NCBI RefSeq assembly: GCF_040954645.1
Contig: NC_092805.1
Location: forward strand, 72,835,186-72,899,185
Source of the DNA: Diabrotica undecimpunctata
Taxonomy: Eukaryota; Arthropoda; Insecta; Coleoptera; Chrysomelidae
Reading direction: 5' to 3'
DNA: 64,000 nucleotides
The translations under genes and the position numbers were made by a program. Shown in pieces: positions 1 to 64,000 of this stretch (positions are counted from its first letter, which is position 1; each line of letters begins with the position of its first letter). The notes under the pieces were generated by a model. That model was not told the DNA's origin and ran no database searches. It saw nothing but the letters and a program-made list of their open reading frames with translations.

Positions 1-2555
1 AAAACTACGCGCAAACGAGTTGTGAGAGAAGTGTCTTTTTCTACACTGTGGTGAGGCAAGAAATATTTGTTTTCTGAGTGTACATTCTGCAGAGACAACG
101 GAACATATTTTGCATGTCCTAATTCAACATACTCATCTATAAAAGATTTATATTGTTTGTAAAGAGAATCATTTTTTGAGAATTTGTTCTCCAAATTTAG
201 AAATCGCCTTCGCACCATTTGGAAAGAGTCGCCCAATTTATTATTTTCATTAGGCGTGCATAGGGGTAAATCTACTTGGAACTGTCCATTCGGTAGGATT
301 TGTGTTGTGGCTTTAAATATTTTCTCAGCCTTTTCATCATCAGGACTTAAACGCTTTATTTCGGGAACTTCTTCAATGTCCCAAAACCTTTGGAGAAGAT
401 TATTTATATTTTCTTCTTCAGTGTGAGATTGAACAAATAAAGAAATATGATTCGAGTGTGAATAGTTACAGTTTGAGTGAGAGTGCACCTTTTTCTTAGA
501 TGAAACTTGTGGAGATAAGTTACCGAACATGACATATCCTAAATGAGTGTTTTGAAGCACTGGAAGACCTGCTCCAATATGAATTAAACCATCCTTTAAT
601 AGATCACAGTAAATTTCTGCACCTAATAAGAGATCGATTCTCCCTGGGGAGGAGTAAGAGGGATCACTGAGCTTTATGCCATCTGGTATTTTTATTTTGC
701 TACGATCTAGAGGTACCTGAGGTATTTTACACGTAATATTATCCAAAACTGCACATGATACTTCAAATTTCATATCATTGTTTTTATATGGGAAAAATTC
801 AATGTTTACCATTTCATTTGAGATGGAACAATTTTGAGAGATTGTGGAAATTTGTAATCTTTTATTAGTGGTAGAGTAATTTAGTTTATTTACTAAATCT
901 TTTGTTGCAAAGCTCGATTGAGATCCATTATCGAGAAGACATCTTGCGTGTACAGGTTGTCCAGTTTTAGAGTAAATTGTTACCAGCGCTGTGGCTAGCA
1001 AAACTTCGTTTTTTGGATTGAAAGTTGAGAGAGAAGAGATGCAAGATGAATTTTGACTTTGCGTGTCTGAGAGTAGACAATTTTCATTTGTCTGAGTGCT
1101 TAAGTGAGTAGAAGTGTTTGGTGATTCATTATATGAATGTGGAGAATTAATTCTTTGAGTAACTTGGGCATTATTACTCCTTTGAGGAGCATGAAAATGA
1201 CTTTGAGAGATATGTGGTGCACTATGGCGAGTTTGTGAATCACCCTGTATACTTGCGGAGGATTGAGAGGTTTGTGGTGCATTAAAGCGTGATTGTTGCC
1301 TATTGGCGAGACTTTGATTACCATCATGTGAATTTGAAGCACTTTGATTGCTTCGAGTGGGAGAGAATAAATTATTTTCATGAGTGTGAGAAAAATTATT
1401 TTCTTCATGCAGAAGTGTATTGTGCTTTTTATTGCAAATTTTACATGTGTATTTAGAGATGCATTTATCAGTAAAATGCTTAGTGCCAAAACAGTTTCTG
1501 CAAAGCTGTGCTTGCTTTACAAAATTAAACCTTTCTCGAGAATTTGTGTCTTTAAATAAGTTACACTGATATATTTTATGACCAGTTTGTTTACAAAATA
1601 TGCAATTTTCATAGCTAGATTTATTATTATTTATAGTGGAAATATGAGCAGTTTTTTGAGTGACTTTATTATTAAACTTTGACTGAGTTTCAGTGTAATT
1701 AAGTTTCTCTAAAACATCACATCTTTTTTCTAGAAATTCAAAAAATTGTTTGAGTGTTGGAACATTCTTAGAACCTACTTCATATTCAAAAGCCTTGTGA
1801 GAAGCAAAATCTATTTTTTCTAAAAATATTTCTATTAAAAGGAGGTCCCAATGTTCAATTGGAACTTCGAGATTACTAAGAGCTTGAAGCGTTTGCTTCG
1901 TGTGTACAAGAAAATCTCTTAGTACCTGAGGAGTGCATTTAACTAGAGATTGAGACTTTAACAGCTTTTTTATAAGAGTACTAATCACTCGTGATTTGTC
2001 ATCATATCTTTCTTTTAGGGTTTTTATAGCGATAGCAAAATTTGCATCTACTACTTCGATGCTGCTAATTAAGTTTAAAGGTTCTCCTTTGAGGAAGGAT
2101 TTTAAATATATAACCTTTTGTACATTATTTAAACTTGAATTGTTTGTGATCAGAGTTTCAAATAGTTGAAAGAATTCATTGAATTCTGAGAAATTGCCGG
2201 TAAAGGTTTTCATGCTAATTTCAGGCAGCCTCGCACTGGAAACAGCATTATTATTTGAGCTAGGTACTTTATTTTCTGTTAAATTTAATTCTATTATTTT
2301 TCTTTGTAAACCTTTGAGTGTGTTGAAGTATTTTTCTTCAACATTTGCTCGATCAGCTGATTGTTGGTCGCTGTCATCAGTCTGTTCGATTTCTAATTGA
2401 ATTTGTTCATATTGTGTGAAAAAATTAAAAAGTTTTTCTTTCCTATTTTCAAAATCAAGTATTTCGTTTTCTGTGTCTTTATTGGCTATAAACCATTCTG
2501 AGATACGTGTAATTGATGCTTTAAGTGATTTGCGCTTTTTCTTTAAAGCTTCCAT
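1..2555 (-). CDS. BEL/Pao Gag-Pol, N-terminal ~850 codons, open at window edge
   Basis: Reading from an ATG at 2555 I find no stop down to base 1, so the frame leaves the window. In order it shows a DUF1759-type Gag (LPEISMKTFTGNFSEFNEFF, residues ~115-135) and a CCHC knuckle CIFCKQTGHKIYQC (318-331). A second Cys/His cluster follows (LCRNCFGTKHFTDKC, then CKICNKKHNTLLH), as is usual in BEL Gag. After a Ser/Gln/His-rich linker comes a DUF1758-type aspartic protease (LLDNGSQSSF, Asp ~542; the usual second residue Ser is Asn here). The last residues, YFLPHHSVEK to TTRLRVV, match the start of the BEL/Pao reverse transcriptase. RT, RNase H and integrase must lie outside the window. Gag and pol appear fused in one frame, normal for this superfamily. 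It looks intact over the visible part, so a young or active copy is possible but unproven. Confidence 0.88.
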   Translation of the reverse strand, partial: MEALKKKRKSLKASITRISEWFIANKDTENEILDFENRKEKLFNFFTQYEQIQLEIEQTDDSDQQSADRANVEEKYFNTLKGLQRKIIELNLTENKVPSSNNNAVSSARLPEISMKTFTGNFSEFNEFFQLFETLITNNSSLNNVQKVIYLKSFLKGEPLNLISSIEVVDANFAIAIKTLKERYDDKSRVISTLIKKLLKSQSLVKCTPQVLRDFLVHTKQTLQALSNLEVPIEHWDLLLIEIFLEKIDFASHKAFEYEVGSKNVPTLKQFFEFLEKRCDVLEKLNYTETQSKFNNKVTQKTAHISTINNNKSSYENCIFCKQTGHKIYQCNLFKDTNSRERFNFVKQAQLCRNCFGTKHFTDKCISKYTCKICNKKHNTLLHEENNFSHTHENNLFSPTRSNQSASNSHDGNQSLANRQQSRFNAPQTSQSSASIQGDSQTRHSAPHISQSHFHAPQRSNNAQVTQRINSPHSYNESPNTSTHLSTQTNENCLLSDTQSQNSSCISSLSTFNPKNEVLLATALVTIYSKTGQPVHARCLLDNGSQSSFATKDLVNKLNYSTTNKRLQISTISQNCSISNEMVNIEFFPYKNNDMKFEVSCAVLDNITCKIPQVPLDRSKIKIPDGIKLSDPSYSSPGRIDLLLGAEIYCDLLKDGLIHIGAGLPVLQNTHLGYVMFGNLSPQVSSKKKVHSHSNCNYSHSNHISLFVQSHTEEENINNLLQRFWDIEEVPEIKRLSPDDEKAEKIFKATTQILPNGQFQVDLPLCTPNENNKLGDSFQMVRRRFLNLENKFSKNDSLYKQYKSFIDEYVELGHAKYVPLSLQNVHSENKYFLPHHSVEKDTSLTTRLRVV

Positions 2556-2912
2556 TTTTTATTTAAAGTGAATTTATTTGCAAATATATGCTGAGCGAGA
2601 AATAAGAGTGAATGATTTTGTTTAGTGTAAATGTCTTTTTCAACTAAGACGCGATTTTAATTTTAATAGAGTATTTTTACTAGAGTGATAAACAAATATT
2701 ATTCGTGAGAGCGGGCTGTGAGACAATCTGTATAATAAATAATTGTCAGCTATCTTTAGCGATATTGAGAAGAAAGATCTGTTATCAAATCAAAGCCATT
2801 AGTTAATATAAATATTAATAAACAAATAAAAGTCGGGACAAATGTCTATCAATATAAATTACGTGCATGCAGTAACTATAGAAAATATAGAAAGAGTTTT
2901 AACCTCACCAAA
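2556..2912 (-). other. BEL/Pao leader with putative primer-binding site
   Basis: Untranslated stretch between the putative 5' LTR and the Gag start. Immediately after the LTR the minus strand reads TTTGGTGAGGTTAAAACTC (about 2894-2912), with the TGG that pairs with a tRNA 3' CCA. This is the expected place and form of a primer-binding site, but I cannot name the tRNA. Confidence 0.45.
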
Positions 2913-3658
2913 TGTTTTTCAAGTATCCAATTTAATTACCGCTGTCGCTTACCAGCACATAACGCACTTTTCACAAAACACACATGTCTAATCTTGAACG
3001 AAGGTCAACTTGTGCAATCTTTCTTCTAGGGACGAGAAACCATTATTCTTTCTTTCTGTTGCTCTCCGGCGTGTGTAATCCTTTTCTTTCTTCAGTCCTG
3101 TTTCATCAAATAATCTGTGCTCGATAGGACCACGAATGAGTGGGAGCCTTGTAACTGGCTCCCTAGATGAGAGGGTTGGAAATCTTTTGATTCCAAGCCT
3201 TACTTCAAAGGACTTGTGAATGGATGTATCTCCATAGGTTTGGTTCTTCAGTGACCGTTGAAGGATAAGGATTGTTAATTTGAGCAAATATAGCTCCAGA
3301 GAAATAAAATCACCTTTAGTTTATCGACTTATAATTAACTATTTTTAGAGTAAACAGGTTCAAAACGACCGTAGCTGACAATACAATATCAAATAATTCT
3401 TTCTTTATCACACGTAAAAAAAAACCGTATTTATAAGAAAAAATGCCCGATTTCGGCGTAGAGAAATATTTTATATATGAATTGAGAGTGTTGCCTCAAG
3501 GGCGTGTGAGTGAGAACTAACTAAAATAATACTTGGTGCGTAAAAGCATAGAATAATCGAACACACACATGTGTTCGGTTGTTCTCTGGTAGAAGTGTAG
3601 ATTACCCCTCTTGTATTTAGGTGTGAAAACTATTTAAGAGGCTGTGGTGGTGCCAACA
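2913..3658 (-). repeat. Putative 5' LTR of the BEL/Pao element
   Basis: On the minus strand this 746-bp segment begins TGTTGGCACCACCAC and ends TTGAAAAACA, the TG...CA form of an LTR. It sits directly upstream of a plausible primer-binding site and the Gag frame. A TATA-like box lies at 3428-3435. The partner 3' LTR is outside the window, so both boundaries are inferred and no target duplication can be checked. A 99-codon frame at 2988-3287 lies wholly inside it and is probably fortuitous. Confidence 0.5.
3428..3435 (-). promoter_or_regulatory. TATA-like box in BEL LTR
   Basis: TATAAATA on the minus strand about 220 bases inside the putative LTR, a reasonable distance for the U3/R promoter. 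No experimental support; inferred from position. Confidence 0.3.
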
Positions 3659-3708
3659 AGTCGGCTGTGACTATTTTACTTATTCTACACTAAGAAAAGT
3701 GTAAAGAA

Positions 3709-6090
3709 CTATATTTTTAATTTATATTTTAAAATGATATGTTCATTTCTGGAACAATAATTGTCCCTAAATAGCATCCATAGCTTTCTTGAACCAATAT
3801 GCATATAATTGTTATGTAAATTTATCAATATTTTCTTTGCTAAAGTTCTAGTTATTACATATACTTCTATGCCATTTATTATTTTATAATATACCCCATC
3901 TTTCCTAAGGACTTTTTGTTTTTCACTCAAATTGATCTGATCTCTTATAATTTCTTCTTTAGAATATAATCCAGTACTTTCTACTAATTGATTTAATCCA
4001 ATTTTTATTGTTCGCTGCCCTTTTTGTGGTATATTTTCTAACCTTGATAAAGCATCTGCCACTATATTGGATTTTCCAGAAATGTATTTGATTTCAAAGC
4101 AGTATTCACTAAGTATTAGACTCCACCGATGTATTCTACTGTTTCCATATTTGTTATTTAATATAGACGTTAAAGCTTGGTGATCTGTTTCTATTGTAAA
4201 TTCATTACCCAACAAATAAAATCTTAATTTTGTGACACAGTGTATTATACTTGCTAGTTCTAATTCTGAAACTGAGTAACCCTTTTCATGTGGCTTTGTA
4301 AGTCTTGAAATGAATTGTATTGGGTATTCGACCCCATCATGTATTTGTAATAATACCCCTGATAATCTCTCTATTGATGCATCTGTTCTTAATATGAATG
4401 GCTGTGTGTAGTCAGGATGGTATATTTTCAAATTTGACAAAAAAATGTTTTTAATTTCTTGGAATGCTAGTTCTCTTCTCTGATCCCATCTCCATTTTAC
4501 ACCTTTTCTCAGTAGTTCAAGTAATGGAATTTCTTTTATACTTAGATCTGGTATCATCCTTTTATAATAATTAATTATTCCAATAAATCCTCTTAAAGTT
4601 CTTAAATTGTGTGGTGTTTTATATTCCTGAATGACTTGTGTCCGTTCTGGATCCATTTCGATTCCCTTAGTGTTAAGTTTATAACCTAGATATATGACTT
4701 CTTTTTGAAAAAATGTACATTTTTCTTGATTTATTTTTAGTCCAACTTTGTCTAATCTATTTATTATAATTTTTAGGTGTTTCTCATGATCTTCAGCCGT
4801 TTTAGAAAAAATTAATATATCATCAATGTAGTGAATTACAAAATGTTCATATTGATCCAAAATATCATGAAGACATCTACATAGAGCACTGCAAGATGAT
4901 TGAAGTCCAAATGGTACTACTTTGAATTGATATACTACTCCATCTATCTGAAATCCTGTATACTGTCTACTTTTTCTTTCTAGAGGTATTAACCAAAAGC
5001 TATGCTGTAAATCAATTTTAGTGAAAAATGACATTCCAGTAATTCTTCCTAGTATTCCATCTATACTCATTGGTGCTTCAAATTGCTTTTCAGTGATCTT
5101 GTTAATATTCCTTCCATCCAAACATAACCTGATTTCACCTGATCTTTTACGCACTACTACTATAGGGTTGATAAAACGTGTATCTGCCTTCTCAATGATT
5201 CCATCTTCTAACATATTATTAATTGTTTTGTTTACTTCTTCTCTGTATTTATATGGTATTGGGTATGATTTTGTTTTAAAATCTTTTTCTTCTTTAACTT
5301 TTATACTATGGATATAATTTTGTGCAATTCTATTTTCTTTATTGACAAGTCCCTTGTGTTGCTGCAATATGGAAATGACTATTGATTTATATTCTTCAGG
5401 GCAATTTAAAACTTTTATCATATCTTCTTCTTTACAAATAAAATTATTCTTCATTATGTACTCATTATTCCTTGCTTCCAATTTTACGCACTCCGCCTCG
5501 TAGGCATCCATCTGCTTAAAATTTCCATTCCTTAAATATTCACTACAATAATTATTCTTTACATTCTTTTGGGACATTTCCCTATCATCAAAATACATTT
5601 CTTCTAATTAAACATCATTATTTTCTTTTAATAATATCCTATCAACTCTTATTCCTTCTTCTACCTCATCTTTCTGCATAAATTTAATTATTTGCCCTTC
5701 CAAAGTTACCATTTTTTCTTCAAAATCTATCTTTACTTTCTTCTTTTCCAATTCATCATTTCCCATTAATATATCAACACATAAATCCTTGACAATAAAT
5801 CCTTGCATATTAATTTCTTTATTAAGAATATTAATTTTAAAATTGGCTAGTTTATCAATTTCACCCAACTTCTTATTATTTGCACCAATAATTTTAATTT
5901 TTGGAATCTTTATTATATCTGATAGTTTTAATGTATTAAAAATAAAATTCTCCGAGACTAATGTACTTTCTGAACCAGTATCTATCATAATTTTAATCAT
6001 TTTATTTTTGGCCAAAGCATTTACTTGTAATTCAGAAAGTTTACTGCACAAAATTTTGATTATTAGAATTGTCAGATTGTATCTGACCAC
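3709..6090 (-). pseudogene. Ty3/gypsy Pol: protease, RT and RNase H; integrase lost
   Basis: One frame read on the minus strand, broken by a single in-frame TAA at 5608-5610. The upstream part (6090-5611) is an aspartic protease with MIDTGSESTLVS and the flap-side ILMGNDEL. The downstream 629 codons hold RT (FFTKIDLQHSFW; YIDD at ~257-260), then RNase H (LRTDAS, SELELASI, ETDHQAL). After a connection region comes the start of the integrase zinc finger (LHNNYMHIGSRKLW, ~590-605), where the frame stops. The rest of integrase and the 3' LTR are absent. The break lies ~50 bases from the left-hand BEL LTR, so the BEL insertion or a linked deletion probably removed them. The start overlaps the gag frame by ~50 bases, suggesting Gag-Pol frameshifting in the intact element. 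Confidence 0.85.
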
Positions 6091-6239
6091 TTGGATCTGA
6101 TGTCCTATGTCTTTCCCTACTATGACTTCTACTCACATTTTCTTGCCTTGTACTATTTCGTTCCCTGTCTTCGCAGCTTCTATTCCTTCGAACACAATTT
6201 ACCTGTCTGTTATAGTTAGGTCGCTCTGTATTTCTTCTA

Positions 6240-6380
6240 TTGTTAAAATCTTGTCTATTATTATTAGTACTGTTATTAAAATGTTGTCTATTATAATTAG
6301 TATTATTATTAAAATTTTGTCTATTATAACTAGTATTATTATTAAAGTTCTGTCTATTTGGATTACTGTTAGTATTATTA
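6240..6380 (-). repeat. 33-bp tandem repeats inside gag (Asn-rich units)
   Basis: About four imperfect 33-bp units encode NRQ-F-NNNT-Y-like 11-mers near the Gag C-terminus. The repeat keeps the reading frame, so length change here would be tolerated. Confidence 0.7.
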
Positions 6381-7379
6381 AAATTTTGTAAACTATCACC
6401 ATACCTAGTATTATTGTTATATGATTGTCTATATTGTTGATTATCATTTTTATTATATTGAAAGTTATTGTTGTTTTTTCTGTTGTTATTATTACTTGTC
6501 ATATTGCCTCTTTGTATTCTTTGAATAAAATTAATAAAACTATCTATTGTTTGAATATTTTGTACAGTTACGGTTTGCACAACATCAGCATCAAATTGTC
6601 TAGATACATTTAAGACTGTTTCATCCTCTCTAAGTGGTGGTTCTAAATATTTTGCAACTGTTATCAATTTCAATGCATAATCTACCATATTTGATTTTAA
6701 ATTTTGATTATACTTTCCAAAATATAGAATTTCTCTAAACTTGGCTTGCTCTAATTCACCCCAATAATAATTTAAAAATTTATTTTCAAATGTTTAAAAA
6801 TTATCTAAATCATTCTCAATACTAGCAAACCAAGTTGCTGCATTGTCATTTAATGTCATTCTAATATAATCTTTAATATCATTAATATTATTCACCAATC
6901 TTAATTTATGTTTTAAACTATTTATGTACACTCTAGGATGCAAATTTTTTATATTACCAGAGAATTTAATTCCAGTCTCATTTGTTAAATTTAAGTAAGG
7001 TCTCCCTATGTCTCTCATTTGTGAAATATCATCTATTCTCTGTTCCACATTTCTTATTTGATTACTATTTATTTGGATATTTTGTTGTATATCGTCTAAT
7101 TTTTTTTCTGTGTTTCTCCTGTCTTCGTTAATTTTTACTTCTAAGTTACATTTCTGTAACTCTATTTTCTGTTCTATATCTATCTTATTATCTTGAATAA
7201 TCCTCTTTACTTCTGTCCTCTCATTTTCTATCCTTTTCTTGTAGTCATTCCGTATAATTTTTATTTCATTTGCTACTTTTTTCTCTGCAGCTTCAAGTTT
7301 TTTATCCATTTGTTTTTCTATTTGCTTTACAATTTTATTATTATTATCTTCTATTTTCTTTTCTAATTTTCTATAATTC

Positions 7380-7465
7380 TCTTCCATTTTTTTCGTGTTC
7401 TCTTCCATTTTTTTCGTATTCTCTTCCATTTTCTTCGTATTCTCTTCCATTTTCTGTTCCATTTT
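7380..7465 (-). repeat. 21-bp tandem repeats inside gag (coiled-coil heptads)
   Basis: Four near-identical 21-bp units encode KKMEENT heptads in the N-terminal coiled coil of Gag. One heptad equals one DNA unit, so copy-number change adds or removes whole coiled-coil turns. Confidence 0.75.
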
Positions 7466-7814
7466 TTTCATGTCTTCTTTGACTTCTTTTGAATTCTCTT
7501 CTATTGTCTTGTTCATCTGCATCATTAATGACATCAAAGCTGCCATATTGACATTTTCCTCTCTTTCTGGATTCATTTCTGCAGTATCTTGTGGAACTTG
7601 AACTAAACTCTCCTCTTGTATAGGTTGTGTTTCTACTTCCACATCTTCTTCATTCTTTTTGCTTCTTGTACCTTTCTTTCCTTGAGACATTTTGAGACTT
7701 TACTTGTTCAAATATAATTAAAATTAAAATCTATACTTTTTCTTTCTACTGATAATTAATTTAATTATATGAGAGCACTTATCTTCCCAAACTAATTCTT
7801 TTAAATAGAGAGCC

Positions 7815-7832
7815 ACCGCGTTGGGTGCCAAA
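7815..7832 (-). promoter_or_regulatory. Primer-binding site of gypsy element
   Basis: Minus-strand TGGCACCCAACGCGGTGG starts three bases after the LTR end. This is the classic TGG-initiated tRNA-complementary site and fixes the LTR boundary. Confidence 0.65.
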
Positions 7833-7835
7833 TTG

Positions 7836-9073
7836 TTATGATGTGTTTTTTGTTTGAATGATGAGCAATGAGTATTTTTAATAATATAATATATAGGGTT
7901 TTTATCGCGGTTCTCAAAGAATTAGCTTGTAAGTACTTTTTAAATTATCTTTATTATAACTATTATGAAACACACATATATATCTAACCTAGCCAATGTA
8001 AATTTAAAATAAACTATCATTAAATTGATGTTCTTATAAAACTAATTAAATTCTATAGACAATGTTAAATTTAAACAAACTATCTTCAAAATTGAAATTG
8101 TTATAACACTAACTAAATTATATTAACAAAATTTTGTACCTTTCTTTCACTGAATGCCTAAATGAACTGTTTTCCACTATATATATTCTAATCACCACTG
8201 AATGTTTTCGTACTTCGGTTATCCTTGTTTTTGTGAAATTTCTTTTTCCAATTATCAGCTTCTACCAATTTAAGATATATTTTTCTTCACCAGCATTTAT
8301 ATACCACCAAGCAAACCAGCAAACAGCATTTATATGTATTCTTCTTTTCAATATACCAATATCCAATTATTATAAGTTGATTTATACTAATCTCCAACCA
8401 TAACATAATTTAATTTCTTCCAATATACCTTTTTTAATTATATTAAACAATTGGACTATTTGTACTTGATTCACTGACTCCAACTAACTTTCATATTTCT
8501 TACTAAACTTTTCTGACTGACTTCTTGAAAATTCTGAACAATTTACTACACTAACTAAATGTGTCTACTAACTTTCATAGTGAACTGGCCTGACTTCTGA
8601 CTAAAAACTGCCATCTTGAATCCAAATCACGAGTATTTATATCTTTTTGGATATTCTAGAACCATCTGGTAAGAGATCATGTTCCAATTTGTTCTATTTC
8701 TTCGATATGGATGTTCTCGAAAAAATATCTGTTCCATCCACCGACATAATCATTATTCCAGAATATTCGACCGTAAACAATGGTCACACTCTGCACTCTG
8801 GAGAATTCGTTAATGTTCCATTGATAATTTTGTTGACATTTAGGCTTTTCAGATCAGAATAAACATTTAAATCATTAAATATATATAAATTAAACATTTT
8901 AAACTAACATTATTATTATAACCCCACTTATATTCGTATTATGATTAATTTCTATCTGTCAATTTACTGTATAGTTGGTTGCCTATGCACATGGCTCACT
9001 TAAATATATTTACAACATTAAAATACAACTTTTTACACTTATTATATGCTAATTTATTAAAAATGCCCTCACA
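7836..9073 (-). repeat. 5' LTR of the gypsy element
   Basis: 1,238 bp on the minus strand, starting TGTGAGGGCATTTTT and ending CATCATAACA, then the primer-binding site. TG...CA ends and position support the call. Reading frames of 70-90 codons in it (for example 8134-8403) show no family features and are judged fortuitous. The 3' LTR is missing, so LTR identity and target duplication cannot be examined. Confidence 0.6.
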
Positions 9074-9157
9074 TAAATATATTTTTATTAAATTCTCTAG
9101 TATATAACTTATAAATTAATTTTTTTAAACAATATCATTTCAATATATATATATATA

Positions 9158-11474
9158 CAGGGTGGTCCCTAAGTAATTGTACAAATAGAAACTGTAGATT
9201 CTGCACTTTAAAATATTACGATTTAAGCCAACTTGCTTTAATAAAATGTTGATATTAAGAAAGATACAGGGTGTTAAAGTGGAAATTTCAAATTTTATTT
9301 TTCGCTATAATTTTTACGTTTGTAAATATTTTTGGACAAAAATTTACAGTTGGATGCTTTTGAGTAGGATAAATTATAATTTTATACTTATGTTAATGTA
9401 ATTAATAGAGGGCGCCACATATGCCACATGTGTGGCATAAATTTGCGCTTAACTTTTTTGCTTTTTAAGTTAGCTCTATTTTTGTTAAAAAATATTAAAG
9501 ATCCATTATTTTTACACAGAAAAGGTATACTTGTTAGTAACCTGAAAATTCAACTGTTTTTGAGATAAATGCATTTTATAAGTCAGCTGTACAATATTTC
9601 TTAGTTTGATATTTTTGCCGTAAAGCACTGAATACCTGTAGATAAGCATAATTCATAGTTTATTCTTATTAAAACAACTCAAAGATGATAATGTAACATC
9701 ACAAAATGCTTTGTTATGGGTGCTAAATGTGTTATTGGAGAAAAGATATTTTATCTTCATCTTTAGGTGCCGTGTCCGTATTCGAACGTTGGCCGTCACC
9801 ATGTTTACAATTTCCCTTTGCTATTGCTTCTTAAGTTTCTATAATTACATTTTATTACTTTTTCTCCATTGTAAAATACTAAAAACCCAAAATATGTGGT
9901 TTATGCAAGATGGTACACCACCACATTCTAGAGAGAAGGCAGTTAGAACATACTTAAATACAACTTTTCTGAACGTTGGATTGGTCGTGGTAGTCATATT
10001 TCTTGGCAATGTGGTGAGATTTAATTATTTAATTCATAAAAAATCCGAAAAGAATACTTATTGTTCATTACGTAAATTGTTTACCCATTTTTATTAGGAC
10101 AAATAGAAACTAGAGCAGAGGTATTGAATAACACATATGTGTCCTGTTTCATAATACTTTTGCTACAAATATAACCTGAAAGACTCAGCAGTTTTATAAA
10201 AACATCATCGTTGTCCTAATAACCGATATTGTTATAAATATAGTAAACACAAGGGCAATTTAGTTTAGCATAATATTAGTTTGTTAGTAAATCATAATAG
10301 TCCATTTGTTCGAGATGTAATTATAGTTACTCGTAAGCTGTAACGTAATCATACAAATAAGTCGATAGGTTATTGCGTGTGTATATAAGTAACCCATGAA
10401 CGAAATACATCACAGTTTAATACATTATTTAACTTCTGCGACAAATAAGATGTAGTTCCATAATATACCATAAGATTTGGATATGTATCCAAAATAATAT
10501 ATTCATCCGTTATACATTATAGCCACCACGTAGCCCCGAATTTATTCCGCTTGATTTTGGTGTATGGGTCGCATTAAAACAACGTGTCTATAAGAATCCC
10601 ATAAACATTCACAACCAACTATGGGACGAAATATATACTGCAGCAGTTTCTTTAGAACCAATGATGCTATTTAATATGAGACGATCTTTTATGGAATATA
10701 TTAACAAATGAATTAAAGAAAATGGTGGACATATCGAACAATTACTTTGACAAACAGTTATCTTATTTAGTTTAACTATTTCTTATTTTGGTTTGTAAGC
10801 AAAATGTTTTGATTATGACTTTAATTTAAGATAAAACGTAAAATGTTTGATGTAAAATCCTAGTATTCTGTTATTTTGTCAAATCCTATTATTAATTATC
10901 CTGCTGATTTATTTATTTTATTTAATATTTCGTTAACCATTAACTTTAGTTAAAGGTATTTTATACCAAAATTCAGAAGTATTAATGTTTTTGTCTATTT
11001 TTTCTTCGTTGCCTGGAGGACTTTACCTTAGATTAGAATTATGCAGCTGATTTTTAAATGCGATTATCTCGAAAACTACTGAGTTTTGAAGTTATTAACG
11101 AGTATACCTTTTTCTTGTTAAAATAATGTATCTTTAATATTCTTTATCCCAAATACAGGTAACTTAAAGAGCAAAAAAGTTAAGTGCAAATTTATACCAC
11201 ATATGTGGCATAAGTGGCGCCCTCTATCAGTTATATCAAAGTGTGCATCAAATTATAATTTCTCATATTTAAAAGTACCCAGCTGTAAATTTTTATACAT
11301 AAATGTTTACAAACATGACAGTTATAGTAAAAAATAAAATTTTAATTTTGCACTTTAACACCCTGTATCTTTCTTAATATCAACATTTTATTAAAGCACT
11401 TTGGCTTAAATCGTAATATCTTAAAGTGTAGAATCTACAGTTTCTTTTTGTACAATTACTTAAGGACCACCCTG
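9158..11474 (+). mobile_element. Mariner/IS630-type element with ~440-bp inverted repeats
   Basis: Left end CAGGGTGGTCCCTAAGTAAT and right end (reversed) CAGGGTGGTCCTTAAGTAAT, each flanked by TA. The imperfect inverted repeats can be followed for about 440 bp (9158-9598 and 11037-11474). They include the shared block GAGGGCGCCAC and a palindromic ACATGTGT/ACATATGT patch. The interior holds transposase debris. TA target sites and the transposase type place it in the Tc1/mariner superfamily. Terminal repeats this long are unusual for classical mariners but occur in the DUF4817-type insect lineage. Confidence 0.82.
9890..10738 (+). pseudogene. Mariner-type transposase remnant
   Basis: Frames with clear transposase signatures: FMQDGTPPHSREKAVRTYL at about 9900-9957 (second catalytic Asp), then NRWIGRG-like sequence. 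After a gap of roughly 500 bp it resumes with PPRSPEFIPLDFGVWVALK (third catalytic Asp) and a C-terminal tail ending near 10710. The N-terminal HTH part is not recognisable. The unrelated stretch inside (about 10005-10521) appears to be a later insertion. Frameshifts and stops make it non-functional. Confidence 0.7.
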
Positions 11475-11512
11475 TATATATATAATGGTGCTTATCCATA
11501 GGTATTATATCC

Positions 11513-11514
<2 letters not shown>

Positions 11515-11544
<30 letters not shown>
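11515..11544. repeat. (TA)n microsatellite
   Basis: 30-bp pure TA run between the mariner and Tc1 elements. Confidence 0.95.
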
Positions 11545-11547
<3 letters not shown>

Positions 11548-11710
11548 TTATATTTGACACCACATTTTTTTTTGTGTTTTTTGTGAAACAGTTGAATTAA
11601 ATACCAAATTTTTTTGACTTTAAAAAATGGTGGTCTGTTCATATTTGGGTTGGGTAAAAGTCTCCGTGAGAAGAAAACACCAGGAACAACGTGTCATAGA
11701 TAAATATTTA

Positions 11711-13346
11711 CATTCATGGACAAAAATTTCGAATATTTTGGAATTTTCCAATTTTTTTTTTGTAGTCACTATTATTTCAAAATAATTTTAGATTACTGAT
11801 AATACTAATATAGTAGGCTGATGTAGTCAACTGGTTTGAAATATTTTGATGTTTATTTTGACGTTTATTCAGTGGTTAGTGTCATTCGTACATTTTGTCA
11901 TAACAATCCTTCTTCACGTAAAGGAACAATCATACTAATTCGGTTATTTTTAATTTATTTTTAAGTTAAATTAAATATTGTTTTTATTTAACTAAGTTTA
12001 AAAACAAGTATCTCACTAATTCCGCACTGCGATGAAGTCTAAGTGGCACATATTGTAATTGTGTACGAGGAAGGATATGCACAAAAAGGTATCGCACGAC
12101 GTCTCAGCAGAACTGAATCTATAGTTTCAAATACTCTAAAAAGGTACCGCGAAACAGGAAATTTTGTACGAAGGCCTGGTCAAGGACGCCCAAGGTGCAC
12201 AACCTCAATTGATGACCGTTTAATATGAGTTCACAAACAGTTAGACGAATATCAAAAGATGACCGGTTTTTGGTTCTTAATTCTACACGAAATCGTTCAT
12301 TGACAACAATGTACCTCAGAAATGAGCTATTAAATGTTAAACAAGTTAATGTGAGTTCATAAACAGTTAGACGAAGATGAAAAGAAGCAAACTTAAAGCC
12401 CTGACGCCCCGATAAAGCTCCACGTCTTCTCCAAAATCATAAAGCTCGTCGTTTGAAATTTGCAAGAACACATATTCAATGGAATATTGACAACTGAAAA
12501 AACGTTCTTTTCACTGATGAGACCAGAATCCTATTATGGAAGCCAGATGGTCAAAACTACGTCTACAGAAGAGTGGGAGAACGATTCGCCAGCTGCAGTC
12601 TTGCCTAGACCGTTAGTTTTGGAGTTGATGGCATAATTCTTTGGGAAGGTATTTGTTAGGATGCACGTACCGCACTTGTGGAAGTGATTGGACGGATAGC
12701 TGGTGATTCTTACGTTTAAGACATCCTGCAAGATCATGTTTTGTCATATGTTGGTTACATAGGATACGAAAGATTCATGTTAATGCATGATAATGTTCGA
12801 CCACATGCCGCTGTCATAGTGAGTAATTATCTTGATGAGGTCCAAATTCGAATATTGGATTGGCCACCGTCAAGCCCGGATTTAAATCCAATAGAGCACA
12901 TGTGGGATCATCTCAAACGCAGCATACAAAGAAATCCCGTTCCAAATACGATACAGCAGCTTCGGCTTGCTGCACAGGATGAATGGAATGCAATTTCCCA
13001 AGGATATGTAGAAAATTTACTTGCAAGCATGCTGGGAAAGATACAAACAGCAATAAGAGCTAGAATGGGAAATACTCGTTATTGATCATGCACTTCTTTC
13101 AGTTTAAATCAGTTATTTAAGCAATTTAAATTATCATTTAAGTTTAAAGTAAAATAACCTTATTTACCTAATATTAAACATTTATTTTTTTCACAATTTC
13201 CTCGCCAATAAAACTTAAAATTGTTCATTAAACATTAATAAAATAAACTCTATTTTACAATAAACGACTTGCTTGATCAGAATTTATTTTGTAAAAACAA
13301 AAATTTGAAAATTTCAAAATTTTCGATATTTTTGTCCATGAGTATA
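11711..13346 (+). mobile_element. Tc1-like transposon, copy 1
   Basis: Ends carry inverted CATGGACAAAAAT motifs followed by similar AT-rich sequence (left from 11711, right ending about 13346), next to TA dinucleotides. The interior has Tc1 transposase parts in order. A second copy of the same family, inverted and 3'-truncated, lies at 30981-31872, and the two match closely through the 5' flank and transposase. Confidence 0.8.
12040..13085 (+). pseudogene. Tc1 transposase, broken
   Basis: The N-terminal paired-type HTH is visible at 12043-12228 (EEGYAQKGIARRLSRTES, then GRPRCTTSIDDR). The middle around 12420-12640 shows HKARRLKFARTH, FTDETRILLWKPDG (first catalytic Asp) and VYRR in shifted frames. 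The C-terminal 114 codons (12741-13085) are intact with MLMHDNVRPHAA (second Asp) and DWPPSSPDLNPIEHMWDHL (Asp and the final Glu of the DD34E triad). Several frame changes and stops separate these blocks. A short direct duplication near 12230-12370 (the GTTCACAAACAGTTAGACGA block occurs twice) is one cause. Confidence 0.82.
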
Positions 13347-13470
13347 TAATATTGCAATTAGTTATCAATCAATTTTACCTGATATTTCAATTTTAAACAT
13401 CAAAAACAAATTTAAATTAGGATCTTAAGATGGGGTGAGATCTAAGTCAATAAGCATGCCACACAGGTGT

Positions 13471-13569
13471 AGGTAATGGATTTTGACAAGAGCTATAACC
13501 TTGTAAATATTAGGTAAACTTGTGTACTGCATCGGCATGACTCATAGCTCTTTTCAAAATTCGTTACCT
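13471..13569. repeat. Imperfect hairpin, ~27-bp arms
   Basis: AGGTAATGGATTTTGACAAG at 13471 is mirrored at 13542-13569 (reverse complement AGGTAACGAATTTTGAAAAG), with ~44 bases between. The right arm runs into the target duplication of the next small element. Confidence 0.6.
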
Positions 13570-13575
13570 CTATAG

Positions 13576-14168
13576 CATCGAGTTAGAATCGATGGAGAAG
13601 CTATGAGCATATTAACGTGTGTATTAAAAACGGCGTAGGTAGGCGTGGCTAACGGTGATACCAATATAGCGGTGGGATCATGGCCGGACTCAATAATATT
13701 AAAACTGCTATAAAAATATGACTACTTATTCAGAAGATTTAATCATAATCTACAAAGTGCAATACATTTTTAATAAACTATGATTTATTTATCCAGCAGT
13801 AAACACTAAAAACACGATATATTATACATAAAGATAAATTAATAGTCAAATACTATTAATTTATTCTCTGAAGTACGGATCATTACTTTGTTTACATATT
13901 TGTATACTAACCTGTAGAACGTTATTCCTGAAGATTTTTTATTAACATTGCTTCCGCCACTGCAACTACGTTGAGAACAAGAAACCATTATTATGCACTA
14001 TCACAATATATTATTACAGTTTCTATAAAAGGATTATAAAACTAAAAATATTCGAAAAACAACAAACGTAAATAAACATATATGATCTGTCAAAAGTGTC
14101 AAAACAATATGGCCGAAGTGAGGTCGTTTTTATCACGTGATGCCCTCTACATAGATTCTAACTCGATG
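13576..14168. mobile_element. Small non-autonomous TIR element, 8-bp target duplication
   Basis: 593 bp bounded by CATCGAGTTAGAATC and its exact inverted copy, flanked by perfect direct repeats CTCTATAG (13568-13575 and 14169-14176). Weaker inverted similarity goes on for another ten bases or so. No coding capacity. An 8-bp duplication fits hAT-type mobilisation, though the ends are not a classical hAT TIR. Confidence 0.65.
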
Positions 14169-14176
14169 CTCTATAG

Positions 14177-14443
14177 TCATTCAGTAATTGTTTTAAATTA
14201 AATAATTTCAGTCATTTCATTAACATGATAATGATGGGTTGGCAGTGGTGGGCGTCTGTTGAAGGTTAAAATGCCATAAAAAATAAATTAAATTTCTGAT
14301 TATTTTTGCTGTATACTGAGGTACTAAAGGATTAGTTTTACCGTTAAATAATATTTTTAATAACTCATGACATTACAATGTGTAGGTATAAAATCGGTCA
14401 TTAAAAGATTTATTAATTATTTTGTTCACTTCAATGATACATA
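14177..14443. other. No recognisable gene
   Basis: AT-rich intergenic sequence; I see neither a coding frame nor a repeat boundary. Confidence 0.5.
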
Positions 14444-15678
14444 ATATCGTCAGTTGACAAGTAAAACTCACAAAGTACAAAAATAATCGAAATTGGTATT
14501 TTATCACCAAATGCATCAATGGTTTAAGATCTTTGCCTGAAAAAGCCACTAGCTACAAACATCGTTTCATCACAGACTTTCAATTTGAAATATTTCATTA
14601 TTTGCAAATTTCGATAAGATCCCGGCAGGTAAAAGTCATGCTTACATGCTATTTTGTGGGTTATGTTAGTTCCGTTAGTTGATTTAATCAGTATTTATTA
14701 TTGTTTGCCGTTCTTTAATTGTAATAATTACTTTAATAAATGAAACTTTGTTTAAAACCCATTTACATTTCGTCCTTCCTTTATTGAGTGTACCTTCTGT
14801 TATAGCATGAGTTTTTAGACAATATTTCGGCAGGTAATATTCACCAAATACATTTTTTTAAAAAAAGTCAAAAATAAGGTTTTTTTAATAAAAATTCTGT
14901 AATTTAAGATAGCTTAAACTGTTTCTTAAAATAAGTACCTTCTGGTATAATATAGACTTCTTTCTTCATTCGTTGAGTGTACCTTCTGTTACAGCATGAG
15001 TTTTAGGTCTGCTTGCTATTATGCTAAATTCAGTACTAAATTTAGTACTAAAAATATTGTATTTAAAAATAAGATGCGCGCGCCGATTCAGTACTAAAAA
15101 TTAGAGCATGTTCTAATCTCTTGTACTAAATATGATGAAATATTATGATATTAAGTTAAAGTGAGGTTAGTCTCAACTACTCGTAACCATTTTTAAACAA
15201 AATATTATTAGTCATTTGTAAAAGGTTTTTATATGCCAAACGGTCTTCTACTAATAATTTTTCATTCAACATATATAATATTCCTTTTATAATAATTTAT
15301 AATATATATTATAATTTATAATATTTCTTTTACCTATATATAATATCCCTTTGCCTAAGCTTCTTCTTTCCATCCATGTTTTCTCTATACACGCTTTTTT
15401 TAAGAAGCGTATGATTTTTTTCTTTATTGCTAGCATCATTATTATTAGACTTCGGCAAATATGCAAATAAAAATGTAGAAAATATGCGCATAAATATGCA
15501 CGTGTTTACCCGAAAATATGCAAATATTTTACAAAATATGCATACAAATAATTAAAAAAATCGTAAAATAGTAACAATTTTATTTAAAAAAAAAGTGTAC
15601 ATAACTAAATATTTCCTACTATTCATTAAGATTTACATTTATTTTAAGTAACTACATCATTTTTAAGTATGAATAAAC

Positions 15679-17660
15679 TTATTTAGAATTATGGTAACAA
15701 TAAATGACCAAGGGGTGTTCAAAATTTTCTAACAAAAACTTGTGGCTTCTGTCTGAGTACATATATTTATATATGGAAAAACTTCGTTCAACATCAACTG
15801 ATGTAACGGGAGCATTTTTCAAACTAACCAAAACATTTGGTTCTAAATTAATTGTTTCCGAAATATTTCCAGCTAGAACACTGACTACTTCAGAAAGAAT
15901 ATGGTAACCTTTATTTTTTTTGGACAGTTTTGGTGATTCTAACTGAGTAATTGTTTTTTGAACAAAACTAAAATTTGATTTTATAAATGAAAGTTCTTGT
16001 TGAAGCAAGTTACTCTGAAAAGTTTGTTTAGAATCCAAAAGAGATTGGGAACTTCCATCTGTTAACGTATCAATTATGTTCTTTATTTTAACAAAATGAT
16101 CTGCATAAAAATTAGCTGCTTCTAACCATGTTCCCCATCGCGTTAAAATAGGTTGTGGTGGAAGAGCAATGTTAGGTAGCATTTCTTTATAAAGTTAAAT
16201 TCTTATAGGAGATTTAAGAAATACTTTTTTCACACTGGATATCATGGTATTTACAAGAGGAAACTTTTTTCGTATTTCCTCTGCAACTCTGTTTAATCCA
16301 TGCGCTACACAAGTAACATGTATTAAATCTGGGAAAAATATTTTTAAATTTTGTCCTGCTTTCACCATATAAGGAGCAGCATCCGATAAAATAAGCAGTA
16401 ATTTATTAGAAGGAATAGTTGTCGGAAGAAACAAAGTTGCTAATGTTTCTTGTATAAAACGCGAAATTGTTAAAGCATTTGTTTTCTCAAGTTGCTGGCA
16501 TGAAATAAGATGAGATTTTGGTAAGGTATCTTCTTTAAGAACACCAATCAATAAATGAGCAATATACTTTCCTGAGGAATCAGTGGTTTCGTCTACAGAT
16601 ATGTAAAAATAATTATCTGCAATTTCTTCCTTAATATTAATTAACACCGACGAGTATAGCCCGTTCACATTATTTCTTCTTAGAGACCGATCACTTGGAA
16701 CATTAAGTTTGCAATATTTTTTTAGAAACGAACTAAAATTTACATTTGCTAATTTTGAAAGCGGTATGTTTGCAGACACTAATGCGCGACACAAGTCTTC
16801 ATTAAAAGTTTCTTGCTCATCTAATTTTTTTGAAGTAGATTGGAAACATTTAGCCATTGAAGTTTGATGTTTTCCTCCTATTTTTCCTTTTTTGCAATGT
16901 GTGAAGCAGTTCTCACATGTTGGTCTATCTGAAATTTCTTCTCACATGCTATCTATAAATAAAAATAAAAACCTTTATTTTAACCCAACCTTTAAAATAT
17001 AAAAATATACAAGGTGTTTTTAGTTAATAAAATAACTGGTTTGGAAAAAAAACACTCGCTAAGTGTTTTAAATGCAGTATTAATCCACAAATTAGTTTTT
17101 GTTACTAACCATTAGTACATCATATAACTTATTTTAAAATTCAACAAAAGTTTTTTTTTTGTTAATTCAATTACAATAAAAATAATTGTGTTTTAGAATA
17201 GCTGACTTCATAAAAAAAAGTAAAGGTGAAAAATTTTTCTAAATACACACCATTGTATTGTACCATGGACAATTTTTTCTCACTAAAGGAAGCTATTTTT
17301 CATTTAAAAACAACCTACGAGTACTAAATTTCAAGTAAATACGTTTATTGGTTTTAAAGTTATTGTTGTTATTAACTAAAAGAATTTAATTTTTTTTAAT
17401 TTTAACACCCTGTATCTCGAAAAGTAAATAAGTTTGACCCCTCATTAACTATATCGTTTTGTTCAATATTTCGAGTATCTACAGTCAAACGTTGTAAGTG
17501 TCATTTGGAAACACCCTGTATGTATGAAATATTAGATATTTAATAGAAAATATTAGATACTTACAATTTTGCCACAGACTGAACAGTAGATTTTTGCCAT
17601 ATCCATAGACAGCTCTTCATAAGGTTTAATCCAAGTTGAAGCACTGGTTGTTTTAGGCAT
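15679..17660 (-). pseudogene. hAT transposase, two exons, broken
   Basis: Exon 1 (17660-17565) encodes MPKTTSASTWIKPYEE and the first half of a BED/CGGBP1-like zinc finger (YCSVCGKI). It ends at a GTAAGT donor. Exon 2 begins at 16952 after TTTATAG and supplies the His half (QHVRTASH). A one-base loss in an A-run near 16887 shifts the frame before the DUF659-like region (ISVDETTDSSGKYIAHLLIG, then LILSDAAPYMVKAG and HVTCVAHGLNR). An in-frame TAA at 16195-16197 separates this from the C-terminal part (LTRWGTWLEAANFYADH; hAT dimerisation motif PVTSVDVERSFSIYK). Frame change plus stop mean it is dead. The family is related to the elements that gave rise to CGGBP1-like genes. Confidence 0.82.
17010..17518. 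mobile_element. MITE inside the hAT intron
   Basis: 509 bp between TA dinucleotides, with ends CAAGGTGTTT and inverted CAGGGTGTTT, lying wholly inside the intron 16953-17564. No coding frame. The ACAGGGTGTTT type of end is typical of mariner-derived MITEs. Confidence 0.6.
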
Positions 17661-19239
17661 TATAAAATCACAATCTTCCTTTTTGTTACGCACAACGAGT
17701 GTTTACGCTTTGAATATCAAAACAAAAATGATTTACAAATCTGAGCATCAAATTAGAAATGTTTAGGTACCTAATTCAATAAACTGGGAGATTTTGGAAA
17801 ATCCCTAAATTAGGAACAAAACTATTAGCCGTTTACCTGCTGTTAAGATACAATAAATTGTAGATAGATTTGGGGATTAGATCATAAAATGCAAATGAGC
17901 GAACCCTTAGCGATTATCCAATAACTGAATGCCTCAGTGACCGAGACTTTCTAAGAATGTTGAGGGCTACTTAAATTGATCTTCTTTGAAATTGTAAATG
18001 TTTTGTACCTGTAGAGATTACGTACTTAGATCATTTCTTGATTAAAATGACTACAAAATTTTATACAAGAATTGAAATAAATTGGTATGTTTAAAAATTT
18101 TCAAATACAGTATAAAAAACTGAACTTTTATGCACTTTATGCAAACTTTTATAAAAATATGCCAAAATATGAAATATTTGCATAAAATATGCACAATATG
18201 CAAAATATGCAATATGCATATTTGCCGAAGTCTAATTATTACAATTAAAGATACTGCACATAATTGAAGCTTCTTTTTCACAGTCATTATTTACCTGTGT
18301 GTTTTGTTTACTCTAATCGTAAATCAAACTTCATTATTAGGAATACAGAATTGGTAGAGCGCATGCCTACATGCTAATTAAAATGAAGAGAGTTGCAAAC
18401 ACAGGCACACATTTTTCATACTAAATCGACTTGCGCAACTAACTAATATTATTTTTAGTATTGAAATCAGTATTGAAATTAGTATAATGGTAAGTGGACC
18501 TAAGACAATATTTCGGCAGACGAAATTCACTAATTACGTTTTTCTCAAAAACTTCAAAAATACAAAATTTTTTAATAAAACTCTATAAGATAAGGTAGCT
18601 TATCTGTTTCTCAAAATACCTTCCTTTATTAAGTGTACCTTCTATTATAGCATGAGTATTTAGACAATATCTCAGTAGGTAAAATTCACTGATTGCATTT
18701 TTCCCGAAAACTTCAAAAAATACACAATTTTTTAATAGAAACTCTATAACATAAGATAGCGTAAACTGTTTCTCAAAATAATTACAGTCTGTTATAACAT
18801 TTTGTTTACATTCCTTCCTTCCTTCAATTAGTGTGCCTTCTGTCATTGCATGAGTTTTTAGACAATGTTACGGCAGGTAAAATTAATTAATTACATTTTT
18901 CTCAAATATTCAAAAATATACAATATTGCAATAAAAACTCTATAAGATAAGGTAGCTTAAATATTTTCTCAAAATAATTATCTTCCGTTCTAACATTGAT
19001 TTAAACATGGATTTTTTATGTTAGAATATGCTTTAAAACTCCAATATATCTGGTCTTCCAATATTGTACTTAGTGAGTTTTACTTGTCACCTGACGATAT
19101 GGTTATGAAAAACTGATAGGTATGTTTTTATAGATTTCTTCTTAGGAATCCGAAAAGAATACATGAATGAATTAAACAAATGCATGTTGTTGACTGGATG
19201 CCTACAAAAATACCAGGTTATGTTCTAAACATTAAAAAA

Positions 19240-19525
19240 ATGGTTTCATAAAAGTAGGAACAAAAGCTATTTATTAGATGATACAGTTCCAACAATATTT
19301 GATGAGATTCAAAAATATGTACAAATAAAGGTAAAACTTTATGGCAATTAACTCAATGAAGTTTTTTAACCATTTTTAGTATAAGTATAAGTATTTTTAG
19401 TCTAGAATATGCTGGTATCTGATCGGCCTATGGTGGAGCAGTACGGCAAGAGATAAGGGCTTGCGGCTAGGTGATACTCCTCCATAGATCCCTACCGGAA
19501 GGGCGTGGAACGCCTAAATACCGGG

Positions 19526-19592
<67 letters not shown>

Positions 19593-20212
19593 TAAAATTA
19601 TGTTTATAATTGAAAATTTTCAGTTAAGTATTAGATATTAATAATCCTCTAAACATAAATTGTCTTTGTATTTTGAAATTATCTAAAATAAAGTTCAGAA
19701 TATCTTTTATACTTCCATTAAGTGATACTGTTACGAGTGATCTTTGTAATAACCTGAAGAGCACAGGTCAATACCACTCAATTGTTTTGCATAAGAACAA
19801 TAGATCTTTGTTAAAACCAAACCAAACAAATATATCTTTTTTGAAACTTTTAAATTTGACAGTTTATTTTAACTGGGTCTTGATTAGGATATATGGACAA
19901 TATCCCCTTCACTCATATTTTTAAATTTTGGTTATTATGACCGATACAACTCCAAATACGAAACTATTTTTAAATCTAATAACCAATTTCATTGTTTTAG
20001 GGTACTAAGCGATCTCATTCAGAAAACAGAGAATTTTATACTCCAACCTCCTTAGAAATTCTATCAACTTTATCACAGGCAGATGATTATGATACTCCAC
20101 GAAAGAAACGGTTGAGAAAACTATTATTTCAAGAAAAAGTCAAAAATAAACAGAAAATAAAACAAATCAAGGTATTGCAGTTACGAAAGTCAAAGCCGAA
20201 AACGGTTTTTTA
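19240..20212 (+). pseudogene. Possible THAP-like split gene fragment
   Basis: Left block (about 19240-19330) reads KWFHKSRNKSYLLDDTVPTI then F; the L-x-x-x-VPTIF ending is the hallmark of the C-terminal part of a THAP zinc finger. It stops at AAG|GTAAAA. A TTTTAG acceptor at 20000 opens a second block in phase (GTKRSHSENREFYTPTSLEI, then TPRKKRLRKLLFQEK), the basic region commonly found after THAP domains, ending at a stop near 20212. The Cys residues of the THAP finger are not clearly visible upstream. It may be P-element transposase or host THAP-gene debris. The intron (19331-20000) holds a microsatellite and a short repeat (about 19420-19525). Confidence 0.4.
19532..19589. repeat. (TA)n microsatellite
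   Basis: 58-bp TA run inside the putative THAP-fragment intron, preceded by a GC-richer ~100-bp block (TATGGTGGAGCAGTACGG...). Confidence 0.95.
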
Positions 20213-20226
20213 AAAAATTAATTTTT

Positions 20227-20361
20227 GTAACAAAATTTATTTATTGAGAACGTACAGGTATGGCAACAACTACAAAGCAAAAAGCTCTTAATCTAATTAA
20301 ACACTGGTATATATAGTCTTTCTATATGTCGTCACATATTGGATAATCCAGGGACGTAACT
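20227..20361 (-). repeat. Putative 3' LTR fragment of the errantivirus-like element
   Basis: The minus strand shows a purine tract AAGGGAGGAGG (about 20362-20373), then AGTTACGTCCC. AGTTA is the usual LTR start in errantiviruses. Downstream are TATATATA and AATAAATAAA, ending around TTTTGTTAC. About 135 bp is short for this group, so it may be partial. No second LTR is present to compare. Confidence 0.45.
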
Positions 20362-20403
20362 CCTCCTCCCTTAGAAAGAAGCATATCCTTGGGGTGTGCT
20401 TCT

Positions 20404-20514
20404 TTACACAATAAATCCTTGGGTTTCTTCTTTTCTTGTTTCTTCTTGTTTTCTTTGACGCACAGTTTTACAATATTTAGTTAAATAATATAAAATTAAA
20501 ATGAAAATTATTAT
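20404..20514 (-). pseudogene. Env C-terminal end (part of TM segment and cytoplasmic tail)
   Basis: Directly left of the mariner element an open minus-strand frame of ~36 codons gives a hydrophobic start and then a Lys/Arg/Glu-rich tail, ending in TAA at 20404-20406 just before the purine tract. Together with the block right of the mariner this is the expected end of a baculovirus-F-like Env. It shows that the mariner landed within the membrane-segment coding sequence. Confidence 0.6.
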
Positions 20515-22601
20515 ACAGTGTGACCCATTTAGATTGGAAACACCTCTATAAAATTTGAAGTTGTTAACCGATTTTAAACAAATTTTTTTTTAATGTCATG
20601 TAATAAAAGGTCTATTGCGGGACAAAATATGAAATATTTAGTTAAATTTTCAGGGCAGTCTACGATACTTTTTCTTCGTCGAAAATGGAGAATTTGTATT
20701 AGCGATTTTTTTATTAAAAAAATTTCTACGTCACTGGATTTAGAGTGGCTTTAAATAGCTATGACAAAAATTTCAATAAAATATATTTATTGATGACGAA
20801 GTTATGACAACTTAAAATTTTAAAACTCACTAAGTTACGAGTCAAAAAAGAACACCCTGTATCAACAGATAACCATAAAACTAATTATTTTTTAAATAAT
20901 TTTAATAATAAACCACTACTAGACAAAAAAATGTTTAAAATAACATAAAAATTTAATGCAAGTAACGCACTTACATTATTATTAATTTTACATGCTACAA
21001 CTTAAATCTCAGTTGCCATGACAACGATATTACTGTTTGACATTATTTGTGTCATACAAATAATGTCAGTGCTAGCATAAATTTATGCATAATATCTGCA
21101 ACAATATTTACTTCAAATTCTTTTAATATTTTGTGTCATGGCTGCAAGATTAAGTTTGAGAGAAAAAATTGAAATTATACGTCTTTTGGGAGATAGCGAT
21201 AAAAGTGCCAGGGAAGTTTGTACAATATTTAATGACAGACATGTGGATCGTCCTAATATTAGCTGCGGTACGGTAAACAAAATAAATAGAATATTTAATG
21301 AATATGGTGCAGTATCAAAACTAATTTTAAAAAATAACCCGTTACAAAGAAGAAGAGGAAATGATCAAATCAATTTAGATCATTTCAGAAATAACCCTAA
21401 TGCTAGTTTAAGGAATGCCAGTTTATATTTGAATGTGCCTCGAGTGAGTATTCGGCGATGTCTTAAGGTAAATAATATTAAACCTTTCAAACCAAAATTC
21501 TTACACACATTACAAGAAGGCGACGAAGCAAAACGTTGAGAATATTGTTTACGGGCCCAAGGGGAATATTTAAACAATATAAATTTTCTAAAAAAACGTG
21601 TTGTTTACCGGCGAAGCCACTTTCATAAAAAATGAGTAGTATCATCACAGAATTGTCGCTATTGGACAGCAGATAATCCCCATTGGGTAATAAACTGTAA
21701 AAGCCAGTATTCTCAAAAAATCAATGTCTGGTGTAGTATACTGAACGAGCGAGTTATTGGTCCTTTCTTTTTTGAAGAAAACTTGAACGTACAGAACTTT
21801 TTAGAATTTTTAAACACCGACTTGTAAGATGCTATTCATGAGCTCCCAATTAATGAACGATTAAATTTGTATATCCAGTTAGATAGGTGTTCCGTTCATT
21901 ACGCCAGAACCGTGAAGCAATGGCTAAATGAAAATTTTCCGAACCGTTGGATAGGCCGGGGTAGTCCGTTGATAGATTGGCCACCCAGATCTTCAGATCT
22001 TACAATTTTAGACTTATTTCTCTGAGGAGTTATCAAACAAAAAGTTTACCAAACCCGTGCAAGAGACGTAAACGAACTTCGTGCAAGAATTCGACAGGCA
22101 TGTGCAGAAATTACTCCCCAACAACTAAGAAATGTAATTAGAAATATTCATAAACGCTACGACAAATGTATCCAATTAGATGGTGGATTGGTAGAGGCAA
22201 CTAGGATTTAAACTAAAATTATGTTTCCATGTTTCTGTTAATACAGAGTGTTTTTTTAACGTTAATACAGAGTGTTTTTTTCTTAGTGAGTTTTAAAATT
22301 TTAAGTTGTCATAAGTTTGTTATTAATAAATATATCGTAATAAAAATTTTGTCATAGCTATTTGACGCCACTCTAAATCCAGTGGCGTAGAAATTTTTTT
22401 AATCAAAAAATCGCTAATACAAATTCTCCATTTTCGACGAAGAAAAAGTATCGTAAAATGTCCTGAAAATTTAACTAAATATTTCATATTTTGTCCCGCA
22501 ATAGACCTTTTATTACATGACATTAAAAAAAAAATTTGGTTAAAATCGGTTAACAACTTCAAATTTTATAGAGGTGTTTCCAATCTAAATGGGTCACACT
22601 G
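20515..22601 (+). mobile_element. Long-TIR mariner-type element inserted in env
   Basis: Ends CAGTGTGACCCATTTAGATT and the inverted copy, each next to TA. Inverted repeats of ~348 bp (20515-20862 and 22254-22601) are highly similar. It encodes a DUF4817-type transposase in the same orientation as the left end. It differs in sequence from the 9158-11474 element but shares the long-TIR architecture. Confidence 0.88.
21138..22211 (+). pseudogene. DUF4817-type mariner transposase, broken
   Basis: The N-terminal 133 codons are open (MAARLSLREKIEIIRLLGDS; DUF4817/HTH region). A stop at 21537-21539 follows, then a frame change. Later blocks are clear: a VLFTGEATF-like motif near 21600-21630 (the usual Asp of FTDE is Gly here), NCRYWTADNPHW, and VWCSILNERVIGPFFFEEN. 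Next come the second Asp region (YIQLDRCSVHYARTVKQWL) and WIGRGSPLIDWPPRSSDLT with the third Asp. It ends with TAA at 22209-22211. At least three in-frame stops (21537, near 21822, near 22024) plus a lost catalytic Asp show it is inactive. Confidence 0.82.
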
Positions 22602-22603
22602 TA

Positions 22604-24206
22604 TATATACAGATTGCCCAAAAACTTGTTTGTTTAAAATAAATTGAATTATTATCTTTTAAATTATATTTTTGTGTTTCTAACTTTTCTAAAATATCTT
22701 TAGTCTTTCTAAGGTTAATTGTATTAAGATTTATTGGTGAAAAATTTGAACTTTCATTTTGAAAAATATTAATAGAAGGAATAACTTTTGGAAGATTTAT
22801 ATGAGCAAAGTGACTTTTACTAATTTTTTCTGTTTGGAAGACTTCATTCTTGATTTTCACGGTACATTCAGGAACTGATTCTAAAACGTAGCTTCCATGT
22901 ATTGGTAAATTTGCTTTTGGGTTTGGGCACTCAATAATTGCTAATTCTTCTTCTGGAACTGTAACTATCTATTTTCCGTCGCTGATTCTTGTAGATTCTA
23001 TCTTCTTTATCTTTACTTCGAAATATTCACATGACAATGCCTTTTTCTTGAAATTTATTAATTGGACTGCACAAGGGGCTTCTTCGGTTATCGTTAGTCT
23101 ATTACTTCCTTTACATATGTACTCTTCTGAATCTATTTCTGTGCATATATCTTCCATGTAGATATAGCTAAATTCATTAAGTGCAAGGAAAGGTTTGTAA
23201 GGTAAATGAATAAGTTAATATGAGTTGTTCATAGGAATAGGAATAGGGAATAGCTGGTAATAATCATATATTTCCGATTCAACTAATGGAATCTCTAATA
23301 CAAATGTAATTATAGAATTTACTGAATAGCTCTTAATATTTATTATTTTCTCATACTGAATTATTTTTCCTAGTGTAGTATCAAAAGGCATTAATTTTGA
23401 CTTTGTCTGAGATTTTGCTTTCTTTATTTCATTTAAAAGTTCAATTGGATTTACTATAGAATTGTGCAAGGTATTTATTTTGGCAAATTAGATTGCAGTT
23501 TCTACTTTCTCAAAAATATCATAAATTGTTTGATAAAGTAAAGTAATTTGATTTATTACTATAAATGACTGAATATGTGTATACATACTTTTTTCAAATA
23601 AAGCTAATTTATTCTCTATAGCTTCAATTTTTGATTTCAAAATCAATTGATTATGTGAAATATTATTTATAGCATTATTAAAAGTATTTATAGAATCTTG
23701 CAATAAAGATATTTGTCTTAGGGAATTTACTTTTAAGTTACTTTGATTATCTTTTAATTGTTTTATTTCGTTTTCTATTCTTTGTGCGTCTTCTTGGTCC
23801 ATATTTCCTGTAATACATTTTATTATTGTTCCTAGAGGATTTAGAAGTCCAATTTTTATTCTATTTTCTTCCTTATACAAAGGTGGATTAATTTGATATA
23901 TCTGTTCTTCTATTTTATTTTGTAACGTAATTAAAGGGATAAATGAGTTTTCTAATTCTGGATAATAACTTGTTTGATTTTTGAAACTTGTGTGTAGTCT
24001 TTGAGCTTCATTTTTCAATAAATAAAATTCTTGTATGACAGAAGTTAAATTGTAAATTTGTATAAATGTCCAGTGTGTAGAAATTATTTTGGAGGTACCT
24101 AATCTAAAAGGTAGGAGTCCTGGATATGTAGTTACATCTTCAAACTTGACTAAGTTGTCTCTTGCGTTGATATAGTTGACTGCTCCGAAGATTCCGACGA
24201 TAAATC
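22604..24206 (-). pseudogene. Errantivirus-like Env (baculovirus F-type fusion protein), degraded
   Basis: One minus-strand frame with in-frame stops at 23488, 23215 and 22969, ending at the mariner junction. A TATTTCAG acceptor-like site at about 24207, inside the integrase end, fits expression from a spliced mRNA as in errantiviruses. The region after the putative furin/fusion-peptide area (around 23870-23800) has the GLLNPLGTIIK-type hydrophobic stretch known from F-like Env. A long amphipathic helix follows (to about 23490), then Cys-containing ectodomain sequence. Intact Env would be a membrane glycoprotein allowing cell-to-cell transfer; this copy is plainly non-functional. The remaining C-terminus is at 20404-20514. 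Confidence 0.78.
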
Positions 24207-25670
24207 TGAAATATTAGCCATTATTTTAGTTTCGTTTATGTGGACTATTATTTTCTTTGTATTCTTGGGATTTTCAATTTCTATTTTCCCATTTTCTAAT
24301 ATTTGTGTAAGTATATAAGGTCCAGTATATTTTCTACTTAATTTTCCTCCGCGAGTTTCTGTTTTTCTATAAACTTGTGATCCTAAACGAGGATCTTTTG
24401 AGTTTCTATCTTTATTTTTTTTTCCAATTATATTCTCTTTAAGTTTTTGATTTTCTTCTTGTATACTTGTATATAGAGCTTGAGTATTATTTTGATGTGC
24501 ATTAACATATTGAGTATAAGCTTGTGCTGGAATAAGTCTCATGGGATCTTTACTGTCTGTATGTCCCGATACTAATTCGAAAGGTGTATGACCAGTTGCT
24601 GAGTGTATAGTACTATTATAGGCAATAAGAGCATAAGGCATAATGGAAATATTATCTGCATCTTTATCTTTTTCTTTTAGTAATCTTAAGTGCTCAGTTA
24701 AGGTAGAATGGAATCTTTCTACCGGGGAATTAGATTCGTGATGATATGGAGTAGTAAAATGTATTTTTATTTGATGCGTTTTTAGTAATTCGTCTACAAC
24801 GTCATTTTTGAATTCTCCGCCACTATCTGCAACAACTTGTTTCGGTATTCCGAAAAATGAAAAGAAATGTACTAATTGTTGACACGCTGATATCGCTGTG
24901 CCAAAATATGGTAACGCTTGGTCATATTTTGAAAATTTATCTATAATTGTTAAAAATCTTTGATTGCCAACTTTATAAGTATCTATATGTATTATCTCAA
25001 AAGGCTTGGAGGGTGTGTGGGTTAATATTAAAGGTTCTTTATGTGGATTTCTATTATATTTTGATCTTTGGCATATCTCACATTCGTTTATATATTTTTC
25101 TATACCTTTTTTCATTGATTTCCAGTAGTAATTTATTTTTAAAGCTCTAAGAGTCTCTGAAATTCCTCGATGATTTGTTTTGCCGTCGTGCTTATATTTT
25201 ATTAGTTGATTTCTTTCTTCTGGCAATACATTGTTAACTAATTTTGTACATTCAATCAATTTTAATTTTGTAAAATATTTACGCCATACATTCTGAAATA
25301 TTGGTCGTAATTCTTGAGATAAGAAATAAATGTATAAAGTATTTTTGCACGCATTTTCTTTTAGGAATTGTGTCACACTTTCTTCGTCAGCTGAAATAGT
25401 AGCTCTTATTATTTTATGTCCTTCAAAATTCTCGCATTCGCGTTTTAAATAATTTGCAAAAGGCGCTCTCTTAACGATAAGTTGATAGGCTGTATTGTTT
25501 ATTATTTCATCCAACAATGAGAAACTATTTTCATTTGAAGATTCAGCACTATGGGCTGTATCTGTGTCTGAGTTATCCATTTCAACGTTTTCATTGTTCT
25601 TATTTCCTGTTGACATAATTTTATTTATTTGTGGGTTTTCTGTAACCTCATTGTTATCGAGAATTTGCAA
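24150..25670 (-). CDS. Errantivirus-like integrase (Pol C-terminal part)
   Basis: 506 open codons. An Asn/Glu-rich lead is followed by the HHCC zinc finger (KHDGKTNHRGIS...ECEICQRSKY) and the catalytic core with HIDTY (first Asp), VADSGGEF (second Asp) and SPVERFHSTLTEHLR (Glu). It ends with the GPY/F module (GGKLSRKYTGPYILTQIL) and a Ser-rich tail. It lies one frame away from the RT-RNase H block. The shift is explained by a ~31-bp duplication near 25850. Its end overlaps the env frame, as usual in errantiviruses. The 'start' at 25670 is only the first Met after the break; the frame reaches back to about 25830. Confidence 0.85.
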   Translation of the reverse strand: MQILDNNEVTENPQINKIMSTGNKNNENVEMDNSDTDTAHSAESSNENSFSLLDEIINNTAYQLIVKRAPFANYLKRECENFEGHKIIRATISADEESVTQFLKENACKNTLYIYFLSQELRPIFQNVWRKYFTKLKLIECTKLVNNVLPEERNQLIKYKHDGKTNHRGISETLRALKINYYWKSMKKGIEKYINECEICQRSKYNRNPHKEPLILTHTPSKPFEIIHIDTYKVGNQRFLTIIDKFSKYDQALPYFGTAISACQQLVHFFSFFGIPKQVVADSGGEFKNDVVDELLKTHQIKIHFTTPYHHESNSPVERFHSTLTEHLRLLKEKDKDADNISIMPYALIAYNSTIHSATGHTPFELVSGHTDSKDPMRLIPAQAYTQYVNAHQNNTQALYTSIQEENQKLKENIIGKKNKDRNSKDPRLGSQVYRKTETRGGKLSRKYTGPYILTQILENGKIEIENPKNTKKIIVHINETKIMANISDLSSESSEQSTISTQETT

Positions 25671-25840
25671 AGTTTTATTTACTACATTTTCATCAACTAT
25701 GTCTGGATTAAATTCAGTTAAAAATTGGTCGATATCAAAATCTATGTCACCGGGATTATTTATATTTGATTCTGTTTCAATTGCATTAATATTTATTCGA
25801 CTTAAAGAATAGGCAATATTCGTTTTACCGGGTTTATATT

Positions 25841-27960
25841 TTATAGTATTCTATAGTTTAGTATTAGTATTTTATAGTTAAATTCTTCTAATTTTAATCT
25901 CCATTGTAATAATTTGGAGTTGGGTTCCTTTAAATTAAATAACCATATTAGGGGTCTACGGTCGCATAAAATTTCAAAAGATCTGCCGTATAAATAAGGT
26001 CTAAATGTTTTACAAGCCCATACAATTGCTAAAAGTTCTTTTTCTATCGTAGAATATTTTTGCTCTGTTTGATTAAGAGTTCTTGAGGCATACGCTACAG
26101 GTAAATCATTTGGGACTTTTCCTTGTGACAAAATTGCACCTAAGGCTATATTTGAAGCGTCTGTAGTTAATATAAATGGTTTTGAAAAATCTGGATATTT
26201 TAAAATTGGAGCATTAATTAAAAGTTCTTTAAGATGATTAAAAGATTTTTTAAATTCTGGAGTGTGTATAACTTTTGCATGTTTCTTTAGACACATAGTT
26301 AAAGGTTTAGCTATTTTGGCGAAATTTTGGATAAATCTTCTGTAATATCCTGCTAATCCTAAAAATGACTTTATTTCTTTTTGTGTAGTAGGAATAGGAA
26401 AGTTTTTGACTGCATTTATTTTTTCTGGATTTGGTCGTACTCCGTCTTTTGTTATAATATGACCTAAATATGCCACTTCTGTTCGTAAAAATTCTGATTT
26501 ATCTAGCTGTATTTTTAAATTAGATTTTCTTAGTCTTTCAAAAATTGCTTTCAGTCTTTTAACATGTTCTTGCAATGATGAGGAAAAAACAATTATATCA
26601 TCTAAATATATATAGCATATTTCATTCTGATATCCTCTTAATACATTATTCATAACTTTCTGAAAAGTAGCTGGGGCATTTTTCAATCCAAACGGCATAC
26701 GTAAAAATTCATAATGTCCTGTCTCTGTGGAAAATGCTGTTTTTGGTACATCGGCTGGTTCCATTTCTATCTGGTGGAAACCATTTGCTAAATCTAAAGT
26801 AGTAAAATATTGAGCTCTTCCTAGACCATCTAGAATATTATCTATTAATGGCAAGGGAAATTTATTTTCTATTATATTTTCATTCAGTTTGCGGTAATCT
26901 ATAACTATTCTATATTTCTTTTGGTTACTTGCATCCATTTTCTTCTCTATTACCCAGATGGGTGAATTAAAAGGCGAGTTTGAATCTTGTATTATTACAT
27001 TTTTTAACATATCATTTATTTGTCTACTAACTTCTTTTTTATTAACTTCCGGATATCTGTAATTCCTTGTGTAAACCGGAGTATCATTAACTAAATCTAT
27101 TTTATGCTTTATTTCATTCGTAAAACTAAAGGGCGTTCCGTCTATATAAAAAATATCTCTATATTCATAACATAATTTACTTATAGCTTCGTATTCTTCT
27201 TTATTACAATGATTAAGTCTAAGTTTCTTGAGATTTTTTTTTTGTAGATAATCTATTTCTTCTTCTTCTATGTCCATCTCATCAATATGATATGACTGAA
27301 TATTATTTAAATTTTCTTCTTGAATATATTCTACATTAAAAGGTTCCGTAAATTTAATTTCCGCTGGAGTTTCTCCTAGGTTACTTATCATAGTAAAAGC
27401 GTTGTGATCATTTATCTCAATTAAACATGAAGGAATTTCTGCATTTCCGATTTTTGTATAATTTAGTATCGCTGTACCAGATCTTCTGTTAACTGGGACT
27501 TTAACTTTTTGAGCAGTTCTTGGTGGTATTATTATTTTACTAGGTTTAAAATATTTTTGTTTAGTTGGATCTTGTGATGTTAAAAATATTGGAAGAGAAA
27601 TGGTTGGGGTCTTTAGTTTTGAATCTTTAAAATCAATAATAGCATTGATTTGTGATAAAAAGTTGCATCCTAGCAAACCGTCAAAATTAGGAGAGAAATC
27701 GAAAAGATAAAATTTATGACAATTTGGATTTTTAAAACTAGGGAATATTGGAATGGTCATAGTTTCATTATGAATTGAAGTAGCGTGTGCAGTATGCACA
27801 GCAAATTGCTCAGGAATTATATATTTCGAGAAAAGTTCTCTTGCGAGGTCAGGTCTAAAAAAACTTTGTTCTGATCCTGTATCTATTAAAAATGTAGCAT
27901 TAATTTCTGGAATTATTATCTTAGGTAATTTATCATATTGTTTAATAGCATTAAAATTTA
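25841..27960 (-). pseudogene. Errantivirus-like protease, RT and RNase H
   Basis: The frame extends upstream of the first Met (27799) to about 27960 and includes the protease active site LIDTGSEQSFF (Asp codon 27883-27881), with the later GLLGCNFL motif. RT follows with YFTTLDLANGFHQIEM and YLDD (~398-401 from Met 27799). RNase H has LTTDASNIALGAI, STIEKELLAIVWA and LCDRRPLIW (the usual His after Asp is Arg). The frame ends at 25841 because of a short duplication (CTATAAAATA-type repeats); the connection to integrase continues in the +1 frame. Start overlaps the gag end by a frameshift-type junction. Confidence 0.85.
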
Positions 27961-28065
27961 TGTGGCTGTACTTGTTGAGGCTGGGACTGGAAAATTTTCA
28001 TCATTATATATTCTTCTTTCGTTTTCATTGCACCTTCTTAAATTATTATTATTATATGTATCCGA
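27958..28065 (-). pseudogene. Errantivirus-like Gag, C-terminal tail only
   Basis: About 35 codons (Asn/Arg-rich: NLRRCNENERRIYNDENF, then a Ser/Thr/Pro end) closing with TAA at 27958-27960, directly before the protease frame. This is the position and composition of the Gag end. Sequence right of ~28065 no longer resembles the element, so the rest of Gag and the 5' LTR are lost. Confidence 0.5.
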
Positions 28066-30980
<2,915 letters not shown>

Positions 30981-31560
30981 CTGACAAAACATGATCTTAC
31001 AGGATGTTTTAAATGTAAGAATTACCAGTCATCCGTCTAATCACTTCCACAAGTACAGTACGTACCTCCCAATTAATACCTTCCTAAAGTATTATGCCAT
31101 CAACTCCAAAACTAACGATCTGGGCGAGACTGCAGCTGGCGAAGAGTGTTCTCCAACTCTTCTGTAGACGTAGTTTTGACCATCTGGCTTCCAGAATAGG
31201 ATTCTGCTCTCATCAGTGAAAAGAACGTTTTTCCAGTTGTCGATATTCCCTGAACGTTCACTAAATATGTGTTCTTGCAAATTTCAAACGACGGGCTTTA
31301 TGATTTTGGAGAAGACGTGGAACTTTGGCGGGGCGTCTGGGCTTTAAGTTTGCTTCTTTTGACATTCGTCTAACTGTTTGTGAACTTATATTAAACGGTC
31401 ATCAATTGAGGTTGTGCACCTTGGGCGTTCTTGACCAGGGCTTCGTACAAAATTTCCTGTTTAGATTTAGATATAGATTTAGTTCTGCTGAGACGTCGTG
31501 CGATACCTTTTTGTGCATATCCTTCCTCGTACAAAATTACAATCTGTGCTACTTGGACTT
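30981..31560 (-). pseudogene. Tc1 transposase fragment
   Basis: HTH part (EEGYAQKGIARRLS region near 31490-31540) with an internal small deletion, then GRPR-like hinge debris. A 62-codon open block at 31280-31092 contains NWKNVLFTDESRILFWKPDG (first catalytic Asp) and VYRRVGE. The two C-terminal catalytic residues are lost with the truncation. Confidence 0.75.
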
Positions 31561-31872
31561 CATAACAGGGCCGAATTGGTGGGATACTTGTTTTAAACTT
31601 AGTTAAATCAAAACAATATTTAAGTAAACTTAATAAATTAAACTAAAAATAACCGAATTAGTATGATTTTTCCTTTACGTAAAGAAGGATTTTTATGATA
31701 AAATGTACGAATGACACTAACCACTGAAAATAAACATCAAAATATTTCAAACCAGTTGAGTAGGTCAGCCTACTATATGAGTATTATTAGTAAAATAAAA
31801 TTATTTTAAAATAATAGTGACTACAAAAAAAATTGGAAAATTCCAAAATATTTGATATTTTTGTCCATGAGA
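30981..31872 (-). mobile_element. Tc1-like transposon, copy 2, 3'-truncated
   Basis: Starts at 31872 with CATGGACAAAAATATCAAAT on the minus strand and follows copy 1 (11711-13346) through the 5' UTR and the N-terminal and middle transposase. It stops near 30981, just after GATCATGTTTTGTCA. The remaining ~600 bp including the right TIR are lost. Confidence 0.8.
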
Positions 31873-32252
31873 TTATAAAAATGCGTAAGTACGTAACTAT
31901 ATAAATGCGTAACTATATTTTTGGACAGAGAGAATGTATTTTTTGGCATATAATAAGTTTTTATTTTCAAAGCTACAATTGCAATTTGGATTGCCAACAT
32001 TCGAAAGGAGACGACGCAATAAGAAAAAATTTTTATTTCTTATTTTATGACTATAATTATTTTCCATTAAAACAAACTTTTTAAATTTTGGCGTGTAAAA
32101 TTCAGAGCATATTTTTGAATTTGCCGCCTAAAATTTAGAATTTACGTTTTGAATTTGCCGCCAAATGAAATTAGTTTCGGAAATTAGGCATTTGGCGTTA
32201 AAAACTCTCTCCCAAAACTTTCTATGGGACTTACCTTACACCTTTACCTTGA
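31873..32252. other. No recognised gene
   Basis: AT-rich; contains a twofold repeat of AATTTGCCGCC about 45 bp apart (near 32119 and 32153). Might include the lost left end of the following mariner relic. Confidence 0.35.
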
Positions 32253-33300
32253 TTGGGTAAACAATACGCATTTGTTGTGAAAAATTATTACAAAAATAGT
32301 GAAAGTTTTGTGCATGTGGAAAGAGCGTTTGGTTACACTACCATTTGTCGCCCCGCGTTTCAGTTCCATCTAACAAGGATACTCAGACCTGGGTTAGAAA
32401 CTTTGAAACTTGAAAGTATTGGTTCAACATCACAAAAAAGAGGTGGCAGTGTCAGAACTACACTCATACCACAGAATATGGAAGCGATGCAAAATTCATG
32501 GCAGACGGGTCCTCGAAGATCCCTGCGATGACGAAGCTTAAATCGGGACATCACTACGAGCAGAATTGCTCGTATAATAAAAATCCCTTTGTGAATTGTG
32601 GAAGCCCTTAATGTTCAAGATCATCCCACCCGACTAGGGTTTCGTGAAGAAATGTTGAAGCGTAGTAATAAAAACGACAACTTGCTGCATAATCTTTGGA
32701 TGAGTGATGACGGCCTCTTTCATCTAATTGAGTATGTAAACAAACAAGATTGTCGCTATTGGTCAGACAACAGGCTGCGGCAATTATATAAAAGACCTCT
32801 GTATTTAAAAAAGGTAACCTGTGGTGTGCGATTTCTTCGTAATTGATCATCGTACGTTACTTTTTTGATAAGGATACACACGCAGTAACAGTGAACTCTG
32901 ATCACTACGTGCACATGTTAAATATTTTTTTTCCGGCAATCAAGAATAACAGAAATGAACACACAACCTTTCAACAGTATGATGCAATATGTAACCTGTC
33001 ACAAGTGTCAATGGATTTACTAAGAAGATTTTTTCCCGCTCGTATTATAAGAAAAACGGCGATATTTCCTGGCTACCTAGTAATACAGACCTCTCCTTAT
33101 GCAACAACCTTCTTTGGAAGCATTTTCTTGCGGCTGCACAAGCCAATTCGTAGTCCGATGAAGAAAAGACCACTGCGCTTGTAGTTCCACTCCGAGGAAA
33201 AGCTCTGACCATGTTTTGCAGACCACCTCTGAGGAACAGTAATAGAACTTTTTCAGCTTGGTGTCTAATTGGTAAAGCGATATGGTGACTAACATCTGCA
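32253..33300 (+). pseudogene. DUF4817-type mariner transposase relic
   Basis: Three consecutive frame-shifted blocks. 32253-32531 carries the N-terminal HTH (QYAFVVKNYYKNSES..., then GSVRTTLIPQNMEAMQNSW and RRSLR). 32598-32846 holds LLHNLWMSDDGLFHLIEY and VNKQDCRYWSDN, the region around the first catalytic Asp. 32843-33184 has YFFDKDTHAVTVNSDHYVHM and AICNLSQVSMDLLRRFFPAR (second Asp region altered). The third catalytic block is unrecognisable. It is a different family from the two long-TIR mariners, and I could not find its ends. Confidence 0.65.
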
Positions 33301-33329
33301 CTAAGTGTACCAAACACAGTTAAGGTCCA

Positions 33330-34395
33330 GACAGCAGAAATCCGGTGAATGTCTACAAGAATTTGAAGCCAATGTAGCCCTCCTTATCAGAATAGCCTAT
33401 CCTACAGCCCCAGATTGTCTGAAACAACTGGCTGTCCAGAGTTTTGTAGATAGAATGCTAGAAATAAAATACTAGGAGACATGTTGGCTCATACATTACA
33501 GTACAAGGCAAACACAACCACCTCAAAAACTCACATAAGAATTTGTCAGGTTTAGGCTACCAGCGAGAGTGAAAAATTTGGTGAACTTCTAACAAGACTT
33601 AAAAATGTTGGTAGTGTGGAGAACAAGGTCATCGTAGAAATCAGTGTCAGCATACAGTACCACAGGAAAATAAACAAAGAAACGAGCAGTTCACAACTTT
33701 AGCTCAACAGGAAAAGTCTTATAATTACTGGTAAGCTTAATGAAAAAAAAATGTCGAATAATTGTCGCGTCGGGGTAGTAGTTAGGTGTCTTAAATCCTC
33801 TAGATCACGCCGAACGCTCTATGGAATATTACCTTGTCTTCAAAAAGACAAGGTATTGCTTATAAACAATGAATAAGGTTAAAAATAAAACTTCAGGTTC
33901 GTAGTAGAAATAAAACTCAGCCACAGAGTCTGAACAAGAAGTAGAGCTCCTAGAGCGTTATGCTCTAGGAGTGCCCGTGAAGGACTGACTGATTGGCCTG
34001 AAAATCACCTATATTTATTTGTACTGTAATATTTATACCAGCGACAAATGGGGATTTCCAGGTTAACAGCCAATAGGAAAATTCGAGGCGGGGCATCCTT
34101 GGATTGGAGTGCATACTAGTCCTCAGACTATCGCCCTCGATGACACAATCATTAATACTGTCGCAACTCAAAGTAGTCTATCCAAGGATAATATCTGTTT
34201 CGAAGGTATGTGTACTTTAACAACCGCAACCGGAACAATAGCTCCTATGCATGATTATATCGATGTGGAGTTGCAGCTCGGAGGGTAGAAAATCATACAT
34301 TGTGTGCTTGATATGAGGGATGATGTTATTTTTGGTCTAGACTTCTTGCTTCATCATAATGTTAACCTGGATTTAAAAGCAAATATTCTTCAAAT
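33330..34395 (+). pseudogene. Ty3/gypsy relic, Gag and protease part
   Basis: Gag-like SGECLQEFEANVALLIRIAY and then PTAPDCLKQLAVQSFVDR near 33340-33460. After degraded sequence there is a protease end near 34210-34395 (TLTTATGTIAPMHDYIDVEL, DDVIFGLDFLLHHNVNLDLK). Stops and shifts throughout. It belongs to the same clade as the macro-domain element at 61240-63692, judged from the connection region further on. The next part resumes at 35332 after a LINE insertion. Confidence 0.65.
33947..33971. repeat. Perfect 10-bp hairpin
   Basis: CTCCTAGAGC, loop GTTAT, GCTCTAGGAG within the gypsy relic. Could be chance or a small inverted duplication. Confidence 0.6.
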
Positions 34396-35331
34396 CTTTA
34401 TCTTTATAAAATAAAAATAAAGATAAAAAGGGGAGTCAGGCAAGGTGATACCATGTCACCAAAGCTGTTCATTACCGTTTTTGAGTATGCATTTAAAAGA
34501 CTAACATGGTAACAGAAAGGAATATCCATCGACGGAGAAAGATTAAACCATCTACGTTTTGCGGACGATATCGTGCTTCTATCAGATAATCTGGGAGAGA
34601 TCAAACACATGCTCAAAGAACTGAATGACATACTACAAGAAACTGGGTTGGAGATAAATTTCGAGAAAACCAAAATGATGGCCAATATGGTTCCCAGCGA
34701 AGAGATACAGATCAATAACAACAAGGTAGAATTAATCGATAAATACACATACTTGGGTCATGAAATTAGAATAACCAGAGACAACCAAACCTGCGAGCTA
34801 AATAGACGAATCACGTTGGGATGGGCGGCATATGGAAGGATGAGAAACATTTTTAAAATAAATACCCCAATTCACCTGAAAAGGAAGGCATTTAACCAAT
34901 GCATCTTACCAGTCTTGACCTACGGAGCAGAGACCCTAACTTTAACGACAGCTACTGCCGAAAAACTGAGGGTAACACAAAGGCGAATGGAGAGATCAAT
35001 GCTGGGCCTGACCTTAAAAGATCGCGTGAGAAATGAGGAGATACGCCGACGAACTGGCGTAGACGATATTATACTGCGAATCAATAAACAAAAGTGGAGG
35101 TGGGCTGGACATGTTGCTAGAATGGAAGACGGAAGATGGACGAAGACATTATTGGAGTGGAGACCAAGAGCCGACAAGCGAAGTCGAGGCAGACCACCCA
35201 CCCGATGGACCGACGACCATAGGAGAATAGAAACAAACTGGATTGCAGCAGCTAGAGATAGAGAGAACTGGAGACGTTTGGAGGAGGCCTATATCCAACA
35301 ATGGATGTGAAAATGGGGCTGGATGATGATG
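34396..35331 (+). mobile_element. 5'-truncated RTE-like LINE with 11-bp target duplication
   Basis: Flanked by ATTCTTCAAAT (34385-34395) and ATTCTTCACAT (35332-35342), 10 of 11 identical, exactly where the gypsy protease frame breaks and resumes. It ends in GGATGATGATG, the TGA-type short tail typical of RTE LINEs. The left end carries an AT-rich inverted repeat (ATCTTTAT...ATAAAGAT). Confidence 0.8.
34431..35310 (+). pseudogene. RTE-like reverse transcriptase, C-terminal half
   Basis: Begins with KRGVRQGDTMSPKLF. A TAA at 34510-34512 follows, then an open run containing LRFADDIVLLSDNLGEI (RT catalytic FADD) and GLEINFEKTKMM, and from 34573 a clean 245-codon frame. This includes the YTYLGHEI thumb motif, KRKAFNQCILPVLTYGAET, the QRRMERSMLGLTLKDR block, KWRWAGHVARMEDGRWT and a C-terminal RRLEEAYIQQWM. 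Endonuclease and N-terminal RT are missing through 5' truncation, so it cannot move alone. The family matches endonuclease-reverse transcriptases of the RTE type in insects. Confidence 0.82.
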
Positions 35332-37262
35332 ATTCTTCACATTGAAGATTGAAGAAGTGCTCTTGATGTCAACAGAATGTAGTGAAACAATTCGTCACCC
35401 CTATGTTAAAAAAGATGTTCTATTACCCGCCCGATCCGATATCATAGTAGCTGTTGTTGCAAAACCAGAACCAGACCTACCGACTACTGTTCTCAGAATC
35501 TTCGGACCAGCTATCCAACAACTTCCTAAGGGTACCCTTTTAGCAAAAAGTCTAGTTAGAATGCACGGCAACTCGTTCTCTGCCCGAATAATGAATCTCA
35601 ATGATTACGATGTTCGATTAAAGAAAGGAATTTCAATGGGTACTCTCGAGGGGTCATTTTTATTAGAAATTGTAATGTGCAACCACAAAAATACTCGATA
35701 GCTTCAAAATTAATAGCACCGCTTTAACTCCTATACCAGAAGTCTAGTGAACATCTCAACAGAAATCAAAAGAACAAATTGCTGCAAACTTCTGAAGATG
35801 TATTCTTCATATCCAACGATTACGGGCAAACTAAGGTAACCAAACATCGAATAAACACTAAAAATACTGCTTCTATAAAACAAACTTCTAGAAGAGTTTT
35901 ATTTGCAAAACAAGAAGTCGAGACAATGTTAAAGGAAATGCTGGATAAGGTATAATAAAACCATCACAAAGTCCATAGAGTTCTTCAGCTGTCTTGGTGA
36001 AAAAGAAATATGAGTTTCCCAGATTCTGTATGGATTAAAGGCTATTAACTGATGTTGCGGTCAAGGATAGTTATCCACTGCCACGTATTGATGACACCTT
36101 GGATGCTGTGACTGGAGCAAAATGATTTTCAACATTAGATTTGAAAAGTGGATATTTTCAAGTGGAAATGGCTATAGCGGACAAAGCAAAGACAGAGTTT
36201 TCGACTAGCAATTCACTGTCCTACTCTTTGGTCTTTCTAATGCTCCAGCTACCTTCAAACATTTGATGGAGACAAAGTTAAGGGGATTACATTAAAAGCT
36301 TTCTTTCATCCACTTAGAAGACGCAATTGTTTATAGTCAAACTTTTAATGAACATCTCCACAACCTTATCAGTGTTTTCAAATATTATTAAGAAGTGCGA
36401 ATCTAAAATTGAACCCTAAGAAATGTCGGTTATTCCAAAACCAAGTGGTCTTCCTTGCACATGTGATTTTATCTGAGGGAGCACCAATCCTGAGAAAATA
36501 AAAACCATTTAGAGTTAAAAAGTCTCTGTAGTCTCAAGCATCAATTGAGATCTTTTGAGCTTGTGTTCATACTAGCGTCGCTTTTTACGAAAATTTTCTG
36601 ACATATCAAAACCTCTACATAAGCTAACTGAAGCAGACCAACAGTTTAACTGGAATAAATAGTGCGAAAAAGCTTTTAATAGACTGAAAGACTCACTCAC
36701 CACTGCACCAATACTGTCATCACCATATTTCAAGGTAAGATGACAAGTTATTAGATACTGTAGCAAAGTCCTCTCCAAAGCCAAAAGAAATTATTGTGTA
36801 ACACGAAGAGAATTACTTGCTATGGTAAAAACATTGGAACACTTCCATACGTATTTATATAGACGTAAGTTCATTATTCGGATCGAACACGCCTCTCTTC
36901 AATGGATCCTCCAATTTAAGAAACCCGAAGGCAGGTTGCTTGATGGCTGGAAAAACTACAGATGTACAATTTTAATATTGAACAAGACTGCAACCACTGT
37001 GACAAAGTTGAAGTAAAGGAACCCTGAGTTATTACCAATTTTATAAGGCCCTAGATTGAACCAAGAGATCATTGAAGTTCCGCAACCCTTCGTGCTGAAC
37101 AACTTGCAGATGGTGATATTACACTAATCCTTACCACGATAAAAAAAGTTACAGGTCGACCAATCTGGAGTGAAATTTCTGACAAGAGTGTGATACTGAA
37201 AAGTTGTTGGGCACAATGGGAATCCTTGGCCTTAGTGGATGCTCTTTTACACAGAAAATAGT
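35332..37262 (+). pseudogene. Ty3/gypsy relic, RT to RNase H and connection region
   Basis: Resumes with the protease-RT linker (35342-35701: KKDVLLPARSDIIVAVV, RLKKGISMGTLEG). RT blocks follow in shifting frames: FSTLDLKSGYFQVEM near 36130, GLSNAPATFKHLMETKLRG, and an altered FIHLEDAIVYSQTFNEHL (the usual YLDD is HLED). RNase H pieces are PLTTAPIL..., NYCVTRRELLAMVKTLEHFH and RIEHASLQWILQFKKPEGR (36790-36940). The last recognisable piece, near 37085-37260, is the pre-integrase linker (ITLILTTIKKVTGRPIW...SCWAQWESLALVDALLHRK), which parallels 62990-63130 of the macro-domain element. Integrase and any C-terminal extra domain are lost. Confidence 0.75.
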
Positions 37263-37264
37263 GA

Positions 37265-37350
37265 ACCTCTTAAGTGTGGAACATGCAATACAGTAGATAA
37301 TATTATAAAGCACTTCTTGATAGATTATCCTAAATATGTAAATCAAAGAC
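37265..37350 (+). pseudogene. Possible LINE C-terminal zinc-knuckle scrap
   Basis: Reads PLKCGTCNTVDNIIKHFLID then YPKYVNQR, resembling the C-terminal CxxC...H...C motif after the RNase H/RT part of jockey/I-type LINEs. Too short for certainty. Confidence 0.35.
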
Positions 37351-37806
37351 ATTCTTACAATTTTTCAAATAACCTGACTCGATAAAAATTCGGAAAATTT
37401 ATCAGGTTACTTAAAATGTATAAACATGTTACACAAAAAACTAAATTTTACTTAGTAAGATTAAAATTAATTTAAATTTAATTAATTAATTTTTAGAAAT
37501 GCTTAATTGTTTACAAATTGTAATTAATTGTTACAAATGTTTAATTTAATATTGTTACAAATGTTACAGAAATGTTAATAACTTTGGGTAGATGCGACTT
37601 CATCATTTTTAAATAAAAAAAAAGAACAATAAGATTGTTTTTCACCCAAGCTTGAAGAAAATAATTAATCCTAAGAATGAATATAACAAAAACTAAATAT
37701 CTTATAAATTAATGAGTAAATTATTCGGGATAATAAGAATATATTTTATTATTTATAATATTATATAATTTTATTTTAAAAATTTGTTTATAAAATGTAT
37801 AATATT
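37351..37806. other. AT-rich, no gene
   Basis: A/T-rich with many GTTACAAATGTT-like short repeats near 37500-37570; nothing coding. Confidence 0.5.
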
Positions 37807-37831
37807 AAAAACCCTATCGGGCTACATCACA

Positions 37832-37863
37832 TAATGTTTTCGGAAGAACTATTCCATCATCAG
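37832..37863 (-). ncRNA. Hammerhead ribozyme core
   Basis: Minus strand CTGATGA, stem II GGAA...TTCC, then GAAAACATTA. Helix III would be AAC with ATT, a C-A mismatch relative to the AACGTT palindrome of its partner; reduced activity likely. Confidence 0.55.
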
Positions 37864-38048
37864 TGCTATCTGGATGTACATGTTTGAAGCCACTAAATAT
37901 GAGTCTTACGTTGCCAAGTGATGACTTCCTTTTGTACCTTAAACATACTTTTTAAGTATCAAAAATGTACCTCAAAGTTAATCAAACAACATTTAAAGGA
38001 CTTTTACCCATGTATTTAGTGGCTTCAAACATGTACATCTAGATAGCA

Positions 38049-38080
38049 CTGATGATTGAATAGTTATTCCGAAAACGTTT
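38049..38080 (+). ncRNA. Hammerhead ribozyme core
   Basis: CTGATGA, stem II GAAT-AGTT-ATTC, then GAAAACGTTT. After GAA the AACGTT palindrome would form helix III only between two RNA molecules; the cleavage-site base is T. Confidence 0.55.
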
Positions 38081-38106
38081 TGTGATGTAGCCCGATAGGG
38101 TTTTTA

Positions 38107-38379
38107 TTTTTTATATTATTATACCTTTTATAAAGGAATTTTTTAAATAAAATTTTTGAATCTACATTTAGGCTAAAAAATCGAACTGTCAAATCATAAT
38201 CTATAGGCCGATTTGAACAGAAGATCTGCCTTTCTCTGTGCAGTACTTTGACTGCTACAAACAGTTTTTAAATCCAACGTAACAAGAATTTTTCGCCGCG
38301 AAAAAGCTCCGCCTCTGGTAGAATTTCGCCTCTGGTAGTTGCTGGGTTAATTGAGTAGCTCGTTAACTATCAGTGATGA
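38107..38379. other. No recognised gene
   Basis: Nothing I can assign. The following RTE-like LINE may start within it. Confidence 0.35.
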
Positions 38380-40748
38380 TCATAAGTCCAGATAAAAAAG
38401 GAGGATTTGCGTCAGGAAGGAAATCCGGCAGTCAAAATCTTCCTAAAACCATGAGAAGAAGGAATGTATAAAACATTTTAGAGGCTAGGGCGTTCCCCGT
38501 AAGCGACGCGCAGTTGTGGCCTTGTCGACCCCTTCGAAAAGTGAACTAGGGCTACCCCTTAGTGGACGGAATGTGCCAAAGAAGCTAGGCCTGAGAATTT
38601 TAACTCTTAACGTCGAAAGCATGACAGGTAAAGGCATGACAAGGGAGTTCGCCGATTGCATGCAGAGGAGAAGGATTTGTGTACTTTGTGTGCAGGAAAC
38701 TCGTTAGAGAGATAATATCTTGGATAATGATATTAGAGATCTTGGAGATGGATGCAAGTTAATATATTATTATAGTTATTCGAACAGTCACTGCAGAAAT
38801 AAAGTAGGTATTACTTTGAATAACGAGTAGAAAAAAGATTTTGTAAGGATAACCAGAACTGACAGAATAATGAGTGTACAACTGAATACAAGCAATACTA
38901 ACGTGAACATCATTTATGCTTACGCACCACAGGTAGGGTGTGAAGAACAAGAACAGAATGCTCGATATTCCTGTAGACAAAAAGTATTTTATTGGAGGTG
39001 ATTTGAAAAAACATATTGATAGAGACAGAGCGGGAATAGAAAGGGTTAATCGAGGATGGGAATAAGGCATGGGATTCAACTGTCATATACGTTATTTGAG
39101 ACCAAGACAAGAAGCACTACGGAGTAGAGGACACCCATCAACTGGATGGGCTGACGACTTGAAGCGTGTTGGAAATAACTAGATGAAAGCCGCACAAGAC
39201 AGAGACAGATGAAAAGAACTGAGTGAGACCTATATCCAGCAGTGGACGCATACAGATTGATGATGATGAATACATTCTTTATAAAGACTAAAGACCAATA
39301 TGTTACCTATAGTAACGATGGAAGGGAAAGTCAGATAGATTTTGTGGTGTGTCGAAGAAGTTAGCTAAACGAGGTTACCAACTGTAAAGTGATAATGTAA
39401 TGGTGGGTAGCTAGTCAACATCGATAGGTGATAGTGGATATGGAGATAAAGATGAGACGGAAAGGAAAACAAGTAGGACATCAAAAAGTAAACTGATGGA
39501 AGTTTTAGTATAAAGATTTGGCAAGAGTCTTTAAGAGTAGAGTACTGGAAGAACTTGAGGAAAAAAAATATCGTAAATGACTAGTGGAAACAATAAAGTT
39601 GTAGTACGAGTAGAAGAGGAAGTGCTAGGAAAAACAGTAAAAGGTCTCCTAGAGATAAAGGAAGAAAATACACAGACTAGACAGAGGTATGACAGGTCTA
39701 AAATAGAGGAAGATAAGGATATATACAATGTAGCAAAGAGGGAAGCAAATCGCGCTGTAGCTGCTGCTAAGGAAAAATTGTCTGCAGAGCTGCATAAAGA
39801 GTTAGAAACACTCGACGGGATGAAAGCTTATACAGCATTGCTAAAACAAGGGACAAGTCAATAAAGGACTTGACCCACGTGCGGCAGATTAAGAATGCGG
39901 ATGGAATAGTGTTAAGAAATGATGTTGAAATAAATTAAAGATGGTACAAGTACTTTAAAAAGTTGTATACAATTTGTATACTTAAGGAAGAGGAATGATT
40001 AAGGACATAGAATTGTTTGGATAAAAGCTAGTGCAAGTAGGATAATGTAAATATCTTGTCTCCAACATAACGAAAAATGGGACACTAGATCAAAAAATTG
40101 CCCAGGCTGATTGCTGTAACTGAAAGAGAATGAGGGGGTACTCTGTGATCAAAAAATCGGGGAAGGGCTGAACAGAGCTTTCCTGAAAGATATACAAGAG
40201 TGTGGTGAGACCTGCGTTGTTGTACGGCGGTAAAGTGTGACCTGTAGCCTGAAATGGTTTGGTCATGTCAGACGTAGAAATGAAAACTATATGGAACGAA
40301 GGAAAAAGCTATTAAAAGTTTATGGGAGGAGAGCTAGTGGAAAACCAAGGAGAAGATAGAAGAACTGTGTGGCGGATGACTTAAGAAAAAAATGATGTGG
40401 TAAAGAAAATCTGATGGACAGAAATTAGAGGCGACGAAAAGTAAGAAACAGTGATCAATAAAAAGAGAAAAGCTGAGGAAGAAAAAGAAAAAGAAGAAAA
40501 ACAAGCATTTTTCGACAAGTACATAGTACCAGTCTCAATATGTGGAATCGAAAAGTAAGCTTTCAACAACAGCACAATTCACAAACTCCAGGTGACTCCA
40601 CTTGCCATAAAACGTATAACACTCAATATCAAGCGTTTAAGATTACGTACCTAATACGAAAGTAAGACCAAGATCCAAAAACAAAGTGAGTTGTTAAATA
40701 GCGATAAATAGTACACAAGAAGAACAGGGGAAGACCTTGAACCAGATC
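38380..40748 (+). pseudogene. Degraded RTE-like LINE (endonuclease to RT C-terminus)
   Basis: The N-terminal endonuclease begins near 38590 with LGLRILTLNVESMTGKGMT and RRRICVLCVQETR (catalytic Asn/Glu regions). The next blocks YAPQVGCEEQ and GGDLKKHIDRDRAG are shifted (the usual GGDLN is GGDLK). After a nested scrap it resumes with TYSNDGRESQIDFVVCRRS. 39577-39864 is an open 95-codon piece of the EN-RT linker (YNVAKREANRAVAAAKEKL). RT thumb remnants are at 40030-40370 (CKYLVSNITKNGTLDQKIAQ; KWFGHVRRRNENYMERRKK). It is interrupted at 40749 by the I-clade LINE; a short continuation may lie at 47806-47900. Many stops. Confidence 0.7.
39070..39273 (+). mobile_element. Nested RTE-like LINE 3' end
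   Basis: Reads RPRQEALRSRGHPSTGWADD and RDR-KELSETYIQQW, then a TGATGATGATGAA tail, the same kind of end as the copy at 34396-35331. It interrupts the larger LINE just before its NTFF-type endonuclease block. Severely 5'-truncated (~200 bp). Confidence 0.65.
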
Positions 40749-41163
40749 GAGCGATGACATTTTTTTTTTTAATTAATTAGATGGCTTTGGTAAAGACCAA
40801 TTAGCCAGACAATTTTTCTCTAACTATAATAATTTAAAAAATAATTAACAAAAAAGGAAAAAACTTTACAGAAATTTAAAGAAAACCCATCCTTCTTCAC
40901 AATAACAATGCTTAAAGTATTAGTAGTGTAAAAGTTAAGTGTGAGCAGTGTATGTTTTTTATAACTTTTATGTTCTATTTTTTTGTGTTTTTTTGTCTTA
41001 TTATTATTTTTTTTTTCATGTTATTATTATTTTTTTTATAATTTTTTCAAAATCTAACTAGTTGCAGAATTGCTAACAAAGAGATGGTTAGTAATTTACA
41101 ATTTCATTTTGCACCTTTTCACGTGATTATATAAGCAGTACAATATAATATTCTTATTGAAAA

Positions 41164-44100
41164 TTATGAACAACCAAGTAGAATGTGTGTTAAGTCTTCA
41201 AGTTCACCACATAAACATGAGGAATTATCAATTAAACCAATTTTACATTTATAGCTTGGTGACATTGCATGACTTGCTCTTATTCTGTTTAAGGTAATAA
41301 TAAAGTTCCTGTTGTTTTGGTTGTGGAACCATCTTATTATTGAGAGTTGTACTTGACATGATTTATAATTTAATCCTATTTGTTTGCTGTCATATAGTTC
41401 TTGCCATTTAGTCCTAAGTTGAACTTTAAGTGTGGAATTCAAATGTGTATACGGAATACACTGGTTAATAGAATCTCTGTGTAAGTCTGAGGCGGATTTT
41501 GCAAACTTATCAGCAATTTCGTTTCCTTGTATACCCGAATGCCCTTTGATCCAAACTATTAGCCCCTCCCGTTGCAAGCTAAGTATTTCGTGATTGATCT
41601 GCAGTATTTCTACTTCTAGATGACTTAAATTCTTGGCCGCACTTATATTTTTTAGTCTCTCTATGACACCTCTACAATCCGTAAATATGACACTTTTGAG
41701 TCTATACGTCCTAAGTATATATTTTAGAGCTTCACTTATTGCAAACATTTCTGCTGTATATATCGTTGCCTCATCTGGTAATATGAACTCTTTATGATAT
41801 TTTGAGGTGTGATCGTAAAAAGTGGAACCTGTACGATTTTTTTTTGATCCATCGGTGTAAATCTGATAATAGTCAGGCCATCGTTGATTGACCGTTTCGA
41901 GGAAGTGGTCGTTTTTGTCAATCTGAAACGTCTTAATTTTTTTAGAAAAAAGGATATGCGGATGTTCTGAAAATATTGGTTGGGTGTTTAATGTGTACAG
42001 TACCGACCTGAATTGGGAAAGAGTGGTATAACTTTCACAAATTAGCGGAGTTTTCTTTCTTAACCAATAAGACTGTGTGAGTACTGAAATTGACAGTTCA
42101 TGAATAGGAATTATATAACTTGCGGATGTAGCAAATGCTTTTGTGATAAACTTGTTACTAATTAGTTGCCTTCTTAGTTGTAACGGTGGTTCTACAGCTT
42201 CTGCTTCCATAATATTTATTGGGGTTGACTTGAGATATCCAAGACATATTTTTAGACTTTTGTTTTTTTGGGTTTCTATTTTGTCTAAATGAATTTGTGC
42301 CGCTGATCCATACAAATGACTACCATAATCCAGGATTGATCTTATCATGGTTCTATAAAATAACAAGGCGATATTTGGGCCAGCTCCCCATTTTGTATAA
42401 CAAAAGTCTCTCAGTATGTTAATAGCATTTTCAAACTTTTTGTTATTTGATGGATACAATCTTTCATCAACAGTTTTCGATCTAAATATAATCCTAAGTA
42501 TCTCACAACATTTTTTATTTGGAAATTATAAGGTCTCAGTTTTACATGATCCTGTTCAATGTTTCGTTTTCGGCTAAATAGACACACCTCTGTTTTGTGT
42601 TCAGAAAGTGTAAAATAATTTTCATTCAGCCACTCGTTGAAGACGTCATTAGTTTTATTTAATTCATATTCACAAGTTTCAAAGTTTTTCCTTGTACAAT
42701 AAAAAACAATATCATCTACAAATTGTATTGTTCGTATGTTTTGAAGTTTAACACTGACATCCATTGTATATAATAAAAACAAAACAGGACTTAAAATACT
42801 GCCTTGGGGGAGTCCTAGGTTCGTAGTTCTAGGTATAGTGGTTACCTGATTTATTTTTATAAATATTTTCCTGTTTGTGTACAGCGAGGTTATAAAGTTC
42901 GCTAATTGCGTATTAAATCCAATCGAAATTAATTTATTGGTTAAAACATCTAGGTTAACGTTATCAAATGCACCTGTAATATCGTTGAAACCTGCCATAG
43001 TCATGAGGTTACTAGTAAATCCAGCTAAAATATCTGTTACAATTACTGTTAATGCTTCCAATGTTGACCTAGATTTTCTGAAGCCATATTGTATATCAGG
43101 TAGAAGGTTTTCAACACACATGAAGCTAATGATATGGGCCTATAGGAGGTTGGAATGGAATCTGGTGTGTCGTGTTTTTTTATTGGGATGATAATATACC
43201 TACTCCTTCCAACTTTCGGGGATCGATGTTTGTCCTGTCCATATTGCATTAAGTATACTCAAGAGAGATTTTTTGTTGATTTATTGGTAAGTTATAAAGC
43301 ATGGAATAAGAGATATTATCTATACCAGGAGAGCTGTTGTTGGTATGTTTGATAGATCGTTCCAGTTCCCACATCAAAAATCTTTTGCTAAGATAGGTCG
43401 TATTCCTTGGCACTGAAGAAATTTGGAGGTCAGATTCATCCCGGTTGGTACCCATGGCGGTAAAATTTTGATATGAAATTCTTCTATTCAGTTTGAATTT
43501 AGGTCTATTGGTAATCTATTTTGGACTTTTCGATTTTTATAATTGTTTACTTTTTTCCAAATTTGTGAAATTGGGGTATGGCTGTTTAAGCTTGTACAGT
43601 ACTCAACCCATTTTTGCATTTTTGTAAATTTAAATGTGCGTTTGGCGCAAGCATCTATTTTTTTGAATTCAATTAAATTTTCTCTATTTGGAGTTCTCTT
43701 ATACTTGGCAAAAGCTAATTTTCTCTGATGAGCAGAATTTTTACATGTTTCATTCCACCAAGGCTTCGGACAGTGATTGCGGTGCTTAGTCCGACCTGAA
43801 AATTTTCTTAAGATGGCAATTTCTGCAGCTTCATTAATCATAGAAAGGAGTTCATCATAATTTTGAGCTATATCTCTGTGTTAGAAATTAGCTACATATA
43901 GATTCCAATTGGCATTTTTTAACTGCCATATACTGTGCTTCGATGGTTCAGCTAAGTCATGATCATCTTTAACATTGAGTGTTATCAATATGGGTAGGTG
44001 ATTTTATCCATGTGAGTCCTCTATTGTTGTCCATGTAAAAAACTGTACAATATCTTGAGAACACAGAGTTAAGTCAATTGCTCTTTTACTACTTAAGGGA

Positions 44101-44630
44101 ACTAATGTTGGAGATCCGCTGTTTAGAAAAATAATATTACAATGGTTTATTGCATCAGATAAAATATTCCCATATGTGTCATTAAAATCGCAACCCCAAG
44201 AAACATGATGGGCATTAAAATCACCTGCTATTAGAAAAGGTTTTGGTAGATTAGCAAAAAATTCATTCCACTCTTGCAGTGTTATTTTCTTTCTTGGTTC
44301 AATATATAACGACACTATATAAATGGGTTTTTTATTAGGTAATAGCTTAATATCAATACTTTGATAAGAAAAATTTACTTTGGTATTTATTATTATTTCT
44401 TCATAGTAAATGCTTGCTTTAATTAATATGGCCACCCCTCTATAACCGCCTGGATGGTCTTTACGACTAATATTGTAATTTTTAAAATTATAATATTTTC
44501 CCTCTTTGAACCAAGTTTCAGATCGCAACATCGCAAGAGCAGCATCATTCTCATGAAGAAGGAATTCCAAGTTTTCTTTATTTGAAACTACTGATCGGCA
44601 GTTCCATTGAATAATATTTATTTTCTGTGT
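41164..44630 (-). pseudogene. I-clade LINE ORF2: endonuclease, RT, RNase H
   Basis: The endonuclease starts near 44630 (INIIQWNCRS) and runs to 44004 with MLRSETWFKEG, LIAGDFNAHHVSWG and KRAIDLTLCSQD. Frame breaks follow. Linker pieces lie at 43841-43488 (HRNHCPKPWWNETCKN) and 43455-43249. RT at 43121-42411 has YGFRKSRSTLEALTV, GLPQGSILSPVLFLLY and IQFVDDIVFYC (FVDD). The 431-codon end (42459-41164) holds the thumb and a full RNase H: YQIYTDGSKK, TAEMFAISEAL, VIFTDCRGV, KGHSGIQGNEIADKFAK. It closes with CLCGELEDLTHILLGC, the CCHC-type tail. At least three frame changes and one or more stops; 5' and RNase H parts are the best kept. Confidence 0.85.
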
Positions 44631-44710
44631 GGAATCTGCGAATTTGATATGTTTTCTGATAGATCTATATTTAATTGTTTACTAATTATACATTCTAGTT
44701 CCGTTTTGGT

Positions 44711-45584
44711 CGGACTGAAACTTGCGACAGAGAAAACCGAAGCCATCATTCTGAAGGGGACAAAGAATAGGCAAAATATTGAATTAAAATGTGCGGGAGC
44801 ATGTCTAACACCTAAGAAACAAGTAAAGTTTCTAGGAGTGACATTGCACCTCAATGGAAAATGGGGAGAGCACGTGCGGGAGGTGGTCCGGAAGGCTGCG
44901 AATAGTACGGCTACGTTGGGGAGGGTGATGCCGAACATTGGAGGACCAAAATCCGAAAGGAGGAGGGTCTTACACGGTGTTGTACAATCGATCGTCTTCT
45001 ACGCGGCACCAGTCTGGAGCGAGGCGGTAGAGATAACTGCCTGTAGGAGTCTTATGACACGAGTAGACAGAACAAGTCTGTTGCAAGTGGCATGCGCCTA
45101 CAGGACTGTGTCTGCGGCAGCCTTATGGACCATCACTAGATGTGTTCCGTTGCATGTTTTGACGGTGGAAAGAAAAGAGCTTTATGAGAGAAGAGGTCAA
45201 AACCTTACTGTGGCCGAGAAAAGACAGGAAAGGGAAAGGTCAGTTGAAAGATGGCAAGAAGAATGGAACAACACGGAAGATGTGGCACAGTGGACGAAAA
45301 TGCTGATCCCTAACATAAGAGATTGGGTGGACTGTGGCCACAGACGACTGGATTATTTTCTGACGCAGGTGCTCACAGGACACGGGTGTTTTAGGGCCTA
45401 CCTCTATAGGATCGGAAAGGCTGATACAGATGAATGCCTATACTGTGGATACTCGGACACTGTGACACATAAGATGTTAGATTGCAGCAGATGGATAGTG
45501 GAAAGGAACAAAATGGGGAGAGAGACAGGTGTGAATTTTGTTACAGTGAGAGAAATGATTGAGAGAATGATTGAAAATAAATAA
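44711..45584 (+). pseudogene. R1-clade RT C-terminal domain
   Basis: Open from the insertion junction to a TAA at 45582-45584 (~290 codons), less GC-poor than its surroundings. It includes RT thumb KLATEKTEAIILKGTKN and VKFLGVTLHLNGKWGEHV, then the R1-typical tail RVMPNIGGPKSERRR, YAAPVWSEAVE and AYRTVSAAALWTITRC. The last part has LIPNIRDWVDCGHRRLDYFL, TQVLTGHGCFRAYLYRIGK and the CCHC motif CLYCGYSDTVTHKMLDC. The catalytic RT fingers and palm and the endonuclease are missing by 5' truncation. The frame itself looks undamaged. Confidence 0.85.
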
Positions 45585-46143
45585 GTTTGGACTAACATAC
45601 ACAGCTATATCCGTGCAGTGATCAAGAAAAAGGAAGAGGAAGAAAGACTGCTAAACCAACGCTAAAGGTAAGAGTGAATAATGCTGAAAGGTGAAGCTAG
45701 AAAAGTGGGTCACACTGTGTGAGTTGGAACGCGTGAGTCAGACTGTGGGGAAGGAGGAAATGCCCATCTGGAAATAATGCCGAACTAGGAGCGATGAGTG
45801 TCTTCTACGCGCTACCTGGAACGAGACAGGGAACCTCCTTGCTGATGAATAGAGTGTGGATGTGTATGAATGGAGAATGAATGAATAAAGGTAGTGATTC
45901 GGAAGTGATGCCGGCCTTACAGTGGCCATTCCGCTCCCGGATCGCTGGATGACAGAGGAGGGTCTGGTTTAGCAGGTAGGCGTTCGGCGTAGACTCGGTG
46001 ACGAGAGGGCATTTTAAAGTACCTCGGAAACTATCGCCGGGAGTACGAAGAACGAATCCTGCACTAAAGTTAGTCAGGCGGCGCCCTGGACTGAGATGTC
46101 TTTTGAAGATTCCAGACCCCCCCTCTATAAAGACGAAAAAAAA
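44711..46143 (+). mobile_element. 5'-truncated R1-clade LINE with 14-bp target duplication
   Basis: Flanked by AGTTCCGTTTTGGT at 44697-44710 and 46144-46157, ending in GACGAAAAAAAA. It lies inside ORF1 of the I-clade LINE, on the opposite strand, so it is younger. 3' UTR of ~560 bp follows the coding end. R1 elements classically target 28S rDNA; here the target is not rDNA, so it belongs to a dispersed R1-clade lineage. Confidence 0.85.
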
Positions 46144-47805
46144 AGTTCCGTTTTGGTGATATTATAATTATTAGTTCTCTTAATTGTAGAGATAATGTTT
46201 GCCACTAATTCTGAAATTATTTTAAGATTCTCTGAAGTTAACCCTGAATTATGTGTTGAAAAATCTGAACTGTTTACATTTTTAACGTAACTAGGGCTGT
46301 TTAGAATACTATAATTTAGACCTATAGTCCTAGATTGAGAAATGATTTCTCAATAGGTTATATCAATTGGGTCTGGACTATTTGGCCTCAGCCTTTTAAC
46401 TGGCTTATGAAACTCATCAGTTGGTTTTTTGTTACAGACTCTATTGTGAGTTTGTGAATGGTGTGAAGATGACTCTCCGAAGAAATAGAAGTTTGGAGGA
46501 GGTTGAGTCGAGCATGAGGGTAGAAGCTCCATACGGGTTGGTTGTGGAATGGAAGTCTTTTGAAAGGCCATGCTTTCGTTTGGGTTATTTTTAGTAGTGG
46601 TTGAATGATTGGCAGTAATAGAAGCGTAAGAGTTTCTGGGAATTAATTTGTTGGCATCATGATAATTTACATTGCCTGATGACATAGTTTCTTCATTAAT
46701 TTTTGTCGGTGAAATTCTGGGCAATCTTTCAAATTAATAGTAAAATGATCTCCCATGCAACTAAAACATTTTGGTCTTATTTCTACTTCCGTACACTCTT
46801 TCGAGTTGTGATCTTTGTTACATTTATAGCATCTGGGTCGAGATTTATATTGATTCCTAGATGCCCGTAACGCAAACAATTAAAACAAAGTAGTAATTTT
46901 TGTTTGTATTACTACCTCTTTTATGACTTTATTAATAATAACATATTTAGGTAATGTTTGTGTTTTAAAACTGATAATGCATGATTTTGTTGGAACAAAT
47001 TCTGTCGATTCACCCGTTGTATTCTTACGATTAATTCTTTTAACATTTAAAACTTCGAACGGTAAATGGAGTTCATAAGATTTAATTTTATTTTTAAGGT
47101 AATCTTCAGAAAATTCCATCGAAATACCTCGTATTACGCCTTGTTTAACAACAATAAATTTTGTAACATAAATATCTAAATTATTATCAATAAATACGTT
47201 AGCGTTTTTGTTACTGATAAGGTAATTAGCGTTTTTTGAATACTTCATTTTAATTCGAATTCTATTGCGACCTATTGCATCGATACTTAAAATATTATTG
47301 TCCAATTCAGGAAAATTTGTTAAAATTATATCCCCGACCCTTAAAGTATTTAGTCTAGCTGAAAAATTTATTTGGTTGTTTTCCACATAAATATGAAAAG
47401 GGCCCTGATCATTTGGATCATAATTAAAAACCTGTTTCAGCCTTTCGGCTTGAGATTGGAATGAATTTCTTTCAAAGTATTAGACTGCTCAGTAATTAAG
47501 TTTGGTTTACTTACATTTTGATTTTCGTGTGAATTACGTATACCTGAATCCGTGACTTGCATATTCATGTCTTGCTGATCTGGGAAATCAAACAAAAGAT
47601 CATCGGGTGGCTCGGGGGTGCCCCCCCCCCCCCGTCTTGCACACTCATTGTATATTTTTTACACTATCACTATCACTATGTTTTTACAGAAGTAATTTAA
47701 TGAGTTTTTAAATCGGTTTTTATTAAAATTTTACTCGAAATCACCGGCCGAAGTATATACGTCTGGTACGCTCGAGTAACAATACAGAACTGGAGCGATG
47801 ACATT

Positions 47806-48331
47806 AAACAAATGTTTGTAATAAACAACCACAACTAAAGAATGAACATTCCTAAGTTAAGCTTACATATAATTATGGATGAAATACTTGTGGATGAAGT
47901 TAATAAATTCAATTATATCCTATAATTTATTTAGGATCATTGTATAGATTGTATATGAAGTATTTACTGAACTAATGCCCCTGCGCTGTTCCAGTCTTCT
48001 CTAATATAGACACCTCTGTTTAGTTTTTTTTTTGAGCAAAGAGGTGACCTTCGCTGGTTTCCATGGATCTGAAATTAAGTATACCTGCCAGCTCGTATTG
48101 AAAAATACAGGAATATTGAATTACAAAAAGTGTTTGTAGATTCAATTAATTCTGTGGTAATCCCACCTATCTCTGCAGTTTGTTTATTTTTCATATTTGT
48201 AAGTGTAGTTTGTGGTCTGTTCACTGTAAATAATATTCATGGACAATTCCTCAGTTTTCTAGATTTCCTTAACACTCGTAAGATCAACCTTTGATTAGAA
48301 ACAGCGAGTACCAAGTGGGGATCATTAAATG

Positions 48332-48334
<3 letters not shown>
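47806..48334. other. Probable RTE-like LINE tail then no recognised gene
   Basis: The first ~120 bp may continue the LINE cut at 40748 (NKFNYIL-like thumb motif). The remainder shows nothing assignable. Confidence 0.35.

Positions 48335-48393
<59 letters not shown>
48335..48393. repeat. (AT)n microsatellite
   Basis: 59-bp run directly left of a hammerhead-bearing block. Confidence 0.97.
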
Positions 48394-48394
<1 letters not shown>

Positions 48395-48467
48395 TACTGA
48401 GTGAACTAGAAGTGACTAGTGAGTGTAGTAGTGTCTGGGGGCTCGGGAGACTGAGACCTCGGAAGCC

Positions 48468-48501
48468 CTGAAGAAGACATCAGAGAGGATGTCGAAAGCT
48501 C
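48468..48501 (+). ncRNA. Hammerhead ribozyme core
   Basis: CTGAAGA, perfect 6-bp stem II (GACATC with GATGTC, loop AGAGAG), then GAAAGCTC. AGCT is a palindrome that could form helix III between two molecules; cleavage base C. All conserved core bases are present, so this one may be active. Confidence 0.65.
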
Positions 48502-48591
48502 GGCAAAATGGATATCGACGCGGTTCAACCCGGAAGACTGGTGAGTTTAATATTAATTTTTATAATAATATTAATCTTAGCTCTACGTTTA

Positions 48592-48600
<9 letters not shown>

Positions 48601-48652
<52 letters not shown>
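48601..48652. repeat. (TA)n microsatellite
   Basis: 52-bp run about 100 bases 3' of the hammerhead block. Confidence 0.97.
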
Positions 48653-48653
<1 letters not shown>

Positions 48654-50120
48654 CTATATACGATATAAATATTCTTATATTCTAATTAAGTTTAAAAATT
48701 TTCTTTTACTGTTCGTTTTGAGAATAAATATTTCTGATAAAAAACTTTGATAAAAGTTTTCCAATGTGAACTAAAGCATAAATGCTATATACTAAAGCAT
48801 ATTCTAATGCTATATACTAAAGCTGTATATACCTACTAAAGCATAATGCATCTACTGTTCCACTCGGCATGTTTACATTATCCTAATAGGTAGTGATATT
48901 TTTTCAATTTAAAAATTTTCGTTGTTAATTAAAATCATTCGCTATTGGCGATTCAAACAGTTTTTTAGGCAGTGTCAAATTTGTAACTATTACTGCCAGG
49001 TTCAATTCATATACTATAATTTATTATTTTTTTCAGCGATTTTTGTAAAATAATACGGTAAAACTCTATTGTAAGCTTATTATATTTATTAGAATTCCAA
49101 AAATTATTAGAGAAAAAATATTTGTGCACACATGCGTGCACGAATTCGTACTAGCATTAAACTTTACACTCTTGGCCGCTCGGCGGTACATTTTTTTTTG
49201 TGGCTAAAAAACTGTTTCAATTGCTAATAGATTTGAAAAGTGACTAAAGAAGTTTTCTATATGCTACAAAATCAAAGTTGTTCAAAATTTTCCATAAACT
49301 AACTAATAGGCAAAAACGACTTTTCACAGATTTAATACCCTGAATTATAAAAAAACGTTTTAACAATTCAAACTTTGGTTTTCGAGCACCCAAAGAATTC
49401 TACCATCACTTAAGTTAAAGCTCTTGGTAAGTACTTTTATTATCTATATTGAGAAAAAGGGGTTAGTATTATGAAATTGATTCAAGAATGCCAAAACTGC
49501 CGAGTACTTTGGCTTACTTTAGATGCATAATACTCGATTTTTCCAATTTTTGAAGCAGTTAGATAAGGTCAATAATGGCTAAAACACCAAAAATAAAGAG
49601 TTACAGGTTGTTGAACATATGAAGAACTATCATCACACCAAGTTTCGTTACTCTAAAAGTTCAAAGATTTTTTTGCTGCTAGCTTGAAAATTCGAAAAAA
49701 CGCGATTTTCACGAAAATGATCAATTTCAAACAGCTCTAACTCTGAATCTACTCGACAAATTTAAATTTACCAAGTCTCATTTTAAAGGTAATAAAAAAA
49801 CCTTTCAAATAATACCTATCAAAAGTATTTCTAATTACTCATTCACTATTTATGATTTTTTAAATATAACCAAAATCTTTAAATTTCGTCCGCACTAATT
49901 TAGTCCCCGACAATGGATCTTTGAATCTAGGATTTTGAAAATTGTTTGGTAAATAGCTGACGTTATAACAAAAACAAAAAGAGCTATTCTAAATTAAAAT
50001 CGGTTTATAGGACATCGAGATATAGCTTTTTGAATATAGGCTAAAAGGGCCTTTTTTGGGCCTTTGAGAAGGGATTTCTTGAGCCCTAGTGTACCTAGAG
50101 TTTTGAAATTTGAACTGTAG
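48653..50120. other. No recognised gene
   Basis: About 1.5 kb of AT-rich sequence with stops in all frames; includes a short twofold repeat ATGCTATATACTAAAGC near 48780-48825. Repeat-derived by context, but no family is evident. Confidence 0.45.
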
Positions 50121-50205
50121 TCTTATTTCATAAGGTACAATAACATACTATAATTTAGATTAAATCCGAAGACCTCTCCCACGAAAGTGGGTGAGACGTA
50201 TTGAA

Positions 50206-50209
<4 letters not shown>
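50121..50209 (+). repeat. Direct repeat copy 1 (flank of (AT)n)
   Basis: The block TAGTCTTATTTCATAAGGTA...CCCACGAAAGTGGGTGAG...ATTGAAATTG recurs at 50617-50713. Contains a short hairpin CCCAC-GAAA-GTGGG. Both copies end at an (AT)n tract followed by a Penelope-type repeat. Confidence 0.8.

Positions 50210-50281
<72 letters not shown>
50210..50281. repeat. (AT)n microsatellite
   Basis: 72-bp run. Confidence 0.97.
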
Positions 50282-50284
<3 letters not shown>

Positions 50285-50344
50285 AACTCTTAAATATTGG
50301 GGAAATCTGCAAGAAATACTCTAATGTGTATCAATTGTTTCGCC

Positions 50345-50383
50345 GAACGTTTTCGCCAAAGAGAATTAATTTGGCTTCTTCAG
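50345..50383 (-). ncRNA. Hammerhead ribozyme core
   Basis: Minus strand CTGAAGA, perfect 6-bp stem II (GCCAAA with TTTGGC), then GAAAACGTTC. After GAA, AACGTT is a loop-less palindrome; cleavage base C. All core bases conserved. Confidence 0.65.
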
Positions 50384-50616
50384 GGCTGAAAGAGAATAAA
50401 TTATAATTAGCTACCATATATTATCTATTAAAACATTATTGATCTTACCGTAACTTAAAATTGTAGAGTTAGAATATTAAAAAACTTTGCTAGTAACATA
50501 GTGGTGTTTTTTGTTACTATGTGCAAAAAAAGTTTTTTATAAGGATTGAAATGTATGGTAGCTTCGAACTTGACACGAAAAGGCTTACCCAAGGTCAATC
50601 GAAAAACCTAGAGGGT

Positions 50617-50995
<379 letters not shown>

Positions 50996-51080
50996 AGGTA
51001 CACTCGAAGAGTGGTGGGTTTTTCGGTCAAAGTGGAGAAATAAAAGACAAAGAAGGTGGCTACTTCATCTATTTATTGAA

Positions 51081-51114
51081 GACGTTTCGCTTTCTGCTCA
51101 GAAAGCATCATCGG
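51081..51114 (-). ncRNA. Hammerhead core, mutated
   Basis: Minus strand CCGATGA (consensus CTGATGA, one change in the core), stem II GCTTTCT/AGAAAGC perfect, GAAACGTC. The core change should cripple it. Confidence 0.6.
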
Positions 51115-52140
51115 TTCATCTAAAAAGAACAATATGAAACCAAACATCCATAGAGAAGTTACAACAAAAGTATGTTACCTTACAAAGACATGTAGCAGTC
51201 AATGATGTTAAAAATATGAAAAAACTTACGAAACTGGACATTCAGAGTTAACGTTGTATAAAATAATTAATTGAAACTAGGTATAGTTTGCAATTTAACA
51301 AAATTAGCACAGCAAAAGAACATGTGATAAAAATACATGTATAAAAAAGTTATTATAAAAACTTAAGTAAAAAACATTAAGGTTTATTTTAAAGTGTAAA
51401 GAACTAAAAAGATCATACGAAAGCACTTCCAACAAATTTATTTAATAAATTAGATTTTAATTTTAACTTTAGGTAACATTATAAGTTATTTAAGATTAAT
51501 AGTAATAAGATAAAATGACGTTACCAGTCTTTAGCTTACTGAGTCTCGCCGATAAATGAATTTACAGGTTTAACATCCACGCAAACACGTGAAGAGAAGT
51601 GGCCTTGAGGTCAAAGTGGCATAAACAGCAAGGCAACCTACCAACCTCTATATATAAGGCGGTATATTCAAAAAATGTGATAAATTTGGTTGACAGCTTG
51701 TCGTTAAAAAACCAAACAATGAAAGGAAAAGGTGGTTAAAATCACCACTCACCCCAACAGTGATTGATCTGTCAACAAAGAACAAAGCATGCGAAGTCAA
51801 TCCAAAATATCATATATTATAATATTATGACGTCACTAGTTAGCCAGCTAACAGGTGAAGATTAATACAACTTCCACAGTCCAAAGGTTCAAACATTTAG
51901 GACCGTAATGAAAAAGATTCTATGAATCCATTTCAGTTTAATTTTATCAAACAGGTTCATCAAAAAGAACAATTACTTAATTATGTAAAAGTGATATTGA
52001 CAAATATTAATAAAATATAAGTTGATAAATCTTAGTTAAGGAAGGAATAATTTATTTTATTTTTATTTAAATTTATTATATAAAAATGTAATAACAAAAC
52101 CCCAATGTGGGACAAAATTTAAGTAAAGAACATATCAAGC

Positions 52141-53400
52141 CTAATTCTGTAAAATTAATGCATGATCAATTTGACTCAAATTACTAATGTCGGTTCTCTT
52201 ATTAAGGGTATTAGGATGTTTTAATATTGAACACATTTCTAAAAACTGTCTTTTAACGAGATTGCGTTCAGTGCCAAGAATTTTAACTTCATTAAAGTTT
52301 ACTTCGTGCTTAGTGTTGATAGCATGTTGGGCAAGAGCACAAGTATGCTTAGATAAATTAATATCACTGCGGTGAGTCGTAAGACGCCCTCTCAGTGATC
52401 TCCCTGTCTGACCGATGTAACATGAGTCACACTCAGCACAAGGTATATGATATATTACATTAACTTGTTCCAGAAGGGACAGAGGTGTTTTAGCTTTAGA
52501 AAACAAATTCCTGACAGTCTTAGCATTCTTAATAGCAATTTTAACCGGTACGTTGTTATGTTTGTACAGTTTAACGAGTTTCTCAGTAACTTGAGGAAAA
52601 TAAGGTAAAGATGAGTAATGGGTAGTTGGATTCCCAAGTACAGTATAAGACAGAACAGTGTTATTAATTGAATTATTTGATATTATTCTGAGTTGGTCAC
52701 CATTGGGTATGTCATTTAAAGAAGAACCATAACTTTGAGTATAAAGGTATTTATTAATAAGGGAGGATGGATAGGAATTCTCAATCAGAATATTTTTAAG
52801 TAATTGAAAGGATTCCCTTCGATTAATCGGATGTATCAGTCTATTTAGCCTGCAGCTTAAAGCTTTAATAAGGTTTAATTTATATTTAAAGGGATGACAA
52901 GAGTGGTAGTTGAGAAACCTATTAGAGGCCATTGGTTTCCTGTACCAACTTGTAGTAAGGGTGTTATCTCCCATTCTAATGACACGCATGTCTAAGAAGG
53001 GAATACTATTTGTGTTAGAGTCCTCAAGTTCAACAGTGAACTGTAAATGAGGATCAAACTCATTGAAAAAAGACAAGGTGGCCTGAATCTTGTCTGGAGG
53101 TAAGGCTAGTAATAAGTCATCAACATACCGTTTAATAAAAGGGATTTGGAAATCTAAACGACCAAGCCGGTCAGATACTAAATCATCCAGTACATAATTA
53201 ACCAGGATGGGAGGGATTGAGGAACCCATAGGTGTCCCAAAAATTTGAAGGTATATTTGTCGTTGAAGACCAAAAAATTAGTGTCAAATATTAATTGTAA
53301 AAGTTCTGCAAATACATCCCAGGATACAGGACAGTTAGGTTGGATGTAGTTCCAGTGATTTCTTAAGGAGGTAATAACGCTATGTTGTTTACTTAAATTT
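52141..53400 (-). pseudogene. Penelope RT C-terminal half plus GIY-YIG endonuclease
   Basis: The main frame 53229-52141 (362 codons) starts at MGSSIPPILVNYVLDDL. RT motif C is KRYVDDLLLALPPDK (YVDD at 35-38). The thumb region has FTVELEDSNTNSIPFLDM and WYRKPMASNRFLNYHS. After a linker comes the GIY-YIG nuclease with the Penelope-type zinc-associated motif (IPCAECDSCYIGQTGRSLRG, about residue 258 on), then HTCALAQHA. Upstream RT sequence (VSWDVFAELLQLIFD, near 53330-53290) is in another frame joined through a shift near 53225, and nothing remains beyond ~53400. Non-autonomous now; the catalytic RT Asp pair and nuclease Arg/Tyr region are preserved. Confidence 0.85.
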
Positions 53401-54107
53401 TGTCCCACATTGGGGTTTTGTTATTACATTTTCATATAATAAATTTAAATAAAAATAAAATAAAATAAATTATTCCTTCCTTAACTAAGATTTATCAACT
53501 TATATTTTATTAATATTTGTCAATATCACTTTTACATAATTAAGTAATTGTTCTTTTTGATGAACCTGTTTGATAAAATTAAACTGAAATTGATTCATAG
53601 AATCTTTTTCATTACGGTCCTAAATGTTTGAACCTTTGGACTGTGGAAGTTGTATTAATCTTCACCTGTTAGCTGGCTAACTAGTGACGTCATAATATTA
53701 TAATATATGATATTTTGGATTGACTTCGCATGCTTTGTTCTTTGTTGACAGATCAATCACTGTTGGGGTGAGTGGTGATTTTAACCACCTTTTCCTTCCA
53801 TTGTTTGGTTTTTTAACGACAAGCTGTCAACCAAATTTATCACATTTTTTGAATATACCGCCTTATATATAGAGGTTGGTAGGTTGCCTTGCTGTTTATG
53901 TCACTTTGACCTCAAGGCCACTTCTCTTCACGTGTTTGCGTGAAGTTTCAATTAATTATTTTATACAACGTTAACTCTGAATGTCCAGTTTCGTAAGTTT
54001 TTTCATATTTTTAACATCATTGACTGCTACATGTCTTTGTAAGGTAACACACTTTTGTTGTAACTTCTCTATGGATGTTTGGTTTCATATTGTTCTTTTT
54101 AGATGAA

Positions 54108-54141
54108 CTGATGATGCTTTGTGAGCAGAAAGCGAAACGTC
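54108..54141 (+). ncRNA. Hammerhead ribozyme core
   Basis: CTGATGA, stem II GCTTTGT/AGAAAGC (one mismatch), GAAACGTC. ACGT forms the loop-less palindromic helix III; cleavage base C. Core conserved. Confidence 0.65.
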
Positions 54142-54252
54142 TTCAATAAATAGATGAAGTAGCCACCTTCTTTGTCTTTTATTTCTCCACTTTGACCGAA
54201 AAACCCACCACTCTTCGAGTGTACCTTAGTTTATTTTGGATTGACGGTCGTA

Positions 54253-54352
<100 letters not shown>

Positions 54353-54441
54353 TAGGGATCACTCGGAAGGGTGGTGGGTTTTTTCGGTCAAAAGGTGGAG
54401 AAAAAAGACAAAGATGATGGCTACTTCATATATTTATTGAA

Positions 54442-54476
54442 GACGTTTTGCTTTCTTAATCAGAAAGCATCATCAG
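54442..54476 (-). ncRNA. Hammerhead core, mutated
   Basis: Minus strand CTGATGA, stem II GCTTTCT/AGAAAGC, then AAAACGTC where GAAACGTC is expected. Loss of the essential G should inactivate it; the same change occurs in its partner at 56594. Confidence 0.6.
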
Positions 54477-55624
54477 TTCATCTAAAAAGAACAATATGAA
54501 AAAACCACACAAGCATGAAAAAGTTGTTACATGTGTTACCTTAAAAAGATATGTAGCAGTCAGTGATATTAAAATTGTAAAGACGCTTAAGTAAATGGAC
54601 ATTATACGATTACGATGTATAAACAATAAATTGAACTAAATAAAGTTAACAATTTGTTCAAACTAAGCACAGCTCAAAGAACATGTGTTTTTGTTATACA
54701 TGTACAAGTAAAAAAAAAAACATTGAAAAAGTGAATGAAGAAGTAAGAAAATCATAGATGCACTTCCAACAATATAGCAATAGTTATGATTTAATTTTAA
54801 CTTTAGGTAGCATTATAAGAGTAATTAATATTGAAATTGAATAATTTAATGTATAATGAAATTACCACTCCTGGCTTCTTGAATGCTACCGGTAAAATGG
54901 TGTTATATTAAAACAAACGCGCCAACAACGTGAAAAAACAGTAAACCTTGAGGTCATTAATTATGACAGAACAACAAGGTGAAATACCAACCCTAATAGT
55001 AGAACGGTTTATTTAAATAATAAGATGAGTTTGGGTGACAACCTGCTTGTAAGGAACCAATAAATGAAAGAAAAGGTGGTTAATAACACCAAATTTCCCC
55101 CAGTGATCGGTTAAGAAAAACAAACAAACAAGTGAGGTCAATCCAAAAACTCACATATAAATCGTCAACGTTGTGGCTGGTTAATCAGCCACAGGTAAAG
55201 ATCAATTATAACTTCCAACAGTCCAAGGTTCATACACTTAGAGCTGCAAATGATAAAGGATTCTATGAATCACATCATTTATATAACTGTATTAAACTAT
55301 TTGATTAAATGTATGTATATGCAACACGTGACTAGGTCAAAAGTAATGCAAGTTGCATAAGTAAGCTAATATAAGTAAGAAATATTTGTTATATTTTATT
55401 TTATATTTAAATTTATTTTATATGTTTATGTGTATGTGTGTATATGCAACGAGTGACTATGTCAAAAGTTACATAAGTGTAAGTTAATATAAGTAAGAAA
55501 TATTTCTTTGTTTTTTATTTTATTTAAATTTATTTTAATATGTTTATACGTATTTAAATTATTTAATAAGAAAATATGGTAAACCTGTACACCTTAAAGG
55601 ACAATAATAAGGTAAATAGCTTAT

Positions 55625-55838
55625 TAAGCCTTATTCTGCAATATTAAAGCATGATATATTTGTCTCAAGTTATTGATGTCTGTTCTTTTATAAAGAGCAT
55701 TAGGATGTTTAAGTATTGAACACATTTCCAAAAACTGTCTTTTGACGAGATTGCGTTCTGTGCCTAGAATCTTAATTTCATTAAAGTCTATCTTATGCTT
55801 GGTATTGATAGCATGCTGGGCAAGATTGAGCTGGGCTT
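55625..55838 (-). pseudogene. Penelope ORF, C-terminal scrap
   Basis: Homologous to 52141-52350 of copy A: the end of the GIY-YIG domain and the tail, from a HAINTKH-like motif to the terminal stop. Everything upstream has been lost. Confidence 0.7.
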
Positions 55839-56593
55839 AATTGTTTTTATTCAAATATTTGAATACAGTTATATAATTGATGTGATTCATAGAATCCTTT
55901 ATCATTTGCAGCTCCAAGTGTATGAACCTTGGATTGTTGGAAGTTATAATTGATCTTCACCTGTGGCTGATTCACCAGCCACAACGTTGACGATTAATAT
56001 ATGAGTTTTTGAATTGACCTCACTTGTTTGTTTGTTTTTCTTAACCGATTACTGGGGGAAATTGGGTGTTATTAACCACCTTTCCTTTTATTTATCGGTT
56101 CCTTACAAGCAGGTTGTCACCCAAACTCATCTTATCATTTAAATAAACCGCTCTACTATTAGGGTTGGTATTTCACCTTGTTGTTCTGTCATAATTAATG
56201 ACCTCAAGGTTTACTGTCTTTTCACGTTGTTGGCGTGTTTGTTTTAATATAACACCATTTTACCGGCAGAATTCAAGAAGCCAGGAGTGGTAATTTCATT
56301 ATACATTAAATTATTTAATTTCAATATTAATTACTCTAATAATGCTACCTAAAGTTAAAATTAAATCATAACTATTGCTATATTGTTGGAAGTGCATCTA
56401 TGATTTTCTTAGTTCTTCATTCTCTTTATCAATGTTTTTTTTACTTACACATGTATAAAAAAACCACATGTTCTTTTTGCTGTGCTTAGTTTAAACAAAT
56501 TGTTAACTTTATTTAGTTCAATTTATTGTTTATACATCGTAATCGTATAATGTCCATTTACTTAAGCGTCTTATATTGTTCTTTTTAGATGAA

Positions 56594-56628
56594 CTGATGA
56601 TGCTTTCTGATTAAGAAAGCAAAACGTC
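56594..56628 (+). ncRNA. Hammerhead core, mutated
   Basis: CTGATGA, stem II GCTTTCT/AGAAAGC, then AAAACGTC. Same G-to-A core change as at 54442. Confidence 0.6.
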
Positions 56629-56751
56629 TTCAATAAATAGATAAGGTAGCCATCATCTTTGTCTTTTTTCTCCACCTTTTGACCGAAAAAAACCCACCAC
56701 TCTTCTGAGTGATCCTTAATTTATATTGGATTGACGGTCGTACTCCTTTTC

Positions 56752-56754
<3 letters not shown>

Positions 56755-56833
<79 letters not shown>
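56755..56833. repeat. (AT)n microsatellite
   Basis: 79-bp run following Penelope copy B. Confidence 0.97.
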
Positions 56834-56836
<3 letters not shown>

Positions 56837-56863
56837 GTATATACATATATTTACTATATATAT

Positions 56864-57448
56864 TGTTGTGATCTGCTTTATGATGTTTTAATATTAATTA
56901 ACACTAATTTAATTAATCCAATTATTTAATTAATTAATTCACTAATTTATGCAGAGTCATACAAATCAATTACTATTAAAATTTCTCAGGGTGCCTTTTT
57001 AATTTTACTTTAATCAGTTTACTTTATATATCTCTTCTAGTGGGTTCAGTATCTCCTAGTTGCTCATAATCGGGATAGAACAGGAAACGGAACTAACATT
57101 AAAACAACATAAATATGCACACAAATTATTATTTATTTTCAATAAGCAATACGATGAATATTAATAAATAACTTTTGTGGGCAATTATCTTTCCCAACAA
57201 ACTCCTATACTCTAAATTTAATTTTAATTACAAACTATCTATTGATCTGTTTTATAATAATATCTACTAAAAGAAATGACCATATAAAAATATAATTTAT
57301 TCACTCAGTCTTTCACGGAACAATGTTTTCTCTTATGGTCTATTACAAATAAGTACAGGGTTGTATTTTAACTTATATGCCCGCGGTATATTAAAATAAT
57401 AAAAAAAACTCTTTATTCTATTTCTGATCGATAAACTGATCCATGACA
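56864..57448 (-). repeat. Putative 3' LTR of deleted gypsy element
   Basis: 585 bp on the minus strand from TGTCATGGATCAG to AGATCACAACA (TG...CA). It follows the pol remnant and a purine-rich stretch (AAAACAAGGCGGTG). The 5' partner is missing. Confidence 0.45.
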
Positions 57449-57602
57449 AATCACCGCCTTGTTTTGAGATACAAATTTTCTTTTTTTTTTAAGTGTAACC
57501 AAAAAAAATATTATTTTCTCTCAACACAAAATTTTTCTTTTGTAGTCATTTTACCTTATCCTAAATTTTTATTACTCCATCTTGAAATTTATACTCTTAT
57601 TT

Positions 57603-58640
57603 TTATTCATGGTATTTGTACACATCCTGGATATTGTAAATTCCTCGTATCTTTTCTGATTCTACATGTCTAAGAACATAGCTGTTTATTCCATTTTCAT
57701 TTTGTATGATGTATGGACCCTCGAAAATAGGCATTAGCTTTGCACACACGTCCCCCGTGAGATTTGATACTCGTAACGCCCTTATAAGCACCTTTTCTCC
57801 CTTCTGGAAAGTCACTGGTCTTCGTTTTCTATTCTGGATTTGCCTTTGGAGATATTTTTCATTACTGCGCTGCAGCCTCCTTCGAACAGTTTCCAATACT
57901 ATTTGATTCTCTCTCTGCTCCGGTTCTTTCCATGGCCGTACTGGCATAATACCCTTCATGACATATTCCGGCGTCTCTTTTGTCACCGTACTTGGAGTGG
58001 TGTTCAAGTAGTTTTCGATTTCTGCCACTTTCCTATCCCATCGTCGATATGGGATCGGATAAGTTTTCGATCGAAAATTTCAAGTCTTTAACCTCAAATG
58101 AACGTTCATACTTTTTGACTACTCTGTTTTCTTCATTTATTAAATCTTCATACTTTCTCAATATAACACGCAATTCCTTTTCCTTTTCTTCTCCACATCT
58201 CAATTTTCTTTCTTTTTCCTCAATTTCTTTATACATATTTATTTTGTATTCTGCCTCCTCCATTTCGCATACTTCTTCAAATACCACTGTTTCAATTGTA
58301 CCTTTTTCGTCTTCTTTTGTTAATCTTTCTTCTTTTTCTTCTTCTGGGCTCATCTCTTCTTTTGAGGAAACCCACTTTTCACTTTCTTTTGCCAATCTCC
58401 TCTTTCTTCTCTGTCCTTGCTTCATTGCCAAATTCATTTCCACCGTTTGTTCTTTGTCTAAATCATTTTTCCGTTTCTCATTTTTCTTTTCCATTTCCTT
58501 ACTGTCCTGTTCTTCTTCTTTTTCCTCTGTGATTTTCATCGTGTTATTTTTGAAATCTATCACCACATGTTTTTCTGCCAATTCATCCACTCCTACGATC
58601 ATATCATGCGACATGTTTGGCATCACAACACATTGTAGTG
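57603..58640 (-). pseudogene. Ty3/gypsy Pol with RT-integrase core deleted
   Basis: The right part (58640-58033) is a protease end (VVMPNMSHDMIVGVDELAEK, HVVIDFKNNTMKI), then an unusually Glu/Lys-rich linker of ~120 residues and a pre-RT stretch (ILRKYEDLINEENRVVKKYE). Within a few codons the sequence jumps to the C-terminal third of integrase (58028-57603: MAEIENYLNTTPSTVTKETP, FQKGEKVLIRALRVS, FEGPYIIQNENGINSYVLR, the GPY/F module). RT, RNase H and the integrase core are gone, so this is an internal deletion derivative of ~1 kb coding remnant. Confidence 0.75.
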
Positions 58641-58662
58641 CATAATAGTATATACATATATT

Positions 58663-58665
<3 letters not shown>

Positions 58666-58734
<69 letters not shown>
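58666..58734. repeat. (AT)n microsatellite
   Basis: 69-bp run between two LTR-type segments, next to a repeated TAGTATATACATATATTTAC block. Confidence 0.97.
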
Positions 58735-58737
<3 letters not shown>

Positions 58738-58740
<3 letters not shown>

Positions 58741-59734
58741 GATATTTAAAGTCTTGGTGCGCCAAGCAATAATTAGCTAATTAATTTTTTTGATTAATTA
58801 AAATTATTTAAATGATATGATTATGACTCTATCACAATTTTTAATTCTTTTATCTCAGGGTTAAATTCGTGCTTCAATATCTATGCTATTACATGTGAAA
58901 GGTAAGGTCCAGAGAATACCGGAATAATAAAAACACATATGATCTAACACTATATATTGAAATAAAAATAATGAAATAATTCACACTCAAATGTTTTCAA
59001 TAAACAAATCTCATATAAGGATTCTCAAAATTTTGTTCTCCGTACGTGAACAATCAAAATTAATGGTACAAACAATATTAATTGAAAACTCAAAATCCCA
59101 AACTATTCTAACTCTCCTAATCAAAATATTTATATCCTTTCTAAATTACGTGTAAAAATTGTGTTATCAATAAAAGAAAAAAACTGCAGAAAACAAAAAT
59201 ATCTCTCTCTGATGATGAGTGGTCCAAATCCTTGTTCCTTGTAGACTGTATTATCTCCTCTCAACCGCTCCCTATGTAATCAGCAATCTTACAACAGATT
59301 GTTGCAAGTATATCGTCCTTAATGATCTCCTTCAAAAGCAACAATCATTCAAATTATGATAGCCTTTCTCCTCTCGATAAACTGAATCTCTCGTTGGCCC
59401 GAGTGAAAAATGACTCTTGGAATATCTTCTCTTTAAGATAAACTGAATCTCTCGTTGGCCTGAACAGTGACTCTTGGAATATAAGTAGGAAAATATGACT
59501 TACAATATTTTGCTGCTTCAGCTTCTGTCAGATACACTGACTCCACAAAAACTCACTAACATTCAACACTACTGCTTGCTACTCTTGGGAACCACCAGAG
59601 AACAATCCACTGTTCGTCTTACAGACTTGGAAAACCAACTGATTATCTTTTCTCTCTCCTTAATCTCGCTAAACTTTTTCCTACATACTTATCCCACCTT
59701 TTTCAATCTCCGCCAATCAAAACTCGTCACAATT
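58738..59734 (-). repeat. Putative 3' LTR of another gypsy element
   Basis: 997 bp on the minus strand beginning TGTGACGAGTTTTGATTGG after the purine tract AAAAAATGGGGGAAT (about 59735-59749) and ending AAATATCACA. It includes a ~60-70-bp tandem duplication (GATAAACTGAATCTCTCGTT near 59375 and 59440). The body of the element to the right is reduced to ~350 bp of untranslated sequence (59750 to ~60144). Confidence 0.55.
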
Positions 59735-60140
59735 CCCCCATTTTTTCATTTCGATAACAAACAAATTTTTACCTATAATTATAAAATTTCCTAAAACTTA
59801 TTTACAAATAATATTTTCTATAATTCTTAAAAACTAACAAAAACCTCTTTCTAAAATCTCTTCTATTTGTCTCTAATCACTGCATTAATGTATTTTGGAA
59901 AACCCCGTTCAATTGTCTTTGGATTTCACTTAAAATTATGCGGGTCACTCAAGTATAACAAAGAAATAATTTATGCAAAGCTTACAGTTTGTTTAGTACA
60001 GGTAATCCAAGAATTTAATAACTTTCCTTCTTCGAAATGTTTGTTGGATATTATCCTACTTATCTGAATTATTTTAATGTTTTTGAACTTTGAAATATTT
60101 TTAAACAAACCAATATTTTTCTCTATTTTACATATCATAA

Positions 60141-60144
<4 letters not shown>

Positions 60145-60229
<85 letters not shown>
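60145..60229. repeat. (AT)n microsatellite
   Basis: 85-bp run. Confidence 0.97.
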
Positions 60230-60232
<3 letters not shown>

Positions 60233-60237
60233 AGATT

Positions 60238-60324
60238 AAAAATTGCATTCCACAACATATCTCCTCAACTTATGAGAGATATGTTATGCTTAGTTGAGGA
60301 GATATGTTGTGGAATGCAATTTTT
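60238..60324. repeat. Perfect 33-bp inverted repeat (hairpin)
   Basis: AAAAATTGCATTCCACAACA... at 60238-60270 is exactly reverse-complemented at 60292-60324, with a 21-base spacer. The right arm is also the start of the direct repeat below. Confidence 0.9.
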
Positions 60325-60804
60325 AGATTCCCCATGTCTCTCATAACATCTTTATCAACGTCTGTTTTGCCTTGCAATTCTTAGAAGGCACAGATTAAAG
60401 CGAAATTCTGAATTTGGTTTCGAAAATTAGTCTACGATTTTATTATCAGATGTCGCTACATTGCGTCTATACGAAGCCATGTTAGAGTGGCTTCCTAAGA
60501 CAGAAAAGATTTATTTCACGTTCAGAGCGATTGCGAAAGCCGTTCTGATGAGGCATATTACCCCTGTACGTGAAATCAAATCTTAACTGTCTTTTCTTTT
60601 TTATTTCGATATACTCTGTACGAGTACTAGAAACCAATTCGCTAAGAATTTTGCTTAGTTGAGGAGATATGTTGTGGAATGCAATTTTTAGATTCCTCAT
60701 GTCTCTCATAACATCTTTATCAACGTCTGTTGTGTCTCGCAATTCTGAGAAGGCACAGATTAAAGCGAAATTCTGAATTTGGTTTCGAAAAATAGTCTAC
60801 GATT
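60288..60804. repeat. ~151-bp direct repeats (60288-60438 and 60653-60804)
   Basis: Both copies run from GCTTAGTTGAGGAGATATG to TAGTCTACGATT with few differences. A further shared block CTGTACGTGAAATCAAATC follows at about 60565 and 60866. An 86-codon minus-strand frame (60742-60482) spans one copy; I do not recognise it. Likely duplicated LTR or UTR sequence. Confidence 0.8.
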
Positions 60805-60966
60805 GCAAAGCCGTTCTGATGAGGCCTATTATGCCGAAATACATATAAGCGAATGCGCAAGCGCCCTGTACGTGAAATCAAATCTTAACTGTCTTTTCCT
60901 TCCTATTTATTTATAAGTTTACAGTTCGGTACTCTCTTCTTAACTAAACTCTACTCCTAACATCGT

Positions 60967-60970
<4 letters not shown>

Positions 60971-61046
<76 letters not shown>
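60971..61046. repeat. (TA)n microsatellite
   Basis: 76-bp run interrupting what may be LTR sequence (TGTAACG occurs on the minus strand on both sides). Confidence 0.97.
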
Positions 61047-61048
<2 letters not shown>

Positions 61049-61200
61049 AATAGTATTATTCTCGAATCTTCTGGGGCAGTCCCACCTCTAATTCGTCTCA
61101 TCGAAAGCGCATCGGGCGCTATTGAAATGCCAATTATTGCGTTTTCTAGATTTAAGCTTCTAAGAATTATGATGTATCGGAGATGGGCTGTTTCGTTACA
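61047..61200 (-). repeat. 3' LTR start of the macro-domain gypsy element (partial)
   Basis: The minus strand reads CTAAGAGGGGAGTAG (polypurine tract, 61201-61215), then TGTAACGAAACAGCCC, a standard tract-to-LTR junction. The LTR is cut off at the (TA)n tract. Confidence 0.6.
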
Positions 61201-61239
61201 CTACTCCCCTCTTAGATCTGAGCATCCCGATCTCTAGGC

Positions 61240-62500
61240 CTACAGATTCCGCCATCCTAGGCCTACAACTCCAGATGTAGGCCTAGGATGGCGGAATCTA
61301 CAGAGCTCTCCAGCTCTGCATGAACCCCTCAGAAAGAAATAACAGTCCACTGTCTTTGAAGGACACGATCTCTTCGGATTAATGCAACACACAGTAATTC
61401 TTACGCCGGTTTCTCAGAAGATCACTTCAAGCATGCTTCTGGCAATCTTTCAATCCAGATTATCTAGTGCATGGCCTATCCTGGGTAAGACCAAATTCTT
61501 GATGTCATAATTTTACACGATTTTCTTCAAATTAGTTAGAGCACGCCATATATCCTCGTAGCTTGCCCTGTCTGTATACGACTTCCTGGTCACCATATAC
61601 AGCAAAGATCGAGGGCCATCTTCTAATCTCAGTACTCTTCCAAATTTAGGCTGCTGATTTTTTAACTCATCTAAACGACCGAATTTCTTATAAAATACGG
61701 ATGAGATTCCTTTAGTCATCTCAAGATCTTGGGCAACACAGTGGGCTAGAGAGACGTTATGCGGAACACTAAAAAGATCCTGCTGAACTTCTGTGATCAC
61801 GCCGAATCTAGCACTCTTTCTCTCTGCGTAATTTGACATAAATTCATTAAAGCTTGGTCGCCGGTCATCTTTGATCTTATATTGAAGGGTTCGGGCTTCT
61901 TCTGTTTCATTTGAGCCAGCATAAGGTGCAAGACGATTGATGTGAACTACTTTTGGTTTACCTTTCGGCAACTTCTTAATTCGGTATATTACGTCATTTA
62001 TTCTCTTTGTAATTTCATACGGACCCTCCCATTGTCTTTGCAGTTTAGGAGACAAGCCACGACGACGTTGTGAATTATAAAGCCAAACAAGATCACCTAC
62101 TTCATAGCTTTCATTCTTGCATCGAAAATCATATTGATCTTTCATCCTGTCACTGGCTAACTGGATGTGTTGTCGGGCAAGTTCATGAATGTTGTTCATT
62201 CTTAACTTCAAGCGGTCGACATAATCTTCGCTTGCAACATGTTCTTCGGAAGGTCTGCAACCAAACTCTAGTTCGCAGGACAAACGAACTTCACGACCTA
62301 ACATCAGGCAGGTTGGAGTCTGGCCTGTAGTTTCATTCACGGCCGAGCGGTAGGCCATTAGGAATAAATGAATGTGATGGTCCCAATCTCTTTAATGTTC
62401 TAATACAACTTTGGACAGGTGTTTACCCATCGTTCGGTTCATTCTCTCGACCATTCCATCTGATTAAGGATGCAGGGGTGTCGTTCTGGTCTTATTGACA
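61240..62500 (-). pseudogene. Gypsy Pol C-terminus: integrase end, macro domain, CCCH zinc finger
   Basis: The 62358-61516 frame is open for 281 codons. It holds the integrase C-terminal part (YEVGDLVWLYNSQRRRG, WEGPYEITKRINDVIYRI, VVHINRLAPY) up to residue ~150, then a linker. From ~187 an OARD1/TARG1-type macro domain follows: VITEVQQDLFSVPHNVSLAH, MTKGISSVFYKKFGRLDEL, LYMVTRK. The same frame continues past stops at 61513, 61450 and 61414 with VLPRIGHALDNLD, which keeps the Asp of the family's second catalytic site. The catalytic Lys position of TARG1 appears to be Arg-Lys here. At 61344-61288 is a CCCH finger (CYFFLRGSCRAGELCRFRH, C-x7-C-x5-C-x3-H), and the frame ends at TAG 61240. It is a decayed copy of a Pol with an unusual accessory tail. 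Confidence 0.78.
61244..61299. repeat. Perfect 24-bp palindrome at the pol end
   Basis: AGATTCCGCCATCCTAGGCC... at 61244-61267 is exactly inverted at 61276-61299, with loop ACTCCAGA. The right arm encodes the last part of the CCCH finger, the left arm the final residues of the frame. Confidence 0.92.
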
Positions 62501-63692
62501 CCAATCAAGGGTTGACTCGAAGTTTCGCCCTTGGTCGGAGTGGATCTCCAAAGGAACACCAAATCGGCTGAAGAATTCTTTAACAAGTACCTCTGCAACG
62601 GTAGCAGCTTCTTGATTTGGTATCACGTAGGCCTCAGTCCATTTCGTAAAATAATCTATAGCTACCAGGATATATTTATTTCCATCATTCGTCTCTGGAA
62701 GTGGACCTGCAATGTCGATTGCTATTCTTTCCATAGGACTACCAATATTGTACTGTTTCATGGGTGCTCTCTTTTTACCAACTGGACCATTACTGGTTGC
62801 ACACAGTTCACATTTCCGGCACCATCTTCTTACATCATCCTTACAGTTCACCCAATAGAACCGTTCTCGAACCTTTTGCAGAGTCTTCGTAATACCAAAG
62901 TGTCCACCTGATGCACAGTCATGAAACTGACGCAATACTTTTGACACTTTACTTTTAGGTACAATCAACTGAAGCTTGGTTTATTTACAATCATCATTTT
63001 CAAAGGTTCTATACAGAAGATCATCTTTCAGCACTAGGCAATTCCATTGGCTCCAGTAACACTTGACTTCGGGACTACATGCACTAATGTCTTGCCAAGA
63101 AGGTCTTTCACTTCGACGCATCCAATCCAATACCCTTTTTATACATAGACCATCTGCTTGAGCGTCTTGTAGCTGTTGAGGCTGCCATTGATCATTAATG
63201 ACGGTGGTTCGTCTCACGGGGCAAAGTCGTTCTTCTAATTTAAGACAGTGATTACAATTTGCACTGCACGGCCGTCTTGAAAGGGAATCAGCATTTAAAT
63301 GAACTCTTCCAGCCCTGTGTTCGATCTCGTAATCATATTCTTGTAATCGTTCTAACCATCTTGCCATCTGGCCCTCTGGATTACGAAATTGTAGGAGCCA
63401 TTTTAGAGCAGCGTGATCCGTGCGAAGAAGAAACTTTCTGCCATACAAGTATTTATGTAAATGCTTGCAAGCCTTCACTACGCCTAGCAATTATCTCCTG
63501 GTAACGCAATAGCTTCTTTCTGGTTTCGACAAGAATTTGCTGAAGTAAGCGATGACTTTCTCCTGCCCATCTTGGATTTGGGAAAGAACAGCTCCTATTG
63601 CACTGTTGCTTGCATCGGTGTCCAACACAAATTTTCCTGCCTGCCTGTCTAGGGTAGCTTAAAATCGGTGCGCTGATCAAAGCCATTTGTAA
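62390..63692 (-). pseudogene. Gypsy Pol: RNase H end, connection and integrase
   Basis: Enters at 63692 (LISAPILSYP) and is soon shifted by an AGGC duplication near 63650. RNase H is visible: FVLDTDASNSAIGAVLS, then a TAA for the Glu of CVTRRE near 63487, then LRTDHAALKWLLQFRNPEGQ. A Cys-rich linker follows (RRPCSANCNHCLKLEE). A TAA at 62981 precedes integrase: GGHFGITKTLQKVRERFYW, CRKCELCATS (HHCC), IAIDIAGPLP, EIHSDQGRNFES. The Glu block SDGMVERMNRTM is in another frame after a shift near 62500, with two more stops before 62358. The clade matches the relic at 33330-37262. Confidence 0.82.
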
Positions 63693-64000
63693 GTAAAAAG
63701 AGGTAAAAAAGAACTTAGTAGACTTCAATAAATTTTATTTTACTACCCAAGACGACCGGTTTCGCTTTCTAAAATTTGCAAAGCATCATCAGGTTAGTGG
63801 TACAAAGTAAATTAAATGCTGAAAGTACAAAAAGCCCATATTAGGGTGCTGTCTTATAAGGATTTAGATCAAAAAAGTTATAGATCAAAAAAAGGTTTTA
63901 GTAATTATGCCAATATTACATGTCTGTGTTTATTAATATGCATAAAATTGCTTTAGCAGACAAAGTAGCAACCCACAAATTGGTAAGAGAAAAAATCTTT
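63693..64000 (-). mobile_element. Penelope-type terminal repeat, cut by the window edge
   Basis: Begins exactly where the gypsy RNase H coding sequence ends and contains a hammerhead core in the minus orientation. No ORF visible yet; the body probably lies beyond 64000. Confidence 0.55.
63754..63792 (-). ncRNA. Hammerhead ribozyme core
   Basis: Minus strand CTGATGA, stem II GCTTT...AAAGC (5 bp), then GAAACCGGTC. ACCGGT is a 6-base palindrome for an intermolecular helix III, and the cleavage base is C. All core bases are present. Confidence 0.65.

What the first reader, a model, noticed from the sequence alone, without database searches (positions are those of the whole stretch)
61240..62358. 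Ty3/gypsy Pol carrying a macro domain and a CCCH zinc finger after integrase
The integrase GPY/F module passes in frame into an ADP-ribose-binding macro domain of OARD1/TARG1 type (SLAHCVAQD, KGISSVFYKKFG, VLPRIGHALD) and then a CCCH finger, ending 25 bases before the polypurine tract. So it lies inside the element and is not a chance neighbour. Known: TARG1 removes ADP-ribose from proteins and nucleic acid ends, and CCCH fingers often bind RNA. Inference: the element captured a host ADP-ribose hydrolase, perhaps to counter ADP-ribosylation-based defence or to act on its DNA ends. I know of no standard Ty3/gypsy lineage with this pair.
Basis: partly seen in the sequence, partly recalled or inferred. 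Interest (0 to 1): 0.88.

Follow-up and report, generated by a model that had tools for sequence, protein, structure and literature searches.

The report
Jumping gene carrying ADP-ribose-binding domain
A family of insect-type jumping genes (Ty3/gypsy retrotransposons) carries, fused behind its DNA-inserting enzyme, a domain related to a human enzyme that removes ADP-ribose tags, often followed by a small zinc finger, and the domain appears to be kept by selection.

Summary
Confirmed, with corrections. On the minus strand, the integrase of a Ty3/gypsy element runs into a TARG1/OARD1-type macro domain (61797-61384) and a C-x7-C-x5-C-x3-H finger (61344-61288), just before polypurine tract and LTR. 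This copy is dead (three in-frame stops and other damage), but the fusion is not private to it. Of 30 copies picked by integrase DNA, 29 carry both parts (one with only part of the macro domain). Macro pN/pS is 0.21 in 20 of them (off-frame 1.4-1.5). Eleven public proteins show integrase-macro, six also the finger. The 13 integrase-fused macro domains sampled form one clade (98/97) apart from host OARD1. AlphaFold models match human TARG1. The published TARG1 catalytic signature survives in 9 of 11 relatives but in neither of the two subfamilies found in this genome (Lys84 to Arg in the window's). So the ancestor probably captured a hydrolase-type domain, and here it probably works as a non-hydrolysing binder beside integrase, where chromoviruses carry a chromodomain. 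Open-library searches found no earlier description. Function is inferred, not shown.

The parts
61513..62391 (-). Open frame: integrase C-terminal part, linker and first two thirds of the macro domain (ATG at 62358)
61921..62097 (-). Integrase C-terminal SH3 / p58_C (GPY/F-type) module
   Evidence: PF24626 and PF22938
61798..61920 (-). Linker with PSFNEFMSNYAERKSARFG, a stretch recognisable in relatives with the finger
61384..61797 (-). TARG1/OARD1-type macro domain, with three stop codons in this copy
61513..61515 (-). First in-frame stop (TAA) inside the macro domain
61450..61452 (-). Second in-frame stop (TGA)
61414..61416 (-). Third in-frame stop (TGA)
61288..61344 (-). CCCH finger C-x7-C-x5-C-x3-H
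   Evidence: same motif in relatives
61240..61242 (-). Terminal stop codon of the module in this copy
61244..61299 (.). 27-nt inverted repeat over the last codons; not seen in the other copies aligned
61207..61219 (-). Polypurine tract directly before the 3' LTR
   Evidence: sequence
60867..61206 (-). 3' LTR, TGTAACG...GTACA, with an AT microsatellite; lower end judged by eye from other copies
62492..62968 (-). Integrase zinc-binding (H2C2) and core (rve) piece, in another frame than 61513-62391
   Evidence: PF17921 E 2.8e-21, PF00665 E 2.9e-13
62981..63490 (-). RNase H piece of the same element
   Evidence: PF17917 E 3.8e-14

Best explanation
The sequence is the decayed 3' end of one copy of a multicopy Ty3/gypsy family whose Pol protein ends in an accessory module: integrase - short linker - TARG1-type macro domain - CCCH finger. 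An ancestor took up an OARD1/TARG1-like domain behind its integrase, probably once, and the module has since diverged together with the integrase. In most lineages sampled it has kept the catalytic residues and probably removes ADP-ribose from the element's own proteins or nucleic acid, or from host proteins around the integration complex. In this genome both subfamilies found have lost the catalytic signature while the window's subfamily keeps the domain under purifying selection, so here it most likely works as a non-hydrolysing module (binding ADP-ribose, a modified protein or nucleic acid) tethered to integrase, with the finger adding RNA or DNA contact. Shown: anatomy, many copies, conservation, clade, modelled fold, residue changes. 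Inferred: all biochemistry and the benefit to the element.
For: TARG1 match; relatives with integrase-macro(-CCCH); 150 copies scored in the own genome, 149 of 150 without a stop in the 97-aa stretch, and 150 of 150 matches spanning macro and finger without a stop with another query (both lists hold best-scoring places only); 29 of 30 integrase-chosen copies carry both parts, one only in part; macro pN/pS 0.21 (bootstrap 0.14-0.32) in 20 of those 30, against 1.44 and 1.54 off frame, integrase C-terminus 0.39 in 29 of 30; 13 integrase-fused macro domains one clade, 98/97, macro and integrase identities correlating at 0.82 over 45 pairs, mostly matching groups in the integrase tree; models match TARG1 4j5s, TM 0.95 and 0.92 by TARG1's length; signature in 9 of 11 relatives, absent in six of six own-genome element modules scanned.
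Against: No biochemical or expression data. The finger shows no clear selection here (0.50, 0.26-1.16; 1.24 in an earlier sample), is absent from 3 of 11 relatives, and was not modelled with confidence (pLDDT under 50). The second own-genome subfamily has lost loop residues that would hold ADP-ribose, so even binding is doubtful there. Pfam Macro does not hit the window piece. The trees hold one human and two insect host-type sequences only, so donor, age and even the single capture are open. The window subfamily groups with P0002 in the integrase tree (98/96) but is unresolved in the macro trees. The pN/pS sample left out copies with indels in the macro domain.
Confidence: 0.6

Rival explanations
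1. Counter-defence enzyme: the module mainly reverses host ADP-ribosylation (protein, cDNA end or RNA) that would restrict the element, as viral macrodomains do.
For: Catalytic signature kept in 9 of 11 relatives; TARG1 can remove ADP-ribose from acidic residues and from terminal phosphates of DNA and RNA (PMC8053099 passages); insect viruses carry TARG1-like folds, e.g. Kadipiro virus VP8 at 40% identity; Tribolium has proteins of the PARP7/11/12/13 branch (PMC4245714 passages).
Against: Lys84 or the pocket is lost in both subfamilies found in this genome while the window subfamily's domain stays constrained. I know of no ADP-ribosylation-based restriction of insect retrotransposons (recall, not searched). 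The host's PARP genes could not be searched.
Confidence: 0.35
2. Integration-site reader: like the chromodomain at the integrase C-terminus of chromoviruses, the macro domain guides integrase to ADP-ribosylated chromatin, e.g. broken DNA or nucleoli.
For: Same place in Pol as the chromodomain (PMC3605345 passages); TARG1 accumulates at damaged DNA depending on PAR and in nucleoli (PMC8053099 passages); loss of catalysis with purifying selection fits a reader; for chikungunya virus in mosquitoes a preprint concludes that ADP-ribose binding rather than hydrolysis matters (PMC12632316, abstract and opening).
Against: No insertion-site preference was tested; the second subfamily's ADP-ribose loops look ruined; most relatives keep catalytic residues that a pure reader does not need. 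The chikungunya preprint also reports unchanged replication in mosquito cells and mixed effects in mosquitoes.
Confidence: 0.3
3. Chance read-through: a host OARD1 gene was fused once in this locus and is passenger sequence.
For: This copy is broken by three stops and other damage.
Against: Many copies and distant relatives with the same order; purifying selection; the host-type OARD1 gene is a separate locus, G000:C3:100934197-100934616.
Confidence: 0.02
4. Relic: the domain mattered in the ancestor but is merely tolerated in this genome.
For: Catalytic signature lost in both own subfamilies found; macro is less identical than integrase in 45 of 45 pairs of ten public relatives.
Against: pN/pS 0.21 in the window subfamily, not weaker than the integrase C-terminus at 0.39; open frames kept in many copies.
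Confidence: 0.15

Closest known systems
TARG1 / OARD1 (C6orf130), terminal ADP-ribose glycohydrolase
   Same: Macro fold (model of relative P0002: TM 0.95 to 4j5s by TARG1's length, 44% identity), core motifs; catalytic signature in 9 of 11 relatives
   Different: Part of a retrotransposon Pol; the element loop reads MSRGIA/MSKGIA or MTKGIS where host types read MGAGIA or MGSGIA; Lys84 replaced in the window's subfamily
Chromoviruses (Ty3/gypsy with integrase C-terminal chromodomain)
   Same: Ty3/gypsy Pol order and an extra domain behind integrase (PMC3605345 passages)
   Different: Macro domain plus CCCH finger; no chromodomain hit
Macro domains of RNA viruses, including insect viruses (Kadipiro virus VP8, thrips flavi- and virga-like viruses, alphaviruses)
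   Same: Parasitic genome encoding a macro fold; TARG1-like in Kadipiro VP8 (40% identity); loss of catalytic residues reported in insect-restricted alphaviruses (PMC7729036 passages)
   Different: Here fused behind the integrase of an LTR element; alphavirus domains are more distant in fold (16-19% identity in the best PDB rows)
P0005, a different Ty3/gypsy-type Pol with a TARG1-like macro domain
   Same: TARG1-type domain with full signature in a Pol protein
   Different: Macro lies between RNase H and integrase, no finger, very distant integrase: probably a separate capture

Membership tests
Ty3/gypsy LTR retrotransposon | Pol order RT - RNase H - integrase | tested here: met
   RNase H and integrase pieces in the window; RT piece upstream in the same copy, 74% to P0002; full order in relatives
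Ty3/gypsy LTR retrotransposon | LTRs and polypurine tract | tested here: met
   3' LTR 60867-61206 and purine tract; 5' LTR start found outside the window, 93.75% over 144 bp
Ty3/gypsy LTR retrotransposon | Named clade within Ty3/gypsy | not tested
   No reference set of RT sequences was at hand
Chromovirus | Chromodomain behind integrase | tested here: not met
   No chromodomain in Pfam scans; macro domain in its place
TARG1/OARD1 macro domain | TARG1-like sequence and fold | tested here: met
   E 7e-18 to 4j5r for the window piece; models of relative P0002 and of the second own subfamily, not of the window copy: TM 0.95, 0.92 by TARG1's length
TARG1/OARD1 macro domain (as enzyme) | Catalytic signature TKx(30,35)Px[IL]GxGxD (Lys84, Asp125) | tested here: not met
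   Absent in six of six own-genome element modules scanned; present in 9 of 11 integrase-macro relatives and in the own host-type gene
TARG1/OARD1 macro domain (as enzyme) | ADP-ribose hydrolysis or binding | not testable with these tools
   Needs purified protein
Pfam Macro PF01661 | Profile score above its cut-off | tested here: not met
   No hit for the window piece; of 11 relatives 2 reach 22 bits, 2 fall just below, 7 give no hit at E 0.01; P0005 reaches it
CCCH zinc finger | C-x(7-8)-C-x5-C-x3-H | tested here: met
   Motif in the window, in six of six own-genome modules scanned and in 6 of 11 relatives; PF00642 above cut-off in P0002, P0003, P0006, just below in P0008

The most novel reading that the evidence does not exclude
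Ty3/gypsy elements evolved an ADP-ribose-reading integrase: a captured TARG1 domain, in the place where chromoviruses keep a chromodomain, links integration or protection of the cDNA to host ADP-ribosylation, first as an eraser and in this beetle-type genome as a catalytically dead reader.
Probability: 0.3. Interest if true: 0.92.

Novelty: new variant of a known kind. Interest (0 to 1): 0.78.

Why it matters
It would show LTR retrotransposons taking up part of the ADP-ribosylation machinery, a tool so far discussed for RNA viruses, phages and hosts. It makes testable whether ADP-ribosylation limits or guides retrotransposon integration in insects, offers natural signature-bearing and signature-less versions of one domain on the same scaffold, and warns that an OARD1-like gene model in an insect annotation (P0001 in Diabrotica) is probably a piece of a retrotransposon.

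Tried and rejected
Rejected: locus-private fusion; hydrolase activity as the default for this subfamily; recent capture from this genome's own OARD1-type gene: the trees join the element domains with each other instead, though forcing two element domains of this genome and the Diabrotica one together with the own host-type gene is not formally rejected (AU p 0.062). Led nowhere or was faulty: IMG/VR scan with the module alignment (51 pattern matches, none a relative); an integrase control taken by offset from the macro domain gave 0.75 (0.62-0.89), I think because unaligned copies shift the frame (L051 is offset by two bases), so I used instead; the K84/D125 columns printed were mis-indexed and are not used; one search read four reversed loci on the wrong strand and one search aligned them unreversed, redone for the module; dN/dS between the two own subfamilies is saturated (pS 0.82). 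Not done: search of the host's PARP genes and of finger-less (group B) elements in the own genome (tool unanswered); no reference RTs for a clade name; no eukaryote collection to follow the family by species; no insertion-site analysis.

Full report
WHAT IS THERE. The finding lies on the minus strand. Read in one frame from 62358 down to 61240, it shows the integrase C-terminal SH3/p58_C module, a linker, a TARG1/OARD1-type macro domain, a CCCH finger and a stop; a purine tract and an LTR beginning TGTAACG at 61206 follow. Residues 4-94 of the 97-residue macro piece before the first stop match human TARG1 (4j5r) at E 7e-18. Three in-frame stops split the domain in this copy. Upstream, the RNase H and integrase-core pieces lie in separate open frames, the RT piece lies beyond the window (L073), further from RNase H than in P0002, and the 5' LTR is cut short next to gag-like sequence (the last by eye). 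The LTRs are 93.75% identical over 144 alignable bases. This looks like an old, dead copy.

NOT A PRIVATE FUSION. The window is G000:C3:72835186-72899185 of an unnamed 1.74-Gb assembly. The 97-aa macro query gave 4,934 first-look candidates; 150 were scored, all matched, 149 without an internal stop, many in open frames of 1,413-1,866 codons. A macro-plus-finger query from relative P0002 gave 150 of 150 scored matches reaching the finger without a stop (566 candidates). These lists hold best scorers only. A less biased sample took 30 copies by integrase DNA: 29 of 30 have macro and finger right behind it, 27 of them at the same 134-base spacing; L051 is shifted by two bases, L072 keeps only part of the macro domain, L049 only part of the finger, and L066 has neither in the stretch held. 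Of the 30, 20 have no indel in the macro domain and 17 neither indel nor stop there.

SELECTION. In those 20 copies macro pS is 0.110 and pN 0.023, ratio 0.21 (codon bootstrap 0.14-0.32); the same bases read off frame give 1.44 and 1.54. The integrase C-terminus of 29 of the 30 copies (L070 left out for an indel) gives 0.39 (0.25-0.62), off frame 1.23 and 0.87. The linker gives 0.72 (0.49-1.16) and the finger 0.50 (0.26-1.16), both inconclusive. Earlier samples chosen by macro score gave 0.34 for macro plus finger over 19 distinct sequences, and macro 0.28 but finger tail 1.24 over 12 copies. Pairs are not independent and copies with indels were left out, so the ratio is indicative.

RELATIVES. 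Three protein searches found P0001 (Diabrotica virgifera, 'OARD1-like', 180 aa, 78% identity over the scored part) and P0002-P0014. Eleven have integrase p58_C followed by macro (P0002-P0004, P0006-P0011, P0013, P0014). Compared directly with the window module, P0002, P0003 and P0004 are 52, 50 and 44% identical. Six of the eleven also carry the finger motif; P0009 ends near its first cysteine, P0013 has Arg for the last His and lacks the start of the macro domain, and P0010, P0011 and P0014 lack the finger. Named sources are Callosobruchus maculatus (P0009, P0013) and an Erysiphe pulchra assembly (P0003, P0010); the others are unnamed contigs. P0005 has its macro between RNase H and integrase, and its integrase is very distant. 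P0012 (Tenebrio) has no Pfam hit and looks like a host gene; its best match here, G000:C3:100934197-100934616, is a separate OARD1-type locus in a 760-codon frame. By the named relatives the host of the window is probably a leaf beetle; that is inference.

ONE ORIGIN, THEN CO-DIVERGENCE. In a 17-row tree the 13 integrase-fused macro domains form one side of a branch (98/97) against human TARG1, the own host-type gene, Tenebrio and P0005; with 22 rows support is 93/95. The integrase tree gives the groups P0002/P0003/P0006, P0004/P0007, the three finger-less proteins (87/97), and window with L004, as the macro tree does. It also joins the window subfamily with the P0002 group (98/96), which the macro trees leave unresolved. 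Macro and integrase identities correlate at 0.82 over the 45 pairs of ten public proteins, macro being less identical in all 45. Whether the finger was gained or lost is unresolved. An AU test did not formally reject grouping the element domains of this genome and Diabrotica with the own host-type gene (p 0.062).

FOLD AND ACTIVE SITE. The model of the P0002 module has macro pLDDT mostly above 90; its best PDB match is TARG1 4j5s (TM 0.95 by TARG1's length, 0.60 by the model's, 1.0 A, 44% identity), with DarG next after the TARG1 entries. The second own subfamily also models as TARG1 (TM 0.92 and 0.68, 33% identity). The finger is not modelled with confidence in either. The window's own subfamily was not modelled as query. 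PMC6397177 (passages) names Lys84 as nucleophile and Asp125 as the hydrolysing residue and gives a TARG1 pattern. It matches human TARG1, the own host-type gene, P0012, P0005 and 9 of 11 integrase-macro proteins (not P0009, P0013), and none of six own-genome element modules scanned, nor P0001. The window subfamily reads TRK for TKK with GHALD kept; it shares the Arg with P0001. The second subfamily (six of the fetched loci, L029-L034) reads SLALTIPASIKDAPGLA and PKLECRQLD where the ligand loops should be, yet keeps frame and finger. More subfamilies may exist; the searches listed best scorers only.

HOW IT MAY WORK. TARG1 removes ADP-ribose from acidic residues and from terminal phosphates of DNA and RNA, binds RNA and gathers at damaged DNA (PMC8053099 passages). 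Behind integrase, such a domain could protect cDNA ends, clean integrase or its neighbours, or read ADP-ribosylated chromatin, as chromodomains read histone marks (PMC3605345 passages). Loss of the catalytic signature in this genome with purifying selection in the window subfamily favours binding here. Parallels: insect-restricted alphaviruses lose macro catalytic residues (PMC7729036 passages), and a preprint concludes that binding rather than hydrolysis matters for chikungunya virus in mosquitoes, with mixed effects (PMC12632316 abstract and opening). TARG1-like folds occur in insect viruses such as Kadipiro virus, and TARG1-like homologues in viral genomes were noted in PMC4245714 (passages). 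All this is inference for the element.

NOVELTY. Eight searches of an open full-text library aimed at it listed no paper that by title and abstract describes a Ty3/gypsy element with a macro domain; one search listed 30 of 11,723 papers, and none of the papers listed in these eight calls was opened. Two more searches served other questions. Subscription journals and repeat libraries were not searched. I rate it a new variant of a known kind.

Noticed in passing
P0005 (1709-aa protein, unnamed contig): A second layout: Ty3/gypsy-type Pol with a TARG1-like macro domain between RNase H and integrase and the full catalytic signature; probably an independent capture.
   Followed up: partly
L029-L034 (own genome): Second macro-CCCH subfamily, matches in open frames of 268 to 1,866 codons, with rewritten ADP-ribose loops but finger kept.
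   Followed up: partly
window 61244-61299: 27-nt inverted repeat with a 2-nt spacer across the last codons, not seen in the other copies aligned; looks like a local inverted duplication.
   Followed up: partly
P0003 and P0010 (Erysiphe pulchra assembly): Elements of this family in contigs of a powdery mildew assembly: contamination or transfer, not decided. P0003 also runs from the finger into weak Ty3-capsid and CCHC matches, both under their Pfam cut-offs.
   Followed up: no
Kadipiro virus VP8 (A0A8E0KJF2): Best viral fold match is TARG1-like at 40% identity; a thrips flavi-like virus protein follows at 33%.
   Followed up: no
L011/L023, G000:C3:100934197-100934616: Host-type OARD1 in a 760-codon frame, much longer than human TARG1; Tenebrio P0012 is 950 aa.
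   Followed up: no
window 3-2558, 3712-5607, 24153-27997 (all -): Other retroelement open frames: DUF1759, RT-RNase H, and RT-RNase H plus integrase; no second macro domain in the window by tblastn with three macro queries.
   Followed up: partly
window 54713-56442 and 50988-54234: Long inverted repeats (597 nt 95%; 513 nt 97%; 291 nt 99%) resembling foldback or terminal-inverted-repeat elements.
   Followed up: no
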